From: Desulfomonile tiedjei DSM 6799
GTDB lineage: Bacteria > Desulfobacterota > Desulfomonilia > Desulfomonilales > Desulfomonilaceae
Assembly (NCBI RefSeq): GCF_000266945.1
Contig: NC_018025.1
Coordinates: 1,364,001-1,428,000, forward strand
Direction: 5' to 3'
Length of the DNA: 64,000 nt
The position numbers and the translations under genes were made by a program. Position 1 is the stretch's first letter. Each line of letters opens with the position of its first letter. Under the pieces are notes generated by a model, which searched no databases, was not told the DNA's origin, and saw only the letters and a list, made by a program, of their open reading frames with translations. This document shows, one piece after another, positions 1 through 64,000 of the stretch.

Positions 1-211
1 GTCTCTCGTGGCTGACAAGAAATTCTGTGTGGCGGCGAATAATACCATTCGATAACCGGTCGCAAGTGAACGTCACACATTTGATCTAAGAAGATGCGAT
101 TAGCTGAAGTTTCAGGGTAAAACAACTCCTCTCTCTTCGTCATGACGGGAGAACTGTTCGATAAATGCGTGCAGAGTTGGACCTGTACGCTTGGGGAGTG
201 CCAGTTTTCCC

Positions 212-240
212 TTGACAAGGGGGGTTTAGATTGTTAGCTT
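212..240 (+). promoter_or_regulatory. Candidate sigma70 promoter for tRNA-Val
   Basis: A perfect -35 box TTGACA (212-217) is followed after 17 bases by TAGCTT (235-240) as a weaker -10. The predicted start falls just before the tRNA at 251. Bases 1-211 hold no coding signal that I can see. Confidence 0.6.
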
Positions 241-250
241 TTTTCGATGA

Positions 251-325
251 AGGCGCGTAGCTCAGGGGGAGAGCATCACCTTGACGCGGTGAGGGTCTGG
301 GGTTCAAATCCCCACGCGCCTACCA
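251..325 (+). tRNA. tRNA-Val, anticodon GAC
   Basis: All four arms fold. The 7-bp acceptor stem is AGGCGCG with CGCGCCT, followed by A and an encoded CCA (323-325). The D stem is GCTC/GAGC, the anticodon stem TCACC/GGTGA with loop TTGACGC, and the T stem TGGGG/CCCCA with loop TTCAAAT. The anticodon GAC decodes valine GUC (and GUU by wobble). It stands alone about 110 bases upstream of thrS. Confidence 0.96.
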
Positions 326-432
326 GAGTACGAAGTTTTCCTTCCCGAATAAGAAAGAAAGAGGAGGGTTTTCCATTCAATGATAAACAACGGGTTTCGG
401 TACCCACCTGTTAAGATGTGTTTGCTTAAAGT

Positions 433-2343
433 ATGAACCCCTCCGTAGATATCCAAGTACAAGGCGAAAACAAGTCCTATTCTTCCGGAATAACCCCTGG
501 AGACATATTGCAGGATCTTGGCATCGGCAATGGTCGTGAAATCGTTGCAGCGGATTTTAACGGCCACTCCATCGATTTGAGCACTCCGCTTACCGAATCG
601 GGATCTCTCGATTTCATTGCGGTTCGGTCTCCCAGAGGTCTTGACATACTCAGGCATTCAACCGCACACGTGATGGCCCAGGCGGTCAAGGAACTGTTTC
701 CGGATGCGAAAGTTACCATAGGACCGGCAATAGAAGACGGCTTTTACTACGATTTCGACACTTCGAGGCCCTTCACGCCCGAAGATCTGGAGAAAATCGA
801 AACTCGCATGCAGGAGATCGTCAAAGGACGCCTGCCGTTCAGGCGTTTCGTTCTCCCGAGAGATGAAGCGACAAGATTTTTCCAGGAAAAGAACGAAACC
901 TACAAAGTCGAATTGATCCGGGACATTAATGAAGCGGAGCTGAGCCTCTACACGCAGGGGGATTTCACGGATCTTTGCCGCGGACCTCATATTCCCGATT
1001 CCGGGTTCATCAAAGGTTTCAAGCTCACGAAAGTAGCAGGGGCTTATTGGCGGGGTGATGAGCGCAATCCCATGCTGCAGCGTATTTATGGTACAGCGTT
1101 TCCCTCCAAAGATGAACTCAAGGGTTACCTGCGTCTTCTCGAAGAAGCGAAAAAAAGAGATCACCGCAAAATCGGACGGGAACTGGATCTGTTTTCCATA
1201 GTGGATGACGTCGGTCCGGGTTTGGTTATCTGGCATCCGAAAGGTGCCATGCTCAGGTATCTCATCGAAGATTTCGAGCGGGTGGAGCACATTAAACGCG
1301 GCTATCAACTGGTCCAGGGACCGCAGATTCTGAAACGGGAGCTTTGGGAAAAATCAGGTCATTTTGATAATTACCGGGACAATATGTATTTCACCACTGT
1401 GGACGAGATAGATTACGGTATCAAACCGATGAACTGCCTTGCTCATATGATGATATACCGATCCAAGATCCGGTCTTATCGCGATCTGCCGCTCCGATTT
1501 TTCGAATTAGGAACCGTTCACCGGCATGAGAAAAGTGGTGTGCTTCACGGCTTGTTGAGAGTGAGACAGTTCACTCAGGATGATGCACACATCCTGTGTA
1601 CTCCGGAGCAGCTCAATGACGAGATCCTCGGCATCATCAATTTTGTCCGAGATGTTATGGGCATGTTCGGATTCGAGTACACCATGGAACTGAGCACCCG
1701 CCCCGAGAAATCCATCGGTACGGATGAAGATTGGGAACGTGCGACCAATGCCCTGGAGAGCACTTTGAAGCAACTTCAGGTAAACTATGAGATCAATGAA
1801 GGCGACGGCGCATTCTATGGACCGAAGATAGACATTAAACTGAAGGACGCTCTGTCACGCTCATGGCAATGTGCGACGATTCAGTGCGATTTCACTTTGC
1901 CGGACCGATTCGATCTCACGTACGTCGACTCTGACGGGCAACGGAAACGACCTGTCATGATTCACCGGGTGGTACTTGGAGCCATAGAGAGATTCATAGG
2001 AGTGCTTATCGAGCACTATGCAGGAGCATTCCCCCTGTGGCTTTCGCCTGTCCAGGCAATCATTATGACCATCACGGATCGTCAACATGCATATGCCGAA
2101 GAAGTTGCACAGAAACTGAAAGATCGGGGTGTCCGGCTCGAAGCGGATTTACGAAATGAGAAGATCGGGTTCAAAATCCGTGAAGCGCGTAATCAGAAGA
2201 TTCCGTACATGATTGTCATCGGCGATAAAGAAATGGAAACCGGGACGATTGCAGTTCGTAAAAGGGGAGAAGATCAAACGAAAACTTATTCTTTCGAGGA
2301 ATTCATTGCACAGTTCAGAGACGAGGTAGACAAACGGGTATGA
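433..2343 (+). CDS. thrS: Threonine--tRNA ligase
   Basis: Class II aminoacyl-tRNA synthetase that charges tRNA-Thr in the cytoplasm. The 636 aa are the usual bacterial length. An N-terminal TGS domain (about 1-65) is followed by the editing domain with its HSTAH motif (His75, His79) and CRGPH, then the catalytic core with the zinc-type Cys in KPMNCLAH, motif 2 around [18 protein letters not shown], and motif 3 containing [16 protein letters not shown]-terminal anticodon-binding domain completes it. The start is chosen because TGS homology begins at once, although no strong Shine-Dalgarno precedes it. infC follows after about 50 bases, the classical thrS-infC order. Confidence 0.97.
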
Positions 2344-2395
2344 GAAGACTCAGATCGGCACAATCTGAATGGTTTGTTTCCAGGGGGCTTGTGGC

Positions 2396-2932
2396 ATGAA
2401 AGGAAGACCGCGAGCGGCCGTTCCTGCGGAACCGAAGGTCCGGGTGAATCAGAGGATCCGCGCTCCAAAAGTTCGGGTAATCGCTCCTGAAGGGGAGCAG
2501 TTGGGAATACTCGATGTGATGGAAGCTTTACAGCGGGCCGAAGAATTCGGTCTCGATCTGGTCGAGGTTGCCCCAAACTCTGACCCTCCCGTATGCAAGA
2601 TTATGGATTACGGGAAATTCCGCTACGAAGAAAGCAAGAAAGAGCACGAACGCAAGAAGAAACAGGCTACGGTTGTACTGAAAGAGATCAAGCTCCGGCC
2701 TAAAACGGAAGAACACGATCTCGAGTACAAGGTAAAAAAACTCATAGGCTTCCTGAAAGAAGATTGTAAAGTAAAAGTCACTATCATGTTCCGAGGACGC
2801 GAAATTACGCATCCGGAACAGGCTCATGTCCTGATGGACAAGTTGCTGGAACTGGTGGGAGACGAAGCCCAGGTCGAGCAGAATGCGAAATTCGAAGGGC
2901 GTAATATGACAATGGTACTCGCTCCGAAGTAA
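2396..2932 (+). CDS. infC: Translation initiation factor IF-3
   Basis: Binds the 30S subunit, prevents premature 50S joining and checks start-codon pairing. The 178-aa product has the typical N domain opening with NQRIRAPKVRVI, a charged helical linker (EESKKEHERKKKQ) and the C domain with EIKLRPKTEEHDLEYKVKK and VTIMFRGREITH. The frame is open from 2369, but ATG 2396 is preceded by AGGGGG at good spacing, so I start there. This is a normal ATG, not the rare AUU start used for autoregulation in enterobacteria. rpmI and rplT, which usually follow, are absent; noncoding repeat DNA and an insertion sequence come next. Confidence 0.95.
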   Translation: MKGRPRAAVPAEPKVRVNQRIRAPKVRVIAPEGEQLGILDVMEALQRAEEFGLDLVEVAPNSDPPVCKIMDYGKFRYEESKKEHERKKKQATVVLKEIKLRPKTEEHDLEYKVKKLIGFLKEDCKVKVTIMFRGREITHPEQAHVLMDKLLELVGDEAQVEQNAKFEGRNMTMVLAPK

Positions 2933-3082
2933 TTGCATCATAGCGGAAGCGAGGAAACGGAAGCCGAACACCAATCCGCCTGTGAGCGGGAAGAGCGGAC
3001 ATGCGCTTCTTCCCCCACATTGTTTCCTTCACATCATCTTATTCCAAAGATATTCGTTCTCTCCCTCACCGACTCAAACCCA

Positions 3083-3157
3083 AAAATAATGTCCGATTGA
3101 AGGTCAAGAATATTGGTGGGTGTCGGCCTCCGAGCCGGCACATCTTTCATATGATTA
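3083..3157. repeat. Family A intergenic repeat, truncated copy
   Basis: The sequence ATTGGTGGGTGTCGGCC...GCCGGCACATCTTTCATATGAT matches the left half of the A family seen at 8897, 41908 and 51150. It stops at a TA (3156-3157), where a B family element begins. Nothing coding is visible between infC and this point. Confidence 0.7.
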
Positions 3158-3228
3158 TAGCAGTTGACATAATTACTGACCTTTTGACCACATTGTTCTT
3201 TGAAAGAACGGTAGGGGCCGGCGTCCCT
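3158..3228. repeat. Family B element, left half (split by IS110)
   Basis: TAGCAGTTGACATAATT followed by the GGGGCCGGCGTCCCT arm matches the intact B copies at 19418 and 56377. The right half resumes at 4504, so the IS110 element sits inside it. The terminus begins at a TA that cuts an A repeat. Confidence 0.75.
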
Positions 3229-4503
3229 TGTATGTTTCTGTCCATGAAGTACTGAATCTCTGGAACCGGTACCGAGCTGAGGGGAGGGGCTGATACTGGA
3301 TCAATGATACGAGGTACTTCAAAAAATAGGACTCTTGGTTGCCAAGATATAAGAGTCCTGATAGAGGGGGGATGCACGTCTGTCAGACTCTCTGCAGGAG
3401 TCGGGCAGAGGCACCGGTAGATCGTTCGTCCCTTGGTCCTCTGAGACTGCCCGGCAGCTGGATCACCGGAGGCCTTCGTGTAAAAAGCCCGAACAGTCGC
3501 CTGGACTCGTTGAGAAGTCCGTATCCACAAGGGTGGGATGTTACACATGCATGAAGAAGTTTTTGTTGGCATAGATATCTCTAAAGATCAGTTGGATGCG
3601 CATGTGCTGCCAAAAGGCATGCACACCACCGTCAAGAATGACACTCAAGGCATCGACTCGCTGATTGAGATCCTCCACGCAGAGACCCCCATGGTAATCG
3701 TGATGGAAGCCACCGGAGGCTACGAGATAACCGTTGCGGCCCAGTTAGGTCTCGCCGGCCTGCCGATCGCTGTCGTCAACCCTGGTCAGGTGCGGGACTT
3801 TGCTAAAGGCATCGGAAAACTCGCCAAGACAGACGCCATCGATGCTTATGTGCTGGCACGCTTTGCCCAAACGGTTAGGCCCATACCGAAGCCGCTGCCA
3901 ACGGAGGACGAAAAGCAAATCAAGGAACTCGTAACACGTCGAAAGCAGCTTGTTGATTTGCGTGCATCAGAAAAGAATCGCCTCCATCGAGCCCGTTCCA
4001 ATCGCGTGCAGCGCAGCATTCAAACGGTCATAGCAGCCCTAGATAAGGAAATCGAAGACATCGATAAAGATGTCGATGACCTTATCAGGAAATCGCCTCT
4101 GTGGCGTGAAACAGAGGAACTCCTCCGAACCTTCAAAGGCGTGGGCCCCATAACTGCCAGAGTGCTCATGGCAAAACTGCCCGAACTGGGACATGTCAGC
4201 CGTCATGAAATCAGTCGCCTCGTCGGCCTGGCGCCTCTCAACAAAGACAGCGGAAAGAAGAAAGGCAAGCGCGAGATTTCGGGTGGACGGGCGGATGTAC
4301 GCTCAACCCTGTATATGGCTGCAGTCGCGGCCATAACGTCCAATGTAGTCATCAAGCCTTTCTATCAACGCCTCATTGAGGCTGGAAAACCTTTCAAGGT
4401 TGCCATCACGGCTTGTATGCGTAAGATGATCGTCATCCTAAACGCAATGCTCAAGAAAACAGCCTTTCCAGGTAGTTTTTCCTTGACAAGAAACACAGTC
4501 GCT
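3229..4503 (+). mobile_element. IS110 family element, IS621-like
   Basis: About 1275 bp, with no terminal inverted repeats and a long noncoding left end followed by a DEDD transposase, as expected for the IS110 group. The ends are fixed by comparison with the uninterrupted B repeat at 19418: GGCGTCCCT stops at 3228 and GCCGGC resumes at 4504. A CT core dinucleotide lies at both junctions (3227-3228 and 4502-4503). Known IS621 has the same organisation, nearly the same size, a CT core and insertion into palindromic REP sequences; that comparison is from memory of the family. Confidence 0.9.
3328..3536 (+). ncRNA. Candidate IS110 bridge RNA
   Basis: A 5' hairpin AGGACTCTT/AAGAGTCCT (3328-3336, 3351-3359) opens the region. 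A target-binding loop follows: left guide CGTCCCT (3427-3433) equals the left target arm, and right guide CCGGCAG (3451-3457) is the reverse complement of CTGCCGG on the right target arm. A donor-binding loop follows: ACAGTCGC (3493-3500) equals the right end of the element (4495-4502), and ACAAG (3527-3531) is the reverse complement of CTTGT at its left end (3227-3231). The order and pairing logic match the published IS621 bridge RNA. The exact transcript ends are inferred. Confidence 0.85.
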
Positions 4504-4518
4504 GCCGGCCTGAACTAG
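3538..4518 (+). CDS. IS110 family transposase (bridge-RNA-guided recombinase)
   Basis: 326 aa. The N-terminal RuvC-like DEDD domain shows D13 (GIDISKD), E56 (VMEATGGYE), D99 and D102 (KTDAIDA). A coiled helical middle (about 125-190) leads to the C-terminal Tnp/transposase_20 domain with FKGVGPITA, the presumed catalytic Ser238 in NKDSGKKKG, and GGRADVRSTLYMAA. ATG 3538 is the first start; ATG 3547 is an alternative. The Shine-Dalgarno-like GGTGGG overlaps the 3' end of the candidate bridge RNA. The element ends at 4503, so the terminal residues AGLN and the TAG stop are encoded by the target repeat rather than by the IS. All key residues are intact, so it looks functional. Confidence 0.95.
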   Translation: MLHMHEEVFVGIDISKDQLDAHVLPKGMHTTVKNDTQGIDSLIEILHAETPMVIVMEATGGYEITVAAQLGLAGLPIAVVNPGQVRDFAKGIGKLAKTDAIDAYVLARFAQTVRPIPKPLPTEDEKQIKELVTRRKQLVDLRASEKNRLHRARSNRVQRSIQTVIAALDKEIEDIDKDVDDLIRKSPLWRETEELLRTFKGVGPITARVLMAKLPELGHVSRHEISRLVGLAPLNKDSGKKKGKREISGGRADVRSTLYMAAVAAITSNVVIKPFYQRLIEAGKPFKVAITACMRKMIVILNAMLKKTAFPGSFSLTRNTVAAGLN

Positions 4519-4620
4519 TTGATTTGTATTTGAAAAACGTGCCGGCACGGAGGCACGGCACCCACCAATTGTCGAGCAGCATCAGTCGAGGCCTTTCGCG
4601 ACCGATCCGGTTCGAAATTG
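4504..4620. repeat. Family B element, right half
   Basis: GCCGGCCTGAACTAG, GATTTGTATTTGAAAAACG and the GTGCCGGCACGGAGGCACG arm align with the right half of the intact B copy at 19491-19560. The outer end is indistinct and merges into the next repeat. Confidence 0.7.
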
Positions 4621-4830
4621 TCTCAAAAGTCGAAATTGATTTCAAATCGTGGCACGAATTCTCATCGATTCTGACAGTCTGATTGTAGCTGACGTAGGAT
4701 GTGATGAGCGAAGCGAATCGCATCTGTCGAGAAATACCTCGACTGATGCGGTTATCGCTGGTCACCGCATCCTACATTGGCTACGCCGTCTACCCCACAA
4801 GGATGGAGAATCGTGGCACGATGTTGTTGT
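4619..4830. repeat. Family G mosaic repeat, copy 1
   Basis: Begins TTGTCTCAAAAGTCGAAATT, then TCGTGGCACGA (4648-4658), CTGATTGTAG, an inner imperfect palindrome (GTAGGATG...CATCCTAC) and a second TCGTGGCACGA (about 4811-4821). The same frame recurs inverted at 40490-40645 with a different inner palindrome. The stretch 4519-4942 otherwise shows no gene. Confidence 0.6.
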
Positions 4831-4942
4831 CTTAAATAGTTTTGCGACAATCTCGGTTCGCTTTGCTCACCACATCGTGAACTGGAATATAGGGGGCCGG
4901 GAAAATGCCTCTTACAAAGAAGGATTTCCCCGGTTGTACTCC

Positions 4943-6235
4943 TTAAGGATAGAGTCGATCCATAAGACGGGGGAAGGGGATAGTCTCTCTTACATGATGG
5001 ATACCTGCGATCCAGGTGACCGTCCGTTCGATTCCCAGGCCGAACCCTGCGTGTGGAACGGAACCGTACCTGCGCAGGTCGAGATACCATTGCAGCGGCT
5101 CTCGATCGAGACCGTGTTGTTCGATTCTGTGTTCGAGTTGCTCTAATGAGTCTTCCCGCTGGCCTCCTCCGATGATCTCGCCGTATCCTTCAGGCGCCAG
5201 GAGATCTACTGCCAATGCGAGCCTTGGATCGTGCGGATCTCGTTTCATGTAGAACGCCTTAACATCTGCTGGGTACCGGGTCACAAAGAGCGGCTTGTCG
5301 AATGACTCTGAAAGCACGGATTCTTCGTCCGCTCCGAAATCGTCACCCCAGTTGAATTCCACGCCTTTTCCCTTCAACAAATCCACTGCCTCTGAATACG
5401 TGATTCTCGGAAACGGCGGCTTTATCTTTTCGAGAAAAGAAGTGTCCCGCTCCAGTATTTTCAGTTCGTCGCGGCTTTTCTCCAAGGAGTCTTCAACGAT
5501 TTTGCCAATGAGCTGCTCTGCCAGGTCAATGGTTTCGTCGAATTCCCAAAAAGCCATTTCAGGCTCGATCATCCAGAATTCGGTGAGATGTCTTCTCGTT
5601 TTGGATTTTTCAGCTCTGAAGGTAGGCCCGTGCACATAAATCTGTCCGAGCGCCATAGCCGCGGCTTCGCCGTACAACTGCCCGGATTGCGTGAGGTACG
5701 CGGAACGATCGAAGTATGCCACTTCAAATAGTGACGTGGTTCCTTCGCATGCTGTAGGAGTCAGCACCGGTGCCTCTATGGAAATGAATCCGAGGTCGTC
5801 GAAAAAGGTTCGGGCTGTACGGGTGATCTGGGAGCGGAGTTTCAGGAGCGCATGTTGTTTTGAGGATCGAAGCCACAGGTGCCTGTGATCCATGAGAAAA
5901 CCTACTCCGTGATCCTTCTTCGCTATGGGATATTCTTCGGCCTCGAAGAGCATCTCCATATCCGTGACGCTTATTTCATACCCAATGGGGGATCTCGGTT
6001 CTTTTTTTGCGATTCCTCGAATGACCACCGACGATTCGTAGGGAATTCGATCAGACAAATCAAATACTTCGGCCGACGTTTGATCTTTGGTAACGACACA
6101 CTGAATTATGCCGTGCCCGTCCCGAAGATGGAGAAATCTGATTTTCCCTGAAGACCGTCTGTTCGCGATCCAGCCGCGAAGTTCTACTTGCTGACCTTCA
6201 AACTTGTGAACCTTGTCCACAGTGAGCCAGTTCAT
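4943..6235 (-). CDS. asnS: Asparagine--tRNA ligase
   Basis: Class II synthetase that charges tRNA-Asn directly. 430 aa, normal for bacteria. An N-terminal OB-fold anticodon-binding domain (about 15-100; VELRGWIANRRSSGKIRFLHLRD) is followed by the catalytic domain with CEGTTSLFEV, YLTQSGQLYGEA, motif 2 TFRAEKSKTRRHLTEFWMI and motif 3 GFGLGIERTVTWIAG. The absence of an AspRS-type insertion and the AsnRS-type motif 2 region argue for asparagine rather than aspartate. It is divergent from the LolA-like gene. Confidence 0.95.
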   Translation of the reverse strand: MNWLTVDKVHKFEGQQVELRGWIANRRSSGKIRFLHLRDGHGIIQCVVTKDQTSAEVFDLSDRIPYESSVVIRGIAKKEPRSPIGYEISVTDMEMLFEAEEYPIAKKDHGVGFLMDHRHLWLRSSKQHALLKLRSQITRTARTFFDDLGFISIEAPVLTPTACEGTTSLFEVAYFDRSAYLTQSGQLYGEAAAMALGQIYVHGPTFRAEKSKTRRHLTEFWMIEPEMAFWEFDETIDLAEQLIGKIVEDSLEKSRDELKILERDTSFLEKIKPPFPRITYSEAVDLLKGKGVEFNWGDDFGADEESVLSESFDKPLFVTRYPADVKAFYMKRDPHDPRLALAVDLLAPEGYGEIIGGGQREDSLEQLEHRIEQHGLDREPLQWYLDLRRYGSVPHAGFGLGIERTVTWIAGIHHVRETIPFPRLMDRLYP

Positions 6236-6374
6236 AATACCCTCCTGGACTCATTCATCCGGCAACATTGTGCATCAGACAATCCCACGGGTCAAGGACG
6301 GTGGCCTGTCTTATTGTTGAAGAATGGTTGTTCTCCATTGCATCATGGTGATGCCTCTGGTAAGAAGACCATTT

Positions 6375-7193
6375 ATGGAAAAACAGTTTTTTCAAGGGCG
6401 GTTCACCCTCAAAATACAAATCCCGGGAAAATGGTTCACGACCTTACTTTTTTGCGGAGTCCTGGGTATCGTCTCGGTTGGGGTGACTTCTTCGTCCGCG
6501 GTCGAATCGGCTGCAACTCCTCAGGAAATTCAGACAAGACTCACTGACAAGGGAAAAAACCTTTCCGCGCTCAAGGCGGTAATGAATATTACCAGCTCCT
6601 ATGAGCAAGGAAAATCCAGGCAGGATGTAAAAGGATTTCTCCTGTACCGGCGGCCGTCGGACTTTCGGTTCCAGGGAGTTGCTCCTGGCGGAAATTCCCT
6701 GTTCGAGTTGATCATCAAATCCAACTTTTTTGAGCTGTACATTCCTTCCGAAGGAAAAATCATCAAGGGAAACAAGGATTGTTTCAGCCGCAAGTTTCCC
6801 GATGTCGCGGAAATAGAGTCGCTCATTCCTCTCGTATTGCTGCAATGGAAAGACGTAAGACCGGATAGGCTGCTCTCCAGAGACAATCAAAAAATAGTGA
6901 TGCGCATGAGTTTTCGGGGAAAAGTATGGGCCGCTACTCTCGAGCCCCAGACTCTTCATTTGAAGCGACTGGTTCGCCTGAACCCTTCAGGTGAAATCGA
7001 TCTGACTGCCGATTTCTCGGATTTTAAAGCAGGAACTGAAGGCTGGTTACCCACGCGCTTCGACGTCCAGTCCACTTCAGCAGGATGGAAGACACTTGTC
7101 CGCATCGGTCAGTTGGAGCCAAACCCCTTTCTTGTGGAAAAGAATTTCAAACTGGAGACAACCTTTTCACCGAGAATTGAAGACTGCAGATGA
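6375..7193 (+). CDS. LolA/LolB-fold periplasmic protein (DUF4292-like)
   Basis: Probably 272 aa from ATG 6375; the frame is open from 6324. A charged N-terminus is followed by a hydrophobic segment (WFTTLLFCGVLGIVSVGV) and small residues, consistent with a signal peptide or anchor. The remainder has the beta-rich pattern of LolA-like proteins that hold lipid or lipoprotein acyl chains (NLSALKAVMNITSS, GFLLYRRPSDFRFQGV, NPSGEIDLTADFSDF). Its place directly before waaA suggests an envelope role. The assignment rests on pattern rather than a diagnostic motif, and the start lacks a strong ribosome site. Confidence 0.6.
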   Translation: MEKQFFQGRFTLKIQIPGKWFTTLLFCGVLGIVSVGVTSSSAVESAATPQEIQTRLTDKGKNLSALKAVMNITSSYEQGKSRQDVKGFLLYRRPSDFRFQGVAPGGNSLFELIIKSNFFELYIPSEGKIIKGNKDCFSRKFPDVAEIESLIPLVLLQWKDVRPDRLLSRDNQKIVMRMSFRGKVWAATLEPQTLHLKRLVRLNPSGEIDLTADFSDFKAGTEGWLPTRFDVQSTSAGWKTLVRIGQLEPNPFLVEKNFKLETTFSPRIEDCR

Positions 7194-7285
7194 TTGCGGT
7201 CCGTGCTGTGCCCGTGTGACGTCCGTCATATGCAGTTGTGAACGGCCCTTGTGCGAGCATTGGAGCATTCTCGGAAAGACCTGCA

Positions 7286-8605
7286 ATGAATCTTCTTGCG
7301 TACAATCTGTTTCTTCACACAGTAGCCGCTCCATTCTTGGCGGCGTATTATGCGCCGCAAATCATGTTCAAAGGAAAATATCGGAACTCTTTATCGGGAA
7401 AATTAGGAAAGATCGCAGCCGATTTTCCTTTGAGACCTCTCCGAAGACCGAGGATCTGGTTCCATGCCGTTTCGGTCGGTGAAGTCACTGCTCTGAACCC
7501 TCTCGTGCAAGCAGTGAAAGAACTCGTACCGGAGAGTTCCGTGATTGTCTCGACTGGAACGGAAACCGGTCAGCAAAAAGCTCGGGAATCGATAAAGAAT
7601 GCTGACGGATTCTTGTACATGCCACTGGATTTTCCCGAATTCCTGAATCCCGTGATCAAGACGATCGATCCCGATCTGTTCGTGCTCATGGAAACGGAAT
7701 TGTGGCCGAATCTTATACACCTCCTCAAACATCGGGGCACAATGCTTGCCATTGCCAACGGACGCATCTCTGACAGATCGTTCCCGCGCTATAGAAAGCT
7801 CCGGCGCTTCTTTTCGTCTACATTGGAAAAGCTGGATCTGTTGCTTATGTCTACAGATACGGATGCAGCGAGAATACGTGACATGGGTGCTCCTGAAACG
7901 GCAATTCATGTGACGGGCAATACAAAATTCGATGCTGCTCTCACTGCGCTGCCTTCCATTCCTGATCCGCAATTGTGCGCTGCTCTGGAACTCACTGGTG
8001 AAGAGCCTGTCCTTGTCGCAGGAAGCATTCATCCCGGGGAATTTGAAATACTCCTGGACGCGTACGACTCGCTCACGGCTCGATTTCCGGAACTCATTCT
8101 CATCCTTGTCCCTCGGCATATAGAACGAACCCCCCAGATACTGGCGCTAATCAATGAGAAGAAGCTCGACGCGCCTCTTCTGAAGACTGCTGCAGACCGC
8201 GGAGAGAAACGAAACGGCCGAAGCATTATCGTAGTGGATAAAATTGGGGAGCTGTTCCAAATCTTCTCACTCGCATCGGTGGTCTTTATCGGGGGATCGC
8301 TCGTGAAGAGAGGCGGACAGAACATCCTGGAGCCTGCGGCCTGGGGAAAAGTGGTGCTGTTCGGTCCCTCAATGGAAGACTTTCGCGAAGCGAGGGATGC
8401 GCTGGTTTCCGCAGGAGCCGGAATTCAGGTGAGGGACACGTCCGATCTGGTTCGCTGGGTTGCAGCAATGCTGTCCGACAGATCTGACGCAGAAGAGCGG
8501 GGGATGCGAGGCAAGCAGGAGATAATGAAGCATATCGGCAGCTCGAGGAGAAACGCGCAAATTCTCGTCAATAGCTTAAAAGCAAGGCGCATTGACAGGC
8601 AATGA
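7286..8605 (+). CDS. waaA: 3-deoxy-D-manno-octulosonic acid (Kdo) transferase
   Basis: Inner-membrane GT30 glycosyltransferase that adds Kdo from CMP-Kdo to the lipid A precursor. 439 aa from ATG 7286, which has GGAAAG upstream. An N-terminal hydrophobic anchor (LLAYNLFLHTVAAPFLAAYY) leads into HAVSVGEVTALNPL carrying the conserved Glu, ETELWPNL, NGRISDRS, VTGNTKFD and the donor site VAGSIHPGEFEILLDAY, then GGSLVKRGGQNILEPA. With lpxB elsewhere in the window it shows that the cell makes lipopolysaccharide. Confidence 0.94.
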   Translation: MNLLAYNLFLHTVAAPFLAAYYAPQIMFKGKYRNSLSGKLGKIAADFPLRPLRRPRIWFHAVSVGEVTALNPLVQAVKELVPESSVIVSTGTETGQQKARESIKNADGFLYMPLDFPEFLNPVIKTIDPDLFVLMETELWPNLIHLLKHRGTMLAIANGRISDRSFPRYRKLRRFFSSTLEKLDLLLMSTDTDAARIRDMGAPETAIHVTGNTKFDAALTALPSIPDPQLCAALELTGEEPVLVAGSIHPGEFEILLDAYDSLTARFPELILILVPRHIERTPQILALINEKKLDAPLLKTAADRGEKRNGRSIIVVDKIGELFQIFSLASVVFIGGSLVKRGGQNILEPAAWGKVVLFGPSMEDFREARDALVSAGAGIQVRDTSDLVRWVAAMLSDRSDAEERGMRGKQEIMKHIGSSRRNAQILVNSLKARRIDRQ

Positions 8606-8896
8606 ATTAGGGAATCGTTTGTGAAAGAAGATTCCCAATTCTTTCTGGAGAGGGGCTCAGAATAGCGATCCGAGATTTTTGGCATCTAGGTTGACATCGT
8701 GATTGCCCGAATTTTGCGTGCACGCGCCGGTGTGCCCCTACTTCACGAATAGCATCCGAACCGTCCATTCGGCAATTCCATTATAGCGATCCTATAAAAA
8801 TCCCCGTGGGGAGTGATATCGCCAGACGGTTAGGAAGATTCCTAGGGCAGGGTTGCACAGGATTTTTATTTCGTTGTAGCTTTATAGCTATGGGTG

Positions 8897-9070
8897 TTGC
8901 CAAGAATTCTGACGTTTACCCCACGCTCCAGTGCAAGATATTAGTAGGGACCGGCGTCCCTGCCGGTCCATTATATCGATATCATTGATCATATTGAAGA
9001 TGTGCCGGCACGGAGGCACGGCACCCACCAATACTCCGATCCTCAATCGGACATTAATTTTTTATAAATG
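8897..9070. repeat. Family A repeat, complete copy
   Basis: Runs from TTCTGACGTTTACC through the GGACCGGCGTCCCTGCCGGTCC palindrome and the GTGCCGGCACGGAGGCACG palindrome to CAATCGGACATTAAT. It contains the intact 12-bp IS110 target CGTCCCTGCCGG at 8955-8966. The rest of 8606-8896 shows no gene. Confidence 0.8.
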
Positions 9071-9071
9071 T

Positions 9072-9170
9072 TGTCATTGCGAGGAGCACAGCGATCCCAC
9101 GTCTCGCGGGACAATCTCCTGACTCAGGCGCCAACGTTCAGGGGATTGCTTCGCTTCGCTCGCAATGACA
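9072..9170. repeat. Family H palindromic repeat
   Basis: Imperfect palindrome bounded by TGTCATTGCGAG (9072-9083) and CTCGCAATGACA (9159-9170). A miniature version occurs at 17102-17130. This type of repeat is widespread between genes in deltaproteobacteria. Confidence 0.75.
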
Positions 9171-9245
9171 GACGTCATATCAACCCCCCTGGATGCATTT
9201 AAGATCTTGGAATTTCGATCAGGAGAGGACGTTTTCGGGAAGCTC

Positions 9246-9854
9246 TTACAAAAACGGTGTCACATCTCCTTTGCCTTCACGCAACACCACCGGTGCACCA
9301 TCCACCAGGCTTATCACCGTAGAAGGCTCGGGAACGAAATCTCCTCCATCTACAACCAAATCCACCTGACCCTTGTATATGCGATCGATCTCTTTCGGGT
9401 CCCACAGAAGTTGGTCGTCCGGGAGCCTGACGGAGGAACTCAGAATAGGGTTCCCCAATTCGGTTACCAGCGCCTGGCAGATCTTGTTGTCAGGGATTCG
9501 AATTCCCACCTCGTTCCGTTTCGTCAAAACGATGCGGGGTACGAGTCTCGTGGCATTGAGCACAAACGTGTAAGGGCCGGGAAGATACTTGCGGAGAATC
9601 TTATAATCTGAATCTTCGACTTGAGCGTACTGGGCAATGGATTTGAGATCGGCAAACACGAAGGATAACGGCCGCTTGTTATCCATCTTCTTGATGCGAC
9701 GTACTTTATCCAAAGCTTTCTTGCTGTGAATATCGCAGCCAAGGCCGTACACGGTATCCGTCGGATAGATAATGGTTCCTTCCGATCGGAGTACCTGGAC
9801 AATTTTTTCTATACGTCGAGGCTGCGGGTAAGCCTCATTGATCTGCAAAATCAT
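9246..9854 (-). CDS. L-threonylcarbamoyladenylate synthase, Sua5/YciO/YrdC family
   Basis: 202 aa, the single-domain YciO size. Family members make threonylcarbamoyl-AMP for the t6A37 tRNA modification. The family signatures are present: the entry motif EGTIIYPTDTVYGLGCDI, the phosphate-binding KRPLSFVFADLK, YLPGPYTFVLNAT, VGIRIPDN and the C-terminal GAPVVLREGKGDVTP. Whether it is the main TsaC enzyme or a YciO paralogue with weaker activity cannot be told from sequence alone. It lies directly downstream of ribD on the same strand. Confidence 0.88.
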   Translation of the reverse strand: MILQINEAYPQPRRIEKIVQVLRSEGTIIYPTDTVYGLGCDIHSKKALDKVRRIKKMDNKRPLSFVFADLKSIAQYAQVEDSDYKILRKYLPGPYTFVLNATRLVPRIVLTKRNEVGIRIPDNKICQALVTELGNPILSSSVRLPDDQLLWDPKEIDRIYKGQVDLVVDGGDFVPEPSTVISLVDGAPVVLREGKGDVTPFL

Positions 9855-9867
9855 AGTGAAGTCCTAA

Positions 9868-11064
9868 CTATTTCTGAGTGAGACGGATCCCCATGGTGGG
9901 ATAACTGACTCTTCCGTCCAGAAGAATGTCAGGACCGATCCGATAGGCTTTCACGTCGATAAGTCTTGGAGCTTCCTCCAACCGATTAATGCCCATTCCT
10001 TCCACGCCGGAGGGAGCTGTCTTTCCACCGATTATGATGGGAGCATAGAAGAAAAGGCACCGATCCACGACTCCGGCCTCAAGCGCGCCCCATGCCAGCC
10101 CGGCTCCGCCTTCTATTAACAGGGACGTAATCCCTACCAGATAGAGACGCCTGAGCATGTCTTTTAGGTCCACCCGCTCGGTCCCGCACGTTCTCAACAC
10201 CTTGGCGCCTCGAGATTCCAGTTTGTATTTTCGATCCAACGGCGGATTCTTGCTGCTCGCGATGATGACTCCGGCAGTGCTCGATGGATTGAATATGGCA
10301 GAATCCGCAGGAGTTCTGAGTTGCGAATCCGCTACAATCCTTATGGGGTCTCTGCCTCTCCCGTCAGGGAGTCTGGTGGTGAGTAACGGATTATCGGATA
10401 TGACGGTTTCTACGCCCACCATGATAGCGGAAACACGATCTCTCAGCCTGTGAACTTTGCGGCGGGATGCTTCAGAGGTGATCCATTGCGAATGTCCGGA
10501 CCGTGTCGCGATCCTTCCATCCAGGCTCATGGCGAGTTTTAAATATACGAATGGTCTATGCTGGGTGATATTGACGAGATACGCTTCATTGACTCTTCTG
10601 CACGCATCTTCAAAGACATTTCCCACTACTTGAAGTCCGGCTTCCCTCAAACGGAGGGCGCCTCCACCGCGCACGCCCGGGTTCGGATCGTCTATTCCGT
10701 ACCATACAGTCGCTATTCCGGCTTCGAGAATGGCTTCACAACAGGGGGGGGTTCGACCGTGATGATTGCAGGGTTCCAGGGTGACATAAAGATCCGCGCC
10801 CCGTGCCTCGGATCCGGCAGCTCGTATTGCCTCAACTTCCGCATGAGGTTCGCCTGCAGCCCGGTGATATCCTTTGCCGACAACCTTCCCGTTCTTGACG
10901 ATGACCGCGCCTACTGCAGGATTCGGAGACGTGCGTCCCAAGCCTCGGCGGGCCAGCTTGAGCGCCATAGCCATAAAGCGCTTGGCTTCACGGGGAATTT
11001 CGGATTTCTGCGACTTCTTCCGGGGGCTCTGCTCGGCGCTGCTCCCGGGCTTCCTTGAGTTCAT
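9868..11064 (-). CDS. ribD: Bifunctional riboflavin deaminase/reductase RibD
   Basis: Catalyses the second and third steps of riboflavin synthesis. 398 aa. The N-terminal cytidine-deaminase-like domain carries the zinc ligands in [10 protein letters not shown] and [15 protein letters not shown]. The C-terminal reductase domain starts near 175 ([16 protein letters not shown]), with [33 protein letters not shown] and [14 protein letters not shown]. It overlaps the 3' end of nrdR by 77 bases and is probably co-transcribed with it. The basic, Ser/Lys-rich first 25 residues are not typical and the true start could be later. No FMN riboswitch is visible upstream; the space is nrdR coding sequence. 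Confidence 0.94.
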
Positions 11065-11506
11065 ACAATTCCTTTATTTCACGCACAAATTCTTCGATGT
11101 CCCGGAACGATCGATAAACCGATGCGAATCGTACGTACGCGATATCGTCCATCTGCTGCAGCTCGGTCATAACGCGTTCGCCTATATATTGGACGCTTAT
11201 CTCCTTTTCCGGTCGTTCCATCAGCTCTTGCTCTATTGCATCAGCTACGGACTCAATCCTGTCGATACTGATTGGTCTTTTTTCGCATGCTCTGCGCATA
11301 CCTTCAACTATTTTTCGTCGATCGAAAGGTTCACGCCGCCCATCCTTTTTTATCACGTACGGCAGGATCTCCTCAATTCTCTCATAGGTTGTGAACCTTT
11401 TCTGACAATTGAGACATTGTCTTCTCCGCCGGATTACGCTGTTATCTTTACCAAGGCGGGAATCGATTACCTTGTCGTCTATTGCGCCGCAGGCCGGACA
11501 CTTCAT
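10988..11506 (-). CDS. nrdR: Transcriptional repressor NrdR
   Basis: Zinc- and nucleotide-binding repressor of ribonucleotide reductase genes. The start MKCPACG (ATG at 11506, preceded by AGAAGGCGG) gives 172 aa; the longer open frame to 11551 adds unrelated residues. The zinc ribbon is CPACG...[13 protein letters not shown], and the ATP-cone follows with [23 protein letters not shown]. The C-terminus is longer and more acidic than average because it reads into the 77-base overlap with ribD. nrdR next to ribD is a common bacterial arrangement. Confidence 0.95.
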
Positions 11507-11824
11507 GGTAGCCGCCTTCTGCGATGTTGGTGCACAAATTTGTTTCGTCACGATATTTATACCGGAATCCCGCCCAGATGCAAGAAAAATAAAGAATTCT
11601 CTGCAACTCTTCAGTTATGGTGAAGAAATCCTGAATGATCGTCCTAACATCTGCGGCGTTCGCCACTGTGCAGCAAGAGAATCCCGCATGACACAGGTTC
11701 ATTACTCCTTGCCGCACAGGCCAAGATACGCGAGAAGGAAATCTTCGACGACCTCGGATCCGGACAGACCGGCACATTGCAAATATCGCAAGATTCTTTT
11801 AGAATTCCGGATGGATGGAACCGC

Positions 11825-12193
11825 ATGCATACAACCGCCGCCGATAAAATTCTCCTGATTACCATGCTTTTGCTTGCAGTCTCGTCTTGTTTCTTGGTTC
11901 CGCACTGGGTCTTTTCCGGAGTGCCCGATGTAGAAATTCGTGCGGGAGACCGGTTTATTGGTACATACGGACTCGACAAGGACAGAGTCATCCCCGTTGA
12001 CGGTCCTCTGGGCACGACTTTCGTGGAAATAAAAGCCAAGAAAGTGAGTATCAAGTCCTCCCCTTGTCCGAATCAGACATGTATTCGCATGGGACATTTC
12101 GGCCCGGAAGGAGGCTGTCTCATTTGTTTGCCGAATAAGGTGTCGGTCAGCAGCCGAACCCGCCACGACGGACTGGATGCTATAGCCAGATGA
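11825..12193 (+). CDS. NusG domain II-containing membrane-anchored protein
   Basis: 122 aa from ATG 11825 (the frame is open from 11777). One N-terminal membrane segment (ILLITMLLLAVSSCFLVP) is followed by a small beta-rich domain of the NusG domain II type with PCPNQTCIRMG and GGCLICLPNKV. The spaced Cys pairs could bind metal or form disulfides. It overlaps the next gene by ATGA. This pairing with a Gx transporter is recurrent in bacteria, but its role is not established. Confidence 0.75.
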   Translation: MHTTAADKILLITMLLLAVSSCFLVPHWVFSGVPDVEIRAGDRFIGTYGLDKDRVIPVDGPLGTTFVEIKAKKVSIKSSPCPNQTCIRMGHFGPEGGCLICLPNKVSVSSRTRHDGLDAIAR

Positions 12194-12744
12194 AAGAGAA
12201 TGTTTCCAGACTTGCGCGGCTTTCACTACTTCTGGCTCTTGCAACAGTAATCCACACTGCGGAATCGCTCATTCCCTTCAATGTACTGTGGTTCAGGTTT
12301 GGTTTCGCAAATATCGTGGGGATTGCCACTCTCTACATGTTCGGGTTTAGCGATGCTTTGATAGTCACGCTGGGAAGAATATTTCTGGGCTCTCTCGCTT
12401 CCGGCACGTTTGGTTCGCCCGGTTTTGCGCTTTCCTTATCGGGAGGACTCTGTGCCATTGCTGCAATGGGATTTGCGCACAATTGGGGAAGAAACCTTTT
12501 TTCAGAAATAGGTGTGAGCCTCATTGGAGCTTTGGCGCACAATACAGCTCAATTAACGGTCGCTTATTTTCTCCTCATCCGAAACGACAGTATATTTCTG
12601 CTTACTCCAGCTCTCCTTTTTGTCGCGGCGGGAACCGGCTTGCTTAATGGGGTTGCTGCCAGATTCTTCCTGCAAACCGCGGAGAAACGCGTTGCAACCC
12701 TTCCAACCTTCAGTTTGAAGGCTGAAAAAGATTCGCAGAATTGA
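12190..12744 (+). CDS. Gx transporter family protein (PF07456)
   Basis: 184-aa polytopic membrane protein with about five helices, rich in Gly and Phe (FNVLWFRFGFANIVGIATLY, RIFLGSLASGTFGSPGFALS, IGALAHNTAQL). Members are often labelled heptaprenyl diphosphate synthase component I, but the fold resembles ECF-type substrate-binding transporters and the substrate is unknown. The ATG overlaps the stop of the NusG-II gene, so the two are translationally coupled. Confidence 0.8.
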   Translation: MKENVSRLARLSLLLALATVIHTAESLIPFNVLWFRFGFANIVGIATLYMFGFSDALIVTLGRIFLGSLASGTFGSPGFALSLSGGLCAIAAMGFAHNWGRNLFSEIGVSLIGALAHNTAQLTVAYFLLIRNDSIFLLTPALLFVAAGTGLLNGVAARFFLQTAEKRVATLPTFSLKAEKDSQN

Positions 12745-12782
12745 AGTGAAGGCGATCGTAAAATCACCTTCACCTCAACAGC

Positions 12783-13127
12783 TTACCAGCTCCATGCGTA
12801 GCCGCCGTAAGGACGATAATTGTAGTAATAATACGGCCGGTACGAATACCTGCCGTAATAGGGGTACCTGTAATAGCTACCGTAGTACGGATATCGATAA
12901 GAGTATCGGTAAGGATATCCGTAATATCCTCCTCGCCAATAACCTCTGCGGCGCACCAGCTCTATCTGAGCATCATGAGAGGAGGAGAGTGCTATTACCT
13001 GATCCCCCGCCTGAATGGACGTGCTCCCGGATCTGTCATTCGCATTTGCCTGGACTCCGGAGAATTGAACAAGCAACAATGAAAACGCCAGGATCAGGAG
13101 CAGTTTTCCTATAGATCTTGCTATCAT
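12783..13127 (-). CDS. Secreted tyrosine-rich low-complexity protein
   Basis: 114 aa. A clear signal peptide (SIGKLLLILAFSLLLVQF, cleavage near AQAN/ANA) precedes a short spacer and a C-terminal half made largely of Tyr, Arg, Gly and Pro (YPYRYSYRYPYYGSYYRYP and similar runs). Composition suggests a surface or periplasmic structural or adhesive protein. Similar small YRPYY-rich ORFs occur in many proteobacteria without assigned function. Upstream on its own strand, AGGAGAG precedes the ATG. Confidence 0.65.
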   Translation of the reverse strand: MIARSIGKLLLILAFSLLLVQFSGVQANANDRSGSTSIQAGDQVIALSSSHDAQIELVRRRGYWRGGYYGYPYRYSYRYPYYGSYYRYPYYGRYSYRPYYYYNYRPYGGYAWSW

Positions 13128-13447
13128 CGAACTCTCCTCGAACTTGGAAATTTACGTTTTGGCACAAGTTTTTTGACCTTGTACAAAAACGTTATTCACT
13201 GATGGCAGAGGGGCAAGTAAAGTAACGAGTTATCTCGTAATCAGGACTTACTTTGTTGCGTTGACATATCCCCAAGCGTCTCACCTCCGTGAGTAAACCG
13301 AAAGATTACGAGGAGGATGATTTTTTTTCTTTGCAATTCAATACAATACAGATATTCTTCGCGCCCAAAATAAGGATGGTCTCTAATCTCCCGGACTGTC
13401 CTGAAAGCTATCAAACATCTGGATTTTAATCCGTCAGGAGAGAGAAG
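13128..13447. other. Gene-free stretch between divergent genes
   Basis: Holds the promoter region for the Tyr-rich gene (-) and the coiled-coil gene (+). I see no repeat family member, RNA gene or strong promoter match. Confidence 0.5.
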
Positions 13448-14650
13448 ATGGGACTCATTGACCAATTTATGGAACTCAACGGCAGAGTTCTGAACAATGT
13501 GTTTGACTGGCCTTTCTTGGCTTTTGTGTTCCTGGTGTGGTTAGCGAACCGATATCGAGATCAGATCGGTTCCATGCTGGATAGAAGAAATACCATTCCT
13601 TCCGGAGAACTAGCCAAAAACGTTAAAGTCCAATTAGAACCGCTCGTGCGAGATGTTGCGCAACTCGGGTCAGAAGTATCCGAACTGAAGAGCAAAATGG
13701 TTGAATCGTTGCATCCCGGGACTGCAGACGACATGCTGAATCCTATCAACGCAAGGATTTCTGTTGTTGAAGATACGCTGGGCTCTATCAGAACCAAAAT
13801 AGAGGGATTCAACCACAAAGACCTTCCCGAACTCGTCACTCGCGGTTTGGAGCCTTTGAGCCGGGAATTGGATAAGATGAAAGATGACCTCCAGCAAATG
13901 CGTTCGGATACCGAGTCTTACGTTTCGCAAGAAATGGTAGCGGATTTCAAAGGCGCTCTGGATCTGCTCAGCTCGGATCTGGCGGCCTTAAAATTATCCC
14001 TGAGCGAGTTGGGTGCCATCACAACCTCCTTTGCCTCAAAAACCGATGTGAAGGAGATTCAGACAGCATCCGTAGCGGCAGTGGAACAGGTGAAGTCTTC
14101 TGTGAGCGGCATGCAAGCTCAATTGTCCGATCTCGGGGCAGGATTGACGAAACTGGAAAAACAATTAAGCGCAGGCGCTTCCAAGGATGCTCTGACGGAG
14201 CTTCAATCTGAACTCAAACTTTTGTCCTCCGGTGTCAGTACAATGAGAGAAACCCTAGCATCAATGCAACCGACGTTCGTCTCACGCGACTCTTTTGACG
14301 AGCTTCAAAGCGTGATGACCGGCATGCAGACTCGTGTCGACCAAGTCACGGCCAATCTGCTCCAGATTGAAACCACAGCGCTGGATGACGTAAGAACACA
14401 GGTGAACAACCTTGAGAAATCCATATCCGGCCTGCGGGATTTCGTGAACAGTTCGCCTGCCGAATTAATGGCTCGCTGGAACGAGGATATTCAACCGCTC
14501 AGCAGAGACCTCGGCATGCTGAAAGTGACGGTAGAGCAATTAGCGGAGGCAAATGCACGATCTCAGGAACCGGTTGTTGTTGAATCGAACAAGACCCGGG
14601 AATCAGGTAAGAAGAAAGGGAAGTCAAAACGTCCCGAACTGCATCGGTAG
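13448..14650 (+). CDS. Membrane-anchored coiled-coil protein
   Basis: 400 aa with AGGAGAG before the ATG. One N-terminal membrane helix (FDWPFLAFVFLVWLANRY, about 19-36) is followed by some 330 residues of heptad-like sequence rich in Leu, Ser, Glu and Lys (VAQLGSEVSELKSKM, LDLLSSDLAALKLSLSEL, MQAQLSDLGAGLTKLEKQL), then a basic tail KKKGKSKRPELHR. The repeated pattern resembles apolipoprotein- or methyl-accepting-like coiled coils, but no chemoreceptor signature or enzymatic domain is visible. Function unknown; an envelope scaffold is a guess. Confidence 0.7.
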   Translation: MGLIDQFMELNGRVLNNVFDWPFLAFVFLVWLANRYRDQIGSMLDRRNTIPSGELAKNVKVQLEPLVRDVAQLGSEVSELKSKMVESLHPGTADDMLNPINARISVVEDTLGSIRTKIEGFNHKDLPELVTRGLEPLSRELDKMKDDLQQMRSDTESYVSQEMVADFKGALDLLSSDLAALKLSLSELGAITTSFASKTDVKEIQTASVAAVEQVKSSVSGMQAQLSDLGAGLTKLEKQLSAGASKDALTELQSELKLLSSGVSTMRETLASMQPTFVSRDSFDELQSVMTGMQTRVDQVTANLLQIETTALDDVRTQVNNLEKSISGLRDFVNSSPAELMARWNEDIQPLSRDLGMLKVTVEQLAEANARSQEPVVVESNKTRESGKKKGKSKRPELHR

Positions 14651-14734
14651 TTTGTTAACCCGGTGAAGACTCGTTTGCTGAGGTGTACTCCACTGCTGAA
14701 TACAGGAAGGTTCTCCCATTCTCCATAGGCGCTA

Positions 14735-14905
14735 AGTCTGTCCCAATTCTTTTGTCCCGAAGGGACTAAAGAAAATAGCCCGGTAATTCATTGCCGGGAA
14801 TTTGTGAATCAGCCGTCCCTCCGGGACTCGAATATCATTATGTTTTTCCTAAACCGGCGATGAATCGCCGGCCTATTTTCAGTTGTTCCTCCGGAACCAA
14901 CCGAA
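14735..14905. repeat. Family F cluster of short palindromes
   Basis: A run of small hairpins: GTCCCGAAGGGAC, CCCGGTAATTCATTGCCGGG, GTCCCTCCGGGAC, CGGCGATGAATCGCCG and GTTCCTCCGGAAC. The same style recurs at 38530-38550 and 40275-40450. No gene is seen in 14651-15015. Confidence 0.6.
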
Positions 14906-15015
14906 AACATTCTAGGTTAGCGAATATGCTCCCATTCTCTCTCATCAGTAATTCGGGGAAGGACTTTTACAGTGAGTCCCTCCCCGTTACCTGATTTTCA
15001 GCCCCTCGCTACGGT

Positions 15016-15930
15016 TCAAGAAGGTATTTCCTGACCTTCCTTCTTCGATGGGCTCATGTCTCGAATGGTGGCTATCAAATTGTCCAGGCCCGGCAGTGCA
15101 GCCTGTTCTTGCCAGACAAGCGATAGCTCAACCACAGGAAGATCTCCTGCCACATTGCGATAAACTACCCCCGACCTCATGTGTTTCCGAGTCGATTGAG
15201 GAACGAGAGCTACGCCGAACCCAGCCGCTACCAGCGCGACGGATGCAAATTTAGTGGTAGTCTCCTGTGAGATGACAGGGTTGCAGCCGACAGCTTCCAG
15301 GCATTCGATCATTCTGTCATGCAATTTTGCGTGAAGACGCCGGGGGAAAAAGATAAGTGGCTCGCCGTCCAGTAAGGCAAGAGGAACCACATGGAGCGAC
15401 TCAAATCGATGTCCCGATGGAATCGCCAGGATGTAGGGTTCTTCTACTATTTTCTCGGTTAGCAGGCCTTTCAGATCGTGTTGGAACAATCGCATTACGC
15501 CCATGTGAATGTCTCCCGCCTTCAGAGCGGTTAACTGAGCGTTTGAGCCCATCTCCAGCAACTGGATTTCAATCAGGGGATTCTGCAACCTGAATTCGCG
15601 GATTGCATCAGGCACAAATGTGTCCATAGCCGGAAGAACCAGTCCCAGTGAGATTCGGCCGAGAACACCGGAAGCAATGCCGTGAGCCCTTTCTGCAGCA
15701 CAGCGTGCTCTGTCCAGAATGGCCCTGGCATCTTCCAAGAAAGCCGCACCTGCATCGGTCAAAGATACTTTCTTGTTTTTTCGATGAAAAAGCTGTGCCC
15801 CCAATTCTTCTTCCAGGTTCTTTATCTGTTGACTGAGAGGAGGCTGACAAATGTTGAGCCGTTCCGCTGCACGTCCGAAATGCAGTTCTTCAGCCACTGC
15901 AACAAAGTATTTCAATTGTCTCATTTCCAT
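15016..15930 (-). CDS. LysR family transcriptional regulator
   Basis: 304 aa, the normal LysR length. The N-terminal winged helix-turn-helix (MRQLKYFVAVAEELHFGRAA, ICQPPLSQQIKNLEEELG, LFHRKNKKVSLTDAG) is followed by a periplasmic-binding-like effector domain from about 90. It is divergent from the tandem CMD gene, with palindromes in the 125-base gap, so it probably controls that gene and itself. The inducer is unknown; LysR proteins next to CMD-type genes often respond to aromatic compounds. Confidence 0.92.
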   Translation of the reverse strand: MEMRQLKYFVAVAEELHFGRAAERLNICQPPLSQQIKNLEEELGAQLFHRKNKKVSLTDAGAAFLEDARAILDRARCAAERAHGIASGVLGRISLGLVLPAMDTFVPDAIREFRLQNPLIEIQLLEMGSNAQLTALKAGDIHMGVMRLFQHDLKGLLTEKIVEEPYILAIPSGHRFESLHVVPLALLDGEPLIFFPRRLHAKLHDRMIECLEAVGCNPVISQETTTKFASVALVAAGFGVALVPQSTRKHMRSGVVYRNVAGDLPVVELSLVWQEQAALPGLDNLIATIRDMSPSKKEGQEIPS

Positions 15931-15935
15931 AGTTT

Positions 15936-15990
15936 GATATGTATTTCATATCGAAAAGGAATGCAAGATATATTAGACATATGAATATCT
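15936..15990. promoter_or_regulatory. Candidate LysR operators
   Basis: A perfect inverted repeat GATATG-N5-CATATC (15936-15952) has the spacing of a LysR T-N11-A box. A second repeat AGATAT-N13-ATATCT (15966-15971, 15985-15990) follows. Both lie in the gap between lysR and the CMD gene. Confidence 0.6.
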
Positions 15991-16055
15991 CCGGCTATCC
16001 TGGAAGAGAGACGCCTGTATGGGCGCAACCATGATTCGATTTCCGGAGAGAGACA

Positions 16056-17006
16056 ATGAAATCACTCCATGAAGTGAAACTTACGTTGGTGAGGAAATCA
16101 GGAACGGAACTCGGCAGACTGGGCATGTTTTGTCTGATCGGGTCTGTCTGTGCATTTTTGGCCTTAGTTCCGGCCATCAATTCAGGAGCAAGCATGAATT
16201 CCGAGCAAGAAAACGAGCGTTACAAGAGAGGGCTGACGACCCTCAGGTCTTTGGATGCCGAAGCTGCTGATAAGGTCCTGAGCAGCCTTCAGGATATTGC
16301 CCCGGACATGGCGAAATTCATCATAGAATTCGGGTACGGTGATATGTACAGTCGTCCGGCACTGGACCCAAAATCCAGACAGGTAGCGACCATCTCCGCA
16401 TTGACGGCTCTTGGCAATGCGAAACCTCAATTGAAGTTCCACATTGCCGCAGCACTCAATGTTGGACTGACGCCTGATGAAATCATTGAAACCATGTACG
16501 TCACCACGGTCTTTGCCGGTTTTCCCTGCGGCCTAAACGGGATTAATACCGCCCGAGAAGTTTTTCAGGCAAAGGGCGTTTCCGTCAGCGCTACCGGTAC
16601 CTCTCCCTATGGGGAAAAGACAGGTCGTCGCGAACGCGGACTCGAAGCGGTTAACCTGACAAGTAAGGGCGCCGGAGAGCGGGTGTTAAAAAGCCTTTCT
16701 GACATTGCACCCGATATGGGGAGTTTCATTATTGAGTTCTCTTATGGTGATGTGATTTCGAGAAATGTCCTCACTCCAAAACACAAAGAAATAGCAATGA
16801 TAGCCGTGACTGCAGCCAAAGGCACCATGGAACCGCAGATGAAAGTGCATATTCATGCAGCATTGAATGTTGGCTGTACCAAACAGGAGATAGTTGAATT
16901 AATGTACCACACGGCAGTCTATGCCGGATTTCCGGCGGCTTTGAACGGTATCAGCGCTGTCCGAGAGGTGTTTCGACAACGTGAACAACAGGAGTCGAAA
17001 CCGTAA
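16056..17006 (+). CDS. Exported tandem carboxymuconolactone decarboxylase (CMD) domain protein
   Basis: 316 aa with GGAGAG before the ATG. An N-terminal hydrophobic segment (MFCLIGSVCAFLALVPA) suggests export. Two CMD/AhpD-fold repeats follow (about 60-170 and 205-312). Each begins DIAPDM...FIIEF.YGD and ends H.AAALNVG......E.MY....FAGFP..LNGI...REVF. Neither has the CxxC of peroxidase-type AhpD, so a decarboxylase-like or other role is more likely. It is divergent from a LysR gene. The covalent duplication would give a pseudo-symmetric half-hexamer. Confidence 0.85.
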   Translation: MKSLHEVKLTLVRKSGTELGRLGMFCLIGSVCAFLALVPAINSGASMNSEQENERYKRGLTTLRSLDAEAADKVLSSLQDIAPDMAKFIIEFGYGDMYSRPALDPKSRQVATISALTALGNAKPQLKFHIAAALNVGLTPDEIIETMYVTTVFAGFPCGLNGINTAREVFQAKGVSVSATGTSPYGEKTGRRERGLEAVNLTSKGAGERVLKSLSDIAPDMGSFIIEFSYGDVISRNVLTPKHKEIAMIAVTAAKGTMEPQMKVHIHAALNVGCTKQEIVELMYHTAVYAGFPAALNGISAVREVFRQREQQESKP

Positions 17007-17101
17007 GAGAATCCTTCAGGAGCGCTGAAATCGCAGCAATGTGATCTAAGATGGTCCTGGAAGCTATCAGCCTCACTCTCTGTATCTTTGTCATGATATG
17101 C

Positions 17102-17130
17102 TGTCGTTGCGAGAACCCCTCGCAATGACA
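17102..17130. repeat. Family H repeat, miniature copy
   Basis: TGTCGTTGCGAG and CTCGCAATGACA face each other with a 5-base loop, the two ends of the 9072-9170 repeat without its interior. The rest of 17007-17368 shows no gene. Confidence 0.6.
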
Positions 17131-17368
17131 CATTCGCATCGCCTCACGCCTGTGACTTGATTCTAGGGTGGGAGTAATCCATCATGAATGCCGCTGCTTG
17201 ACGAGATATATTACCGGATTAGTTTAGGATTAGTTCCGGCAATTTGCGGTTCAACGTCCTGGATTTCGAGGAGGCTTGCGCGCAATCTCGAAGAACTCTG
17301 AACGCTTTTTTTACTCAATAAAAGAGAATATTTATGGTATAATCGCATGAATTTGCAGTGGAGGAATC

Positions 17369-18478
17369 ATGAAACCACACCCCGCCACGGACCAAATCAT
17401 AGAGGATATCCGTTCAGATTTGATCGATTCCGAAATTATGCAGAAACACGAGATTTCCGCGAGAGAATTGCAGAAGATCTACCAGGAACTCCTCAAATCG
17501 AATTCAGTGGATCTGGCCGAACTCTATTGCAGGCCGGTTCTTTGGGATAACAGTGTAAGTTCGGAGCATCAGAGGGAATTTCCACGATTGCTGCTGGCTT
17601 TTGTGCTGCCGGTTCATGATGCCTTAAATCCTGACATCAAGGGGATAGTCGGAGATCTGACCGAACGAGGCATGAAGCTCGAAGGAATTCTTGCGGAAGT
17701 CGGTGATAAACGCCAGTTTGTGGTGAATCCCTCCAAACTCGGGCAGATGGAACCCATCGAGTTTGAGGCGGAATGCAGGTGGATGACCAAAGAAGGTCAG
17801 GATGAGCGACCGGTCGGCGGTTTTCAAATCACAAAAATTTCCAGCGACGCCCTGGGGCAATTACGCAATTTCATAAGTTTTCTGACTACAGGAAGAGAAC
17901 GCAAGCAAGAACCAGCCATACCGAGACGCGAAGAAGAAACGACCCCCCCACAAGAAGCACCATTGCCCGATTCAAAATCACAGACCGTCGAGGAAGTGAT
18001 TCCTGTTTTGAAGAAGCCGGTTTTCCGGGTCTCATTCAACTTGAATTGCCCGGACGCCTATAGAGGTAAACTGAGCGAACTTATTGGGACCGAGCTTCAG
18101 AAGATTCCGGATGTGGCCATTACCGAGGAACAAAAATCCATGTTCCATATCGCGATTTTTGCCGTGGAAGTGGAACCGCGTCTCTTCTGCTCGGTGGCAA
18201 TAACCCGCACAATCTGGACGGATGTAGAATTTTGCATCCGTCGTGCGCTCCTCGATATGTGGGAACGAGTCTCGGATAAATCAAAGGACGGGCTCTTGTA
18301 CAGGGGCGCAGTGATCAATGAAGTGTTGACCAAGATCGGCCACGATTATTCGTTGAAAGGCATTCAGGATCATTGGCCGATGGTGGTGACTCCGGATTCT
18401 CTGGATAAAGCGTGTGAAAAAATAGTAGCCTACTTGGACTCGAAGTTTCTCGAAGTCAGACGACGTAAGCGCAAATAA
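17369..18478 (+). CDS. Unrecognised cytoplasmic protein, possible PilZ-like domain
   Basis: 369 aa with GGAGG before the ATG. The N-terminal 50 residues are a charged helical segment (ISARELQKIYQELLKSNSVD). Residues about 70-170 (RLLLAFVLPVHDA, IVGDLTERGMKLEGI, IEFEAECRW, GGFQITKISSDALGQLRNFI) have the strand order and D-x-x-x-x-G pattern of PilZ-type domains, although the leading RxxxR is not obvious. A Pro/Glu linker (180-215) leads to a C-terminal alpha/beta domain (FRVSFNLNCPDAYRGKLSEL). c-di-GMP binding is only a suggestion. Confidence 0.6.
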   Translation: MKPHPATDQIIEDIRSDLIDSEIMQKHEISARELQKIYQELLKSNSVDLAELYCRPVLWDNSVSSEHQREFPRLLLAFVLPVHDALNPDIKGIVGDLTERGMKLEGILAEVGDKRQFVVNPSKLGQMEPIEFEAECRWMTKEGQDERPVGGFQITKISSDALGQLRNFISFLTTGRERKQEPAIPRREEETTPPQEAPLPDSKSQTVEEVIPVLKKPVFRVSFNLNCPDAYRGKLSELIGTELQKIPDVAITEEQKSMFHIAIFAVEVEPRLFCSVAITRTIWTDVEFCIRRALLDMWERVSDKSKDGLLYRGAVINEVLTKIGHDYSLKGIQDHWPMVVTPDSLDKACEKIVAYLDSKFLEVRRRKRK

Positions 18479-18718
18479 GAATGAACAAAACACTTATTCT
18501 TCCGGATTCTGATTGCATCAATTATGAATGTTCCAGGTTGGCGAAAGCATTATTCCTCCACCGTACCTGACGGAGTTCTTTTGTCACAAAATGTTCCCGA
18601 TTGCAAAGATTTAGGAAAGGATTCTCCTGCCGTTTCATCTGTGCGAAAACGTTTCGCCACATTTTCGGTTCAAATGAGCGAAATTGCCCTTGGAGAAAGG
18701 CTTTTGCCTTTAATCTCC

Positions 18719-18747
18719 TTGCTTTTTGGTGTCGGATACACTATACA
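18719..18747 (+). promoter_or_regulatory. Candidate promoter for the RRM gene
   Basis: TTGCTT (18719-18724), 17 bases, then TATACA (18742-18747). It would give a leader of about 190 bases before the RRM start, the long leader often seen on cold-induced RNA-binding protein genes. No other gene is apparent in 18479-18944. Confidence 0.4.
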
Positions 18748-18944
18748 TGTGGTACCTTGACTTGTGTTACTCCAGTCGACCTGTATCGGGACACGGGCGT
18801 ATACAAGGATTGAGAATAGAGGACAGAGGCGCCCGGTGCCGAGGATTACCCAGCCGGTTTATCCCCGTTCACAAAGAGCCATTGTTCCCCACATCACATA
18901 GGCACTCCGGAGTGAAGAGTGCTACAAGTAAAGGAGTTTTGAGT

Positions 18945-19256
18945 ATGAGTATCAACATCTATGTCGGAAACCTGTCTTTTAATGCAAACGAGGGTGAACT
19001 GAGGGAATTGTTCGAGCAGTTCGGTTCCGTAGATTCTGCTAAAATCATTACGGATCAGTTTACAGGTCGATCCAGGGGATTCGGATTTGTGGAAATGTCA
19101 AACCGGGAAGACGGGTTACGCGCTATAGAAAATCTCGATTCGAAAGATTTCAGCGGCCGCAGCCTGAAGGTAAATGAAGCCCGCCCGAAGAAAGCCATGG
19201 GCGGCGGTGGTGGCGGCGGAAAAGGCCGTGATGGAGGCGGAAGGTCTCGCTGGTAA
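18945..19256 (+). CDS. RRM-type RNA-binding protein
   Basis: 103 aa from ATG 18945, preceded by AAGGAG; upstream in-frame codons to 18726 are unrelated leader. A single RNA recognition motif carries RNP2 (IYVGNLSF) and RNP1 (RSRGFGFVEM), then a Gly-rich tail GGGGGGGKGRDGGGRSRW. These small bacterial glycine-rich RRM proteins bind single-stranded RNA and are commonly cold- or stress-induced. Monocistronic, with a hairpin just downstream. Confidence 0.93.
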   Translation: MSINIYVGNLSFNANEGELRELFEQFGSVDSAKIITDQFTGRSRGFGFVEMSNREDGLRAIENLDSKDFSGRSLKVNEARPKKAMGGGGGGGKGRDGGGRSRW

Positions 19257-19283
19257 GCATCTCACCGATACAATAGGTTGACT

Positions 19284-19313
19284 CAGGCAAAGGCCTTCAC
19301 CGGCTTTTGCCTG
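19284..19313 (+). terminator. Hairpin after the RRM gene
   Basis: CAGGCAAA (19284-19291) pairs with TTTGCCTG (19306-19313), extended by a GCC/GGC pair. The following bases are not a clean T run, so this may be an imperfect terminator or an mRNA-stabilising hairpin. Confidence 0.45.
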
Positions 19314-19417
19314 TCGCTTTCCCGGCTCTCCAAGTGCTCTTACGAGCGCAGGACACTAGCACGTATTCCTGCCTTTAATCATCCCTTCAACGAAATTTCT
19401 TTCTTAGACAGTTGATT

Positions 19418-19602
19418 TACAGAAGTCGGCATAATTTATGTCCTTTTGAACTCATTGTTCTCAAAAAGAACGGTAGGGGCCGGCGTCCCTGCCGGCTCGA
19501 AGTGGCTGATTTGTATCTTAAAAATGTGCCGGCACGGAGGCACGGCACCCACCAATCGTTAAGATTTTTTGCAGTCGGACACTATTTCGTACACTTGCTA
19601 TA
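19418..19602. repeat. Family B element, intact copy
   Basis: Bounded by TACAGAAGTCGGCATAATT and a right end whose complement reads TATAGCAAGTGTAC. It contains GGGGCCGGCGTCCCTGCCGG, GATTTGTAT and GTGCCGGCACGGAGGCACG. This is the reference that shows where the IS110 element inserted in the copy at 3158. The intact target CGTCCCTGCCGG is at 19484-19495. Confidence 0.8.
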
Positions 19603-19669
19603 TACCTCGGCAGGATGATACCTGTTAAGAATCCACTGTCTTGCGTAATGTAACGGCATCACGTGACTG

Positions 19670-19755
19670 TGATACCTTTTCGCAGTTGCGCACATAAGAT
19701 AACGAAGGATGCTTCCAGCCTCCCGGATTATGAAAAGAAAAGTGAACCGGTATGA
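19670..19755. repeat. Family D element, internally deleted copy
   Basis: Starts TGATACCTTTTCGCAG, continues GCACATAAGATAACGAAGG, skips the middle present at 51012-51150, and ends GATTATGAAAAGAAAAGTGA then CCGGTATGA. It runs to within about ten bases of the cupin start and so forms that gene's leader. Confidence 0.65.
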
Positions 19756-19765
19756 GAGGGCTTTC

Positions 19766-20098
19766 ATGAAAACGTTTCCTTTAAGAGATTTGGCTATACG
19801 TGAAGGCGGAGAATATGTTCTCGGGTACAAGGATTTGCATACCCGCTCCTGTTATATGATCTACGGTGTTCTCAGTCCTCTGGAGAAAGATCGCGTTATG
19901 AAACCCGGAAAAGGTTACGAAGAGATACTTTGCGCTTCCGGAGGGCCTCTTCTACTACAAACCGCAAAAGGAACAACCCGGCTCGAGAAAGGCCAGGCCG
20001 CTCACATGGGCGAAGAAGAGTCTATGACCATTTCAAATCCGGGAGAAGAACAAGTGGAATACATTATTGCCGGAGGGCCGCTTGAAGAATCAAAGTAG
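19766..20098 (+). CDS. Cupin-like small protein
   Basis: About 110 aa from ATG 19766 (GAGAGG upstream); the frame is open from 19709 but that part is repeat DNA. The pattern of short beta strands (YMIYGVLSPLEKDRVMKPGK, YEEILCASGGPLLLQT, GQAAHMGEEESMTISNPGEEQVEYIIAGG) fits a one-domain cupin, with the GxxxHMGEEE segment as the second cupin motif. The metal ligands are incomplete compared with enzymes. It overlaps the following membrane protein gene and is probably co-expressed. Confidence 0.65.
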   Translation: MKTFPLRDLAIREGGEYVLGYKDLHTRSCYMIYGVLSPLEKDRVMKPGKGYEEILCASGGPLLLQTAKGTTRLEKGQAAHMGEEESMTISNPGEEQVEYIIAGGPLEESK

Positions 20099-21809
20099 TA
20101 CGGAATCTGCTGAAGCCACTCTCGTTGAAATGAGTGCAGAGCGTTCGGCACGGACACGCATTTTTCCGTATATTGCAGCGGCGCTCCTGTGTTGTTGCGT
20201 CAGCCTTGCCCTTCTTATAGGAAACATCGGATTTCAGGGGGATGACTGGTGGCAGTTTGCATTCCCTTATTGGAATTCGTTTCCCTGCTCGGTGTGGGAA
20301 TATGCAATAGCGTCAAGACGCCCGGTAGAAGGTCTTTACACGGTTATAGCTTTCGAACTCTTCGGCTTGAATCGTATCTTGTACACGCTTTCCGCTTTGT
20401 TTCTCCTGGCGGGAGCCTGCCTGCTCATGGGAAAATGCCTGCACAATGCTTTTCCGGGAAGGAATGCTTTTGTAGTTCTCAGCACTTTTTTTGCATTTCT
20501 GCTGCCCTCTGTTTCCAATCTGATTTATATGTTTCATACGGATAACTCTCGGATTTCTTCTCTATTCTTCTGGACTTCTGCCCTGGCGTTTCAGAAATGG
20601 GCAACCGGAAAAAAAACATGGATTGGGCTCATTGTACCGTTACTACTCTATTTTGTCGCAGCATTCACTTATGAAAACACGACTTTTCTGATTTTTGCCA
20701 TTCCGCTGCTCGTGTGGCCGGTGTATCTTCTCAATCAGGGAGACCTTTCCACACGTACCTTCCTTGTTCGCATCGGTTCGGTCGTTTTCGGAGGATTTCT
20801 CTTCTTTGTGATTATACGATTTGCCGTGCTATCAGGCGGTGCGGTAGGGCACAGATCGTTATTGCCCTCTCTCGATCTGATCTGGTCGTATGCCGCAAAT
20901 CTGGTGCGATACAGTGCAGCTCCACTGCAATTTCCTCCTGGAGACCCTCTATCTTGGGCATGGGGAATTATGGTGGCAATCATTGCAGGGCTTCTCCTGA
21001 TTTATGCCGATCGGGCCGTGCCAACATCAAAAGAAGAGCCCGGCAATTGTGCCTACATAGCGCTGGTGGGAACTTCCGTTCTCATATTAGGTATTCTCCC
21101 TTACGCTCTTGCGGGATACCGGTCTGAGGTAGATTTCACGAGTCAAAGCAGGATCTATTCGTCGGCGTCATTCGGATTGGCCGTCCTGGGTGGTCTATTC
21201 TTCTCGGTATCGGCAAATCATCGGATAAAACTAGCGAAGAAAGCAGCCGCGATAGTTCTGATCGCGGTCATGGCGGCATTTCTTGCCGGGCTTCGGGTCA
21301 ACTGGCAGTCTGCGGAAGAAAAGAGATCGGCCATATATTCCAGTCTGCGCCGGGCTGTTCCTGATGTGACTCCGGGCACAACCTTCTTATTTCTTGATCT
21401 TCAATCGTACATCTCTGAGTCCAAAGCGGGAAGTGCCGTTGTCTTTCAGGGAGTGGACGGCCTCGATGAATTCATCAAAATGTTTTATAACGACCGTGAT
21501 GTTTATGCTTACTTTCTCTATTCTCCAAAATCTGCAGAAAACAACGAAGAGAACCGTGCACTTATAGCTTCTGCTGACGGGGTCGTCGCTCGGGGAAGCG
21601 CTTTGCGGCCTCCCATTCCCCTGGATTCGCTTCTCATCCTGAAAAGAGATAACGGTAAGATGATCCTGCTGGATTCGGTGGACTCAACGCAGGATGTTGC
21701 TATCGTCTGGCAGGGAATTTCGGAAATACGTTCCAACAAAGACCGAATTCTGCAAAACCCCAAAGATGGCATAATTCCGCAATTTGATGTTCGTGAAACA
21801 ACAAAATAA
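20082..21809 (+). CDS. Polytopic membrane protein, possibly GT-C glycosyltransferase-like
   Basis: About 575 aa. There is no ATG near the front; TTG 20082 has GGAGGG at good spacing, TTG 20067 and ATG 20129 are alternatives. Around ten to twelve membrane helices fill residues 30-420 (YIAAALLCCCVSLALLIG, LFLLAGACLLMG, AFVVLSTFFAFLLPS, AAAIVLIAVMAAFLAGLRV), then a soluble C-terminal domain. The early GDDWWQFAFPYW in a first periplasmic loop resembles the acidic loop of lipid-linked sugar transferases (GT-C fold), but no family signature is conclusive. It overlaps the cupin gene by 17 bases. Confidence 0.6.
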   Translation: MKNQSSTESAEATLVEMSAERSARTRIFPYIAAALLCCCVSLALLIGNIGFQGDDWWQFAFPYWNSFPCSVWEYAIASRRPVEGLYTVIAFELFGLNRILYTLSALFLLAGACLLMGKCLHNAFPGRNAFVVLSTFFAFLLPSVSNLIYMFHTDNSRISSLFFWTSALAFQKWATGKKTWIGLIVPLLLYFVAAFTYENTTFLIFAIPLLVWPVYLLNQGDLSTRTFLVRIGSVVFGGFLFFVIIRFAVLSGGAVGHRSLLPSLDLIWSYAANLVRYSAAPLQFPPGDPLSWAWGIMVAIIAGLLLIYADRAVPTSKEEPGNCAYIALVGTSVLILGILPYALAGYRSEVDFTSQSRIYSSASFGLAVLGGLFFSVSANHRIKLAKKAAAIVLIAVMAAFLAGLRVNWQSAEEKRSAIYSSLRRAVPDVTPGTTFLFLDLQSYISESKAGSAVVFQGVDGLDEFIKMFYNDRDVYAYFLYSPKSAENNEENRALIASADGVVARGSALRPPIPLDSLLILKRDNGKMILLDSVDSTQDVAIVWQGISEIRSNKDRILQNPKDGIIPQFDVRETTK

Positions 21810-22002
21810 CCGCAGGACGACAAGAAAGATCAGAAAGCGTCTCGGCAAGAGATTTTTTCCATCAGGTGTGACGGAATGATACCAAGGCTTGTCACATTCA
21901 AGCTGTGCTCGTATAACGGAACAAGGAATTTTCGACTGATTCGCTATTTAGATAGATCGTCAAAACTTCACAGAAATTTTACTGAAGAAAGAGGAAAGTA
22001 AC

Positions 22003-22560
22003 ATGAAAATCATTGCTATTCTCGGAAGTCCCAGAGCCAAAAGCAACAGCACCGCTCTCGCGAAGACCATTCTTTCAGCCACAGCCGAGAAGGGTGCAGA
22101 GATTCAGGAATTTCAACTGAACAAGCTCAACTACAAAGGATGTCAGGCATGCGAGACCTGCAAGACCAAACTTGACAGGTGTGTGCTCAAAGACGATTTG
22201 ACAGTGGTATTGGACGCGATACGAGAAGCTGATGCGGTGATATTCGCCTCACCCAATTATTTCGGCGAGGTTTCCGGCCAGTTCAAGACGTTTTTCGATA
22301 GAACCTATTCGTTTCTCGATCCGGATTTTTCCTCCCGGTTGCAGCCAGGGAAGACCTCCGTCTTTATTTTCTCCCAGGGGCAGCCAAGTCTGGAAATATA
22401 CGCAGACGTGTATCCTCGATATGAAATGTGGCTCTCTCGTTACGGATTCTCGAAAAAACACCTGTTGCGCATGAACGGGCCACGTCCGGCGGATTCTGCT
22501 GCCTCCAGATCTGATTTGATAGATCAGGCCCGAAAGATAGCTGAGAGCCTCATGGCCTGA
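22003..22560 (+). CDS. Flavodoxin-fold NAD(P)H-dependent FMN oxidoreductase
   Basis: 185 aa with AGGAAAG before the ATG. The FMN phosphate loop is GSPRAKSNSTALA and the ring-contact motif ASPNYFGEVSGQFKTFFDRT. A Cys cluster CQACETCKTKLDRCVLKDD lies at about 47-65, as in iron-sulfur flavoproteins and their relatives. Such enzymes act in quinone or iron-sulfur redox in anaerobes. The substrate is unknown. It faces yifB across a hairpin cluster. Confidence 0.85.
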   Translation: MKIIAILGSPRAKSNSTALAKTILSATAEKGAEIQEFQLNKLNYKGCQACETCKTKLDRCVLKDDLTVVLDAIREADAVIFASPNYFGEVSGQFKTFFDRTYSFLDPDFSSRLQPGKTSVFIFSQGQPSLEIYADVYPRYEMWLSRYGFSKKHLLRMNGPRPADSAASRSDLIDQARKIAESLMA

Positions 22561-22607
22561 AAGTGAACCGATGCACTTATCTTGATTTGCATTCAAAGAG
22601 ATAAAAT

Positions 22608-22775
22608 CTGGGAAACCCTTCTTGTAAGAAGTGTTTCCCAGTCCCTTCCCAAGAACTTTTAATATTCGCCCAAGTCCATAGTTTTTCGATAGAAAAACTA
22701 TGGACTTGGGCGAGTGCTAAAAGTTTTTTGGAGGGTTCGGGAACCTTTTTTACAAAAAAAGTTCCCGGATACTAC
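22608..22775. terminator. Three consecutive strong hairpins between convergent genes
   Basis: First, CTGGGAAAC...GTTTCCCAG (about 22609-22642) with an inner CTTCTTGTAAGAAG. Second, a perfect 21-bp stem (22667-22687 with 22692-22712) and GATA loop, extended outward by CCAAGAACTTTTA/TAAAAGTTTTTTGG. Third, GGGAACCTTTTTT/AAAAAAAGTTCCC (about 22739-22766). Placed between the flavoprotein (+) and yifB (-), they can terminate both, but their size suggests a repeat origin. Confidence 0.65.
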
Positions 22776-22810
22776 TGCTTTGAATGCAAATTGGTGTAAG
22801 TCCGCTCGCG

Positions 22811-24337
22811 TCATAACCGACGATCCAGGGTTCGATACTGAATGGCTTCTGCAACGTGTGATGATCGTATGTTTTCGCTGGATTCCAAATCGGCGATGGT
22901 TCGCGCTATCTTCAGAATCCGGTGATAAGCGCGGGCGGAAAGTCCGAGTCTATCCACCGCTTTCTCCAGGAACTTTATCGACTCAGTTTCCAGCTTGCAG
23001 TGTTTTTTGAGCAACGCGGAAGTCATCTGCGCATTCGAGAAAACACCGCCTCGGGTGAATCGAGCAAGCTGGATTTTCCGGGCAGCATCAACCCGGTTTC
23101 TGATAACCTCAGACGGTTCGCCATCCGACACTCCCGTAAGCTCTTTCCACTCGACAGCCGGAACTTCTATGTGGATGTCGATTCTGTCCAGAAGCGGTCC
23201 GGAAATTTTGCTCCAATAGCGTTGAATGAGCTGTTTCGAGCAACCGCATTGATGTTTCGGGTCTCCGCGATATCCGCAGGGACAAGGATTCATAGCCGCG
23301 ACCAACATGAATCTGGCGGGGAAGGTGACCGAAATCTGGGCCCTTGAGATGGTGACTTTTCCGTCTTCCAGCGGTTGCCTGAGCACCTCGAGCACGTTCT
23401 TCCTGAATTCCGGCAGCTCATCCAGGAACAGCACTCCATTGTGAGAAAGAGACACCTCACCAGGTCGGGGAATCATGCCTCCGCCAATGAGACCTGCATC
23501 GGATACAGTGTGGTGAGGGGATCGGAAGGGTCTTGATTGAACGATGGATTGATTGCGATCCAGCAGTCCCGCTGCCGAATAGACTTTTGTCGTCTCGAGG
23601 GCTTCTTCGAACACGGGTTCCGGCATGATGGTCGGAATTCGTTGCGAGATCATTGTCTTGCCGGAGCCTGGGGGGCCGATCATGAGCACATTGTGCCCAC
23701 CCGCTGCAGCTACCTCGACGGCTCTCTTTGCGTACTGCTGGCCTTTTATGTCTCTGAAATCGATATCATAGGACCCGAAAGCGGCATTCGTTCTGTTCAC
23801 GGAAGCTTTGGCCGGAGACAGCGGCACGCGATCCATGAGAAAACCGGTTGTTGTCAGCAGACTCGAAACGCCGAGGACTTCGATACCCTCCACGATCGCT
23901 GCTTCGAATGTGTTCGCTTCGGGTAATATCAACCCTTTGAAGCCCTTGTCACGGGCCGCAAGTGCTATGGACAAAGCCCCTTTCACCGGTTTTACCCGTC
24001 CATCCAGCGCCAACTCGCCCACTACCATGTAATTCTGCAATTTGTCCGGTGTCAGCAGGTCCAGGGCGGCAAGAATCCCCAGTGCTATGGGAAGATCGAA
24101 GCCCGAACCCTCTTTCTTCAAGGCCGCGGGAGCCAAATTTATCGTTATTCTTCGGGAAGGAAACGGATAGCCGCTGTTGATTATTGCAGATTTGACGCGA
24201 GCAGTGCTCTCTTTCACCGCATTGTCAGGAAGCCCAACCACAGCAATGGCAGGAAGTCCCGGATAGACATCTACCTCAACTTCTACCGGGTAGGCATCTA
24301 TACCGACCAGCGATCCGGAATGCACCTGGGCAAGCAC
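22811..24337 (-). CDS. YifB/ComM family magnesium chelatase-like AAA+ ATPase
   Basis: 508 aa, the full family length. The N-terminal ChlI-type domain ([19 protein letters not shown]) is followed by an AAA+ core with Walker [18 protein letters not shown] and Walker [12 protein letters not shown], then the C-terminal Mg-chelatase domain with the Cys-rich [18 protein letters not shown] and [19 protein letters not shown]. In naturally competent bacteria ComM is a helicase that promotes branch migration of incoming DNA. Here it stands alone downstream of the PEP-binding protein gene. Confidence 0.93.
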
Positions 24338-24535
24338 TCAAGGCTCCCAACCGACAAATTGATGATACGAAACGGCTTCGTTCGCGAACGCGTGAAACAA
24401 AACTTAAAATAATCTCCAGGAATGCGCCAAAAGCCGAAAATTCAGAGCAACTTTATCAGTATATGAGGTACTTTTCAAGTATGGGATTTCAGCCGTTTTT
24501 CGAATTGATGGAGTGATGAGGCATCGTTGTTGTCG

Positions 24536-27214
24536 TTAAGGGGAATTTTCCGTAGAAACATTCGGATCCTTGCAGTCGATCTCGTTTCCTCTGCCGTCAG
24601 CCAGCACGACCGATTCAATGTCTTTGATGATTTTCGTCCTGTACTTGGCTATGGAAGCGTCATTGTTCATCACCATATCAAGCTGGCGAGTATGAATGAT
24701 CAGATAACCCAAAATCTTCAGGCTGTCTTCCATATAAGACTGGTCCATGCCTTCCACGCGAGCAAAAGAGCTGTCTTTTTTGACTTCCGTGCGAAAGCCG
24801 AATCGCTCGAGGATGTTCGCAACAAACATAGCGCGTCGCACCCGGCGCGGCATATCTGCTGCTCCTCCTTTGAAGCTGAAGCTTATATAATTCTCTGCGG
24901 CACGATCGCTCACGAGCGCTTCCACAGTGGAAAAATGAAAGCCGAACCGGGAGGACAAGCTCAGGAAATTCTTCGAAATCATGAAATAATTCCGAGCAGC
25001 GTATGGTGAACTCATGGCAGGATCCAGGGCTGGATTGGTGGTCGCCTGTAACATAACCGACATGAGCCCGCCAGCATCCACCGGGGGAGGTCCTTCCCAT
25101 GGAACCGAGATAACCCCTTTCCACAGGGCTATCATGGGAATCGAAATAATGTTGTCGAGATGAACGAACTTGCCCTCAACATCCTCTTTGAATCCATCAT
25201 CAAGATTGATGATCCACCACTGCATAGGAACATGGCATACGAGTTGTTTACTGGAGCGTTCGGAAAAATGGTGCTCTTTTCCGAAATTGAACATCTCGTG
25301 AACGGATTTTTCATGGCAGAAACGAGTAATATCGTGCAGCGTTTCGCATTTCCGCGGGTGGAAATCTGTCGAGTCCGGGTCCAGTAAATTCAGAGGGGTT
25401 ATGTGAGCAGTTACAGCCTGGAGAGTCTCATAAACAGGACTCCCCTCCATGAGATTCTTCTTTGGGATTTTTCGGTCAAGCAGCGAATTGACGCATCCTG
25501 CGTAAACGGTCCTCCCATCGGAGTCCACAGTAATCACGTCGCCATTTTTCAGCAAATTTGTTACATCCGGAATACCGAACAATGCAGGAACCGAAAACTC
25601 TCGGGCAACATTTGCAAGATGCCCTGCAACTCCACCGAGTTCCGTCACGACCGCCGCTGCTTGGCTAAGGAGGGGAGCCCATCTTGGCAAAGATTGAGCT
25701 GTAACGAGCACCGATCCGGAAGGAAACTTCAGTTTATCCACATCATTTCGCACGATGAAGACGGGTCCGGTTCCCACACCGGAAGACGCGGTTATTCCCC
25801 CTCGTGCGAGCACGGTTTCGTTCTCTAGCTCAATGCCCGGAACCTGCTCTTTTCCGGGGACGTCCATCTGCTGAAGCGGTCTGCACTGTAGAATATAGAT
25901 AGAATTGTTCGCTGTGACGGCCCATTCAATGTCCTGAGGCGATCCGTAATAGTCCTCAAGTATTATTGCCATGGAAGCCAGCATCTTGGCTTGTTCGTCA
26001 GTCAGGCAGGGTAGGCCGGCCTTTTCTCCGGCAATTTCCATTCTGCACACACCTTCGTCCGGCAGGCACTTGAACTCCAGTTCTTTTTGTTTGATTTCTT
26101 TCCGGATCACCTCGAGCGCATCCCGGGAAATCACGTACTCGTCCGGAGCGACATTTCCGTCTACAACAGCTTTAGGTAGACCCCACACCGCATCTATGAA
26201 GATAGAACGGTCGCGTATGTTCAATGGATTACTGGAATACATGACTCCGCCGGCTTGCGCATCCACCATTTCCATGCTGCCCACACACATGGCAACATCT
26301 TCGTCCGGTATTCCTCGTGCCAATCGATAACTTACTGCCGGTAATCCGTATTTGCTTGCGACAACCTCCTTGTATGCGTCAATCAGGTGTTCGGCCCCTA
26401 CATTCAGCACTGTACGAAATTGACCGGCAAACGTTGTTCCTGCAGCATCTTCGCCCAGGGCACTGCTGCGAAGAGACACCTTGACGTCGGGGTAGGTCGC
26501 TGCTTCCACTTGACGGTAAGCTTCAAGAATCTCGTTTTCCAGGTCAGGCGGAACTGTGGAACGCATGATCAACTGCTGAATATCTGAAGTGAGCGTGTAG
26601 AGATCGTTGATTTTTTCGGTATCTGCGGCTTGTATCCGGCGATCTATTTCTGTCTGTAAATCGTTATATTGCACGAATCTGTCGTACGCCAGGGCGGAAA
26701 TCACGAAACCGCTGGGAACCGGAATATGAATCTTGTTCTTTATTTCCGCAACATTGGCCATCTTGCTGCCGACCTGATCGACCATATCGGCAGTAATCGA
26801 TTCCAGTGGTATCACCGGGGAATCCCCCAAAGCGTGCTTCTTGTAAGCCAATACCGCGTTGATCTGCTCCTGAATCTGCTTAAAGCTATTGTAAAGCTCG
26901 GAATATTTTCCCGGGGCGAGTTCATCCAAATTCTTTATCATGCGAAAGACGTTGACGAGAACCGCTGTGCAGTTTGACCGTATAAAGGACATGCCGAAGG
27001 TCTGGTTGCCTTCGAGCGCTTTTTCGAGGTCCGACATTATCTCAAGTGCTTTGTTGTTGGCGGTCAGAAGAAGTTTGAAATTATGATAGCGACTCGTGAA
27101 TGCAACCCTAAGCTCATGTATGTTAAGAGATTCACGTTCTTTCTTTCTCCGGGAAAAAACGTTTCTGATACGCTCAACCACTCCGGCCATGTTGTTCTTA
27201 CGGTCCCTTTTCAA
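24536..27214 (-). CDS. PEP/pyruvate-binding domain protein lacking the PEP synthase catalytic barrel
   Basis: 892 aa. Residues 1-140 are a helical extension. About 145-460 is the pyruvate-phosphate-dikinase ATP-grasp domain (VGSKMANVAEIKNKI, VPSGFVISALAYDRF, VSLRSSALGEDAAGTTFAGQ, DIEWAVTANNSIYILQCRPL). About 490-575 is the swivelling phosphohistidine domain with TELGGVAGHLANVAREFSV, where the His is present. The remaining 300 residues (WWIINLDDGF, RFGFHFSTVEALVSDRAAE, RRVRRAMFVANILERFGF) do not look like the PEP-binding TIM barrel of PpsA. It is downstream of the TauE permease pair. Classical PEP synthase activity is doubtful. Confidence 0.85.
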   Translation of the reverse strand: MKRDRKNNMAGVVERIRNVFSRRKKERESLNIHELRVAFTSRYHNFKLLLTANNKALEIMSDLEKALEGNQTFGMSFIRSNCTAVLVNVFRMIKNLDELAPGKYSELYNSFKQIQEQINAVLAYKKHALGDSPVIPLESITADMVDQVGSKMANVAEIKNKIHIPVPSGFVISALAYDRFVQYNDLQTEIDRRIQAADTEKINDLYTLTSDIQQLIMRSTVPPDLENEILEAYRQVEAATYPDVKVSLRSSALGEDAAGTTFAGQFRTVLNVGAEHLIDAYKEVVASKYGLPAVSYRLARGIPDEDVAMCVGSMEMVDAQAGGVMYSSNPLNIRDRSIFIDAVWGLPKAVVDGNVAPDEYVISRDALEVIRKEIKQKELEFKCLPDEGVCRMEIAGEKAGLPCLTDEQAKMLASMAIILEDYYGSPQDIEWAVTANNSIYILQCRPLQQMDVPGKEQVPGIELENETVLARGGITASSGVGTGPVFIVRNDVDKLKFPSGSVLVTAQSLPRWAPLLSQAAAVVTELGGVAGHLANVAREFSVPALFGIPDVTNLLKNGDVITVDSDGRTVYAGCVNSLLDRKIPKKNLMEGSPVYETLQAVTAHITPLNLLDPDSTDFHPRKCETLHDITRFCHEKSVHEMFNFGKEHHFSERSSKQLVCHVPMQWWIINLDDGFKEDVEGKFVHLDNIISIPMIALWKGVISVPWEGPPPVDAGGLMSVMLQATTNPALDPAMSSPYAARNYFMISKNFLSLSSRFGFHFSTVEALVSDRAAENYISFSFKGGAADMPRRVRRAMFVANILERFGFRTEVKKDSSFARVEGMDQSYMEDSLKILGYLIIHTRQLDMVMNNDASIAKYRTKIIKDIESVVLADGRGNEIDCKDPNVSTENSP

Positions 27215-27262
27215 TTCATACAGTTCTTATAATAGAATATTCATGCAGGTCCGGCAATTTTG

Positions 27263-27421
27263 CGTAATCCCAATGCGCGTCCCAAAAAGTGACATTGGAT
27301 GAAGCCGGCCCTTGCAGGTCTCCGAAGCGAAGTCAGGCTGCGCCATTCGTAGCGGAAGAGATTTGCCGGGGTCGGCAATAAACAAGCTTTTCGAAATTAC
27401 TTGCATGAAGCCGCATTGGTA
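27263..27421. repeat. Family E element, copy 1
   Basis: Left end TAATCCCAATGCGCGTC and right end GCCGCATTGGTATAAG are inverted copies. The interior TCTCCGAAGCGAAGTCAGGC, GATTTGCCGGG and CGGCAA matches copy 2 at 44039. It occupies most of the gap between the PEP-binding gene and the small membrane protein gene. Confidence 0.65.
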
Positions 27422-27505
27422 TAAGATATTTCAAACATATCCAAGAAAGAACGGTATTCCGAGTAACTGCCGGTTGACGTCCGGATTGAAGCGAATGATA
27501 AGAGC

Positions 27506-27532
27506 GAAGGGAGTCTTTGACGAACTCCCTTC
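27506..27532 (-). terminator. Hairpin after the TauE operon
   Basis: GAAGGGAGT (27506-27514) pairs perfectly with ACTCCCTTC (27524-27532), about 15 bases beyond the stop of the 234-aa gene. There is no T run. Confidence 0.45.
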
Positions 27533-27546
27533 GGAAATCGAACGGT

Positions 27547-28251
27547 TTACATTTCTTTCTTGGCTCCGGCTTTCATCTCCAGGCCGAAACCGTCGAACAA
27601 ATACATAACGGCAATGCCCCACCAGAGCGTGTAGACCACATAAAATATCAGAGAGAATACGAGAATTCCCATTCTGGAAGCCGCGGTTTGGGGAGCAATC
27701 TGGAAGAAATTGTACGCCACCTCGACGCCCCTCTTGATGACGGTATCAACGAAAGCAGCCTCTTTGAACTTGTTCTTCCTCTTCAGGTCTTTATCCATCT
27801 CTTTCAGGACGTTCCACCAGACCAGTAGAGCCTGTTTTCCAGGGATTCCGTATTTTTTCTCGAGGTCTGCATCTTTGTTGTGAAACATTGCCTGGGAGTC
27901 GTTCAAAATTGACCCTAATATCTTTCCAAGATCTCCGGATAAAGCCACCTGAGTGGCCTCCTGGGTCGCTTTCGCGTCTGCGGATGCAAGCAATTTTTGA
28001 GCGTTCTGAGCCATTGCAGCGTCTTTTAACTTGAGATTCAAATCGACCTGATTGCCCATAAATGCTTGGTTTTTCTTGACAAGATCTGGAATGTAGTCAG
28101 TGGAGCCTTTTGAAATCGAGTTGAAAAGATTGTCAGCCGCCTCAAGCGCATTTTTGCCGTCGAATAGAGGCATAAACATGACTGCGAGTACAATGAAGAA
28201 CGTGACGGCAAGGAGAAGTCCTTTTATGAAAGCTCCTTTATGTTTAATCAT
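27547..28251 (-). CDS. Membrane protein paired with TauE permease, function unknown
   Basis: 234 aa. One N-terminal helix (FIKGLLLAVTFFIVLAVMFM) and one C-terminal helix (MGILVFSLIFYVVYTLWWGIAV) bracket an extracytoplasmic helical domain of about 150 residues rich in Lys, Ala and Gln (ALEAADNLFNSISKGSTDY, KDADLEKKYGIPGKQALLVW). It starts three bases after the TauE stop, so the two are co-translated and probably form a complex. I do not recognise the family. Confidence 0.75.
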   Translation of the reverse strand: MIKHKGAFIKGLLLAVTFFIVLAVMFMPLFDGKNALEAADNLFNSISKGSTDYIPDLVKKNQAFMGNQVDLNLKLKDAAMAQNAQKLLASADAKATQEATQVALSGDLGKILGSILNDSQAMFHNKDADLEKKYGIPGKQALLVWWNVLKEMDKDLKRKNKFKEAAFVDTVIKRGVEVAYNFFQIAPQTAASRMGILVFSLIFYVVYTLWWGIAVMYLFDGFGLEMKAGAKKEM

Positions 28252-28254
28252 AGC

Positions 28255-29532
28255 TTAGACCTCCCCTCTCAGGGTTTTCAAATTGCCCAGGAATTTACCG
28301 ATTACCCAAATCGCGAATATGCCTATGACCACAAAGAAAATGATGAGTCCGGCAAAACTGAGCCCTTTGACCAGAGCTTCGGACACGTTGATGATTTCCA
28401 TCTGGTTGAGTTTTTCGGGAAGAGCAAAGAATCGGTTTACAAATCCCGCCAGAATGGAAATTGCATAAAACCCGCGAATATATATTCCCTTCACTACTTT
28501 TGTCGCCAGTGCGCCTACCTGAATTCCTAGAAGCGAACCCAGCAACATGCCCATTGCAAGCGTGTAAAAAATGAACCCGTAGACTGCATACTGAGCAATG
28601 GACGCCAATCCGGCAGTGAAGATGATTTGCAGGATGTCCGTACCGACTGTCGTGAATGAAGAGACACCCAAAATGTACACGAACATGGGAAACGTAAGAA
28701 AACCGCCGCCGACTCCCATGATTGCTGCGGCAAAGCCCACTACCGCTCCACAAAGGGCAACAAAGAGAGCCGGGATTTTCTTTCCGCCAGGAACCAGATC
28801 TTCATCAAAGGTGATGAGAGGCGGAATATTTGAGGATTGCAGCTTTGCAGGAAGACCTACTTTGCCTGAAGAGGCCTCTTCTCCGTGCGCACTTTCTCCA
28901 TGGTGTGCTCCAACATCGCCGGGAGCCTTCCGGAGTTTCAAGAAATCGAACAATGCGTAAAAGCCCAGGAAGCCGAGAAGAACGACGTACACGATGCTGA
29001 TGAAGAGATCGCTCAAAATGGGGTTCTTCTCATAAAGCGCCCTATTTATGAATCCGCCGCCCGTTACGCCTATTCCGGACCCGACCAGAAACGCAATCGC
29101 AAGGGAAACAGAGACATTGCCCAGTTTCTTGTGGACCGCTGTTCCCATAATAGCTTTCGCAAAAATGTGGAACAAGTCCGTGCCGACAGCGAGAATCCCC
29201 TTGACCCCGGCGCTCATAAGAGCAGGAGTGATGATGAATCCTCCACCAGCCCCTATACAACCGGTAATCAAGCCGGCTCCCAAACCGACGAGTATGGACA
29301 CGATAAAAATGACCGGATCGTAATTGGCAGGTTGATATGCTTTGTACCCGCCCAGATATCCGTCTCCCGCAGCCATTGCCACGCCGATCGCCAGAGCCGG
29401 GATCGTCATAATCACTAAAAGGAGAAGCTTCTTCCTGTCCCGTAGAATGCTCATGGATGTCTCGTAGTCCCACCTTGCATGAGCCTGAGATGCAGCCATA
29501 AACATACGGTACAGCTCTTTTGCCACCTTCAT
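28255..29532 (-). CDS. Sulfite exporter TauE/SafE family permease
   Basis: 425 aa from ATG 29532 (GGAGGG upstream); the frame is open to 29571. After a soluble N-terminal 40 residues come about eight or nine membrane helices in two halves, each with the family Gly-rich signature: LVGLGAGLITGCIGAGGGFIITPAL and AAIMGVGGGFLTFPMFVYILG. The central loop (about 215-260) is cytoplasmic and His/Glu-rich. The family exports small anions such as sulfite, sulfoacetate or other organosulfonates. In a probable sulfur-metabolising anaerobe a sulfur-anion role is reasonable, but the substrate is unproven. Confidence 0.88.
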   Translation of the reverse strand: MKVAKELYRMFMAASQAHARWDYETSMSILRDRKKLLLLVIMTIPALAIGVAMAAGDGYLGGYKAYQPANYDPVIFIVSILVGLGAGLITGCIGAGGGFIITPALMSAGVKGILAVGTDLFHIFAKAIMGTAVHKKLGNVSVSLAIAFLVGSGIGVTGGGFINRALYEKNPILSDLFISIVYVVLLGFLGFYALFDFLKLRKAPGDVGAHHGESAHGEEASSGKVGLPAKLQSSNIPPLITFDEDLVPGGKKIPALFVALCGAVVGFAAAIMGVGGGFLTFPMFVYILGVSSFTTVGTDILQIIFTAGLASIAQYAVYGFIFYTLAMGMLLGSLLGIQVGALATKVVKGIYIRGFYAISILAGFVNRFFALPEKLNQMEIINVSEALVKGLSFAGLIIFFVVIGIFAIWVIGKFLGNLKTLRGEV

Positions 29533-29786
29533 GCTACGCCCTCCGTTGCTGTAATGCGCAGAACCGCCCACTTCGAACTCACGATTTTTTCAGAGAATCC
29601 GAGAGGGAATTCGCAACAATGTAAAATGGGGAACGCTAGATGAGGAACCCGCGCGTTCCGTGCAAGATCATGAATTCAAGAGTAACAGAAAAGTACACTA
29701 ACTGAAAAGAAATAAATTGTCCCAGTTCTCAATTTCCGTAAAACGGCTGCAAAAACAGGCCCAAAATGCTCTTATAACATGCGGGT

Positions 29787-30206
29787 TCAGACGATCTTGA
29801 GAGAGTTAGGTACCTCGCACACATCATCACCGCGGCACCATTTTCTTTTATAGGCGTCCTGGAGCTTGAAGAGCAACTCGTCAATATCCATTGGTTTCAT
29901 CAGATAGTCGAACGCTCCCAATTCCATTCCTTGAATTGCTACTTCCACGCTCGCGTGTCCGGTAAGCATGATGACTTCGATTGAAGGTTTTAATCTTTTG
30001 ATTTCTTTTAAGGTTTCAAGACCGTCCATATCCGGCATTCTGACATCCAGCACGACCACATCTATGGGATCGCTCTGAATTATCTCCAAGGCCTTTCTCC
30101 CGCTGTCCGCAGATGTTACGTCCAGTTTTCTTTTCTTGAGTCGTTTAACGAGTGTTTCAAGGAATTCCGTCTCGTCATCTACCAGCAGGACACGAAAATC
30201 CGTCAC
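29787..30206 (-). CDS. Single-domain response regulator (CheY-like receiver)
   Basis: 139 aa if started at GTG 30206, which has a perfect AGGAGG upstream; the longer frame to 30260 starts with unrelated residues. The receiver has the acidic pair in VLLVDDETEF, the phosphoacceptor Asp in VVVLDVRMPDMDGL, the Thr in IMLTGHAS and the Lys in DYLMKPMDID. There is no output domain. It is upstream of the TauE-PEP-binding genes on the same strand, with about 250 bases between. The partner kinase is not in the window. Confidence 0.9.
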   Translation of the reverse strand: MTDFRVLLVDDETEFLETLVKRLKKRKLDVTSADSGRKALEIIQSDPIDVVVLDVRMPDMDGLETLKEIKRLKPSIEVIMLTGHASVEVAIQGMELGAFDYLMKPMDIDELLFKLQDAYKRKWCRGDDVCEVPNSLKIV

Positions 30207-30298
30207 TTGATGCCTCCTGTTATTCCATTCCCGGAGTATATGATAGCTCTCTGTGAGCACGCCAAGTCAACATACGATCCGAATCCTCCGGGACAACC

Positions 30299-30328
30299 GA
30301 TATGAGAGCAATCTTAAGCGCTCATATC
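30299..30328 (-). terminator. Hairpin overlapping the pilT stop codon
   Basis: GATATGAGAGC (30299-30309) pairs with GCGCTCATATC (30318-30328) with one mismatch and contains the pilT TAA at 30314-30316 in the loop. Probably a terminator or 3'-end processing hairpin. Confidence 0.45.
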
Positions 30329-31432
30329 CCATTTGCCTTCTGACGTGCCGCTGATACCTCTTACGAATAGGGCAAAATCGTCCGGGTTACTGGCTGCGCC
30401 GAGAGCCGTCTCGTACGTGACCAGATTCTTCTTGTACAATTGCATGAGCGATTGATCGAAGGTTTGCATTCCGTAACTGATGTGACCTTCGGCAATTGCA
30501 TCTCGAATTTCTCTGATTCTGCGCTCGTCTCCGATGCACTCCCGAATGCGGGCTGTAGATACCAGGACTTCAACGGCAGGTACACGGCCTTTTCCATCCG
30601 CCTTTGAGAGAAGGCGCTGGGATATAACCCCTTTGAGAATGCCTGCTAACTGAAGCCGGATCGAACCCTGGTGCTCGATAGGGAATGCAGAGATGATTCG
30701 GTTGATGGTTTCGGTCGCATCCAGAGTATGCAGGGTGCTGAAGACAAGATGCCCGGTCTCTGCCGCCAACATGGCTATTTCGATTGTCTCGAGATCCCGC
30801 ATTTCGCCCACGAGGATGACGTCGGGATCTTCACGCAATGCAGCCCTCAATGCGCTCTGGAACGAAAGCGTATCCTGACCGACCTCGCGTTGATTGATAA
30901 TGCTTTTGCGGTCTCTGTGAAGGAATTCTATCGGATCTTCGATCGTTATAAGATGACAGTTCCTGAATGAGTTGATGTGGTTGATCATTGCAGCGAGGGT
31001 TGTCGATTTTCCTGAACCGGTTGTTCCGGTGACGAGGACTAAGCCCCTGTGTTCCATTGCAATTTTCTCGATGACCGGCGGAAGACTGAGATCTTTCAGC
31101 ATGGGAGGTTCAGAGGGAATCGTCCTGAACACCATGGCAATGGAATCCCGCTGGGAGAACACGTTTACCCTGAACCTGGCCAGTTTTGAAACACTGTAAG
31201 CCATGTCCAACTCTTTCGTCTTGGTGAAGATTTCGCGTTGGCGCTCGTTCATAATGGACAGAGCGATTCGACGAACTTCATCAGGACTGAGCCTGTCCTC
31301 ACCTCTCATGGGTGCGAGTACGCCGTTGATCCGGGTTACCGGCGGAAGAGGAACTTTCAAGTGGATATCGGAAGCTCCGCTTTCAATTGCTTTTCTCAGA
31401 CATTCATCAAGATCCATCGTAGTCACCGGCCT
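30314..31432 (-). CDS. pilT: Type IV pilus retraction ATPase PilT
   Basis: Hexameric motor that depolymerises type IV pili for twitching. 372 aa from ATG 31432, with 31414 as another possible start; both lie inside the recA 3' end (overlap of about 10-25 bases). N-terminal PAS-like domain ([22 protein letters not shown]), Walker [18 protein letters not shown], Asp box [20 protein letters not shown], Walker [14 protein letters not shown] and His box [18 protein letters not shown]. It ends slightly longer than the usual 340-350 aa. No other pilus genes are in the window. Confidence 0.93.
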
Positions 31433-32510
31433 CATGCAGGAGATTTTCGTTTGAGTCGTCGGACTTGCCTTGCATTGCAATCCCTTTATGTTCCAGAATC
31501 CTGGACTTAATCGTCTCCATTGTTTCCGGATTATCTCGCATGAATTGCTTTGCGTTTTCTCTGCCTTGCCCTATACGCTCATCACCGTACGAATACCATG
31601 CACCGGACTTGTCGACAATTCCCAGGTCCACTCCCATATCGATTACTTCACCGGCTATGGAAATGCCCTCATTGTACATGATATCGAATTCCACCTGATT
31701 GAAGGGAGGGCTCAACTTGTTCTTTACCACCTTCACTCTGGTCCGGGACCCAATGACGTTTTCGCCCTCTTTGATTCCCGCCACTCTGCGGATATCCAGT
31801 CGCAAGGATGCGAAAAATTTGAGTGCATTACCGCCGGTGGTGGTCTCCGGATTACCGAACATGATTCCAATCTTCTGCCTGATCTGGTTGGTGAATATCA
31901 CGGCTGTGTGAGATCGGGCTATCGCAGCGGTCAATTTTCTCAGGGCCTGAGACATGAGTCTCGCCTGCAGCCCCATATGGGAATCACCCATATCGCCTTC
32001 GATCTCAGCTCGGGGTACGAGAGCAGCTACGGAATCTATGACCACAACGTCCATTGCACCCGATCTTACCAGGATTTCTGTGATATCGAGAGCTTGTTCG
32101 CCCGTATCAGGCTGCGAGACCAGTAATTCATCGGTATTGACGCCGAGTTTTTTCGCGTACCCGATATCGAGTGCATGTTCGGCGTCCACGAATGCGGCGA
32201 AACCGCCCAACCTCTGGGCTTCAGCAATCACATGAAGGCATAAGGTAGTTTTTCCGGAAGATTCCGGCCCGAAAATTTCCGTGACCCTCCCTTTTGGGAT
32301 GCCACCAATCCCGATGGCCACGTCCAGTCCGAGAGAGCCTGTAGAAATCGCCTGGACATTGGGGATGACACCACCGCTCCCCAGTTTCATAATAGCGCCT
32401 CTGCCGAATTGCCTTTCAATCTGCGAGACCGCAACTTCGACAGCCCGCGCTTTTTCGTTCTCGGGCAGATTACCTTCGATTAAGTCTTTGCCTTTCTTAG
32501 GCTTCGCCAT
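31407..32510 (-). CDS. recA: Recombinase RecA
   Basis: Strand-exchange ATPase for homologous recombination and SOS induction. 367 aa from ATG 32510 (MAKPKKG), which follows AAGGAAG; the frame extends to a TTG at 32525. RecA signatures are Walker [48 protein letters not shown] and the L2-region [14 protein letters not shown]. The acidic tail is long ([20 protein letters not shown]). pilT overlaps its 3' end. I see no obvious LexA box in the short leader. Confidence 0.97.
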
Positions 32511-32611
32511 CGGGCTTCCTTTCAATATTCAACGACAGTTTTGGTTCAATTTCTGCAAGAACACCGCCCCACAGCGGATCGGATGCTCAACGGGAAATAC
32601 TCTGTTCGGCC

Positions 32612-32617
32612 ATTATA
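32612..32617 (-). promoter_or_regulatory. Candidate recA -10 box
   Basis: On the minus strand this reads TATAAT, about 100 bases before the recA start. A -35 is only weakly matched (TTGAAT or TCTTGA at 14-17 bases). Confidence 0.45.
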
Positions 32618-32876
32618 GCACGGATCGGCTCATTCAAGACCAGGAACTCACGAAAAAACTGAGCCACATCTCAGCCGCTGCCGGCAGTCATCAACTTGAC
32701 AATGAACAGCGCTCGTATGAGAGTAACGAAGATGCGTTGCGCGTTACTACCCGAGGACGATACCCATTTCGGCATCGACCGTGATTTCGTTCGAGGATAG
32801 ATTCTGCTCCAGTTATTGAAACAGTTCAACTATTTTCGCGTAATAGCCGACCGCCGGTCAAAAGGACACATTTTTC

Positions 32877-33815
32877 ATGCATGTGGTTTCCGCATCCAGA
32901 CGCACCGACATTCCTGCATTTCATTCTCGATGGTTTATGGAACGTGTTCGAGAAGGGAACGCAGTGGTCCGTGCCCCTTTCGGTGGAAAGCTGTTCAACG
33001 TCTCACTTGTTCCTGCAGATGTAATTGCTATTGTTTTCTGGACCAAGAATGCCGATCCGTTGTTGCAATGTTTAGACGAACTGATAGAGCGGGGATACTG
33101 CTTTACTTTTTTGTATACTATAAACAATTATCCGGCTTTCCTGGAACCAAACGTACCCTCTCTGACTCATACAATGAGAGTAGTTGAAAATCTCGCTAAA
33201 ATACGAACTACTTCAATCGTGAGATGGCGATACGATACTATAGTCATGAGTGATCAACTAAGTCGTGCATGGCATCTTGACAATTTTCGAGAACTCTGTC
33301 GACTTCTTGCGCCTCATTCCAGGGAGTGTATTTTCAGTTTCTGTGATTATTACAAGAAGACCATCAGAAATATGGATCGATCTGTTCCCGGATATCGCAA
33401 TCCGCATACCGAGGAATGTATCGAACTGAGTACGGACTTAGCTGAAATTGCACGAGAATGGGGCATAGAGATGAAATCGTGCGCTCACGATTTCCTGGTC
33501 AGCGGCAATATTACGAAAGCGAAATGTATCGATCCCGCACATCTCGCGAGCATCATCGAATCGGATACGAAACTGTCGGCGCTGCAGAACCTGAAGAAGA
33601 CGCCCACGAGAGAGGATTGCGGGTGCATCGCTTCCAAAGATATCGGTGCATACGATACGTGCGGTCATGGATGTGCATACTGTTACGCGAATGCAAATCC
33701 GGAGCGTGCTTTGTATAACCTTAATCGCATCAGGCATGATTATCCCTGCCTCGATCCGAATATCTCCGAACGATTGGGACCTGCAGCAATCACCTCGGCT
33801 TCGATTCGTGCTTGA
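32877..33815 (+). CDS. DUF1848 family radical-SAM-like protein
   Basis: 312 aa. It opens with the family motif VVSASRRTDIPAFHSRWFM, contains VVRAPFGGKLFNVSL, VFWTKNADPL and TSIVRWRYDTIV, and ends in a C-terminal Cys cluster EDCGCIASKDIGAYDTCGHGCAYCYAN. The CGHGCAYCYA arrangement resembles a radical SAM cluster placed at the C-terminus, characteristic of DUF1848. The reaction is unknown. The downstream TonB-like gene begins at or within its stop codon. Confidence 0.88.
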   Translation: MHVVSASRRTDIPAFHSRWFMERVREGNAVVRAPFGGKLFNVSLVPADVIAIVFWTKNADPLLQCLDELIERGYCFTFLYTINNYPAFLEPNVPSLTHTMRVVENLAKIRTTSIVRWRYDTIVMSDQLSRAWHLDNFRELCRLLAPHSRECIFSFCDYYKKTIRNMDRSVPGYRNPHTEECIELSTDLAEIAREWGIEMKSCAHDFLVSGNITKAKCIDPAHLASIIESDTKLSALQNLKKTPTREDCGCIASKDIGAYDTCGHGCAYCYANANPERALYNLNRIRHDYPCLDPNISERLGPAAITSASIRA

Positions 33816-33817
33816 TA

Positions 33818-34957
33818 ATGAAGAAAAGCAGACCGGGATGTGCTATAAGAAAAATCGATTCGCCTGAAGATTGGTGCGATGAGACTTTGAACAGTCGCAA
33901 TAGTTCGGAAAGCAGCGGAATTTCTGGTGCAGGTGGTGACAAGTTGATGGAACCCGTTCGCAGCGAATCGATCGATCCTTTCGCTTCGGATTCGGAGGAC
34001 GTCGACGATACGTACGATATCCCCCAAATCTCAAGAGATAATCTTGAGCGAGTGGACTCCTTCGGTGCAGACCGGATCCTGAAATACTGCGTTATTGTGT
34101 CACTGCTGCTCCACGTAGGAGTGTTTGCGGGAGTCCCCAGATTAATGGAGATGAACCGCTCCAAACCGCTTCTCAATCCCGGGGAAAAGGTTACCCGGGT
34201 GCGTCTCGTGGAACCGCAAGAAGAGAAGAAGCCCGAACCGCCCCCGGAGAATGCTTCTGCAATTTCCGATCGGGATCACACTGCCGTCAAAGAACGCTTG
34301 CCCAAAGCGCCGCCTTCCCAGGAACAGCCCATCGGCAGAATCGAGCAGCAGCAAAAAAAAATGGCGTCTTTAATGCCGCCCCAGGCACCTGAGGACTTTA
34401 ATCGCCAACCCGAAGAAAAGCGCCAGCCTGAAGAAAAGAAAGAACCCAAGCAAAAAACGGGAGCTCGAAAACCACCCGAGCAACATGATATTCGGCCCAG
34501 AAAGAAAGAAAACTCTCAGAAATCTCCAATAGATCTAAGGCCCACTCCTCAGGATATAGCCAAAGGATTTTCCGCAGCCGGTTCCCGCGAATTTTTTCCC
34601 GACGGAGACGTTGAGGAAGCCATTGTAGATATTAATACGAGAGAAGACCGATTCTTCTCGTACCTGATGCACTTAAAAAGAAAGATCCAGGGAGTCTGGA
34701 CTTATCCACCTGCTGCAGCCAAGTCGGGAATCGGCGGAACGCTGACTGTGGAGTTTTCCATCGCCAAGACCGGTGAATTGCTGGAAGTAAATTTGCTCGA
34801 TTCGTCCGGGCACACGATTCTCGACGAAAATGCCATGAGAGCCATCAAAGCCGCAGCACCGTACTTTCCTTTTCCCGAACGGATGAAAGCCCAACGTCTC
34901 CGTGTTCGTGCCAATTTCGTGTACGTAACCAGTAATTTTTTCAAGAATATCATGTAG
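33818..34957 (+). CDS. TonB family energy-transducing protein
   Basis: About 379 aa from ATG 33818; the frame opens at TTG 33812 and the exact start is uncertain because the first 85 residues are acidic and unusual for TonB. One membrane helix (YCVIVSLLLHVGVFAGVP), a long Pro/Glu/Lys-rich periplasm-spanning linker (EEKKPEPPPENAS, KRQPEEKKEPKQK), then a TonB C-terminal domain (LKRKIQGVWTYPPAAAKSGI, GTLTVEFSIAKTGELLEVNL, LDENAMRAIKAAAPYFPFPE). It carries proton-motive-force energy to outer-membrane receptors or acts in TolA-like envelope work. No exbBD is adjacent. Confidence 0.88.
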   Translation: MKKSRPGCAIRKIDSPEDWCDETLNSRNSSESSGISGAGGDKLMEPVRSESIDPFASDSEDVDDTYDIPQISRDNLERVDSFGADRILKYCVIVSLLLHVGVFAGVPRLMEMNRSKPLLNPGEKVTRVRLVEPQEEKKPEPPPENASAISDRDHTAVKERLPKAPPSQEQPIGRIEQQQKKMASLMPPQAPEDFNRQPEEKRQPEEKKEPKQKTGARKPPEQHDIRPRKKENSQKSPIDLRPTPQDIAKGFSAAGSREFFPDGDVEEAIVDINTREDRFFSYLMHLKRKIQGVWTYPPAAAKSGIGGTLTVEFSIAKTGELLEVNLLDSSGHTILDENAMRAIKAAAPYFPFPERMKAQRLRVRANFVYVTSNFFKNIM

Positions 34958-35044
34958 CAGGGAGTGTGTGGCGGGATTTGAGGAGATACCGATTTCGCAA
35001 TCAAAGAAGGAATGCGGAAACGCTTTACGGGTGGTTGAGAGCGA

Positions 35045-35346
35045 TTGCCGAAAATTTTGACGTTTATAGCTGTTATCGAAAGTCTTGACGGAATCCAATG
35101 CCTGCAATGGGAAGAATCAGTAGCGCCGGCGTCCCTGCCGGCGATAACTTATTGCTTTGTTTGGTGAATTGTTCGCCGGCACGGAGGCCGGCGCTACCAA
35201 TTGCTGGGAACTGCTCTTCACAATCCGTGATTACTTTCGAGAATCGGTATATTCCTATGCTCGAATACAAGATATTAGTGGGGACCGGCGTCCCTGCCGG
35301 TCCATTCTACCGATATCATTGATCGTTTTGAAGATGTGCCGACACG
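35045..35346. repeat. Family A repeat split by a family C element
   Basis: AAAATTTTGACGTTTATA (left) and ATGCTCGAATACAAGATATTAG followed by GGACCGGCGTCCCTGCCGGTCC (right) form an A copy with a C element between 35067 and 35249. The A copy is cut short at its far end and stops at the gcvH stop codon (35348). It contains the IS110 target at 35289-35300. Confidence 0.75.
35067..35249. repeat. Family C element, copy 1 (183 bp)
   Basis: Terminal inverted repeats TAGCTGTTATCGAAAGTC and, from the other end, TACCGATTCTCGAAAGT, with TA on both flanks. The inside holds GCGCCGGCGTCCCTGCCGG and GCCGGCACGGAGGCCGGC. A near-identical inverted copy of the same 183-bp length lies at 61826-62008. IS110 target at 35130-35141. 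Confidence 0.8.
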
Positions 35347-35347
35347 A

Positions 35348-35740
35348 TTATTCGTCTGCTTCACCTGCCACCAATTTGGCATAATCGGCGGCTTTCATCA
35401 GCTCATCCAGTTCCTCGGGATTGGATGGTTCCAGAATAATAAGCCATCCGTCCCCATAGGGATCGTCCGATAATATTTCCGGTGACTCCAGAAGCGCAAC
35501 ATTCTTCTCCACCACGATTCCCGATAGAGGCGCAATAATATCCGTGACAGCCTTGCTTGTCTCGAATATGCCTATAGGTTTGTCCTTGAGCACAGTTTCA
35601 TCGGGCTCGGGGAGTTCGATGTAATCGACGTCTCCCAACTCTTCTTTGGCGTAGTCCGTGATGCCTATGAAAGCTTGGTCTTTCTCCATCTTCACCCACA
35701 GGTGATATTCCGAATACAAACGATCCGAGGGAAAATTCAT
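35348..35740 (-). CDS. gcvH: Glycine cleavage system H protein
   Basis: 130 aa. The lipoyl carrier of the glycine cleavage complex; it shuttles the aminomethyl group between P, T and L proteins. The lipoylation Lys lies in IGIFETSKAVTDIIAPLSG, with the preceding IGITDYAKEELGDVDYIELPE and DPYGDGWLIILEP. AAGGAGG precedes the ATG. It stands alone: gcvT, gcvP and lpd are not adjacent, so it may serve a system elsewhere or act as a lipoyl donor. I looked for a glycine riboswitch upstream and saw none. Confidence 0.94.
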   Translation of the reverse strand: MNFPSDRLYSEYHLWVKMEKDQAFIGITDYAKEELGDVDYIELPEPDETVLKDKPIGIFETSKAVTDIIAPLSGIVVEKNVALLESPEILSDDPYGDGWLIILEPSNPEELDELMKAADYAKLVAGEADE

Positions 35741-35989
35741 ATCAATACCTCCTTAACCGGAACAAAGGCACTATTGCCTCAAACCGTTGTGCATGTCAAT
35801 GAGCGGAATGATCAATTCAGGAGCTTCCCGCAAAGGTCTATCACATCAAAATCCTTTGCAGAAGCTCTCTTTTGAAAACTCACCTCTTGAACGTCCGGGC
35901 TCTCTCGGGTAAAATGAAGTCGGTAGGTATCCGCAAGGATATTTTTTACCGGTTCTTTTTCATACATTTTCAATGAGTTGGAGGGTCAT

Positions 35990-36256
35990 ATGTGGGATCG
36001 CGCTTTAGGGATCCTGATGGTACTAATCCTTGTCGCACTCGCGCAGACGTCCAAAGCGGAAGAGTTTTTGGGCAAGCTGGAACGGGTGGACTGGGAGACA
36101 GTGACCGTTGTGGATTGCGAAAATAAGAAGTTCATCTTGCGGGTCGATGGAAATCACCGTAAGGAAGCGGCCGTTTTTCTGGGTAAACGAGTACTGGTGG
36201 ATTTCAAACCGGATGACGGACATCTCAGGGCGGTTCGTTTCAGAGCGTCTCAGTAA
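35990..36256 (+). CDS. Small exported protein
   Basis: 88 aa from ATG 35990, with GGAGGG upstream (the frame opens at a TTG 12 bases earlier). A signal peptide (ALGILMVLILVALAQTSKAEE) precedes a 65-residue beta-rich domain (FLGKLERVDWETVTVVDC, FILRVDGNHRKEAAVFLGK, VLVDFKPDDGHLRAVRFRA). It looks like a small OB or SH3-like periplasmic domain. I do not recognise a family. A strong terminator follows. Confidence 0.65.
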   Translation: MWDRALGILMVLILVALAQTSKAEEFLGKLERVDWETVTVVDCENKKFILRVDGNHRKEAAVFLGKRVLVDFKPDDGHLRAVRFRASQ

Positions 36257-36349
36257 TCGATCCGGTGAATCACTTCAGGTTCCGCATGTAACGGATGCGC
36301 TTAGGTGAGATTCCGAAAACGGCAGGCACGAAGAATTGAGATAAAAAAT

Positions 36350-36383
36350 GCCGGGAGTTATTGCAATTCCCGGCTTTTTTTTT
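36350..36383 (+). terminator. Rho-independent terminator
   Basis: GCCGGGA (36350-36356) pairs with TCCCGGC (36368-36374), followed by nine T (36375-36383) and preceded by an A run. It ends the small exported protein gene, and the A run could also serve the minus strand. Confidence 0.9.
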
Positions 36384-36458
36384 CTCGTGGTTCTTGCGGC
36401 AGACGAAGATGGAAACAGCGGTATGAAAATGTATTCTGCCGCTGTATGCTGAAAGTAT

Positions 36459-37448
36459 CTAGAGACTGCTGTTCAACGGCAATATTTCGTACCCGGTTCT
36501 GATTTCCTGTCTTCCTGCGAGTTCATACTTCTGCAATCTCTGTTGCATATCCTTCACACATGAGCCGTCAGGACAATTCTGCGATCCAAGCTCTATAGCT
36601 TTTTTCTGGTGCTCGACTGCTTTCAAAGCATCGCCTTGACGGAAATACGCCTCGGCCAATGTCTCCTGGGCGGCGCTGTTCATCCCGCCGCTCATGTCAA
36701 CGGCTTTCTTTGCAAGTTCCATTGCTTTGGCGGAGTCCTGGAGTTTCTCGTCGGGACAGGTGAGCAGGAACCAAGCGGTATCCTGAATAGCTGCAGGATC
36801 ATCCGGTTTCATCTTCTGAACGGCGATAAAATCAGCAGAAGCTTCCTTGCACTTACCCATACGGGTCAGAATCGATCCTCTCAGTCTATATGCTTCTACG
36901 AAGTCCTTTTTGGCCGACACGGCTCTATTCGCATCATCGAGAGCTTTTTCATAATTCTTCTGCTTATTGAAGAGGTCTGCTCTCTGCGCCAAGGCCCAAG
37001 CGTATCTACTGTCTTTTTTGATGGCTTCGTTGAAATCCTTGAGAGCTTGATCCGTCTTATCCTGGATCTTGTAAATGACACCCCGCTGCCCGTACGCCTC
37101 GGCGCCGGCATTCTTCTCTATGGCGGCAGTTGCGTCCTGAAGTGCTTTATCGATATTGCCGAGTGCCATGTCTGCCTTTGCCTTACCCAGGAAAGCCGCT
37201 CCGTTGGGATTCGCCTGGATTGATTTATCAAAGTAAGCGATTGCTTCATTGTACTGCTTTTGCTTCAGGGCATCCATTCCGGAAAGATAGTTTGCATCTT
37301 TAGGGCTTTCACCACCTATCTGGTTCCAGGGGAAGACAAAGATTACTGCAATAATGCAGACAGCGACAATCGCAAATCCGAGAAAGGAGTACGCTGCGGA
37401 ACCTCTCTCGTTTCTGAGGCCATGCAAAACAGAATTGTCCGACTTCAT
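36459..37448 (-). CDS. Membrane-anchored tetratricopeptide repeat protein
   Basis: 329 aa. One N-terminal helix (YSFLGFAIVAVCIIAVIFVFPW) anchors about six TPR units from residue 60 to 310 (QYNEAIAYFDKSIQANPNGA, IDKALQDATAAIEKNAGAEA, TDQALKDFNEAIKKDSRYAW, YEKALDDANRAVSAKKDFVE, ALKAVEHQKKAIELGSQNC). TPRs mediate protein-protein contacts; the partner is unknown. It probably faces the periplasm. Confidence 0.85.
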   Translation of the reverse strand: MKSDNSVLHGLRNERGSAAYSFLGFAIVAVCIIAVIFVFPWNQIGGESPKDANYLSGMDALKQKQYNEAIAYFDKSIQANPNGAAFLGKAKADMALGNIDKALQDATAAIEKNAGAEAYGQRGVIYKIQDKTDQALKDFNEAIKKDSRYAWALAQRADLFNKQKNYEKALDDANRAVSAKKDFVEAYRLRGSILTRMGKCKEASADFIAVQKMKPDDPAAIQDTAWFLLTCPDEKLQDSAKAMELAKKAVDMSGGMNSAAQETLAEAYFRQGDALKAVEHQKKAIELGSQNCPDGSCVKDMQQRLQKYELAGRQEIRTGYEILPLNSSL

Positions 37449-37845
37449 TGATTCACCCCTTCAATGTCCTTCAAAATAGTTACAATTCCGGGAATGTCTC
37501 TCAGGACTTCCCTTTCGAAATTGAGACGCTCCCTCGGGGGGCCGACAATCGGCGATCGGGGAAGCGTTATTTTTCCATCCTCCTGTTATGCCACATGAAA
37601 AAATCCAGTTTGAAAACCCTCTCACCCCCGTCATATCGACAGGTAGGCATTCGCGCGTAGAACTTCTAATTTTACCTTTTCTTCTGTAGAAATCAACGAA
37701 TATTCTCAAATGCATCGTTTCAGCTTTGGGACGACCTCATGAAACAATCTGCAAAGAATGATATAAGGCATGTCCATTGTTGGTTGACTGCTGTTCCGCG
37801 GTCCTTGGATGACGCGCAATACCGATTTGAGATGAGGAAAGATTC
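37449..37845. other. Gene-free stretch between divergent genes
   Basis: Contains leader DNA for the TPR gene (-) and the HAD gene (+). Apart from a small GCCGAC-type palindrome near 37540 I see no element or RNA gene. Confidence 0.45.
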
Positions 37846-38472
37846 ATGAAGAAACAGAATTTATATGAGATAGCATATGTTGTGTTGGATTTCGGAGGAG
37901 TTATCGCCGAAGAAGGCTTCAAAGATGGATTGTATGCAATTGCGAAACAGGCCGGGCTTCCGCCCGAAGACTTTTTCGGGCTGGCTGCCCGCCTCATCTA
38001 TGATTGCGGTTACGTGAAAGGAAAATTCGCCGAGCACGACTACTGGGCGTTGCTCCGAGAGAAAACAGGTATACAGGGAACAGACGAAGCGCTGCGTCGT
38101 GAAATACTCGAGAGGTTCATCTTGAGGTCCTGGGTGTTGGACGCAGTCAGGAAATTAAGGAAATCGGGATTGACAGTTGCCGTGCTAAGCGATCAAACAC
38201 AATGGCTGGACGAATTGGATGCGCAGCATCGTTTTTTCCGGGAATTCGACGTAGTCTTCAACTCTTACCATCTGGGCATGACGAAAAAAGATCCTGCGAT
38301 TTTCGACTTTGTCGCGTCACATTTCTCGGCAGAGCCTTCCAAGTTTCTGTTTGTGGACGACAACCCGGGTAACGTGCAGATGGCTATTTCCCGAGGATTC
38401 AACGCATTCGTTTTCACGGATAAGAAAGGGTTCATCAATAGTCTCGGCGAGTTCGGTTTGACGCTGGATTGA
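37846..38472 (+). CDS. HAD superfamily hydrolase (IA type)
   Basis: 208 aa. Motif I LDFGGVIAE, a helical cap (about 20-95), motif II VAVLSDQTQW, the Lys of motif III in GMTKKDPAIFDFV and motif IV FLFVDDNPGNV. It resembles the YihX/epoxide-hydrolase N-terminal type of HAD phosphatase that acts on small sugar or organic phosphates. The substrate cannot be told. It is followed by an insertion sequence. Confidence 0.86.
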   Translation: MKKQNLYEIAYVVLDFGGVIAEEGFKDGLYAIAKQAGLPPEDFFGLAARLIYDCGYVKGKFAEHDYWALLREKTGIQGTDEALRREILERFILRSWVLDAVRKLRKSGLTVAVLSDQTQWLDELDAQHRFFREFDVVFNSYHLGMTKKDPAIFDFVASHFSAEPSKFLFVDDNPGNVQMAISRGFNAFVFTDKKGFINSLGEFGLTLD

Positions 38473-38555
38473 TCGGTCTCAGTGCTTCAAAGTGATTTTT
38501 CGGATTCAGCTACGCATGGGGGAGGTTTCTTCAGCCCCGAAGGGGCTACCCAACA

Positions 38556-40268
38556 GTAACCGTGGGTGCAAGAAACTGTCTCAAAACTCCATTTTGGGCT
38601 CGCGATTTGCCAAGAGATGTACTAGAAAGGAGAGGAATTCAACAACCACGAGGCTGTCATGGGCAAACAGATCCGGGCCGATTACGAACAGATCTTGATG
38701 TTTCCGCCGTCAGTGGAAGACTGGGTGGCTAAGGATCACCCGGCGCGCTTTATCCGAGATTTCGTGGATTCCTTGGATCTGTCCGAGTTGGGAATCGAGG
38801 TTCCCGACAGCGATACAGGACGTCCTCCGTATGCGCCAGATCTTCTGTTGAAGGTGTGGCTTTTCGGATACTTCAATCGGATCAGGAGTACCCGTAAGCT
38901 TGAGAAGGGTTGCCTTGAGAATATGGGGCTGATTTGGCTGACGGGGATGAATGCTCCGGATCATAATTCCTTATGGCGATTCTTCAAGGCGAACAAGAAA
39001 TCATTGAGGCATCTGTTCAGACAGTCGATTCGTGTTGCTCTGAAGGCCGATCTGATCGGTCTAGCTCTTCATGCCGTGGACGGGACCAAGATCCAAGCCG
39101 TCTCATCCAACGACAAGGCTCGGGGTCGTGAGCACCTGGAGAGGTTTCTGGAAAGTGTTTCGGAGAGATTGGACCGCACGATTGCCGATGCGATGACTGA
39201 GATAGAGAGAGCCGAGCGGGAAGAGACCGGTGAGTATCGCCTTCCGCAGTCCATGCAAGACGGATTGAAACGGAAACAGCGGATACAAGAGGCTCTGAAG
39301 GAGTTGGATGAATCGGACAAGAAGTCAGTTCACCCTTCGGAACCGGAAGCTCGCTTTATGAAGAATCGCCGGACCAAAGACTTGTCGTACAACGCTCAGG
39401 CGGTTGCCGACCAAAAGAGCGGCCTTATCGTGGCCGCAGATGTGGTCACGGATGGGGCCGACAACGGGCAATTGGTCCCCATGCTCGACAAGGTGAAAGA
39501 GAATCTGGGCGCTGTGGCAGAGGAAAATGTGGCGGACGGGGGATATTTTTCCTCAGGGCAGATAGGTCTGGCCCATGAGCGAGAATACGGCATTCTTATC
39601 GGGAAATCGTCAGGGGAAATTGTTTCCGAGAGAGGTGCGGATGAGGATCTCTATCACCGATCCCGGTTCGTCTTTGATCAGGAGCGTGATTGCTTCATAT
39701 GCCCTGAAGGGCGCTTGTTGCCTTTTCATCAGCGGAAAATTAACGGCAAGAACCACAATGAGGTTCGCAGGTATCACTGCAAGGATTTTCTAACGTGTCC
39801 CAATCGCTGGAAATGCTCCAAGAGCAAGAACGGACGCCTCATAGACCTCAGCGTTTACGAGGCGGCCCTAGAACGACACCGCAGCAAGAGGGAAAAACCA
39901 GAGAACAAAGAGCGCCTGAAGACTCGAAAGAAGATTATCGAGCCACCGTTTGCCTGGATCAAGAGCGCATTAAGCTTTCGGCGATGGACCGTGGCCGGAA
40001 TCGACAACGTAAAGGCCCAGTGGGACCTTATTTGCACGACCATAAATCTCAGGAAGCTCTACCACCATTGGGTATCCGGCGAGGTGGCATTCACGTAAGC
40101 AGCCGGAGGGAGACCATGACCTTATAACGGACAGTACACTCGGATCGAACCTCGCCTGATCTTCACTTGACGGGACTGCTTTTTTCCCAGAAGCAGGTCC
40201 TCCCGTCCGGCTTGCGTGATTCGCCGCAGTGCGCAGGTTTTGAGACGCTTTCGCAAACCCACGGTTAC
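38556..40268 (+). mobile_element. IS1182-type insertion sequence
   Basis: About 1.71 kb. Imperfect 32-bp terminal inverted repeats: 38556-38587 (GTAACCGTGGGTGCAAG...TCTCAAAAC) against the complement of 40237-40268 (GTAACCGTGGGTTTGCG...TCTCAAAAC). No target duplication is obvious. The flanks are family F palindromes (AGCCCCGAAGGGGCT on the left, GGACCCTGAAAGGGTCC on the right). Confidence 0.8.
38659..40098 (+). CDS. IS1182 family transposase
   Basis: 479 aa, intact. N-terminal DUF772-type domain (QILMFPPSVEDWVAKDHPAR, RPPYAPDLLLKVWLFGYFN, RSTRKLEKGCLENMGLIWL) and a DDE core with LHAVDGTKIQAVSS, ENVADGGYFSSGQIG and the late Glu in KKIIEPPFAWIKSALSFRRW. A Cys-rich insertion CPEGRLLPF...CPNRWKC lies between the last two, as in IS1182 members. 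No frameshift or stop, so the element may be active. Confidence 0.93.
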   Translation: MGKQIRADYEQILMFPPSVEDWVAKDHPARFIRDFVDSLDLSELGIEVPDSDTGRPPYAPDLLLKVWLFGYFNRIRSTRKLEKGCLENMGLIWLTGMNAPDHNSLWRFFKANKKSLRHLFRQSIRVALKADLIGLALHAVDGTKIQAVSSNDKARGREHLERFLESVSERLDRTIADAMTEIERAEREETGEYRLPQSMQDGLKRKQRIQEALKELDESDKKSVHPSEPEARFMKNRRTKDLSYNAQAVADQKSGLIVAADVVTDGADNGQLVPMLDKVKENLGAVAEENVADGGYFSSGQIGLAHEREYGILIGKSSGEIVSERGADEDLYHRSRFVFDQERDCFICPEGRLLPFHQRKINGKNHNEVRRYHCKDFLTCPNRWKCSKSKNGRLIDLSVYEAALERHRSKREKPENKERLKTRKKIIEPPFAWIKSALSFRRWTVAGIDNVKAQWDLICTTINLRKLYHHWVSGEVAFT

Positions 40269-40274
40269 GATACG

Positions 40275-40450
40275 GCAAATCCTTTGTCTTCAGGACCCTG
40301 AAAGGGTCCACCAATGACATTCGGGAATCATTGCCTGTTGGTCGACCCTTTCAGGGTCGTTGAACCATGTTTATGGACATGGCGCTGTCCACGGGTTACA
40401 CCCGTGGCTAGTATTGGGCCGCCCTTCCAGGGCGCAGAATCCCTAGTGCC
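40275..40450. repeat. Family F cluster of short palindromes
   Basis: Contains GACCCTGAAAGGGTC, ACCCTTTCAGGGT, CCACGGGTTACACCCGTGG and CGCCCTTCCAGGGCG in succession. Same style as 14735-14905. Confidence 0.6.
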
Positions 40451-40489
40451 CGCTCGTAACTGAACGGTTACTTTATAAATCTACAGCAA

Positions 40490-40645
40490 ATCGTGCCACG
40501 AATCGACATCTTTGTAGGGGCAGACCTATGTGTCTGCCCTTGTTTTGGGCGGACGCTCTGGTCCGCCCCTACAATCAGGTTAGGCGGATGATGAGATATT
40601 CGTGCCACGATCTGGGATAAATTTCGATTTTTGAGACGGTTCTTC
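40490..40645. repeat. Family G mosaic repeat, copy 2 (inverted)
   Basis: TCGTGCCACGA at 40491-40501 and again near 40608, ending in TTTCGATTTTTGAGACGG, is the complement of the frame at 4619-4830. The inner palindrome here is different: GTAGGGGCAGACC...GGTCCGCCCCTAC. Confidence 0.6.
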
Positions 40646-40720
40646 GTGCCGGCACATCTTCCGTATGATCGACAATATCCATAGAATGGACCGACAGGGA
40701 CGTCAGTCATTACCGGGTAC
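40646..40720. repeat. Family A repeat, partial copy
   Basis: CGTGCCGGCACATCTTCCG, GATCGACAATATCCATAGAA and GGACCGACAGGGACGTC. The IS110 target carries one mismatch here. It abuts the bioB 3' end. Confidence 0.65.
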
Positions 40721-40738
40721 CGTAAGGATGCCGGATTC

Positions 40739-41734
40739 TCAATCCATGGTATAGCCCGCTTTGCGGATCATAGCGACATCGTCCTCCAGACTTCTGCCTC
40801 CGGTGGTCAAATACCCCCCGACGATCATCCCGTTTGCCCCGGACCTGAGCGCCATTGCCTGAAAATCGGTCAAGTTGCGCTCTCTGCCACCGGCCACTTT
40901 TATGGTGGCTTTGGGGAGAATCAGCCGGAAAATGGCGATGGTCTTCAGGATCTCCAGCGGTTCGGGCTGTGCCACCTCGTACAGAGGAGTACCTTTTCTG
41001 GGATTGAGTATATTGATAGGCACACAGTCGACTCCGAGATCTGCGAGCGTAAAAGCAAGATCCAGTCTTTGGTCGGGAGTTTCCCCCATACCAATGATTC
41101 CTCCACTGCACGCAGAAAAACCATGGTGCATCACGGTACGAACCGTGTCCACCCGCTGGTCGAAATGGTGGGTTGTAACGATTTGCCCATAATAATCGCG
41201 GGAGGTCTCCAGATTATGGTTGTACCGTGTCACTCCTGCTGCTGCCAATCTTTCCGCTCTGACATTATCCAGGAAGCCCAATGATGCGTCCAAATGGATG
41301 TCGACTTCTGCGCGTACGCGTTCCAAGGATTGGATAAGAGTATCGAATTCCTTAGCTGACAAAGCCCCGCCGCTGGTAACCGTGCAGAAACGAGATGCAC
41401 CGGCTTCTCGAGCTTTTTGTGCGGCCAGGAGAATTTCCTCTCCGCTCTTGAGACCGTATACATCGCATTCACCATGATGATGCCCGGATTGTGCGCAGAA
41501 TGCGCAGTCTTCGCTACATCGACCCGATTTCGCATTGATAAGCGAACAGGAATCGAACTTGGAGCCTTTGAACGCGATCCTGATGCGATCCGCGGCTGCC
41601 AAGAGATGCATGAGAAACTCGTCGGGAATCTGAAGGAGCTTTCGTGCTTCCGTCTGCTCTATGCTTTTTGCGTCAAGGATCTTCTCTTCAATGGAATTTA
41701 TAAGCCTATAAAAAGATATCTCTTGAGTAATCAT
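40739..41734 (-). CDS. bioB: Biotin synthase
   Basis: Radical SAM enzyme that inserts sulfur into dethiobiotin. 331 aa from ATG 41734, which has GGAGG upstream (frame open to 41749). The SAM cluster is GRCSEDCAFCAQSGHH. ASLGFLDNVRAERLAAAGVTRYNHNLET, CSGGIIGMGE, PINILNPRKGTPL, the Arg in KVAGGRERNL and the end GGYLTTGGRSLEDDVAMI fit BioB. Other bio genes are not adjacent and no clear BirA operator is visible; the leader is next to a family A repeat. Confidence 0.95.
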   Translation of the reverse strand: MITQEISFYRLINSIEEKILDAKSIEQTEARKLLQIPDEFLMHLLAAADRIRIAFKGSKFDSCSLINAKSGRCSEDCAFCAQSGHHHGECDVYGLKSGEEILLAAQKAREAGASRFCTVTSGGALSAKEFDTLIQSLERVRAEVDIHLDASLGFLDNVRAERLAAAGVTRYNHNLETSRDYYGQIVTTHHFDQRVDTVRTVMHHGFSACSGGIIGMGETPDQRLDLAFTLADLGVDCVPINILNPRKGTPLYEVAQPEPLEILKTIAIFRLILPKATIKVAGGRERNLTDFQAMALRSGANGMIVGGYLTTGGRSLEDDVAMIRKAGYTMD

Positions 41735-41907
41735 GTAAAGAACCTCCACAATAAATTCTATATACTCCCATCACATCCAGAAATCCAGACTGGCAACCAA
41801 ATCGAACCATCTGCATCTAAATTGACGGAACCTGAAACTCGGCCACTTAAGCGCACATGCTTGTGTCGGCCATATCAGAGGTGAAGATCTTTTCACAGGA
41901 ATTGCCA

Positions 41908-42062
41908 AAATTAACGTGCGATTGAGGATAGAAGTATTGGTGGGTGCCGGCCTCCGTGCCGGCGCATCTCCAACACGATCAATGATATCGATAGAATGGA
42001 CAGGAAGAGACGCCGGTCCCCACTAATATCATGTATTCGAGCGCATGATAAACGTCAGTATT
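41908..42062. repeat. Family A repeat, complete copy
   Basis: Runs CAAAATTAACGTGCGATTGA, GGTGGGTGCCGGCCTCCGTG, GATCAATGATATCGATAGAA, GACGCCGGTCCCCACTAATA and GATAAACGTCAG. It separates bioB from hsp20. The IS110 target is altered here (GGACAGGAAGAGACG). Confidence 0.75.
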
Positions 42063-42085
42063 TCTGCAATCGCTCTAAAACGTAC

Positions 42086-42109
42086 GGTCCTCCGTACCGT
42101 GAGGGGACT
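42086..42109 (+). promoter_or_regulatory. Possible RNA thermometer hiding the hsp20 ribosome site
   Basis: GTCCTC (42087-42092) can pair with GGGGAC (42103-42108), covering the Shine-Dalgarno GAGGGG (42101-42106) five bases before the ATG region. A competing hairpin GTACGG-TCCT-CCGTAC would leave it free. This alternation is typical of heat-released leaders of small heat shock genes. Confidence 0.5.
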
Positions 42110-42112
42110 ATC

Positions 42113-42505
42113 ATGGTAGGAATACAGAAAAGAGCGGCGCGGGAACCCGCAACTCACTTCGGATTCTTTGCGGATGCGGCGTTCGCGACTCCAGCCGCGG
42201 ATATATTCGAGACAGCGGATCATCTGACGATCTTCATCGATATTCCCGGGGTGAGTCCTGAAAATGTCGATTTGGATTTCCAGGATGACATTCTCTCCAT
42301 TTGGGCACGCAAAGACAAAATTGAGGATTCCGGGGAATTCTTGCTGCACGAGTATGATTCGGGCGACTACTTCAGGAATTTCTGCATTGGCTTTGAAATC
42401 GATACCGAGAGGGCCAGGGCATCGTTAGGTGACGGAGTGCTCATGATCGTGCTGCCGAAATTTACGGAAGGTTCGAGAAAAGTCATACCTGTGGGAGACG
42501 AATAA
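42113..42505 (+). CDS. Hsp20/alpha-crystallin small heat shock protein
   Basis: 130 aa from ATG 42113 with GAGGGG upstream; the in-frame codons back to 41996 lie in repeat DNA. ATP-independent chaperone that holds unfolding proteins. The alpha-crystallin domain (about 28-120) reads PAADIFETADHLTIFIDIPG, VDLDFQDDILSIWARK, FRNFCIGFEIDTERARASLG and DGVLMIVLPK. The C-terminal motif is short and the usual IxI is replaced by KVIPVGDE. Confidence 0.92.
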   Translation: MVGIQKRAAREPATHFGFFADAAFATPAADIFETADHLTIFIDIPGVSPENVDLDFQDDILSIWARKDKIEDSGEFLLHEYDSGDYFRNFCIGFEIDTERARASLGDGVLMIVLPKFTEGSRKVIPVGDE

Positions 42506-42522
42506 TCGGCCCGACGACTCCG

Positions 42523-42882
42523 CTAAATGTCCAGATGAGGGAGGAGGAAGAAAGATCCGAAAAATCCCAGACCGAAACAAAAGAGTGACACCAGAAGGGC
42601 GAGAATCAAGAAAGAACTCTTCTGAAGGAACGCGTCCAGCGCAGAAAAGACCCACACTCCGACGGCTATGAGCAAGGCAGGTGTTTTAACGTCATATTCC
42701 ATAGTCTGAGGCATGAAGAGCGGTACTACATACAGAATCACGTTCAGCAGAAACATGAGACCGGCAAAAATCCTGCCGCGCACCACCTGACCGAGTCCCG
42801 GAACGACCAGAGACAGCACTGCCGAGAAGATTCTTGATTTGCTTTTGCTTTGAGTAGAATCTCGCTCTTTTCCGCCGTCCAT
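42523..42882 (-). CDS. Small polytopic membrane protein
   Basis: 119 aa. A polar N-terminus, then AVLSLVVPGLGQVVRGRIFA, a motif shared by TM2/DUF5683-like proteins, then three to four helices (GLMFLLNVILYVVPLFM, PALLIAVGVWVFSALDAFL, LILALLVSLFCFGLGFFG). ATG preceded by AGGAGG. Function unknown; convergent with hsp20. Confidence 0.7.
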   Translation of the reverse strand: MDGGKERDSTQSKSKSRIFSAVLSLVVPGLGQVVRGRIFAGLMFLLNVILYVVPLFMPQTMEYDVKTPALLIAVGVWVFSALDAFLQKSSFLILALLVSLFCFGLGFFGSFFLLPHLDI

Positions 42883-43090
42883 ACGTCCTCCTTCAGAGTA
42901 GGATAAGCCTATAAATCAATGAGCCTGGTAAGTCAACGTAAAGGATGTACACGAGTGCACATTCTGTAGCAAGGAGCAAAGTGAGAGGAGGACGAGGTGT
43001 CCACGGGTAACCATCTTTTTCGGCTTTTCACGAGTAATCTTTCTCACCACATCCTCTGCTGCTTCGCTCCTCACTTCTTCCAGCTGATAA

Positions 43091-43882
43091 CTACTGGGCT
43101 TCTCGATTGAACATCGGTTTTCTCTTCTCGATGAATGCAGATATCCCTTCTTTGCCGTCGGGATGAGCTGCGCAGGATCGAAGTCCGGTTCGCTCCTGTT
43201 CAAGGTGCTCCTCAAGAGAGTTACGGAATGAATCCGTCAGCAGCTTTTTTGACCATGCAAATGAGTGCAATGGTTTTCGGCTGAGCTCTTCTGCAAACGT
43301 GATTGCTTCTTCCAGTGCTTTACCGTCGTCAACCACGCGGGTGACAAGGCCCCAGTTCAGTGCCTGTTCCGCAGAAATAGGTTCATCCATCGCTGCAATT
43401 TCGAGAGCCCTGGCCAAACCGACGAGTCTGGGCAACACAAATGTCCCTCCACCGTCTATGGAGAGACCGTTACTCGTATATGACTGTTTCAGTACGGCCG
43501 ATCTGGCCATGATTCTGAAATCGCACGCTAATGCTAATGAAAAACCGCCGCCTGCCGCTATCCCGTTAATTGCGGCGATTACCGGTTTTGACATGCGCCG
43601 AATCTCGAGTATGCACTGGTGGTACCTGGCTGCAAGATTATGAAAAGCTGAGGCATAATCCTGAGGCCAACTTGCCACCCATTTGAGATCGCCGCCGCAA
43701 CTGAAAGAGTTTCCTTCTCCGGATATAACGATTCCGCGGACTGTATCGTCCGCAGCGAGATTGATAAGGTGATCCATCATAATTGTTATGGTGTCCAGAT
43801 CGAACGCGTTGAACGCCTTGGGTCTGTTGAACACCACGGTGGCTATATCGCCGCAAATTGTTGCTCTGACAGTATCGAACAT
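43091..43882 (-). CDS. Enoyl-CoA hydratase/isomerase family protein
   Basis: 263 aa crotonase-fold protein with AGGT upstream of the ATG. CoA- and oxyanion-hole segments ISGEGNSFSCGGDLKWVA and INGIAAGGGFSLALACDFRI are present, as is VLPRLVGLARALEIAAMDEP. The second catalytic Glu of typical hydratases is replaced near DGGGTFVLPRLVG, so isomerase or other crotonase chemistry is possible. It acts on acyl-CoA in fatty or aromatic acid breakdown. No other beta-oxidation gene is adjacent. Confidence 0.9.
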   Translation of the reverse strand: MFDTVRATICGDIATVVFNRPKAFNAFDLDTITIMMDHLINLAADDTVRGIVISGEGNSFSCGGDLKWVASWPQDYASAFHNLAARYHQCILEIRRMSKPVIAAINGIAAGGGFSLALACDFRIMARSAVLKQSYTSNGLSIDGGGTFVLPRLVGLARALEIAAMDEPISAEQALNWGLVTRVVDDGKALEEAITFAEELSRKPLHSFAWSKKLLTDSFRNSLEEHLEQERTGLRSCAAHPDGKEGISAFIEKRKPMFNREAQ

Positions 43883-43974
43883 GATACCTCCGTATCAATG
43901 AACCGATTTGGCACATTCTACAACAAATCCTGACAGATTCCGATTCGTGAATAGGCTGGAACGAAAAATTCTCC

Positions 43975-44279
43975 TGATACCATTTCGCAGTATGCACATA
44001 AGATAGCGAAGGCTGGAGTGTCCTGAGCGGAGTGATTATACGAATGTGCGTTCAAAGAAGTAAACATCTGACAATCCGGTCCCGGCATGTCTCCGAAGCG
44101 AAGTCAGCCACGCCAAGACGTGGCGTTCGTAGCGAAGGAGATTTGCCGGGACCGGCAAATAACAGGTTTCTCAATATTCCCTTTGTGAAAGCACATTGGT
44201 AATAGACGGCTTTGCGTCGTCCGGAGCGAAAGATAGCTCCAGCCACCCAGATTACGAAAAGAAAAGCGAATTAGTGTGA
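43975..44279. repeat. Family D element split by a family E element
   Basis: Left part TGATACCATTTCGCAG to GAGCGGAGTGATTA, right part TAGACGGCTTTGCGTCGTCC to GAAAAGAAAAGCGAATTAG. Joined at a TA they match the intact D at 51012-51150. The E insertion occupies 44039-44202. Confidence 0.75.
44039..44202. repeat. Family E element, copy 2
   Basis: About 164 bp. The left end TACGAATGTGCGTTCA and the complement of the right end (TACCAATGTGCTTTCA) are inverted repeats. It lies between two TA dinucleotides inside a D element. Confidence 0.75.
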
Positions 44280-44426
44280 GTTCCCACGAAGAAACCATAG
44301 GAAAATTTCCTTGCACCGGGTGTAGATCCCGAATCCACATGCCATCTCTTGCGCCTCATGTTTAACAATGATATGTTTGAGAACCTAAAGAAAAAGATAA
44401 ATAATAACAATAATTAAGGAGTTCTG

Positions 44427-47400
44427 ATGCCCACCTCGGATTTCGTCCATCTGCACCTTCACACCCAATACTCTTTGCTGGACGGGGCAATTCGCATTCC
44501 GGATCTGATAGCGGCGGCAAAGGAATACAAAATGCCCGCGCTTGCGGTGACGGATCATGGAAACCTCTTCGGTGCAATGGAGTTTTACTCTCAGGTGAAA
44601 TCCAATGGTATCAAGCCGATCATTGGTTGCGAGCTGTACATTGCTCCGGAGTCCCGCTTCGATCACAACGCGAAAGCGGGGCAGGTAGCCTACTATCATC
44701 TGATTCTGCTTTGCGAAAACGAGAAGGGGTACAGGAATCTCTGCAAGCTCGTGACGAAAGCCTATCAGGAAGGCTTCTATTACAAGCCCAGAATTGACAA
44801 AGAATTGCTGCAACAGCATAGCGAAGGGCTTATCTGCCTGAGTTCCTGTTTGTCCGGTGAAGTGCCGTCCCTGTTGCTTGCGGGAGACGAAAACGACGCC
44901 CTGAAATCAGCGGAGTGGTTCCGTGAACTCTTCGGAAAGGAACGCTACTATCTGGAACTTCAGGAAAACGGGATGGATGAGCAACGCAAAGTCAACAAGG
45001 GGCTCATAGAACTTGCTGCAAAATTGGACGTTGACCTCGTTGCAACCAATGACTGCCATTATCTCCATAGAGAGGATCACAGAGCACACGAGATTCTTCT
45101 CTGCATTCAGACCGGCAAGAAGATGGAAGATACGGACCGAATGAGCTTTAGTTCGGACCAGTTCTTCTTCAAATCTCCGGAACAGATGTATCACCATTTT
45201 CGCCATATTCCTGAGGCAATCAAGAATACTCGAGTCATTGCAGATAAATGCAACCTTGTCCTGGAATTCGGCAAAATACACATGCCGCGATTCGACCCGG
45301 GAGAAGGTAAATCACTCAGAGACCTCTTCGCGGAACAAGCCCAGGCGGGATTCAAAGAAAAAACGGCTCGTTTGATCGAACAGGGTGCAATGGATGATGC
45401 GCTTTACAAACGGTATCACGACCAGATCGAGTATGAAATCCGCATGATCCAGGATATGGGTTTCTCAGGCTATTTTCTCATCGTGGCAGATTTTATCGGT
45501 TTCGCAAAGAAGAACAGAATTCCCGTAGGACCCGGTCGCGGCTCGGCTGCGGGATCTCTTGCCGCGTACTGTCTCGGCATTACCGATATTGACCCCATTC
45601 GCTACAATCTCCTGTTCGAGCGCTTTCTCAATCCGGAACGCAAGAGCATGCCTGATATCGACGTGGATTTCTGCATGGAAGGTCGCGACCGTGTCATCGA
45701 GTATGTTTCCACACGATACGGCAAGGACAATGTTGCTCAGATCATCACTTTCGGGAGAATGCAGGCGAAAGCCGTGGTGAGAGATGTGGCCAGGGTTCTA
45801 GGATTTCCGTACGCTGTGGCGGATCAGATTTCCAAATTGATACCTGAAGCCCTGAAGATGACACTGGACAAGGCTTTGAAAGAAGAGCCTCGTCTCAAAG
45901 AAATGATGAAGCGTCCTGAAGTGGCAGATCTCATCAACACGGCCCGATCCCTGGAAGGATTGACTCGCCATGCGTCAACACATGCCGCAGGGATCGTGAT
46001 CTCGGACAAGCCGCTGGTGGAGCACCTGCCGCTGTACATTGGAAACAACGGTGAGACGATCACTCAGTTCGACATGACGTGGGTGGAAAAGATAGGATTG
46101 GTGAAATTTGATTTTCTCGGGCTCAAAACGCTTACCGTAATCGATCAGGCACTGAAACTCATTGAATCCGGCCGGGAAACGATTCTCGATCTTACAGCCA
46201 TTCAGCTTGACGACCCGGAGACGTTTAGCATGCTCGCAAAGGGCGATACCCTGGGAATTTTCCAGCTTGAATCGTCCGGAATGCGGGACGTGCTGACAAA
46301 ATTCAAACCATCGGTGTTCGAGGATCTCATCGCCATTCTCGCGCTCTACAGACCGGGACCGCTGGAATCGGGAATGGTGGACGACTTCATCAATCGTAAG
46401 CACGGTCGAACCTCCATTGAATACCCGCTGCCCGAGCTGGAACCGATTCTCAAAGAGACGTACGGCGTTATCGTGTACCAGGAACAGGTCATGAACATAT
46501 CGAAAGTTCTGGCTGATTATTCCCTCGGTGAGGCCGACCTGCTCAGACGTGCCATGGGAAAAAAGAAACCCGAGGAAATGGCCGAGCAGAAGATCCGATT
46601 TGAGAAGGGCGCCGCGAAAAACAAAATCGATCCGGAACGTGCGGCATTCATATTCGAGCTTATGGAGAAGTTCGCAGGCTATGGATTCAATAAATCGCAT
46701 TCCGCTGCATATGCGATGGTCACCTATCAGACGGCTTACCTGAAGGCCCATTTTCCGGCTGAATTCATGGCTGCTCAACTGAGTTGCGAGACCGGCAATA
46801 CCGACAAGATCACGATGTACATCTCCGAGTGTGCAAACATGGGGATTGAAGTATTGCCTCCTCATGTGAACGAATCGCTTCAGACGTTTAGCGTGTCAGG
46901 CGGAAAAATACGATTTGGGCTCAGTGCGGTAAAGAATGTAGGGGAATCGGCGGTGGTGTCCATTCTGGAATCTCGGTCCGAAGACGGGCCCTTCTGCTCG
47001 TTGTACGACTTCTGCCGCAGAGTGGATCTCCGACGCACAAACAAGAAGGTGATCGAGAGCCTGATCAAATGCGGCGCAATGGACGGTCTGGGGCATTCAC
47101 GAAGGTCCATGGCCGAACAACTTGATACTGTGATCGAGGAAGCCTCCAGTTTTCAGAAAGAGAAGACCAACGGACAATTCAATCTATTTGCGGGTGAATG
47201 CGAGGTTGCTGCACCTGCCGCGAGTTCGTCCGTGCAAGATATGGAAGAATGGGACGATTTGTATAAACTCCAGTTGGAAAAAGAGTTGATGGGGTTTTAT
47301 GTCACAGGCCATCCATTAATGAATTTCATGGATATTATCGAAAAGTACTGTAACGCCTCGTCCCAGACGCTCGCTGCCACTGAACCGCAATCTCTCGTCC

Positions 47401-47885
47401 GAATGGCTGGCATGGTTAAAAAGATCAAAGAAATCCAGACGAAAAAAGGCGACCGCATGGCGTTCGTATCTCTGGAAGATCTCACGGGTATTACCGAGGT
47501 AACCGTCTTTGCGGATTTGTACAAGCTAACCAGAGATTTGCTGCAATCGAGCGAGCCGCTCATGGTGTCGGGTGTAAGAGAAGGCGACAAGGAATCACCC
47601 AAAATGCTGGCTCACGAAATCTACCCCCTGGATGAGGCTCCTCGTCGCATGAGCAAAGGTATACGGATACGGATAACTGCATTAGGAGCCGATCCGCGTC
47701 ACGTTCCCCAATTAAAGAAGATTTTCTCGAAGCACAGAGGACGGGTTCCCGTAAAAGTCTCCGTATCCATACCCAACAGATCTGAAATACTTATTTCACT
47801 CCCAGCCGTGGAATGCGATCCATCGGAAGAATTCATAACGGAAATCAAAGATGTCCTGGGCTATCCGGCGGTTACTTTGGAGTAA
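44427..47885 (+). CDS. dnaE: DNA polymerase III subunit alpha
   Basis: Replicative polymerase catalytic subunit. 1152 aa, full DnaE1 length, with AAGGAG before the ATG. N-terminal PHP domain (VHLHLHTQYSLLDGAIRIPD, AVTDHGNLFG, CHYLHREDH). Palm with VGPGRGSAAGSLAAYCLGIT and the catalytic Asp pair in MPDIDVDFCMEGRD. Fingers FDFLGLKTLTVIDQAL and YQEQVMNISKVLADYSLGEAD. Tandem HhH near 830-900, OB domain with VRMAGMVKKIKEIQTKKGDR, then a C-terminal tau-binding region. Alone between repeat-filled gaps. Confidence 0.97.
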   Translation: MPTSDFVHLHLHTQYSLLDGAIRIPDLIAAAKEYKMPALAVTDHGNLFGAMEFYSQVKSNGIKPIIGCELYIAPESRFDHNAKAGQVAYYHLILLCENEKGYRNLCKLVTKAYQEGFYYKPRIDKELLQQHSEGLICLSSCLSGEVPSLLLAGDENDALKSAEWFRELFGKERYYLELQENGMDEQRKVNKGLIELAAKLDVDLVATNDCHYLHREDHRAHEILLCIQTGKKMEDTDRMSFSSDQFFFKSPEQMYHHFRHIPEAIKNTRVIADKCNLVLEFGKIHMPRFDPGEGKSLRDLFAEQAQAGFKEKTARLIEQGAMDDALYKRYHDQIEYEIRMIQDMGFSGYFLIVADFIGFAKKNRIPVGPGRGSAAGSLAAYCLGITDIDPIRYNLLFERFLNPERKSMPDIDVDFCMEGRDRVIEYVSTRYGKDNVAQIITFGRMQAKAVVRDVARVLGFPYAVADQISKLIPEALKMTLDKALKEEPRLKEMMKRPEVADLINTARSLEGLTRHASTHAAGIVISDKPLVEHLPLYIGNNGETITQFDMTWVEKIGLVKFDFLGLKTLTVIDQALKLIESGRETILDLTAIQLDDPETFSMLAKGDTLGIFQLESSGMRDVLTKFKPSVFEDLIAILALYRPGPLESGMVDDFINRKHGRTSIEYPLPELEPILKETYGVIVYQEQVMNISKVLADYSLGEADLLRRAMGKKKPEEMAEQKIRFEKGAAKNKIDPERAAFIFELMEKFAGYGFNKSHSAAYAMVTYQTAYLKAHFPAEFMAAQLSCETGNTDKITMYISECANMGIEVLPPHVNESLQTFSVSGGKIRFGLSAVKNVGESAVVSILESRSEDGPFCSLYDFCRRVDLRRTNKKVIESLIKCGAMDGLGHSRRSMAEQLDTVIEEASSFQKEKTNGQFNLFAGECEVAAPAASSSVQDMEEWDDLYKLQLEKELMGFYVTGHPLMNFMDIIEKYCNASSQTLAATEPQSLVRMAGMVKKIKEIQTKKGDRMAFVSLEDLTGITEVTVFADLYKLTRDLLQSSEPLMVSGVREGDKESPKMLAHEIYPLDEAPRRMSKGIRIRITALGADPRHVPQLKKIFSKHRGRVPVKVSVSIPNRSEILISLPAVECDPSEEFITEIKDVLGYPAVTLE

Positions 47886-48053
47886 GGTTCATACGCACAG
47901 GGCTGAGATGGATTTCCGGAAATGGTCGTGACGTCCCTGTCCCTGAATCGAGCCCGAAACAGATTGGTAGGGACACTCCTCGTGGGCATATGCGCTAACT
48001 TTAGGGTCGAAGTTGCTTAAATGGACACCTTCTGGTGTCAAGAAGGCCGTCAA

Positions 48054-48143
48054 TGTCCCCCTTTTGTAAAGGGGGATTCAGGGGGATTTCAGGGGTTTAG
48101 TTCAGAATCCCCCCTGGCCCCCCTTTATAAAAGGGGGGGAACA
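48054..48143. repeat. Imperfect palindromic repeat (CCCCC-TTTT type)
   Basis: TGTCCCCCTTTTGTAAAGGG and, in inverted form at the other end, CCCTTTATAAAAGGGGGG-AACA, with arms of some 35 bases. Found between dnaE and glgP; no gene is apparent in 47886-48252. Confidence 0.65.
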
Positions 48144-48252
48144 TTCTGATAAGTTAACGTCTGTGTCCCTCGTTGGTGCCCGAAATAACTGAGTAAACGA
48201 TTCCAAATGCCATTTGTGAAGTCAGTCGCTTTGAAAAAGCATTCGCAACAGA

Positions 48253-50802
48253 TCAACTCCAGACAACCAGGTTCATGGAAAGCGGATTAAACAGGTACGG
48301 ATGGAAGGGAAGGATTCTCACGGTGTACCCGTAAATTCCGGTTTCACGACAAGGGACCGTACCTTTGAACACCCATGTTCCGTCCGATGCTTTTTCAGAG
48401 CTCATCATGGTGGTAATGTTGCGATTGAGCATGAGATCCGAACCGTCTTCTACTTGTCCATGGCAAAGGTCCACCACAACCTCTTGTGTTCCGACGTCTC
48501 CCAGCCGAATGGTCGCGGACACTTCCAGGTCGTCTCCAAGAGCCACTCTGTCGCCGCTTGGAAGATTGATGTCCAGCACCTGGATGCTTTGCCATAAGCC
48601 CCGAATCCTCTGTTTCCAATCGCGCAATTCGCGCGCCCGCGCCATCCTGTTTTCCCCGAGTATTTGATGGGCCCAACCAGCGGGAACATAATAATCGCGC
48701 AGGTATTCTTCCACCATACGATGGGAATTGAACTTGCCGCACACTGTAGCCATGCTGTTCTTCATCATTTCGATCCAACCGTGCGGATGTCCGTCAGGAC
48801 CGCGATCGAAAAAGAGCGGGACTACTTCGCGTTCCAGCAGCTCGTAAATTTCGTTTGCCTCCACGTCATCGCGATATTCGGCATCTTCATATTCTTTTCC
48901 CGCGCCAATTGCCCAACCGTTTGTGCCGTCATATGCCTCAGGCCACCAGCCGTCGAGAATACTCATATTCAAAGCACCGTTTGCCGCAGCTTTCATACCT
49001 GATGTACCGCATGCTTCCATGGGACGTATGGGCGTATTGAGCCAGACATCAACCCCCTGTACAAGATAGCGGGCTATATTGATGTCGTAGTCTTCGAGGA
49101 AAACGAGTTTCTTCCTGAAACCTTCCAATCTCGATTGATGCACCACTTTCTTGATTATTTCCTTGCCCAACAGGTCCTGGGGATGGGCTTTTCCTGCAAA
49201 AATGAACTGCACCGGCCTGCGCTTGTCCGATATTATCTTGAGGAGTCTATCAGGATCTGAAAACAACAGACCGGCTCGCTTATACGGGGCGAATCGTCGA
49301 GCGAAACCGATGGTAAGAGCCTCCGGACTGAGAACTTCCCGGGCTCGCCGCACTGCCAAAGAAGTGCCGCCCAGGTTCAGCATCTGTCGGTAAACCTTTC
49401 TTCTGCAGAAAGCGACCAGCCGGTCCCTTCGCGTCTCATGGATGTTCCACAGCTCTTCATGCGGAATTCCGTAGACTCCGGACCAGATCTTCTCATTATC
49501 CGGTTCTTCTATCCAGCCTTCTCCGAGATACCTCTCAAAGAGATCTGCCATTTCTTTGGAAAGATATGACGGAATATGCACGCCATTCGTTACGTACCCT
49601 ATGGGAACGTCTTGTTCGTCAACCTCTTTCCACAGGCCTCGCCACATTTTCCTCGAGACGCGGCTATGCAACCTGCTGACTGCGTTCACGCCGCGGGACA
49701 TGCGCAAAGCCAATACAGCCATAGAGAGAGGTGAATGCTTATCCTCGGGATTCTGCTGTCCCAATTCCAGGAGATCCTTTACGGACATTCCGAGAGATTC
49801 CATGTACCTCCTGAAATATCGCTCCACAAGCTCTGGAGGAAAGAGATCGATACCTGCCGGAACGGGCGTGTGCGTTGTAAAAACGGTCGATCCCGCAACG
49901 GCTTCCAGTGCAACATCAAAGGGTATCTTGTACGTGGTCATGGACTGGCGAATGCGTTCTAATGCAGCGAATGCTGCGTGCCCTTCATTCAAATGGTACA
50001 CGAACGGCCATAAACCGAGCATATGGAAAGCTCTGGCGCCGCCTATTCCGAGGACAATTTCCTGCTGGATACGCATTTCAATGTCACCACCGTACAATTC
50101 CGCTGTGATCCTCCGGCTGGCAGCGGAATTGGCAGGATGATTCGTATCCAACAGATACAGAGGAATGCGTCCTACCTGCATCTTCCATATGAGCACCCGA
50201 ACTTGCCTGGAATCCAGGTCCAATTCGAAGCTCGCCTGATTTCCTGTCTCGTCAAGCACCGGTGAAACCGGCATATTGTAGAAATCGTTATCGGGATACA
50301 GCTCCTGCTGCCAACCGTCTACATTGAGGTATTGTTGAAAATACCCTTTCTGATAGAGCAACCCCATACCCATGAGCGGTAAGCGCAAGTTCGAAGTGCT
50401 CTTCAAGTGATCCCCGGAAAGCACACCGAGGCCGCCCGAATATATGGGAATGCATTCGCTCAGGCCATATTCCATACTGAAGTATGCAATGCGGAAATCA
50501 ATGGGTTTGTCGATGTTAAATGAGTAAATTCCTACGTTGCTTATGTAATCTTCGAACGCCTGCTCCGTCTGGAGTACCCGTTCCATAAGCAGTGCGTCCT
50601 GCGTTATTTCCGCCTTGCGCTCGGGTGAGAGATTGGCCAACAGCAGTATAGGATTGTGCTTGCATCGTTCCCAGAGTTCCGGGTCCAGTTCCTGGAACAA
50701 GCGGTTTGCTGCAGGATTCCAGGTGAACCAAAGATTTCTCCCGATATTCATCAAAGCCTGCAATTCGTCAGGCAGATCAGGTTTGACGATGATATGTCTC
50801 AT
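48253..50802 (-). CDS. glgP: Alpha-glucan (glycogen/maltodextrin) phosphorylase
   Basis: Releases glucose-1-phosphate from storage glucan. 849 aa from ATG 50802, or 853 aa from 50814. The N-terminal DUF3417 domain (LMNIGRNLWFTWNPAANRLF) marks the short archaeal/bacterial phosphorylase subfamily. Active-site segments: IAYFSMEYGLSECIPIYSGG, GLLYQKGYFQQYLNVDGWQQ, VYHLNEGHAAF, FTTHTPVPAGIDLFP, FARRFAPYKRAGLLF and the pyridoxal phosphate Lys in GTSGMKAAANGALNMSILDG. The last 100 residues form an additional beta-rich C-terminal domain. Monocistronic. Confidence 0.94.
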   Translation of the reverse strand: MRHIIVKPDLPDELQALMNIGRNLWFTWNPAANRLFQELDPELWERCKHNPILLLANLSPERKAEITQDALLMERVLQTEQAFEDYISNVGIYSFNIDKPIDFRIAYFSMEYGLSECIPIYSGGLGVLSGDHLKSTSNLRLPLMGMGLLYQKGYFQQYLNVDGWQQELYPDNDFYNMPVSPVLDETGNQASFELDLDSRQVRVLIWKMQVGRIPLYLLDTNHPANSAASRRITAELYGGDIEMRIQQEIVLGIGGARAFHMLGLWPFVYHLNEGHAAFAALERIRQSMTTYKIPFDVALEAVAGSTVFTTHTPVPAGIDLFPPELVERYFRRYMESLGMSVKDLLELGQQNPEDKHSPLSMAVLALRMSRGVNAVSRLHSRVSRKMWRGLWKEVDEQDVPIGYVTNGVHIPSYLSKEMADLFERYLGEGWIEEPDNEKIWSGVYGIPHEELWNIHETRRDRLVAFCRRKVYRQMLNLGGTSLAVRRAREVLSPEALTIGFARRFAPYKRAGLLFSDPDRLLKIISDKRRPVQFIFAGKAHPQDLLGKEIIKKVVHQSRLEGFRKKLVFLEDYDINIARYLVQGVDVWLNTPIRPMEACGTSGMKAAANGALNMSILDGWWPEAYDGTNGWAIGAGKEYEDAEYRDDVEANEIYELLEREVVPLFFDRGPDGHPHGWIEMMKNSMATVCGKFNSHRMVEEYLRDYYVPAGWAHQILGENRMARARELRDWKQRIRGLWQSIQVLDINLPSGDRVALGDDLEVSATIRLGDVGTQEVVVDLCHGQVEDGSDLMLNRNITTMMSSEKASDGTWVFKGTVPCRETGIYGYTVRILPFHPYLFNPLSMNLVVWS

Positions 50803-50989
50803 GTGACGCCCCATGCCGAACGTAGTGAGGATCGCAAGAATTTCTAACAGTGTAACAAGCGGACGTCAAGTTTGACGAATGTGAGCAGGAAAAGACGTTC
50901 CGAGGAATCTGTTTTGGCACCAGGGGTTGCCTGGGCTGCTCCCAAAAAACTCTCATCATTACGGGTGAATGTTAGTTATCGCAACTCCC

Positions 50990-51235
50990 AAAATTAACGT
51001 CTGACTGAATGTAATACCGATTCGCTTTTGTTTTTATAATCTGGCAGGCTTGAGGTATCCTTCGCTCCGGACGACGCAAGGCCGTCTAATCACTCCGCTC
51101 AGGACACCTCAGCCTTCGCCATCTCATATGCATAATTACGATAAGGTATAAGAACATCGGTGGGTGCCGGCCTCCGTGCCGGCACAATCTTCCATATGAT
51201 CAATGATATCGATAGAATGGACCGGCAGGGACGCT
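50990..51235. repeat. Family A repeat split by a family D element
   Basis: AAAATTAACGTCTGACTGAA on the left and AGAACATCGGTGGGTGCCGG through GATCAATGATATCGATAGAA to GGACCGGCAGGGACG on the right form one A copy. The D element occupies 51012-51150. The complement of the IS110 target is intact at 51222-51233. Confidence 0.75.
51012..51150. repeat. Family D element, uninterrupted copy
   Basis: TAATACCGATTCGC at one end and, from the other end, TATACCTTATCG form terminal inverted repeats. TA dinucleotides flank it within the A repeat. It contains CTTCGCTCCGGACGACGC and CACTCCGCTCAGGACAC. Confidence 0.7.
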
Positions 51236-51265
51236 CATTTCCTGGAGAAGTGACGCGCGGCGATA

Positions 51266-52780
51266 TCAGCCCGCTTTTTCGCTTGCCGACTTTCGCTTTT
51301 CGGGAACACTATCGGCGTACTTGGCCTGAATCTTTCTGCACACGTCATCCTTCACAGTCTGCCAGGAGCAGAATGCTGTTGTTCTGATGCGGCCCGAATC
51401 CACATCTTCGTATGCGAACACGGCAGGACAATCTTTGAGGCGAGCATCCTCGAGACCTCCCTTGTCCTCGTATGGGATGGTGAGAAGGGTCAGTACATGC
51501 TTGAAGCTTGTTCGGTTTTTGAGTATCTCGTCGATCTTTCGGCCTCGAGCCAGGTCTGTGAGTGCTCCAATTATGTTTGTAAACGCCGAGCCACCGAATA
51601 TACGTCTTATGTTGAGGTTTTTTCCCAGTGTTTTCGTCAGCGCCCAAAATGATGCAATGTCGACGAACGTCTTTCTCAAGCCGTTCGTTTTCTTACGTGC
51701 AGGTTTGGCCGCCAACTTCGAATCGATCTTGCGCAACGCAACGAGCAGTTCCGAAAGAGATACTTTCAGGTAATCGGAAAGAGGAGAATATTTCTCGCCG
51801 TCTGAAACCAGCACAGTGGCACTCTCGCAATTGGGATGCGAACCGCCGAGAGTCTGTTTCCCGAAAAACCGGGAGAGAACCTCGAACTTCATCATTCCCG
51901 TGGAGACAAACTCCACTCCATGGATCATTTCCTCAAAAACCTGTTCCACGCATTCGGTTGTCGTAGGTTCCAGGTTCACGTTATCCCCTTCCCAGCAGGG
52001 AGTGAGCGGAACAAAAGCCCAAACCGAAACGTGCTCGCGGTGCTGGTGGATGAACTCCAGCATGTCACGCATGTTTCCGTCGTTGACGCCTACCGCTAAC
52101 GTGGTGGTAATCACCAGTTTGTTCACTCCGCACTCGATGACGTTCTCCAAGCCCTTCTTCTTGGCTGCCAGAGAATTGTCCCCGCGAAGAGTCTTGTAGA
52201 TTGTCGGACGAGTGCCGTCGAATCCGAAGTTCACCTGGATTCCCAGGGAACATAATTCCTTGCAATAAGCCTTATCGGCAAGCTTAATGCCATTCGTAAA
52301 TAGCTGTACCTGAAAGCCGTACGATTTCGCCAGCTTGACTATGGTGAGGAAATCTTCGTGAACAGTGGGTTCCCCACCGAAAAAGCAGATATTCGGCCGA
52401 GGATCGTTATCCCGGAAGTGCTTAAAAACTTTATCAAAGTATTCAACCGGCGGATGATACGCGTACCCCATGGCATCGACGTACGCAAGGCAAATCGGGC
52501 AATGCTGATTGCACAGGTTTGTAACGTCCACGGAAACGGTAGTCGGAGGAGTGTGCGCCTGATGATCGCATTCTTTGCAGTTCAGGGAACACGCTGGATG
52601 AGCCGGTTCCTTGTACCCGACCACTTCTCTTTTCCAGCGCCATTTCCGCGCATTCTTGGTAACGAGCGTGGAAGAGCGGCCGCATTCTCGGCAGAATTTG
52701 ACCAGGTACACTTTGTTGTTTCTGATTTCGTAGCATGCATCAGCAGGATTACCGCATTTTTCGCACAAACCGATTTTCAT
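51266..52780 (-). CDS. Radical SAM protein, tetraether/membrane-spanning lipid synthase-like
   Basis: 504 aa from ATG 52780 (AGGGAG upstream); the frame is open to 52882. The N-terminal zinc-ribbon-like pairs are CEKCG and CRECG, then ACSLNCKECDHQAHTPPTTV, then the radical SAM cluster VTNLCNQHCPICLAY, GGEPTVHEDF, QLFTNG and NFGFDGTRPTIYKTLRG. This order of Cys motifs resembles archaeal Tes (MJ0619-type) and the bacterial enzymes proposed to join lipid tails. MoaA-type alternatives lack the N-terminal ribbons. The last 170 residues carry further Cys (LKDCPAVF, FCSWQTVKDDVC). Divergent from lpxB. Confidence 0.8.
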   Translation of the reverse strand: MKIGLCEKCGNPADACYEIRNNKVYLVKFCRECGRSSTLVTKNARKWRWKREVVGYKEPAHPACSLNCKECDHQAHTPPTTVSVDVTNLCNQHCPICLAYVDAMGYAYHPPVEYFDKVFKHFRDNDPRPNICFFGGEPTVHEDFLTIVKLAKSYGFQVQLFTNGIKLADKAYCKELCSLGIQVNFGFDGTRPTIYKTLRGDNSLAAKKKGLENVIECGVNKLVITTTLAVGVNDGNMRDMLEFIHQHREHVSVWAFVPLTPCWEGDNVNLEPTTTECVEQVFEEMIHGVEFVSTGMMKFEVLSRFFGKQTLGGSHPNCESATVLVSDGEKYSPLSDYLKVSLSELLVALRKIDSKLAAKPARKKTNGLRKTFVDIASFWALTKTLGKNLNIRRIFGGSAFTNIIGALTDLARGRKIDEILKNRTSFKHVLTLLTIPYEDKGGLEDARLKDCPAVFAYEDVDSGRIRTTAFCSWQTVKDDVCRKIQAKYADSVPEKRKSASEKAG

Positions 52781-52903
52781 AATCGCTCCCTGACATATAA
52801 AAGAATGGCTCCAAGAAATCGGAATGAGTATTTCTTTGGAAGCCGTACATTGATGTGGAAAAGATCGCTTATTAAGGCGCAATGCTTATCACATGCTTTT
52901 TTC

Positions 52904-52933
52904 TTGTCAAGCTAAAAAGATTTGTGAGATACT
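52904..52933 (+). promoter_or_regulatory. Candidate lpxB promoter
   Basis: TTGTCA (52904-52909), 18 bases, GATACT (52928-52933). It gives a leader of about 125 bases. Confidence 0.35.
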
Positions 52934-53065
52934 GAAAGGTTGGAAAAGAAATCAACCAAAATGCCCGTGCAGGAACCACATTCTTTTGCCAATGGAGCGC
53001 TCTCGGAATGCTCATGAAAATGTGGTATGCACGGATATTCAATCCAACCGGGCAAGAGGTGCTGT

Positions 53066-54301
53066 ATGCATCGAGGACCGTCCATACTTCTACTTGCTGG
53101 AGAAGCATCCGGTGATTACCACGCGGCCGCTCTCGTGAGGGAAGTACGAAAGCTCAGGCCTGAAACACGATTTGTGGGTATAGGTGGAGACAAGCTCGCA
53201 GCAGAAGGAATGGAGCTGCTGTTTCACTACAAGGATGTGAATACCATCGGCCTGAGTGAAGGCTTTGCAAAAATACGAAGTATCTACCGCGCGTATCAAT
53301 CCATGAAGGATCAGTTGCGTGACGGCGGGCACCAGCTTTTTATCCCGGTAGACTATCCCGATGTGAATATCCGGCTCTGTCTGTTTGCAAAAAGAGCAGG
53401 GATTCCTGTGTGTTATTACATCAGCCCCCAGGTGTGGGCATGGCGTAAAGGCAGGACACGCAAACTGGCGAACCGCGTGAACCGCATGATGACGCTGTTT
53501 CCTTTTGAAGAGAAGCTCTACCGCAGGGCAGGTTTACAGGCCTACTTTGTCGGGCATACCATGGTGAACGATATTCCCGAAAATCTGGGCAGAGCTGTCG
53601 TCCGTTCCGGGTTGAACCTCGATCCTGATAAGTACACGGTTGCACTGGTCCCGGGAAGCCGTCCGGCAGAGATTATCCGTATGCTTCCCAAGATGTGTGA
53701 GGCAGCCGATTCATTTACCAGGGAGTTCCATGATACCGCCTTCGTGCTTCCTCTGGCCGGTCCTCATCTTTCGGAGTTGGTAGATCGAATCCTGACGAAG
53801 TATTCCTCCCAGATTCACGTGCACCGAACCGAAGCTTCAACGCTCATGGCTGCTGCCGACTGCGGTCTCGTGACTTCAGGAACAGCGACGCTTCAGGCAG
53901 CACTGGCCGGAATGCCGCATATCGTCGCGTACGAGTTGGATTCCCTGAGCTGGTGGTTTGCCACAAGGATTCTCAAACCCTTACTCATGGATAAGGATCT
54001 GCATGTAGCCATTGCCAATGTTCTGGCAATTCAGCAGGAAAAGGAAGGAAAAGGGCCGATCAAGTTCATGCTCGATGCAGGATTTCACGTGCCCTGTCAG
54101 GAATGCCGAAGACCGCTCTTCGTACCTGAATTGCTCCAGGATCATGCTACTGCGCCAAATATGGCCGCATGGCTCAGGCGATTCAGAACCGAACCGTCCC
54201 TTTGCGCAGCAATGGCCCGCGGTTTCTCGGATTTGAGACGATCTCTCGAACCGACCCGGACAGGACCGACCGCAGCAGAAATCGTCTCCGAGTTTCTGTG
54301 A
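53066..54301 (+). CDS. lpxB: Lipid-A-disaccharide synthase
   Basis: GT19 membrane-associated transferase joining UDP-diacylglucosamine and lipid X. 411 aa from ATG 53066 (AGAGGTG upstream; frame open from 53027). Signature segments: LLLAGEASGDYHAAALVREV, FVGIGGDKLAAEGMEL, IPVDYPDVNIRLCLFAKRAG, YYISPQVWAWRKGR, FPFEEKLYRRAG, YFVGHTMVND, ALVPGSRPAEIIRMLPKM and LVTSGTATLQAALAGMPHIV. Not in the usual lpxD-fabZ-lpxA-lpxB run; it stands alone here. Confidence 0.95.
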   Translation: MHRGPSILLLAGEASGDYHAAALVREVRKLRPETRFVGIGGDKLAAEGMELLFHYKDVNTIGLSEGFAKIRSIYRAYQSMKDQLRDGGHQLFIPVDYPDVNIRLCLFAKRAGIPVCYYISPQVWAWRKGRTRKLANRVNRMMTLFPFEEKLYRRAGLQAYFVGHTMVNDIPENLGRAVVRSGLNLDPDKYTVALVPGSRPAEIIRMLPKMCEAADSFTREFHDTAFVLPLAGPHLSELVDRILTKYSSQIHVHRTEASTLMAAADCGLVTSGTATLQAALAGMPHIVAYELDSLSWWFATRILKPLLMDKDLHVAIANVLAIQQEKEGKGPIKFMLDAGFHVPCQECRRPLFVPELLQDHATAPNMAAWLRRFRTEPSLCAAMARGFSDLRRSLEPTRTGPTAAEIVSEFL

Positions 54302-54457
54302 ACCAATTTATGGAATCAGGCCTGTGTCACGGATACAGGTTGAACACTGATGAACTGAGAGAGAGTTTCATTTTTGGGATACTACGCGATGCTCTCCAGA
54401 GCACACGGTTGTCGACTGAATATGGCTTGCAGATAAGATTCAGAGGCAGTCGATTTT

Positions 54458-54521
54458 GCTATTAAAAAATGAGGGGCCATGTTTTAATAGCACGAGACTT
54501 TATTAAAGACCTCTTTAATAA
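54458..54521. promoter_or_regulatory. Two inverted repeats in the Fic promoter
   Basis: GCTATTAAAA (54458-54467) and TTTTAATAGC (54482-54491) are perfect 10-bp arms. TTATTAAAG (54500-54508) and CTTTAATAA (54513-54521) are perfect 9-bp arms. Both share TATTAAA and end 12 bases before the ATG. Likely operators for the gene's own winged-helix domain. Confidence 0.65.
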
Positions 54522-54533
54522 CGGAATTGAGCC

Positions 54534-55688
54534 ATGAATCGTGGCCCGCAAGGAAAACTCGTTCGTCAAACCACAGCCTCTGAAGATTTCGAAGCATTTA
54601 TCCCGTTTGCTCTCCCGCCGGAGCCGCCAGTAGAGATTGATCTGGATCTCTTGGAGAAAGCCAACCGAGCAGTGGGACGTTTGGATGCTCTCACGCTTCT
54701 TCTCCCGGATTCTTCCCTTTTTCTTTATTTCTATATCCGAAAAGAAGCAGTCTTGTCCTCTCAAATCGAAGGGACTCAATCTTCATTATCCGACCTCCTC
54801 CTGCACGAATATGATAAAGCACCCGGAGTTCCTATACATGACGTGCAAGAAGTATCGCAGTACGTAGCGGCTCTCAATCACGGGTTGGAACGACTGAGAG
54901 GCGGATTTCCTCTTTCGTTGAGATTAATACGTGAAATTCATGAGATACTCCTCTCTAAAGGACGAGGTAGCACCCGAACACCCGGTGAATTCAGAAGATC
55001 ACAAAATTGGATCGGGGGCACTCGTCCGAGTAATGCATTGTTTGTTCCGCCTCCGCCGGAAGAAGTGATGCGTTGTATGGGAGACCTGGAGAAATTTCTT
55101 CACGATCAGCCTGTTCGGACCCCTCTGCTTCTTAAGGCAGCACTGACCCACGTCCAATTTGAAACGATTCATCCTTTTCTCGATGGTAACGGACGTCTGG
55201 GGAGACTTTTGATAACGTTTCTCCTCTGTGTCGAGGGCGCTTTGTCCGAACCTCTTCTTTACGTGAGCCTCTATTTCAAAGAGAATCGAGACACCTACTA
55301 CCATTTGTTGCAGAGGGTTCGCGTCGAGGGGGATTGGGAAGCCTGGGTAACCTTCTTTCTGGAAGGAGTGATAGAAACCTCGGAGCAAGCAGTAAGAACC
55401 GCGCAGCGGATTACACATCTGTTTGTTAATGACCGGATACGTATTGAGAAGATGGGACAGGCAGCCGGAAACGTCGCGCGAATCCACACCTATCTTCAGA
55501 GAAACCCTGTGTTGGAGATTCCCAGAGCCGCGGCGGAGATCGGAATCTCTCAACCGACCGTCACATCAGCCCTGAAGAGGCTGGGAGAAATCGGAGTCGT
55601 GAAAGAAATTACAGGTAAAGCCAGGGAAAGAATATACGTATACAAGGACTATCTCGACATTCTTGGCGAGGGGACTCAGCCTTTATAA
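54534..55688 (+). CDS. Fic family protein with C-terminal winged helix
   Basis: 384 aa. The Fic domain catalyses AMP (or other nucleotide-part) transfer to protein hydroxyls. The active-site loop is HPFLDGNGRLGRLL (about 214-227). An N-terminal inhibitory helix motif SSQIEGT (about 75-81) fits the class II S-x-x-x-E-G pattern, so the enzyme is self-restrained. An N-terminal Fic_N segment and a C-terminal winged helix-turn-helix (EIPRAAAEIGISQPTVTSAL, LGEIGVVKEITG) complete it. The AT-rich promoter with two palindromes suggests autoregulation. No antitoxin gene is adjacent; inhibition is internal. Confidence 0.92.
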   Translation: MNRGPQGKLVRQTTASEDFEAFIPFALPPEPPVEIDLDLLEKANRAVGRLDALTLLLPDSSLFLYFYIRKEAVLSSQIEGTQSSLSDLLLHEYDKAPGVPIHDVQEVSQYVAALNHGLERLRGGFPLSLRLIREIHEILLSKGRGSTRTPGEFRRSQNWIGGTRPSNALFVPPPPEEVMRCMGDLEKFLHDQPVRTPLLLKAALTHVQFETIHPFLDGNGRLGRLLITFLLCVEGALSEPLLYVSLYFKENRDTYYHLLQRVRVEGDWEAWVTFFLEGVIETSEQAVRTAQRITHLFVNDRIRIEKMGQAAGNVARIHTYLQRNPVLEIPRAAAEIGISQPTVTSALKRLGEIGVVKEITGKARERIYVYKDYLDILGEGTQPL

Positions 55689-55709
55689 TTTTTGGTGAAG
55701 GCTTTCATC

Positions 55710-56273
55710 TCAAGTCCTTGCGAGTATCTTATTTATTAGTTCCAGGTTAAACTCCTCCGGATCAAAATCGCTCGACACCCAATCCAGCACATCCTCATAT
55801 TCAGGGTCGGATGGATCTTTGAGAACTTCCAAAAGGTTCTCGTATCCCGGTGCACCGCCGCAATCCTCCGGGGGGCAAGCACGTTTACCCTTAATGCAGA
55901 CGGGATACCGGATTTCGCTTTCCATCGGCAGAATTTTCTCCACAACAATTTCGTGCTCCCAAGAGTCGCCAAAATCGTACAGGTAGCGGAATCTTTCTTT
56001 TTCGCCGGTAATCAACTGACCCAAAGTCACGTTTTTTTCCTCTAGCACTTCTCCTTCCATGAATTTCGAATCCCCATAGGAATCTCCAAAGACGAAAAAT
56101 TCATGGAGATGTGCTCTATCCCATCCCATAACCGTTTGAAGGATGTGATGGAGTAGATAGAGACTTGTGTCGCTACGGACCTGAATCCGTCTCCATATAG
56201 GGGGTCTGATGCCTCGAAGCGTAATCTTGAGCTGATAAATGCGTTTTTCGACGGATTTCTTTTTCATGGGCAT
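55710..56273 (-). CDS. Plasmid pRiA4b ORF-3 family protein
   Basis: 187 aa. The family hallmarks are YQLKITLRGIRPPIWRRIQV, LHHILQTVMGWDRAHLHEFF, YLYDFGDSWEHEIVVEKI and the Cys-bearing GKRACPPEDCGGAPGYENLL. It is widespread on plasmids and in accessory DNA; molecular function unknown. Convergent with the Fic gene, 21 bases apart. The ATG at 56273 is followed by an in-frame Met (third codon), so the start may shift by six bases. Confidence 0.88.
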   Translation of the reverse strand: MPMKKKSVEKRIYQLKITLRGIRPPIWRRIQVRSDTSLYLLHHILQTVMGWDRAHLHEFFVFGDSYGDSKFMEGEVLEEKNVTLGQLITGEKERFRYLYDFGDSWEHEIVVEKILPMESEIRYPVCIKGKRACPPEDCGGAPGYENLLEVLKDPSDPEYEDVLDWVSSDFDPEEFNLELINKILART

Positions 56274-56376
56274 TTCTCACTCCATGGTTGAGGTTTTGCC
56301 GTTCAACTGCATCAGAGAGAGGTTCGGTTTTCTATATCTATACCGAAAACAATGGTCAAGAAGTAGCTCTAGATTT

Positions 56377-56560
56377 TAGAGCAGTTGACATAATTTATCA
56401 CCTTTTGAACACCCTACCCTTATAAGAACGGGGGGCCCGGCGTCTCTGCCAGCCGAACTGGTGATTTGTTTGAAAAATGTGCCGGCACGGAGGCACGGCA
56501 CCTACCGGTTTTCGATAAAGCGCTTTTCGCAATCAGACAAGAATTCTGACATTTGCTATT
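56377..56560. repeat. Family B element, diverged copy
   Basis: TTAGAGCAGTTGACATAATT at the left and the complement TAATAGCAAATGTCAGAATT at the right are terminal inverted repeats. The inside carries GGCCCGGCGTCTCTGCC and GTGCCGGCACGGAGGCACG. The IS110 target has two mismatches. Confidence 0.75.
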
Positions 56561-56689
56561 ATGACACCACGAAAGATACGGTTCACTTCGTTCACCACAT
56601 CCTCTCCAAGTCCAGAATACTCATGTTGATTTGACGATCACCGGCGGTCATTTGGCAGCCTGTCATCAGACCAACAGGCAATACTAATG

Positions 56690-56765
56690 AAGTCGATAGA
56701 TCCAGGGGAACGCCGGACCCCTGCCATGAGCCGGTAGCGGTCGGCCTCCGTGCCGGCCAAATGGG
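56690..56765. repeat. Family A-like remnant
   Basis: GTCGATAGATCCAGGGGAAC, GCCGGACCCCTGCC and GGTCGGCCTCCGTGCCGGCC resemble the palindromic arms of family A but are rearranged. No gene is seen in 56274-56841. Confidence 0.45.
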
Positions 56766-56841
56766 TTCATAAGCGCCAAATGGTATGAGTTAGCGCCCAT
56801 GCGCAACATTACTCTGCTGACTGAAAACCGTGGGAAACCGC

Positions 56842-57552
56842 TCAGAATCCGAATGTATCTTTCAGTTTCTTGAAGAAGCGTCGACTCACCGGAACCATTC
56901 GCCCCGATTGCATGCGGATTTGCGCTGACTGGTTTTCCTGTAGCAAAATTTCGTCCGCACGATCCATATTCACGAGAAATTGTTTGTGGCAGCGGATCAT
57001 GCCGGTACGCTCCTCCAGGATTTTTAAGGTGAGTTCCGTGAAGAATTCACCTGCACCGGTGATCACGTAGACTCCGGCAATATCGGAACGTATGCACTCC
57101 ACATCCTGCAGTGCGATGAGCTTGATACGCTGTGACAGCACACAGGGGATTCTGGTGATAGGTACAACAGGGTAGGGCGGCCGCGCGGGTTCCCGCACCA
57201 TTTTGCGCAGCTTCTGAACCGTCTTTTGCAGGCGCTCGGCTTCCACCGGTTTGAGCAGGTAATCCACTGCATTTTCATCGAAAGCCTTAAGCGCATATTC
57301 ATCGTAAGCAGTAACGAATACCACGATGGGCATGATCTCTTCATCGATCATGCTCAGCATCTCGAATCCTGATAGGCCGGGCATTCGAATATCCAGGAAC
57401 ATAACATCAGGACGGTCTCGCTTGATTGCCTGGAGCGCTTCCACCGCGTGAGCGCACATGCCGACCACTTCGAATGCGTGCGTCTGGGTGAGCAAGGCAT
57501 TGAGTTCCTCTCGCGCATGGAGTTCATCATCCACGACAATGGCTCGGATCAT
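56842..57552 (-). CDS. LytTR-type response regulator (BtsR/YehT-like)
   Basis: 236 aa. The receiver has VDDELHA, the phosphoacceptor in VMFLDIRMPGLSG and VFVTAYDEYALKAFDENAVDYLLKP. The C-terminal LytTR DNA-binding domain (about 140-236) has RIKLIALQDVECIRSDIAG, ELTLKILEERTGMIRCHKQF and PVSRRFFKKLKD. The ATG overlaps the kinase stop by ATGA. With a LytS-type kinase and a CstA transporter upstream it matches the E. coli BtsS/BtsR/BtsT pyruvate module, so it probably activates cstA. Confidence 0.93.
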   Translation of the reverse strand: MIRAIVVDDELHAREELNALLTQTHAFEVVGMCAHAVEALQAIKRDRPDVMFLDIRMPGLSGFEMLSMIDEEIMPIVVFVTAYDEYALKAFDENAVDYLLKPVEAERLQKTVQKLRKMVREPARPPYPVVPITRIPCVLSQRIKLIALQDVECIRSDIAGVYVITGAGEFFTELTLKILEERTGMIRCHKQFLVNMDRADEILLQENQSAQIRMQSGRMVPVSRRFFKKLKDTFGF

Positions 57553-59225
57553 ACCTGATTATCCTGGAGCGGAATACGTATCGACACGCGGGTGAACTCG
57601 TGGGGAGTGCAGCTCACAATAGCTCCGCAGTGCGGTCCCATAAAGGACTTCAACCGCCGGTCCACGATTCTTATCCCTAGACCGTCGTGATTCCCGTTTT
57701 CGCAGAACATTCCGGCGTTGTCCTCGATCTCTATGAGAGCCACGTTATTGTCATGTTGAGCCCGAATGCGTGCGACTCCAGGTTCCAACATGTGTGAGAT
57801 GCCGTGTTTGATGGCGTTTTCTATGAGAGGTTGCAGCGTGAATGTCGGTATTTTTAGAGCAAGCAGCGTCGGATCCACATCAGTCTCCACTCGGAACCGA
57901 CCTTCGAACCGGGCTTTTTCTATTTCCAGGTAGGAATTGACATGAGCCAGCTCTTCTTCGAGAGTCGAGAGCCCGGTGTTGCGCTTGAGATTCTGTCTGA
58001 AGAAATTCGCAAGCTGAATAAGCAATTCCCTTGCACGGTCCGCATCGGTGCGAACGATCGCGACTATGGTATTAATGGCATTGAACAGAAAATGCGGATT
58101 GACCTGTGCATGGAGGAGCTTGAGTTCAGCCATCATCAACAGATTTTTCTGCTCTTCATAACGCGAAAGCAGAAGCTGGTTCGATAACAGACGAGCAATA
58201 CCTTCTCCCAAAGAACGGTTCATGAAAAGGAATCGTTTATCCCCCGACTCGTACAGCTTGATCGTCCCGATTACTTCATCGTCTATAGTAAGTGGCAGAA
58301 CGAGCGCTGAATTGAGCGGACAGGTAGGCGAAACCGAACATCGAAACTGATCTCTGATCCCATCGGCATAAATAACGGTATTCCCCGCAATGACCCGTTT
58401 GGTCAAGTCCGACGAAATCGGGTCTCCCACCCGGTGATGATCCGCTCCCATACCGGTAAAAGCAAGAACACTGTCCCGATCCGTAATTGCCACTGCGCTG
58501 ACATTGGTCTCTTCCTGGATAATTCGAGCCAGGTCGCGGGCTGTATTCCGGTTAAAACCGCTTCGAAGAATATTGAGCGTACGCTCGGCGATTTTGAGCG
58601 CGTGTGCTGAAAATATGGCAGCAGTTTTGTCGTGCATATTTCTCTGGTCGCGGATAATGCTCATGAAAAGCGCACATCCCAGGGAGCTGGTGAAGATCAT
58701 CGGAAAAGCGATTACTTTCACAAGCGCCAGAGCATCGGCGAATGGGCGGGACACCAAAAGGATAATGATCATCTGCACCACTTCCGCCCCTGCTGTGGTG
58801 ACTAACGCAATTGCGGGGCTGAACATTCCTTCAGACCGTTGCCGCCGAAATAACCAGAGATGAATCAGACCCCCAATGCACCCTTCGACCGTGGTGGACA
58901 AGCCGCACGACAAGGCCGTGAAGCCGCCCAATGTGAATCGGTGCAGTCCTCCGGTAAACCCCACTGCAGTGCCGAGCACCGGACCGCCTATCAAACCGGC
59001 TAAAACAGGACCGATGGCTCGAGTATTGGCTAGAGCATCCTGAATGGGATGCCCGAGGTACGATCCCAGGATGGAAAGCGAAGAAAAGAAGAAGTACAGA
59101 TGAATCTTATCCCGGAGCGTCAACTGTTCGCCTGTTAGAGGCCTGAACCACGGTGATTTGCAGTACACGTACCCCACTACCAGGAACACGGACATTGTCT
59201 TCAGCAATGAGAAAAAGAGAATCAT
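57549..59225 (-). CDS. LytS/BtsS-type sensor histidine kinase
   Basis: 558 aa. The N-terminal 5TM-LYT domain (about 1-190) shows MSVFLVVGYVYCKSPWFRPL, AIGPVLAGLIGGPVLGTAVG and HRFTLGGFTALSCGLSTTVE, whose Gly-rich conserved pattern marks the receptor module. A GAF domain follows (about 215-340), then the His_kinase region HAQVNPHFLFNAINTIVAIV with the phospho-His and an HATPase with LQPLIENAIKHGI. E. coli BtsS binds pyruvate through the membrane domain; a similar ligand is inferred here from the neighbouring CstA gene. Confidence 0.93.
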   Translation of the reverse strand: MILFFSLLKTMSVFLVVGYVYCKSPWFRPLTGEQLTLRDKIHLYFFFSSLSILGSYLGHPIQDALANTRAIGPVLAGLIGGPVLGTAVGFTGGLHRFTLGGFTALSCGLSTTVEGCIGGLIHLWLFRRQRSEGMFSPAIALVTTAGAEVVQMIIILLVSRPFADALALVKVIAFPMIFTSSLGCALFMSIIRDQRNMHDKTAAIFSAHALKIAERTLNILRSGFNRNTARDLARIIQEETNVSAVAITDRDSVLAFTGMGADHHRVGDPISSDLTKRVIAGNTVIYADGIRDQFRCSVSPTCPLNSALVLPLTIDDEVIGTIKLYESGDKRFLFMNRSLGEGIARLLSNQLLLSRYEEQKNLLMMAELKLLHAQVNPHFLFNAINTIVAIVRTDADRARELLIQLANFFRQNLKRNTGLSTLEEELAHVNSYLEIEKARFEGRFRVETDVDPTLLALKIPTFTLQPLIENAIKHGISHMLEPGVARIRAQHDNNVALIEIEDNAGMFCENGNHDGLGIRIVDRRLKSFMGPHCGAIVSCTPHEFTRVSIRIPLQDNQV

Positions 59226-59450
59226 GAACCTGTCTCCGGGGTCACGAAACCTGATGGCTCGTTACGATTGTGCTGTCGCCCCTTAACGATATGCCCGTAA
59301 TCGCGTGCTCTTTCGGAAAGGAATATTTTTATGAATTGTCCACTCTCAACACACCTGAAATATTCGCCTTTCAAGGATATCAGGAGCCCCTTGTTCTGGC
59401 AAGTGTCGTTCTCGATATGAGAAAAGCCATTCTTGGTGGAAGCAGAGGAT

Positions 59451-59485
59451 CCCGGGAGACGGCTCTTGACTAAAAGTCTCCCGGG
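59451..59485 (-). terminator. Hairpin after cstA
   Basis: CCCGGGAGAC (59451-59460) pairs perfectly with GTCTCCCGGG (59476-59485), about 30 bases past the cstA stop. There is no T run on the minus side. Confidence 0.5.
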
Positions 59486-59515
59486 AATTCCCCCCCTTCA
59501 GTGTAAGTATCAAGA

Positions 59516-61330
59516 CTATTTGGGACCGATTTCTTCCGCCAAACCAGCCTCTTCAGCTCCTATTGACGGAGTTTCAATACTCAGCAGATCGTACCACTTC
59601 TTGAATGCCTCTATGAACACCAGCCCCATGAGCACCATGAGAATAACGGACAAGGTAACGAGCAGCCACAAACCCTTGGGCAGGAAGTTGTCCACAATGT
59701 TGAGATACCCTGCGGTCATGGTTACCGGTACCATAAATAGTCCCGGCGCAGCCGTTATCCATGCATACTTTTTGCGGCCCATGGTAATAATCATGGTGGT
59801 GCCCACGATCAAGCCGCAGGTGGCGAGAAGTTGGTTGCTCATACCGAATAGCGGCCAAATTGTTGAAATGTCCCCAGTGTACACGAGGTATCCCCATGCA
59901 AAGGTGAACAGAAAACTCGTGGCGATGATCCCGGGAATCCATTTCTTTTCCTGGAACTTAGGAATTACTTTTCCAATCATCTCCTGGAGCAGGTACCTGC
60001 CTACACGTGTCCCCGTGTCCACCGCAGTAAGGATGAACACTGCCTCAAACATGATTGCGAAGTGATACCAATATCCCATCAATCCCTGCATGTACGGAAT
60101 AGAGGAAAAGATGTATGCCATGCCAACCGCAAGCGAAACCGCTCCACCGGGTCGTCCCTGAAGCTGCTCGCCAACGGCCGCACCCAGATCGGGCAAATGC
60201 ACCGGCGTCATACCAAGTTTTGCATAGACAGCCGGAGCAGCGTTGATGGCAAAGTAGTCGGCGGGAACAAGCACGCATGCCGCGACCAGCGCCATGATCG
60301 CCACAAATCCTTCGGCCAGCATGGCTCCGTAGCCGACGAAGGGGATATCATTTTCAGAAGAAACCATCTTGGGCGTGGTGCCCGTTCCGATTATGGCATG
60401 GAATCCTGAAAGGGCTCCGCAGGCAATGGTAATGAACAGGAAGGGGAACACCGAGCCCGGAACGATGGGGCCGCCGCCATGGACGTACTTTGTCACTGCC
60501 ACCATATTCAAATCGGGTCGGACGAGGAAGATACCAACTGCCAGCATGGCGATGGTGCCAAGTTTCAAATAGGTGGAGAGATAATCCCTGGGACACAGGA
60601 GAAGCCACACGGGCAATACCGATGCCACGAAACCGTATATAGGGATGAAGATCGCAAGCTGATTCTTGGAAAGCGTTAACCACGAAGACAGCGTGGGATG
60701 TTCAGCTACATACGGACCGGTGATGACCGCGAGAAATAAGAGGATCGCTCCCATGATACTACCGCCGGTCACGTCACCGGGACGAATCACATGCATGTAC
60801 ACGCCCATGAGTAAGGCGATCGGAATCGTGCAGAACACGGTCCAGGCTCCCCATGGGCTGGAGAACATGGCGTTCACCACGGCAATGGATAGTCCCGCCA
60901 GCGTCAACGTGAGGATGAACAGGATTGCGAACGATGCGACAGTTCCGGCACGCTTACCTATGAGCTTCTCCGCGATGTAGGAAAGGCTCTGACCGTCGTA
61001 ACGCATCGACGCAAAGAGCACCACCATGTCGTGCACGGCTCCAGCAACCACCGCGCCGATGATTATCCAGAGTGCTCCTGGAAGGAACCCGAACTGTGCG
61101 GCAAGTACCGGTCCCAATAGTGGGCCCGCTGCCGCAATAGCAGCAAAGTGGTGGCCGAAGATCACGTACTTGTTCGTTGCATGATAGTCGTGCCCATCTT
61201 CAAAGGCAACGGCAGGCGTCGCCCGTTTCGGGTCGATCACGAGCACCTTACGAGCGATGAACAACCCATAGTACCGATAAGCAAGAGCAAACACGCACAA
61301 TGCTACGAAAACAAGCGTTAAGGCATTCAT
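59516..61330 (-). CDS. cstA: Carbon starvation protein CstA family pyruvate/peptide transporter
   Basis: 604 aa from ATG 61330, with AAGGAGGG upstream; the frame is open to 61390. Some 16 membrane helices. Family segments: the early YYGLFIARKVLVIDPKRATP and DGHDYHATNKYVIFGHHFAA, GAVHDMVVLFASMRYDGQSL, CGALSGFHAIIGTGTTPKMV and PLFGMSNQLLATCGLIVGTT. E. coli CstA and BtsT import pyruvate with protons, and CstA has also been linked to peptides. The kinase-regulator pair lies downstream on the same strand after a 290-base gap. Confidence 0.93.
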   Translation of the reverse strand: MNALTLVFVALCVFALAYRYYGLFIARKVLVIDPKRATPAVAFEDGHDYHATNKYVIFGHHFAAIAAAGPLLGPVLAAQFGFLPGALWIIIGAVVAGAVHDMVVLFASMRYDGQSLSYIAEKLIGKRAGTVASFAILFILTLTLAGLSIAVVNAMFSSPWGAWTVFCTIPIALLMGVYMHVIRPGDVTGGSIMGAILLFLAVITGPYVAEHPTLSSWLTLSKNQLAIFIPIYGFVASVLPVWLLLCPRDYLSTYLKLGTIAMLAVGIFLVRPDLNMVAVTKYVHGGGPIVPGSVFPFLFITIACGALSGFHAIIGTGTTPKMVSSENDIPFVGYGAMLAEGFVAIMALVAACVLVPADYFAINAAPAVYAKLGMTPVHLPDLGAAVGEQLQGRPGGAVSLAVGMAYIFSSIPYMQGLMGYWYHFAIMFEAVFILTAVDTGTRVGRYLLQEMIGKVIPKFQEKKWIPGIIATSFLFTFAWGYLVYTGDISTIWPLFGMSNQLLATCGLIVGTTMIITMGRKKYAWITAAPGLFMVPVTMTAGYLNIVDNFLPKGLWLLVTLSVILMVLMGLVFIEAFKKWYDLLSIETPSIGAEEAGLAEEIGPK

Positions 61331-61509
61331 GTTTTCCCTCCTTTGGATGCGGCACTGCGCGTGCCGAGCCACAACCGATAATGCCGACAAGAGAGCAATC
61401 CGAAAACATATTGCTCCTTGTCCTTCGTGGCAATCAGGATCGAGAAAGTATTTCCTGTTGCTTGCATTCAGGGTGAGTCAACTCCCAATCCGGTGCAAGC
61501 ATTCAACGA

Positions 61510-61538
61510 GCAACCGGCCACATGACGCGGCAACCGGC
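61510..61538 (-). promoter_or_regulatory. Candidate LytTR regulator binding site upstream of cstA
   Basis: The 9-mer GCAACCGGC occurs twice in direct orientation (61510-61518 and 61530-61538), 20 bases start to start, about 180-210 bases upstream of the cstA start. LytTR proteins bind paired 9-bp direct repeats about two helical turns apart. Confidence 0.5.
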
Positions 61539-61744
61539 TGACTGGAGGGATAAGCGGTTGGAGGTTTCGGGGCGCAAGCAGAAAGGTTGCTCGGATTCGC
61601 TGTGTATCGTTGGTTATTATCTCAAAATAATAATAAGTATAATGAGTAATCGTCAATTGTGAGAAATCGGTGTCGGATTACTTTATACCAACTCCCATGG
61701 CGAGGAGCGCTCTATTCGCATCTGTTCAAGGAATCAATATAGTG

Positions 61745-61825
61745 AGCGCCAAAAATTCTGTCGTTTATCCCGCGTGTGAATTTCAGGATATCGGTAGGGA
61801 CCGGCGTCTCTGCCGGTCCATTCTA
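61745..61825. repeat. Family A repeat, left portion
   Basis: CAAAAATTCTGTCGTTTATC, then GATATCGGTAGGGACCGGCG and CTCTGCCGGTCCATTCTA, ending where a C element begins. The IS110 target has one mismatch (CGTCTCTGCCGG). Confidence 0.65.
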
Positions 61826-62008
61826 TACCGATTCTCGAAAGTAATCACGGATTGTGAAGAGCAGTTCCCAGCAATTGGTAGCGCCGGCCTCCGTGCCGGC
61901 GAACAATTCACCAAACAAAGCAATAAGTTATCGCCGGCAGGGACGCCGGCGCTACTGATTCTTCCCATTGCAGGCATTGGATTCCGTCAAGACTTTCGAT
62001 AACAGCTA
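61826..62008. repeat. Family C element, copy 2 (183 bp, inverted)
   Basis: Near-identical to the complement of 35067-35249 and the same length. TACCGATTCTCGAAAGT at one end and CTTTCGATAACAGCTA at the other, TA on both sides. Contains the IS110 target (complement) at 61934-61945. Confidence 0.8.
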
Positions 62009-62085
62009 TAGACGGCTTTGCGTCGTCCGGAGCGAAGGATACTCTAGACTCGCAGATCATGAAAAGAAAAGCGAATCAGTATTAT
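62009..62085. repeat. Family D right-half remnant
   Basis: TATAGACGGCTTTGCGTCGT, CGGAGCGAAGGATACTC and GAAAAGAAAAGCGAATCAGT match the right half of D at 44203-44279. It abuts the C element directly. The rest of 61331-62412 shows no gene. Confidence 0.65.
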
Positions 62086-62238
62086 GACTTTTGAGAAACA
62101 CAGGAACCGTAAATTGAACGTGCTGTTCCCTTTTTCTCTGTGTATCCCTGCAATGTTTGCTTCTGTTGAAGGAGTCAATGAGACACCAAATAACTACAGT
62201 TGATGGGTGTATCATTGAGATTGGAACGCACACAAAAT

Positions 62239-62278
62239 GAAAGGTCCGCGTGCATGGTAGGAAACAACCGGACCTTTC
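62239..62278 (-). terminator. Hairpin near the tandem HAD gene
   Basis: GAAAGGTCCG (62239-62248) pairs perfectly with CGGACCTTTC (62269-62278), some 135 bases past the HAD stop. No T run directly follows, so it is only a possible terminator. Confidence 0.35.
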
Positions 62279-62412
62279 CACAAATATATTAAGTAGGTAG
62301 GTATTGCTGATGTAGACACTTGCTTGTGATCGGGTGTTCCTGAAAAAGACAATAGCATGCAAAAAATTTTCTTCTCGATTGAGAAAAAAAACAAAAGGGA
62401 CATTTCAGGTAA

Positions 62413-63726
62413 TCAGACCACAGGGGATAAATATTTAGGCAACTCTGAGATATTATTGAGAATTCGTCTCGGCTTCAAAACGGCCAATTCTTCGGGGCTG
62501 AAGAAATCACCAGCAATCGCGAACGCGTCGATCCCCGCGTTGCGAGCAGATTCGATATCGATGGGCGCGTCCCCTACATAAATCGTGGTCTCTCTCTCGC
62601 CGGAGACTGAGTCCATGAATTCTACAAACATTTCAGGAGAAGGTTTTGCCTTAAACCCGTCCTCCGCGCCTATGATTCGTTTCATCCGGGTTGCGAGTCC
62701 CAAATGCTCGGCCAATATGCGCGCATATCTTCCCTTCTTGTTGGTAATAATCCCAATAGTCGCCGTCCCGTTCAGCACGTCCAACATTTCCCGAACACCG
62801 GGGATGACGGTGGTTCTTTGAAGAAATATGGTGCCATAGTACTCGCGAAATATTTTTATGCCGATTTCGGATTCTTCCGGCTTGAGGAAGCTCCTCACGA
62901 AATCCATGAGAGATATGGACGTCACGCGAATTATCTGGTCCCTTGTCATACGTGGATAGCCCAATTGTGCAAACATGTAATTGAAGGCATCCGTAATCGA
63001 ATCGATAGAATCCACCAGGGTTCCATCCATATCAAACGTGACTGCTTCGATTCTTCGAGTAAGCAGAAGCGGGACTTCGGCAAAGCTTTCCGCACGAATT
63101 GCAGGAATGCCTTTAATAGCGCAATAGTGCCACAGATCTTTTAGCGCAATCACCACGTCTGCATTTTGAGCAGCATGACGGTCTGATTCACCGTCACCGA
63201 TGAGAATGATCTTGTCATAATCGGATCTGAACGACTCGAGAATCTTCAATTTGCAGGTGCCGCAGATTCCGCAATCGGGATTCGCGTAAGGATGCTCGAT
63301 CTTGACTTTTGAGTCTTCGCCGATGATTAGACGGTTTGCAAATATTTCCAAACCTTCTATGCCGTGATTCCTGAACAGGGTACGAATAGTCGCCTCGAAT
63401 CCGTCAGAAACAATTTTTACGTCTATTCCTCGCGAACGAGCCCACCTGAGAAAATCGGGAAAATGAGGGTCCAACTCCGCATGCTCAAGCACGAATTCTT
63501 CGAGTTGCTGCCGACACATGCGCATGAGCGGCGCGACCCCTAGATACGCCTCCCGAGATCCTATGTCACCCCGCAAATACCGCTTCACATGAAATCGCCA
63601 CTCAGGGGAGATACAATGCGATCTCACGAGACGGTTCACCGTATCTTTCACCGATACGGTGCCGTCAAAATCGCAGAGAATCAGAATTTTCTGCGGTAGG
63701 GTTTCATGATATGAAGAGTGCGGCAT
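62413..63726 (-). CDS. Tandem HAD-family phosphatase fusion
   Basis: 437 aa with two complete HAD domains. Residues 1-215 are of the phosphoserine-phosphatase/MtnX type: motif I LCDFDGTVSVKDT, motif II IVSDGFEATI, motif IV LIGDGESDRHAA, with a Cys cluster CGICGTCK nearby. Residues 220-437 are of the phosphoglycolate phosphatase/PpaX type: TFDMDGTLVDSIDS, GIITNKKGRYA, KPSPEMFVEF and YVGDAPIDIESARNAG. Both keep their nucleophile Asp, so two activities are possible. The substrates are unknown. greA lies immediately upstream on the same strand (its stop is 16 bases before this start). Confidence 0.88.
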   Translation of the reverse strand: MPHSSYHETLPQKILILCDFDGTVSVKDTVNRLVRSHCISPEWRFHVKRYLRGDIGSREAYLGVAPLMRMCRQQLEEFVLEHAELDPHFPDFLRWARSRGIDVKIVSDGFEATIRTLFRNHGIEGLEIFANRLIIGEDSKVKIEHPYANPDCGICGTCKLKILESFRSDYDKIILIGDGESDRHAAQNADVVIALKDLWHYCAIKGIPAIRAESFAEVPLLLTRRIEAVTFDMDGTLVDSIDSITDAFNYMFAQLGYPRMTRDQIIRVTSISLMDFVRSFLKPEESEIGIKIFREYYGTIFLQRTTVIPGVREMLDVLNGTATIGIITNKKGRYARILAEHLGLATRMKRIIGAEDGFKAKPSPEMFVEFMDSVSGERETTIYVGDAPIDIESARNAGIDAFAIAGDFFSPEELAVLKPRRILNNISELPKYLSPVV

Positions 63727-63741
63727 ATTTTCGGTCTACAA

Positions 63742-64000
63742 TCAGGAGACTTCCAGGACTTCGTATTCCTTCAGACCTCCAGGAGTTTTGACTTCCACGA
63801 CGTCATTCACTTCTTTGCCAATCAAGGCTTTTCCGATGGGAGAGTCTATGGAAATAATCCCTTTACTTATGTCCGCTTCGTCCTGGCCGAGAAGTGTGAA
63901 GATTTTTTGATCGCCATTGTCGACATCTTCAATTTTTACGGAACAGCCGAAAACGATTCGATCGCTTTTGGGTCTGTTGTTGAGGTCGATTACCTCACAG
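63742..64000 (-). CDS. greA: Transcription elongation factor GreA, C-terminal part (cut by window edge)
   Basis: The last 86 codons are present; the start lies beyond 64000. The translation includes IVFGCSVKIEDVDNGDQKIF, LLGQDEADISKGIISIDSP, IGKALIGKEVNDVVEVKTPG and ends YEVLEVS. This is the GreA/GreB C-terminal FKBP-like domain with the family SPIGKALIGKxxGD-type segment. GreA rescues backtracked RNA polymerase by stimulating transcript cleavage. The acidic coiled-coil tip that separates GreA from GreB is outside the window. Confidence 0.88.
   Translation of the reverse strand, partial: CEVIDLNNRPKSDRIVFGCSVKIEDVDNGDQKIFTLLGQDEADISKGIISIDSPIGKALIGKEVNDVVEVKTPGGLKEYEVLEVS

What the first reader, a model, noticed from the sequence alone, without database searches (positions are those of the whole stretch)
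51266..52780. Tes-like radical SAM enzyme in a probable deltaproteobacterium
The N-terminal double zinc-ribbon pairs, the CSLNCKECDH box and the CNQHCPIC cluster have the order known from archaeal tetraether lipid synthase and the bacterial enzymes proposed to make membrane-spanning or diabolic-acid lipids. It is divergent from lpxB, a lipid gene. It may indicate unusual tail-to-tail lipids in this organism.
Basis: partly seen in the sequence, partly recalled or inferred. Interest (0 to 1): 0.55.

Follow-up and report, generated by a model that had tools for sequence, protein, structure and literature searches.

The report
Divergent bacterial relative of tetraether synthase
A sulfate-reducing bacterium carries an enzyme built like the archaeal enzyme that welds lipid tails together, but so different in sequence that it forms a branch of its own, and what it makes is not yet known.

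Summary
An intact 504-residue radical SAM gene lies at 51266-52780 (minus strand), divergent from lpxB. It resembles archaeal tetraether synthase (Tes, MJ0619) along its whole length: the best solved structure by sequence and by predicted fold is 7tol/7tom (VIA-align Z 33.4, 442 residues; next entry MoaA, Z 16.4). Ligands for all four Tes metal sites are conserved.

It fails membership of Tes (160 bits, cut-off 450) and of TrsS (153, cut-off 490). In trees it is a separate clade (support 100/99) on a long stem; deeper attachment is unresolved. Residues invariant in the Tes rows compared are replaced, among them Met439, Tyr459 and two of the adenosine pocket. The clade occurs in 17 of 18 family genomes, 0 of 24 others in the class, and two distant relatives. 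lpxB is the divergent neighbour in 16 of 17.

Best reading: a third branch of Tes-architecture enzymes that probably couples tails of an envelope lipid. Architecture rests on sequence and a medium-quality model; substrate and product are inferred. MoaA/SPASM placement is not supported.

The parts
51266..52780 (-). Tes-architecture radical SAM gene, 504 aa, ATG start
52682..52765 (-). N-terminal rubredoxin/zinc-ribbon module, C6 C9 C30 C33 (fourth ligand Cys where the 22 other rows compared have His)
   Evidence: Pfam PF23545; column mapping on MjTes; invariant in 9 of 9 rows of A2
52562..52591 (-). ligands of the predicted N-terminal auxiliary [4Fe-4S] site: C64 C68 C71 H73
   Evidence: aligned to MjTes C73 C77 C80 and a His at 83; the paper gives C73, C77, C80 and a conserved histidine (PMC9433317 passages)
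52490..52513 (-). radical SAM cluster CX3CX2C: C90 C94 C97
   Evidence: PF04055
51827..51829 (-). C318, first cysteine of the predicted C-terminal auxiliary [4Fe-4S] site (aligned with MjTes C338)
   Evidence: ligand role inferred from conservation in the Tes, TrsS and clade rows
51512..51757 (-). helical, poorly conserved stretch (residues 342-423), inferred to stand where Tes has its lipid-pocket helices
   Evidence: AF2 model secondary structure, alignment A2, structural match to 7tom spanning residues 1-499
51368..51430 (-). C451 and C471, second and third cysteines of the predicted C-terminal cluster (MjTes C455, C470); Ile435 and Phe455 stand at MjTes Met439 and Tyr459
   Evidence: Ile435 lies just outside these coordinates, at 51476-51478
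52781..53026 (.). 246-bp divergent intergenic region between this gene and lpxB
   Evidence: same divergent order in 16 of 17 family genomes
53027..54301 (+). lpxB, lipid-A-disaccharide synthase, conserved divergent neighbour
   Evidence: TIGR00215 254 bits (cut-off 190.25), PF02684

Best explanation
This gene encodes a member of a third branch of Tes-architecture radical SAM enzymes, next to Tes and TrsS, with no family model of its own in the libraries searched. It is predicted to have a rubredoxin-like metal site, an N-terminal auxiliary [4Fe-4S] cluster with one His ligand, the SAM-cleaving cluster, a helical cap, and a C-terminal auxiliary [4Fe-4S] cluster held by three cysteines with one iron left open. 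Most likely it works as Tes does. The 5'-deoxyadenosyl radical takes a hydrogen from the end of a hydrocarbon tail. The carbon radical is parked on a sulfur of the C-terminal cluster. A second SAM activates a second tail, and a C-C bond joins the two. The probable substrate is an envelope lipid (phospholipid or lipid A). Shown here: ligand conservation, predicted fold, separate clade, distribution, synteny. Inferred: cluster occupancy, lipid substrate, C-C coupling.
For: The best PDB sequence match is MjTes: 124.8 bits with the single sequence, 189 bits with the clade profile against 48 for MoaA. BLASTP aligns residues 3-476 at 27% identity. The AF2 model (mean pLDDT 73, pTM 0.76, 4-row alignment) matches 7tom at Z 33.4 over 442 of 504 residues, range 1-499; the next entry is MoaA at 16.4. 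Thirteen Cys plus one His at the four metal sites are invariant in 9 of 9 rows of A2. They are also present in the other family genomes: in 17 loci of 16 genomes every ligand covered by the contig is kept; G396 is cut at its end and G401 is split over two contigs. Two residues that are completely conserved in archaeal Tes and lost here, Met439 and Tyr459, are ones whose M439A and Y459F variants stay active in MjTes (PMC9433317 passages). The gene is present in 17 of 18 family genomes, next to lpxB in 16 of 17. No signal peptide-like N-terminus (simple hydropathy scan only).
Against: Only 26-30% identical to MjTes across the 9 clade rows. TrsS, which shares the architecture and is not known as a lipid enzyme (recalled), is closer to Tes than this protein is (L010 375 bits on the Tes model against 160). 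Adenosine-pocket residues Phe106 and Gln268, and Tyr195 and Arg275, are replaced, so SAM binding or the reaction may differ. The structure model is middling: the other four models averaged pLDDT 58 or less, and the loops at 65-67, 90-104 and 312-314, near three of the predicted metal sites, are under 50. lpxB adjacency was seen in one bacterial family only. No lipid of the expected kind is reported for this organism in what I saw of the papers searched.
Confidence: 0.45

Rival explanations
1. It acts on lipid A or another LPS acyl chain rather than on phospholipid tails, for example joining or extending hydroxy fatty acyl chains, which would explain its fixed place beside lpxB.
For: Divergent lpxB neighbour in 16 of 17 family genomes. 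[quoted passage not shown] the paper itself was not read).
Against: No lpxB on the contigs of the two distant clade members (8.8 and 8.3 kb, tblastn E 1e-3). Synteny within one family can be mere inheritance; G386 lacks it. Branched hydroxy acids can be made without a radical SAM enzyme (general knowledge).
Confidence: 0.18
2. It is a non-lipid enzyme like TrsS: the same metal architecture used on a small molecule or metabolite.
For: The TrsS model scores nearly as well as the Tes model (153 against 160 bits). Deep placement is not resolved: holding the clade with TrsS is not rejected (AU p 0.186), while the free unrooted tree puts it with Tes at 88/89 and the outgroup-rooted one outside both.
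Against: The genome already has a true TrsS (673 bits) in a separate cluster with methyltransferase, C_GCAxxG_C_C and NTP-transferase genes, and this gene has no such neighbours. A variable helical stretch is predicted where Tes has its cap.
Confidence: 0.2
3. It performs a different reaction on a hydrocarbon chain (sulfur insertion, desaturation, branching or methylene bridging) rather than tail-to-tail coupling.
For: MjTes passes through a sulfur-bound lipid intermediate (PMC9433317 passages), so a changed active site could stop there. Several adenosine-pocket and cluster-proximal residues differ.
Against: No direct evidence for any such product; the C-cluster cysteines are kept.
Confidence: 0.15

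Closest known systems
Tes / GDGT-MAS (MJ0619; NF045702; PDB 7tol, 7tom)
   Same: Domain order, four sets of metal ligands, predicted fold over nearly the whole length
   Different: 27% identity to MjTes; 160 bits against a 450 cut-off; His36 to Cys, Met439 to Ile/Leu, Tyr459 to Phe, Gln268 to Val/Ile, Arg275 to Glu/Asp/Gly; N-cluster His one residue closer
TrsS radical SAM (seleno)protein (NF045646)
   Same: Same N-terminal ribbon, N-cluster, RS core and C-terminal Cys pattern in the 9 TrsS-like rows compared
   Different: 153 bits against a 490 cut-off; the genome's own TrsS is elsewhere; the 9 TrsS-like rows keep His36, Met439, Gln268 and Arg275
Bacterial membrane-spanning lipid synthase Mss
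   Same: Proposed tail-to-tail coupling; Mss models are said to conserve the Tes catalytic architecture (PMC13274423 passages). Mss and Tes homologues are already reported in Desulfobacterota MAGs, 34 and 10 of 262 (PMC11868695 passages)
   Different: Not comparable here: no Mss sequence was obtainable with the tools
MoaA and SPASM peptide maturases
   Same: Radical SAM core only
   Different: 58 bits or less against cut-offs of 231 and more in the 25 of 35 families shown; no SPASM domain reported by Pfam at E 0.001

Membership tests
Radical SAM superfamily | CX3CX2C cluster in a PF04055 domain | tested here: met
   73.1 bits, cut-off 29.5; C90 C94 C97
Tes (NF045702) | curated equivalog cut-off of 450 bits | tested here: not met
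   160.3 bits; three bacterial Tes-like proteins scanned score 488-562
Tes (NF045702) | ligands of the four metal sites | tested here: met
   14 of 14 positions hold Cys or His; the fourth rubredoxin ligand is Cys instead of His and the N-cluster His is one residue nearer. The three C-cluster ligands are inferred, as the passages read do not name them
Tes (NF045702) | Met439 and Tyr459, completely conserved in 1,000 archaeal homologues | tested here: not met
   Ile/Leu and Phe in 9 of 9 clade rows; conservation statement from PMC9433317
Tes (NF045702) | fold including N- and C-terminal cluster domains | tested here: met
   Z 33.4, rmsd 3.7, 442 residues to 7tom, on a model of mean pLDDT 73
Tes (NF045702) | forms biphytanyl-type C-C bonds | not testable with these tools
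   needs enzyme assay and lipid analysis
TrsS (NF045646) | curated cut-off of 490 bits | tested here: not met
   153 bits; the genome's real TrsS scores 673
TrsS (NF045646) | trs gene neighbourhood (recalled, not looked up) | tested here: not met
   neighbours are lpxB and an alpha-glucan phosphorylase; methyltransferase, C_GCAxxG_C_C and NTP-transferase genes surround the other gene
Mss | sequence similarity to Thermotoga/Clostridia Mss | not testable with these tools
   no Mss sequence or named profile was found here
MoaA / SPASM maturases | family cut-off or SPASM domain | tested here: not met

The most novel reading that the evidence does not exclude
A new branch of lipid-coupling radical SAM enzymes, fixed in one family of sulfate reducers, that works on lipid A or other outer-membrane lipid precursors and so makes covalently tail-linked envelope lipids in a mesophilic Gram-negative bacterium.
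Probability: 0.1. Interest if true: 0.85.

Novelty: new variant of a known kind. Interest (0 to 1): 0.45.

Why it matters
Bacterial makers of membrane-spanning lipids are a sought source of branched tetraethers used as climate proxies. Published screens used at least 30% identity with E below 1e-30 (PMC11868695), or E below 1e-50 with identity above 20 or 30% (PMC8941075). This clade is 26-30% identical to MjTes with E about 1e-36 to 1e-45 even against that single sequence (those screens used other Tes queries), so it would probably be missed. If its members couple lipid tails, the set of possible producers is wider than counted. If they do not, they show how the Tes architecture was turned to other chemistry. 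If the host is the cultured Desulfomonile tiedjei, as its genome size suggests, both outcomes are testable.

Tried and rejected
MoaA/SPASM placement was rejected on profile scores, sequence searches of solved structures and fold. Membership in Tes and in TrsS was rejected on curated cut-offs and trees. A deeper placement was tried and left open. The outgroup-rooted tree sets the clade outside Tes plus TrsS (82/73 for the rest as one group), with four long outgroup branches flagged. Without outgroup it groups with Tes (88/89). Holding Tes with TrsS together, or this clade with TrsS, is not rejected (p 0.133 and 0.186).

The ~190-residue lipoprotein-like gene directly upstream in L019 and L025 was sought in the 18 family genomes and not found, but that search had no positive control. 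Viral contigs gave six matches of 22-29% over at most about 160 residues, no clade member. Plasmids gave seven records with distant relatives, none covering 80% of the query. A search of 8 genomes of G122's family found the clade in G122 alone.

Literature: searches for Desulfomonile with ether, hydroxy or diabolic lipids, for radical SAM with lipid A and lpxB (no paper), and for Tes, Mss or TrsS. No title, abstract start or passage that I saw names this protein; most listed papers were seen as listings only, and passages were read of PMC8941075, PMC9433317, PMC13274423, PMC11868695, PMC11150832, PMC2211471 and PMC11186832. The original Mss paper is not held. Two PlsA/Ger-sized proteins (1452 and 1413 aa) in the genome carry BcrAD and DUF2229 domains and could make ether lipids, but no HGD-D domain was reported and no Ger profile was found, so this is only suggestive.

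Rows dropped: of 35 proteins taken, 27 went into the trees; L020 (another radical SAM type), L042 (partial) and near-copies L027, L031, L034, L035, L044, L048 were left out. Matches beyond the 30 loci given were not extracted. NCBIfam was run on 4 of the 9 clade proteins.

Full report
What is there. The window holds an intact gene on the minus strand, 51266-52780, 504 codons from an ATG with a plausible ribosome site. The main contig of the genome has 6,500,104 bases. I recall that size for Desulfomonile tiedjei DSM 6799, and the nearest named records (L017, L018) are Desulfomonile, but the window itself is unnamed. The genome has 61 matches to the radical SAM family, so a radical SAM gene as such is ordinary here.

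What it resembles. Pfam finds the HMPTM zinc ribbon (5-40) and Radical_SAM (86-244). NCBIfam ranks Tes first at 160 bits and TrsS second at 153, then MoaA at 58; none reaches its cut-off (450, 490, 231). In the PDB the first hit is MjTes, 124.8 bits, then SkfB at 21.6. With the profile of nine clade members MjTes scores 189 and MoaA 48. An AlphaFold2 model from four sequences (mean pLDDT 73.2, pTM 0.76; the other four models averaged 58 or less) matches 7tom over residues 1-499, Z 33.4, 442 residues aligned, rmsd 3.7, against Z 16.4 for the next entry. Loops at 65-67, 90-104 and 312-314, near the predicted metal sites, are of low confidence.

Metal sites. The ligands published for MjTes are C9, C12, C33, H36 (rubredoxin-like iron), C73, C77, C80 plus a histidine ([Fe4S4]N), CX3CX2C, and a C-terminal cluster with labile Met439 (PMC9433317, passages). 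On an alignment of 31 proteins the query has Cys, Cys, Cys, Cys at the first site; Cys, Cys, Cys, His at the second; three Cys at the third; and C318, C451, C471 where MjTes has C338, C455, C470. I infer from their conservation that these last three bind the C-terminal cluster; the passages read do not name them. The pattern holds in 9 of 9 clade members and in the rest of the family: 14 loci hold all 14 ligands, G401 does so over two contigs, and G396 is cut off by its contig end.

What differs. Cys at H36 is found in the clade only; the 22 other rows have His. Met439 is Ile or Leu, Tyr459 is Phe. Of the residues named as binding adenosine, Phe106 is Leu, Gln268 is Val/Ile, Ser271 is Thr and Arg210 is kept. 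Tyr195 is Asn or Met and Arg275 of the closing loop is Glu, Asp or Gly; Asp199 and Gly145 are kept (roles). In MjTes, M439A and Y459F keep robust activity, so those two changes do not by themselves argue against the chemistry. The changed adenosine pocket is a real difference whose effect is unknown.

Where it belongs. In maximum-likelihood trees the nine proteins form one clade (100/99 or better) on a stem of 1.8-2.0 changes per column, apart from Tes (10 rows) and TrsS (9 rows). Its deeper attachment is unresolved. Three other relatives on plasmids (Halorarius, Mycolicibacterium, Persicobacter) score 285-324 bits on the Tes model, well above the 147-186 of the four clade members scanned. I therefore do not file it under Tes. 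Tes and Mss homologues as such are already reported in Desulfobacterota (10 and 34 of 262 Black Sea MAGs; PMC11868695 passages), and I found true Tes-like proteins in the phylum too; what is unusual is this branch.

Distribution. In an even draw of 395 genomes of the phylum, 54 have a relative at E below 1e-20, but 6 have a clade member: the window's genome, four of its family, and G122, a genome recorded with 8% contamination, the only one of 8 in its family. Within the window's family 17 of 18 genomes have it; in the rest of the class 0 of 24. A Sumerlaeota contig (L019, 38%) carries the other distant member; it groups with that of G122. The genome-contig scan used short exact patterns and reaches close relatives only, and other phyla could not be sampled, so the clade may be wider.

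Neighbours. lpxB is the immediate divergent neighbour in the window and in 15 of the 16 other family genomes with the gene; G386 is the exception. In 10 of the 17 genomes a glycosyltransferase-2 gene lies downstream; in four the contig ends at the gene, and three, the window among them, have none. On the contigs of L019 and of G122 no lpxB was found. There the upstream gene encodes a ~190-residue lipoprotein-like protein without a Pfam family, and L025 has a rhodanese/phospholipid-methyltransferase-like gene downstream. These neighbours point loosely to the cell envelope.

Mechanism. By analogy with MjTes: SAM cleavage, hydrogen abstraction at a tail end, storage of the carbon on the C-terminal cluster, a second abstraction, C-C coupling, two SAM per bond. 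The helical stretch at 342-423 is inferred to sit where Tes binds its lipids. None of this chemistry is shown for the clade. Rivals are a lipid A-specific reaction, a TrsS-like non-lipid reaction, and another reaction on a chain.

Verdict. A divergent branch of a known enzyme architecture, probably overlooked by identity-based screens, probably in a cultured organism. Real, moderately interesting, function open.

Noticed in passing
L088 (G000:C1:2139000-2153000), gene at 6513-7877: The genome's true TrsS (673 bits) sits with a methyltransferase, a C_GCAxxG_C_C redox protein and an NTP-transferase/HD protein; a 354-aa neighbour (5445-6506) had no Pfam match.
   Followed up: partly
L019:2952-3518 and 6715-7320; L025:3015-3587: An unnamed lipoprotein-like family (about 190 aa, no Pfam match, conserved TTLDI...DD tail) directly upstream of the radical SAM gene in two distant organisms, with a second copy in L019.
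   Followed up: partly
L083:3965-5356 (Persicobacter plasmid): A Tes/TrsS relative in which all three C-terminal cluster cysteines are replaced (Ala, Ser, Glu in the alignment), so it may lack that cluster.
   Followed up: no
L082:3962-5410 (Halorarius plasmid): A haloarchaeal relative that lacks two of three N-cluster cysteines and the His, with two annotated methyltransferase genes beside it.
   Followed up: no
G000:C1:1585550-1586194 and 569801-570412: Two very long (1452 and 1413 aa) BcrAD-DUF2229 proteins of the size of PlsA/Ger ether-lipid enzymes (size recalled).
   Followed up: partly
window 38659-40098: An IS1182 family transposase (369 bits, cut-off 270).
   Followed up: partly
window 40739-41749: A second radical SAM gene in the window, biotin synthase BioB (392 bits, cut-off 225).
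   Followed up: partly
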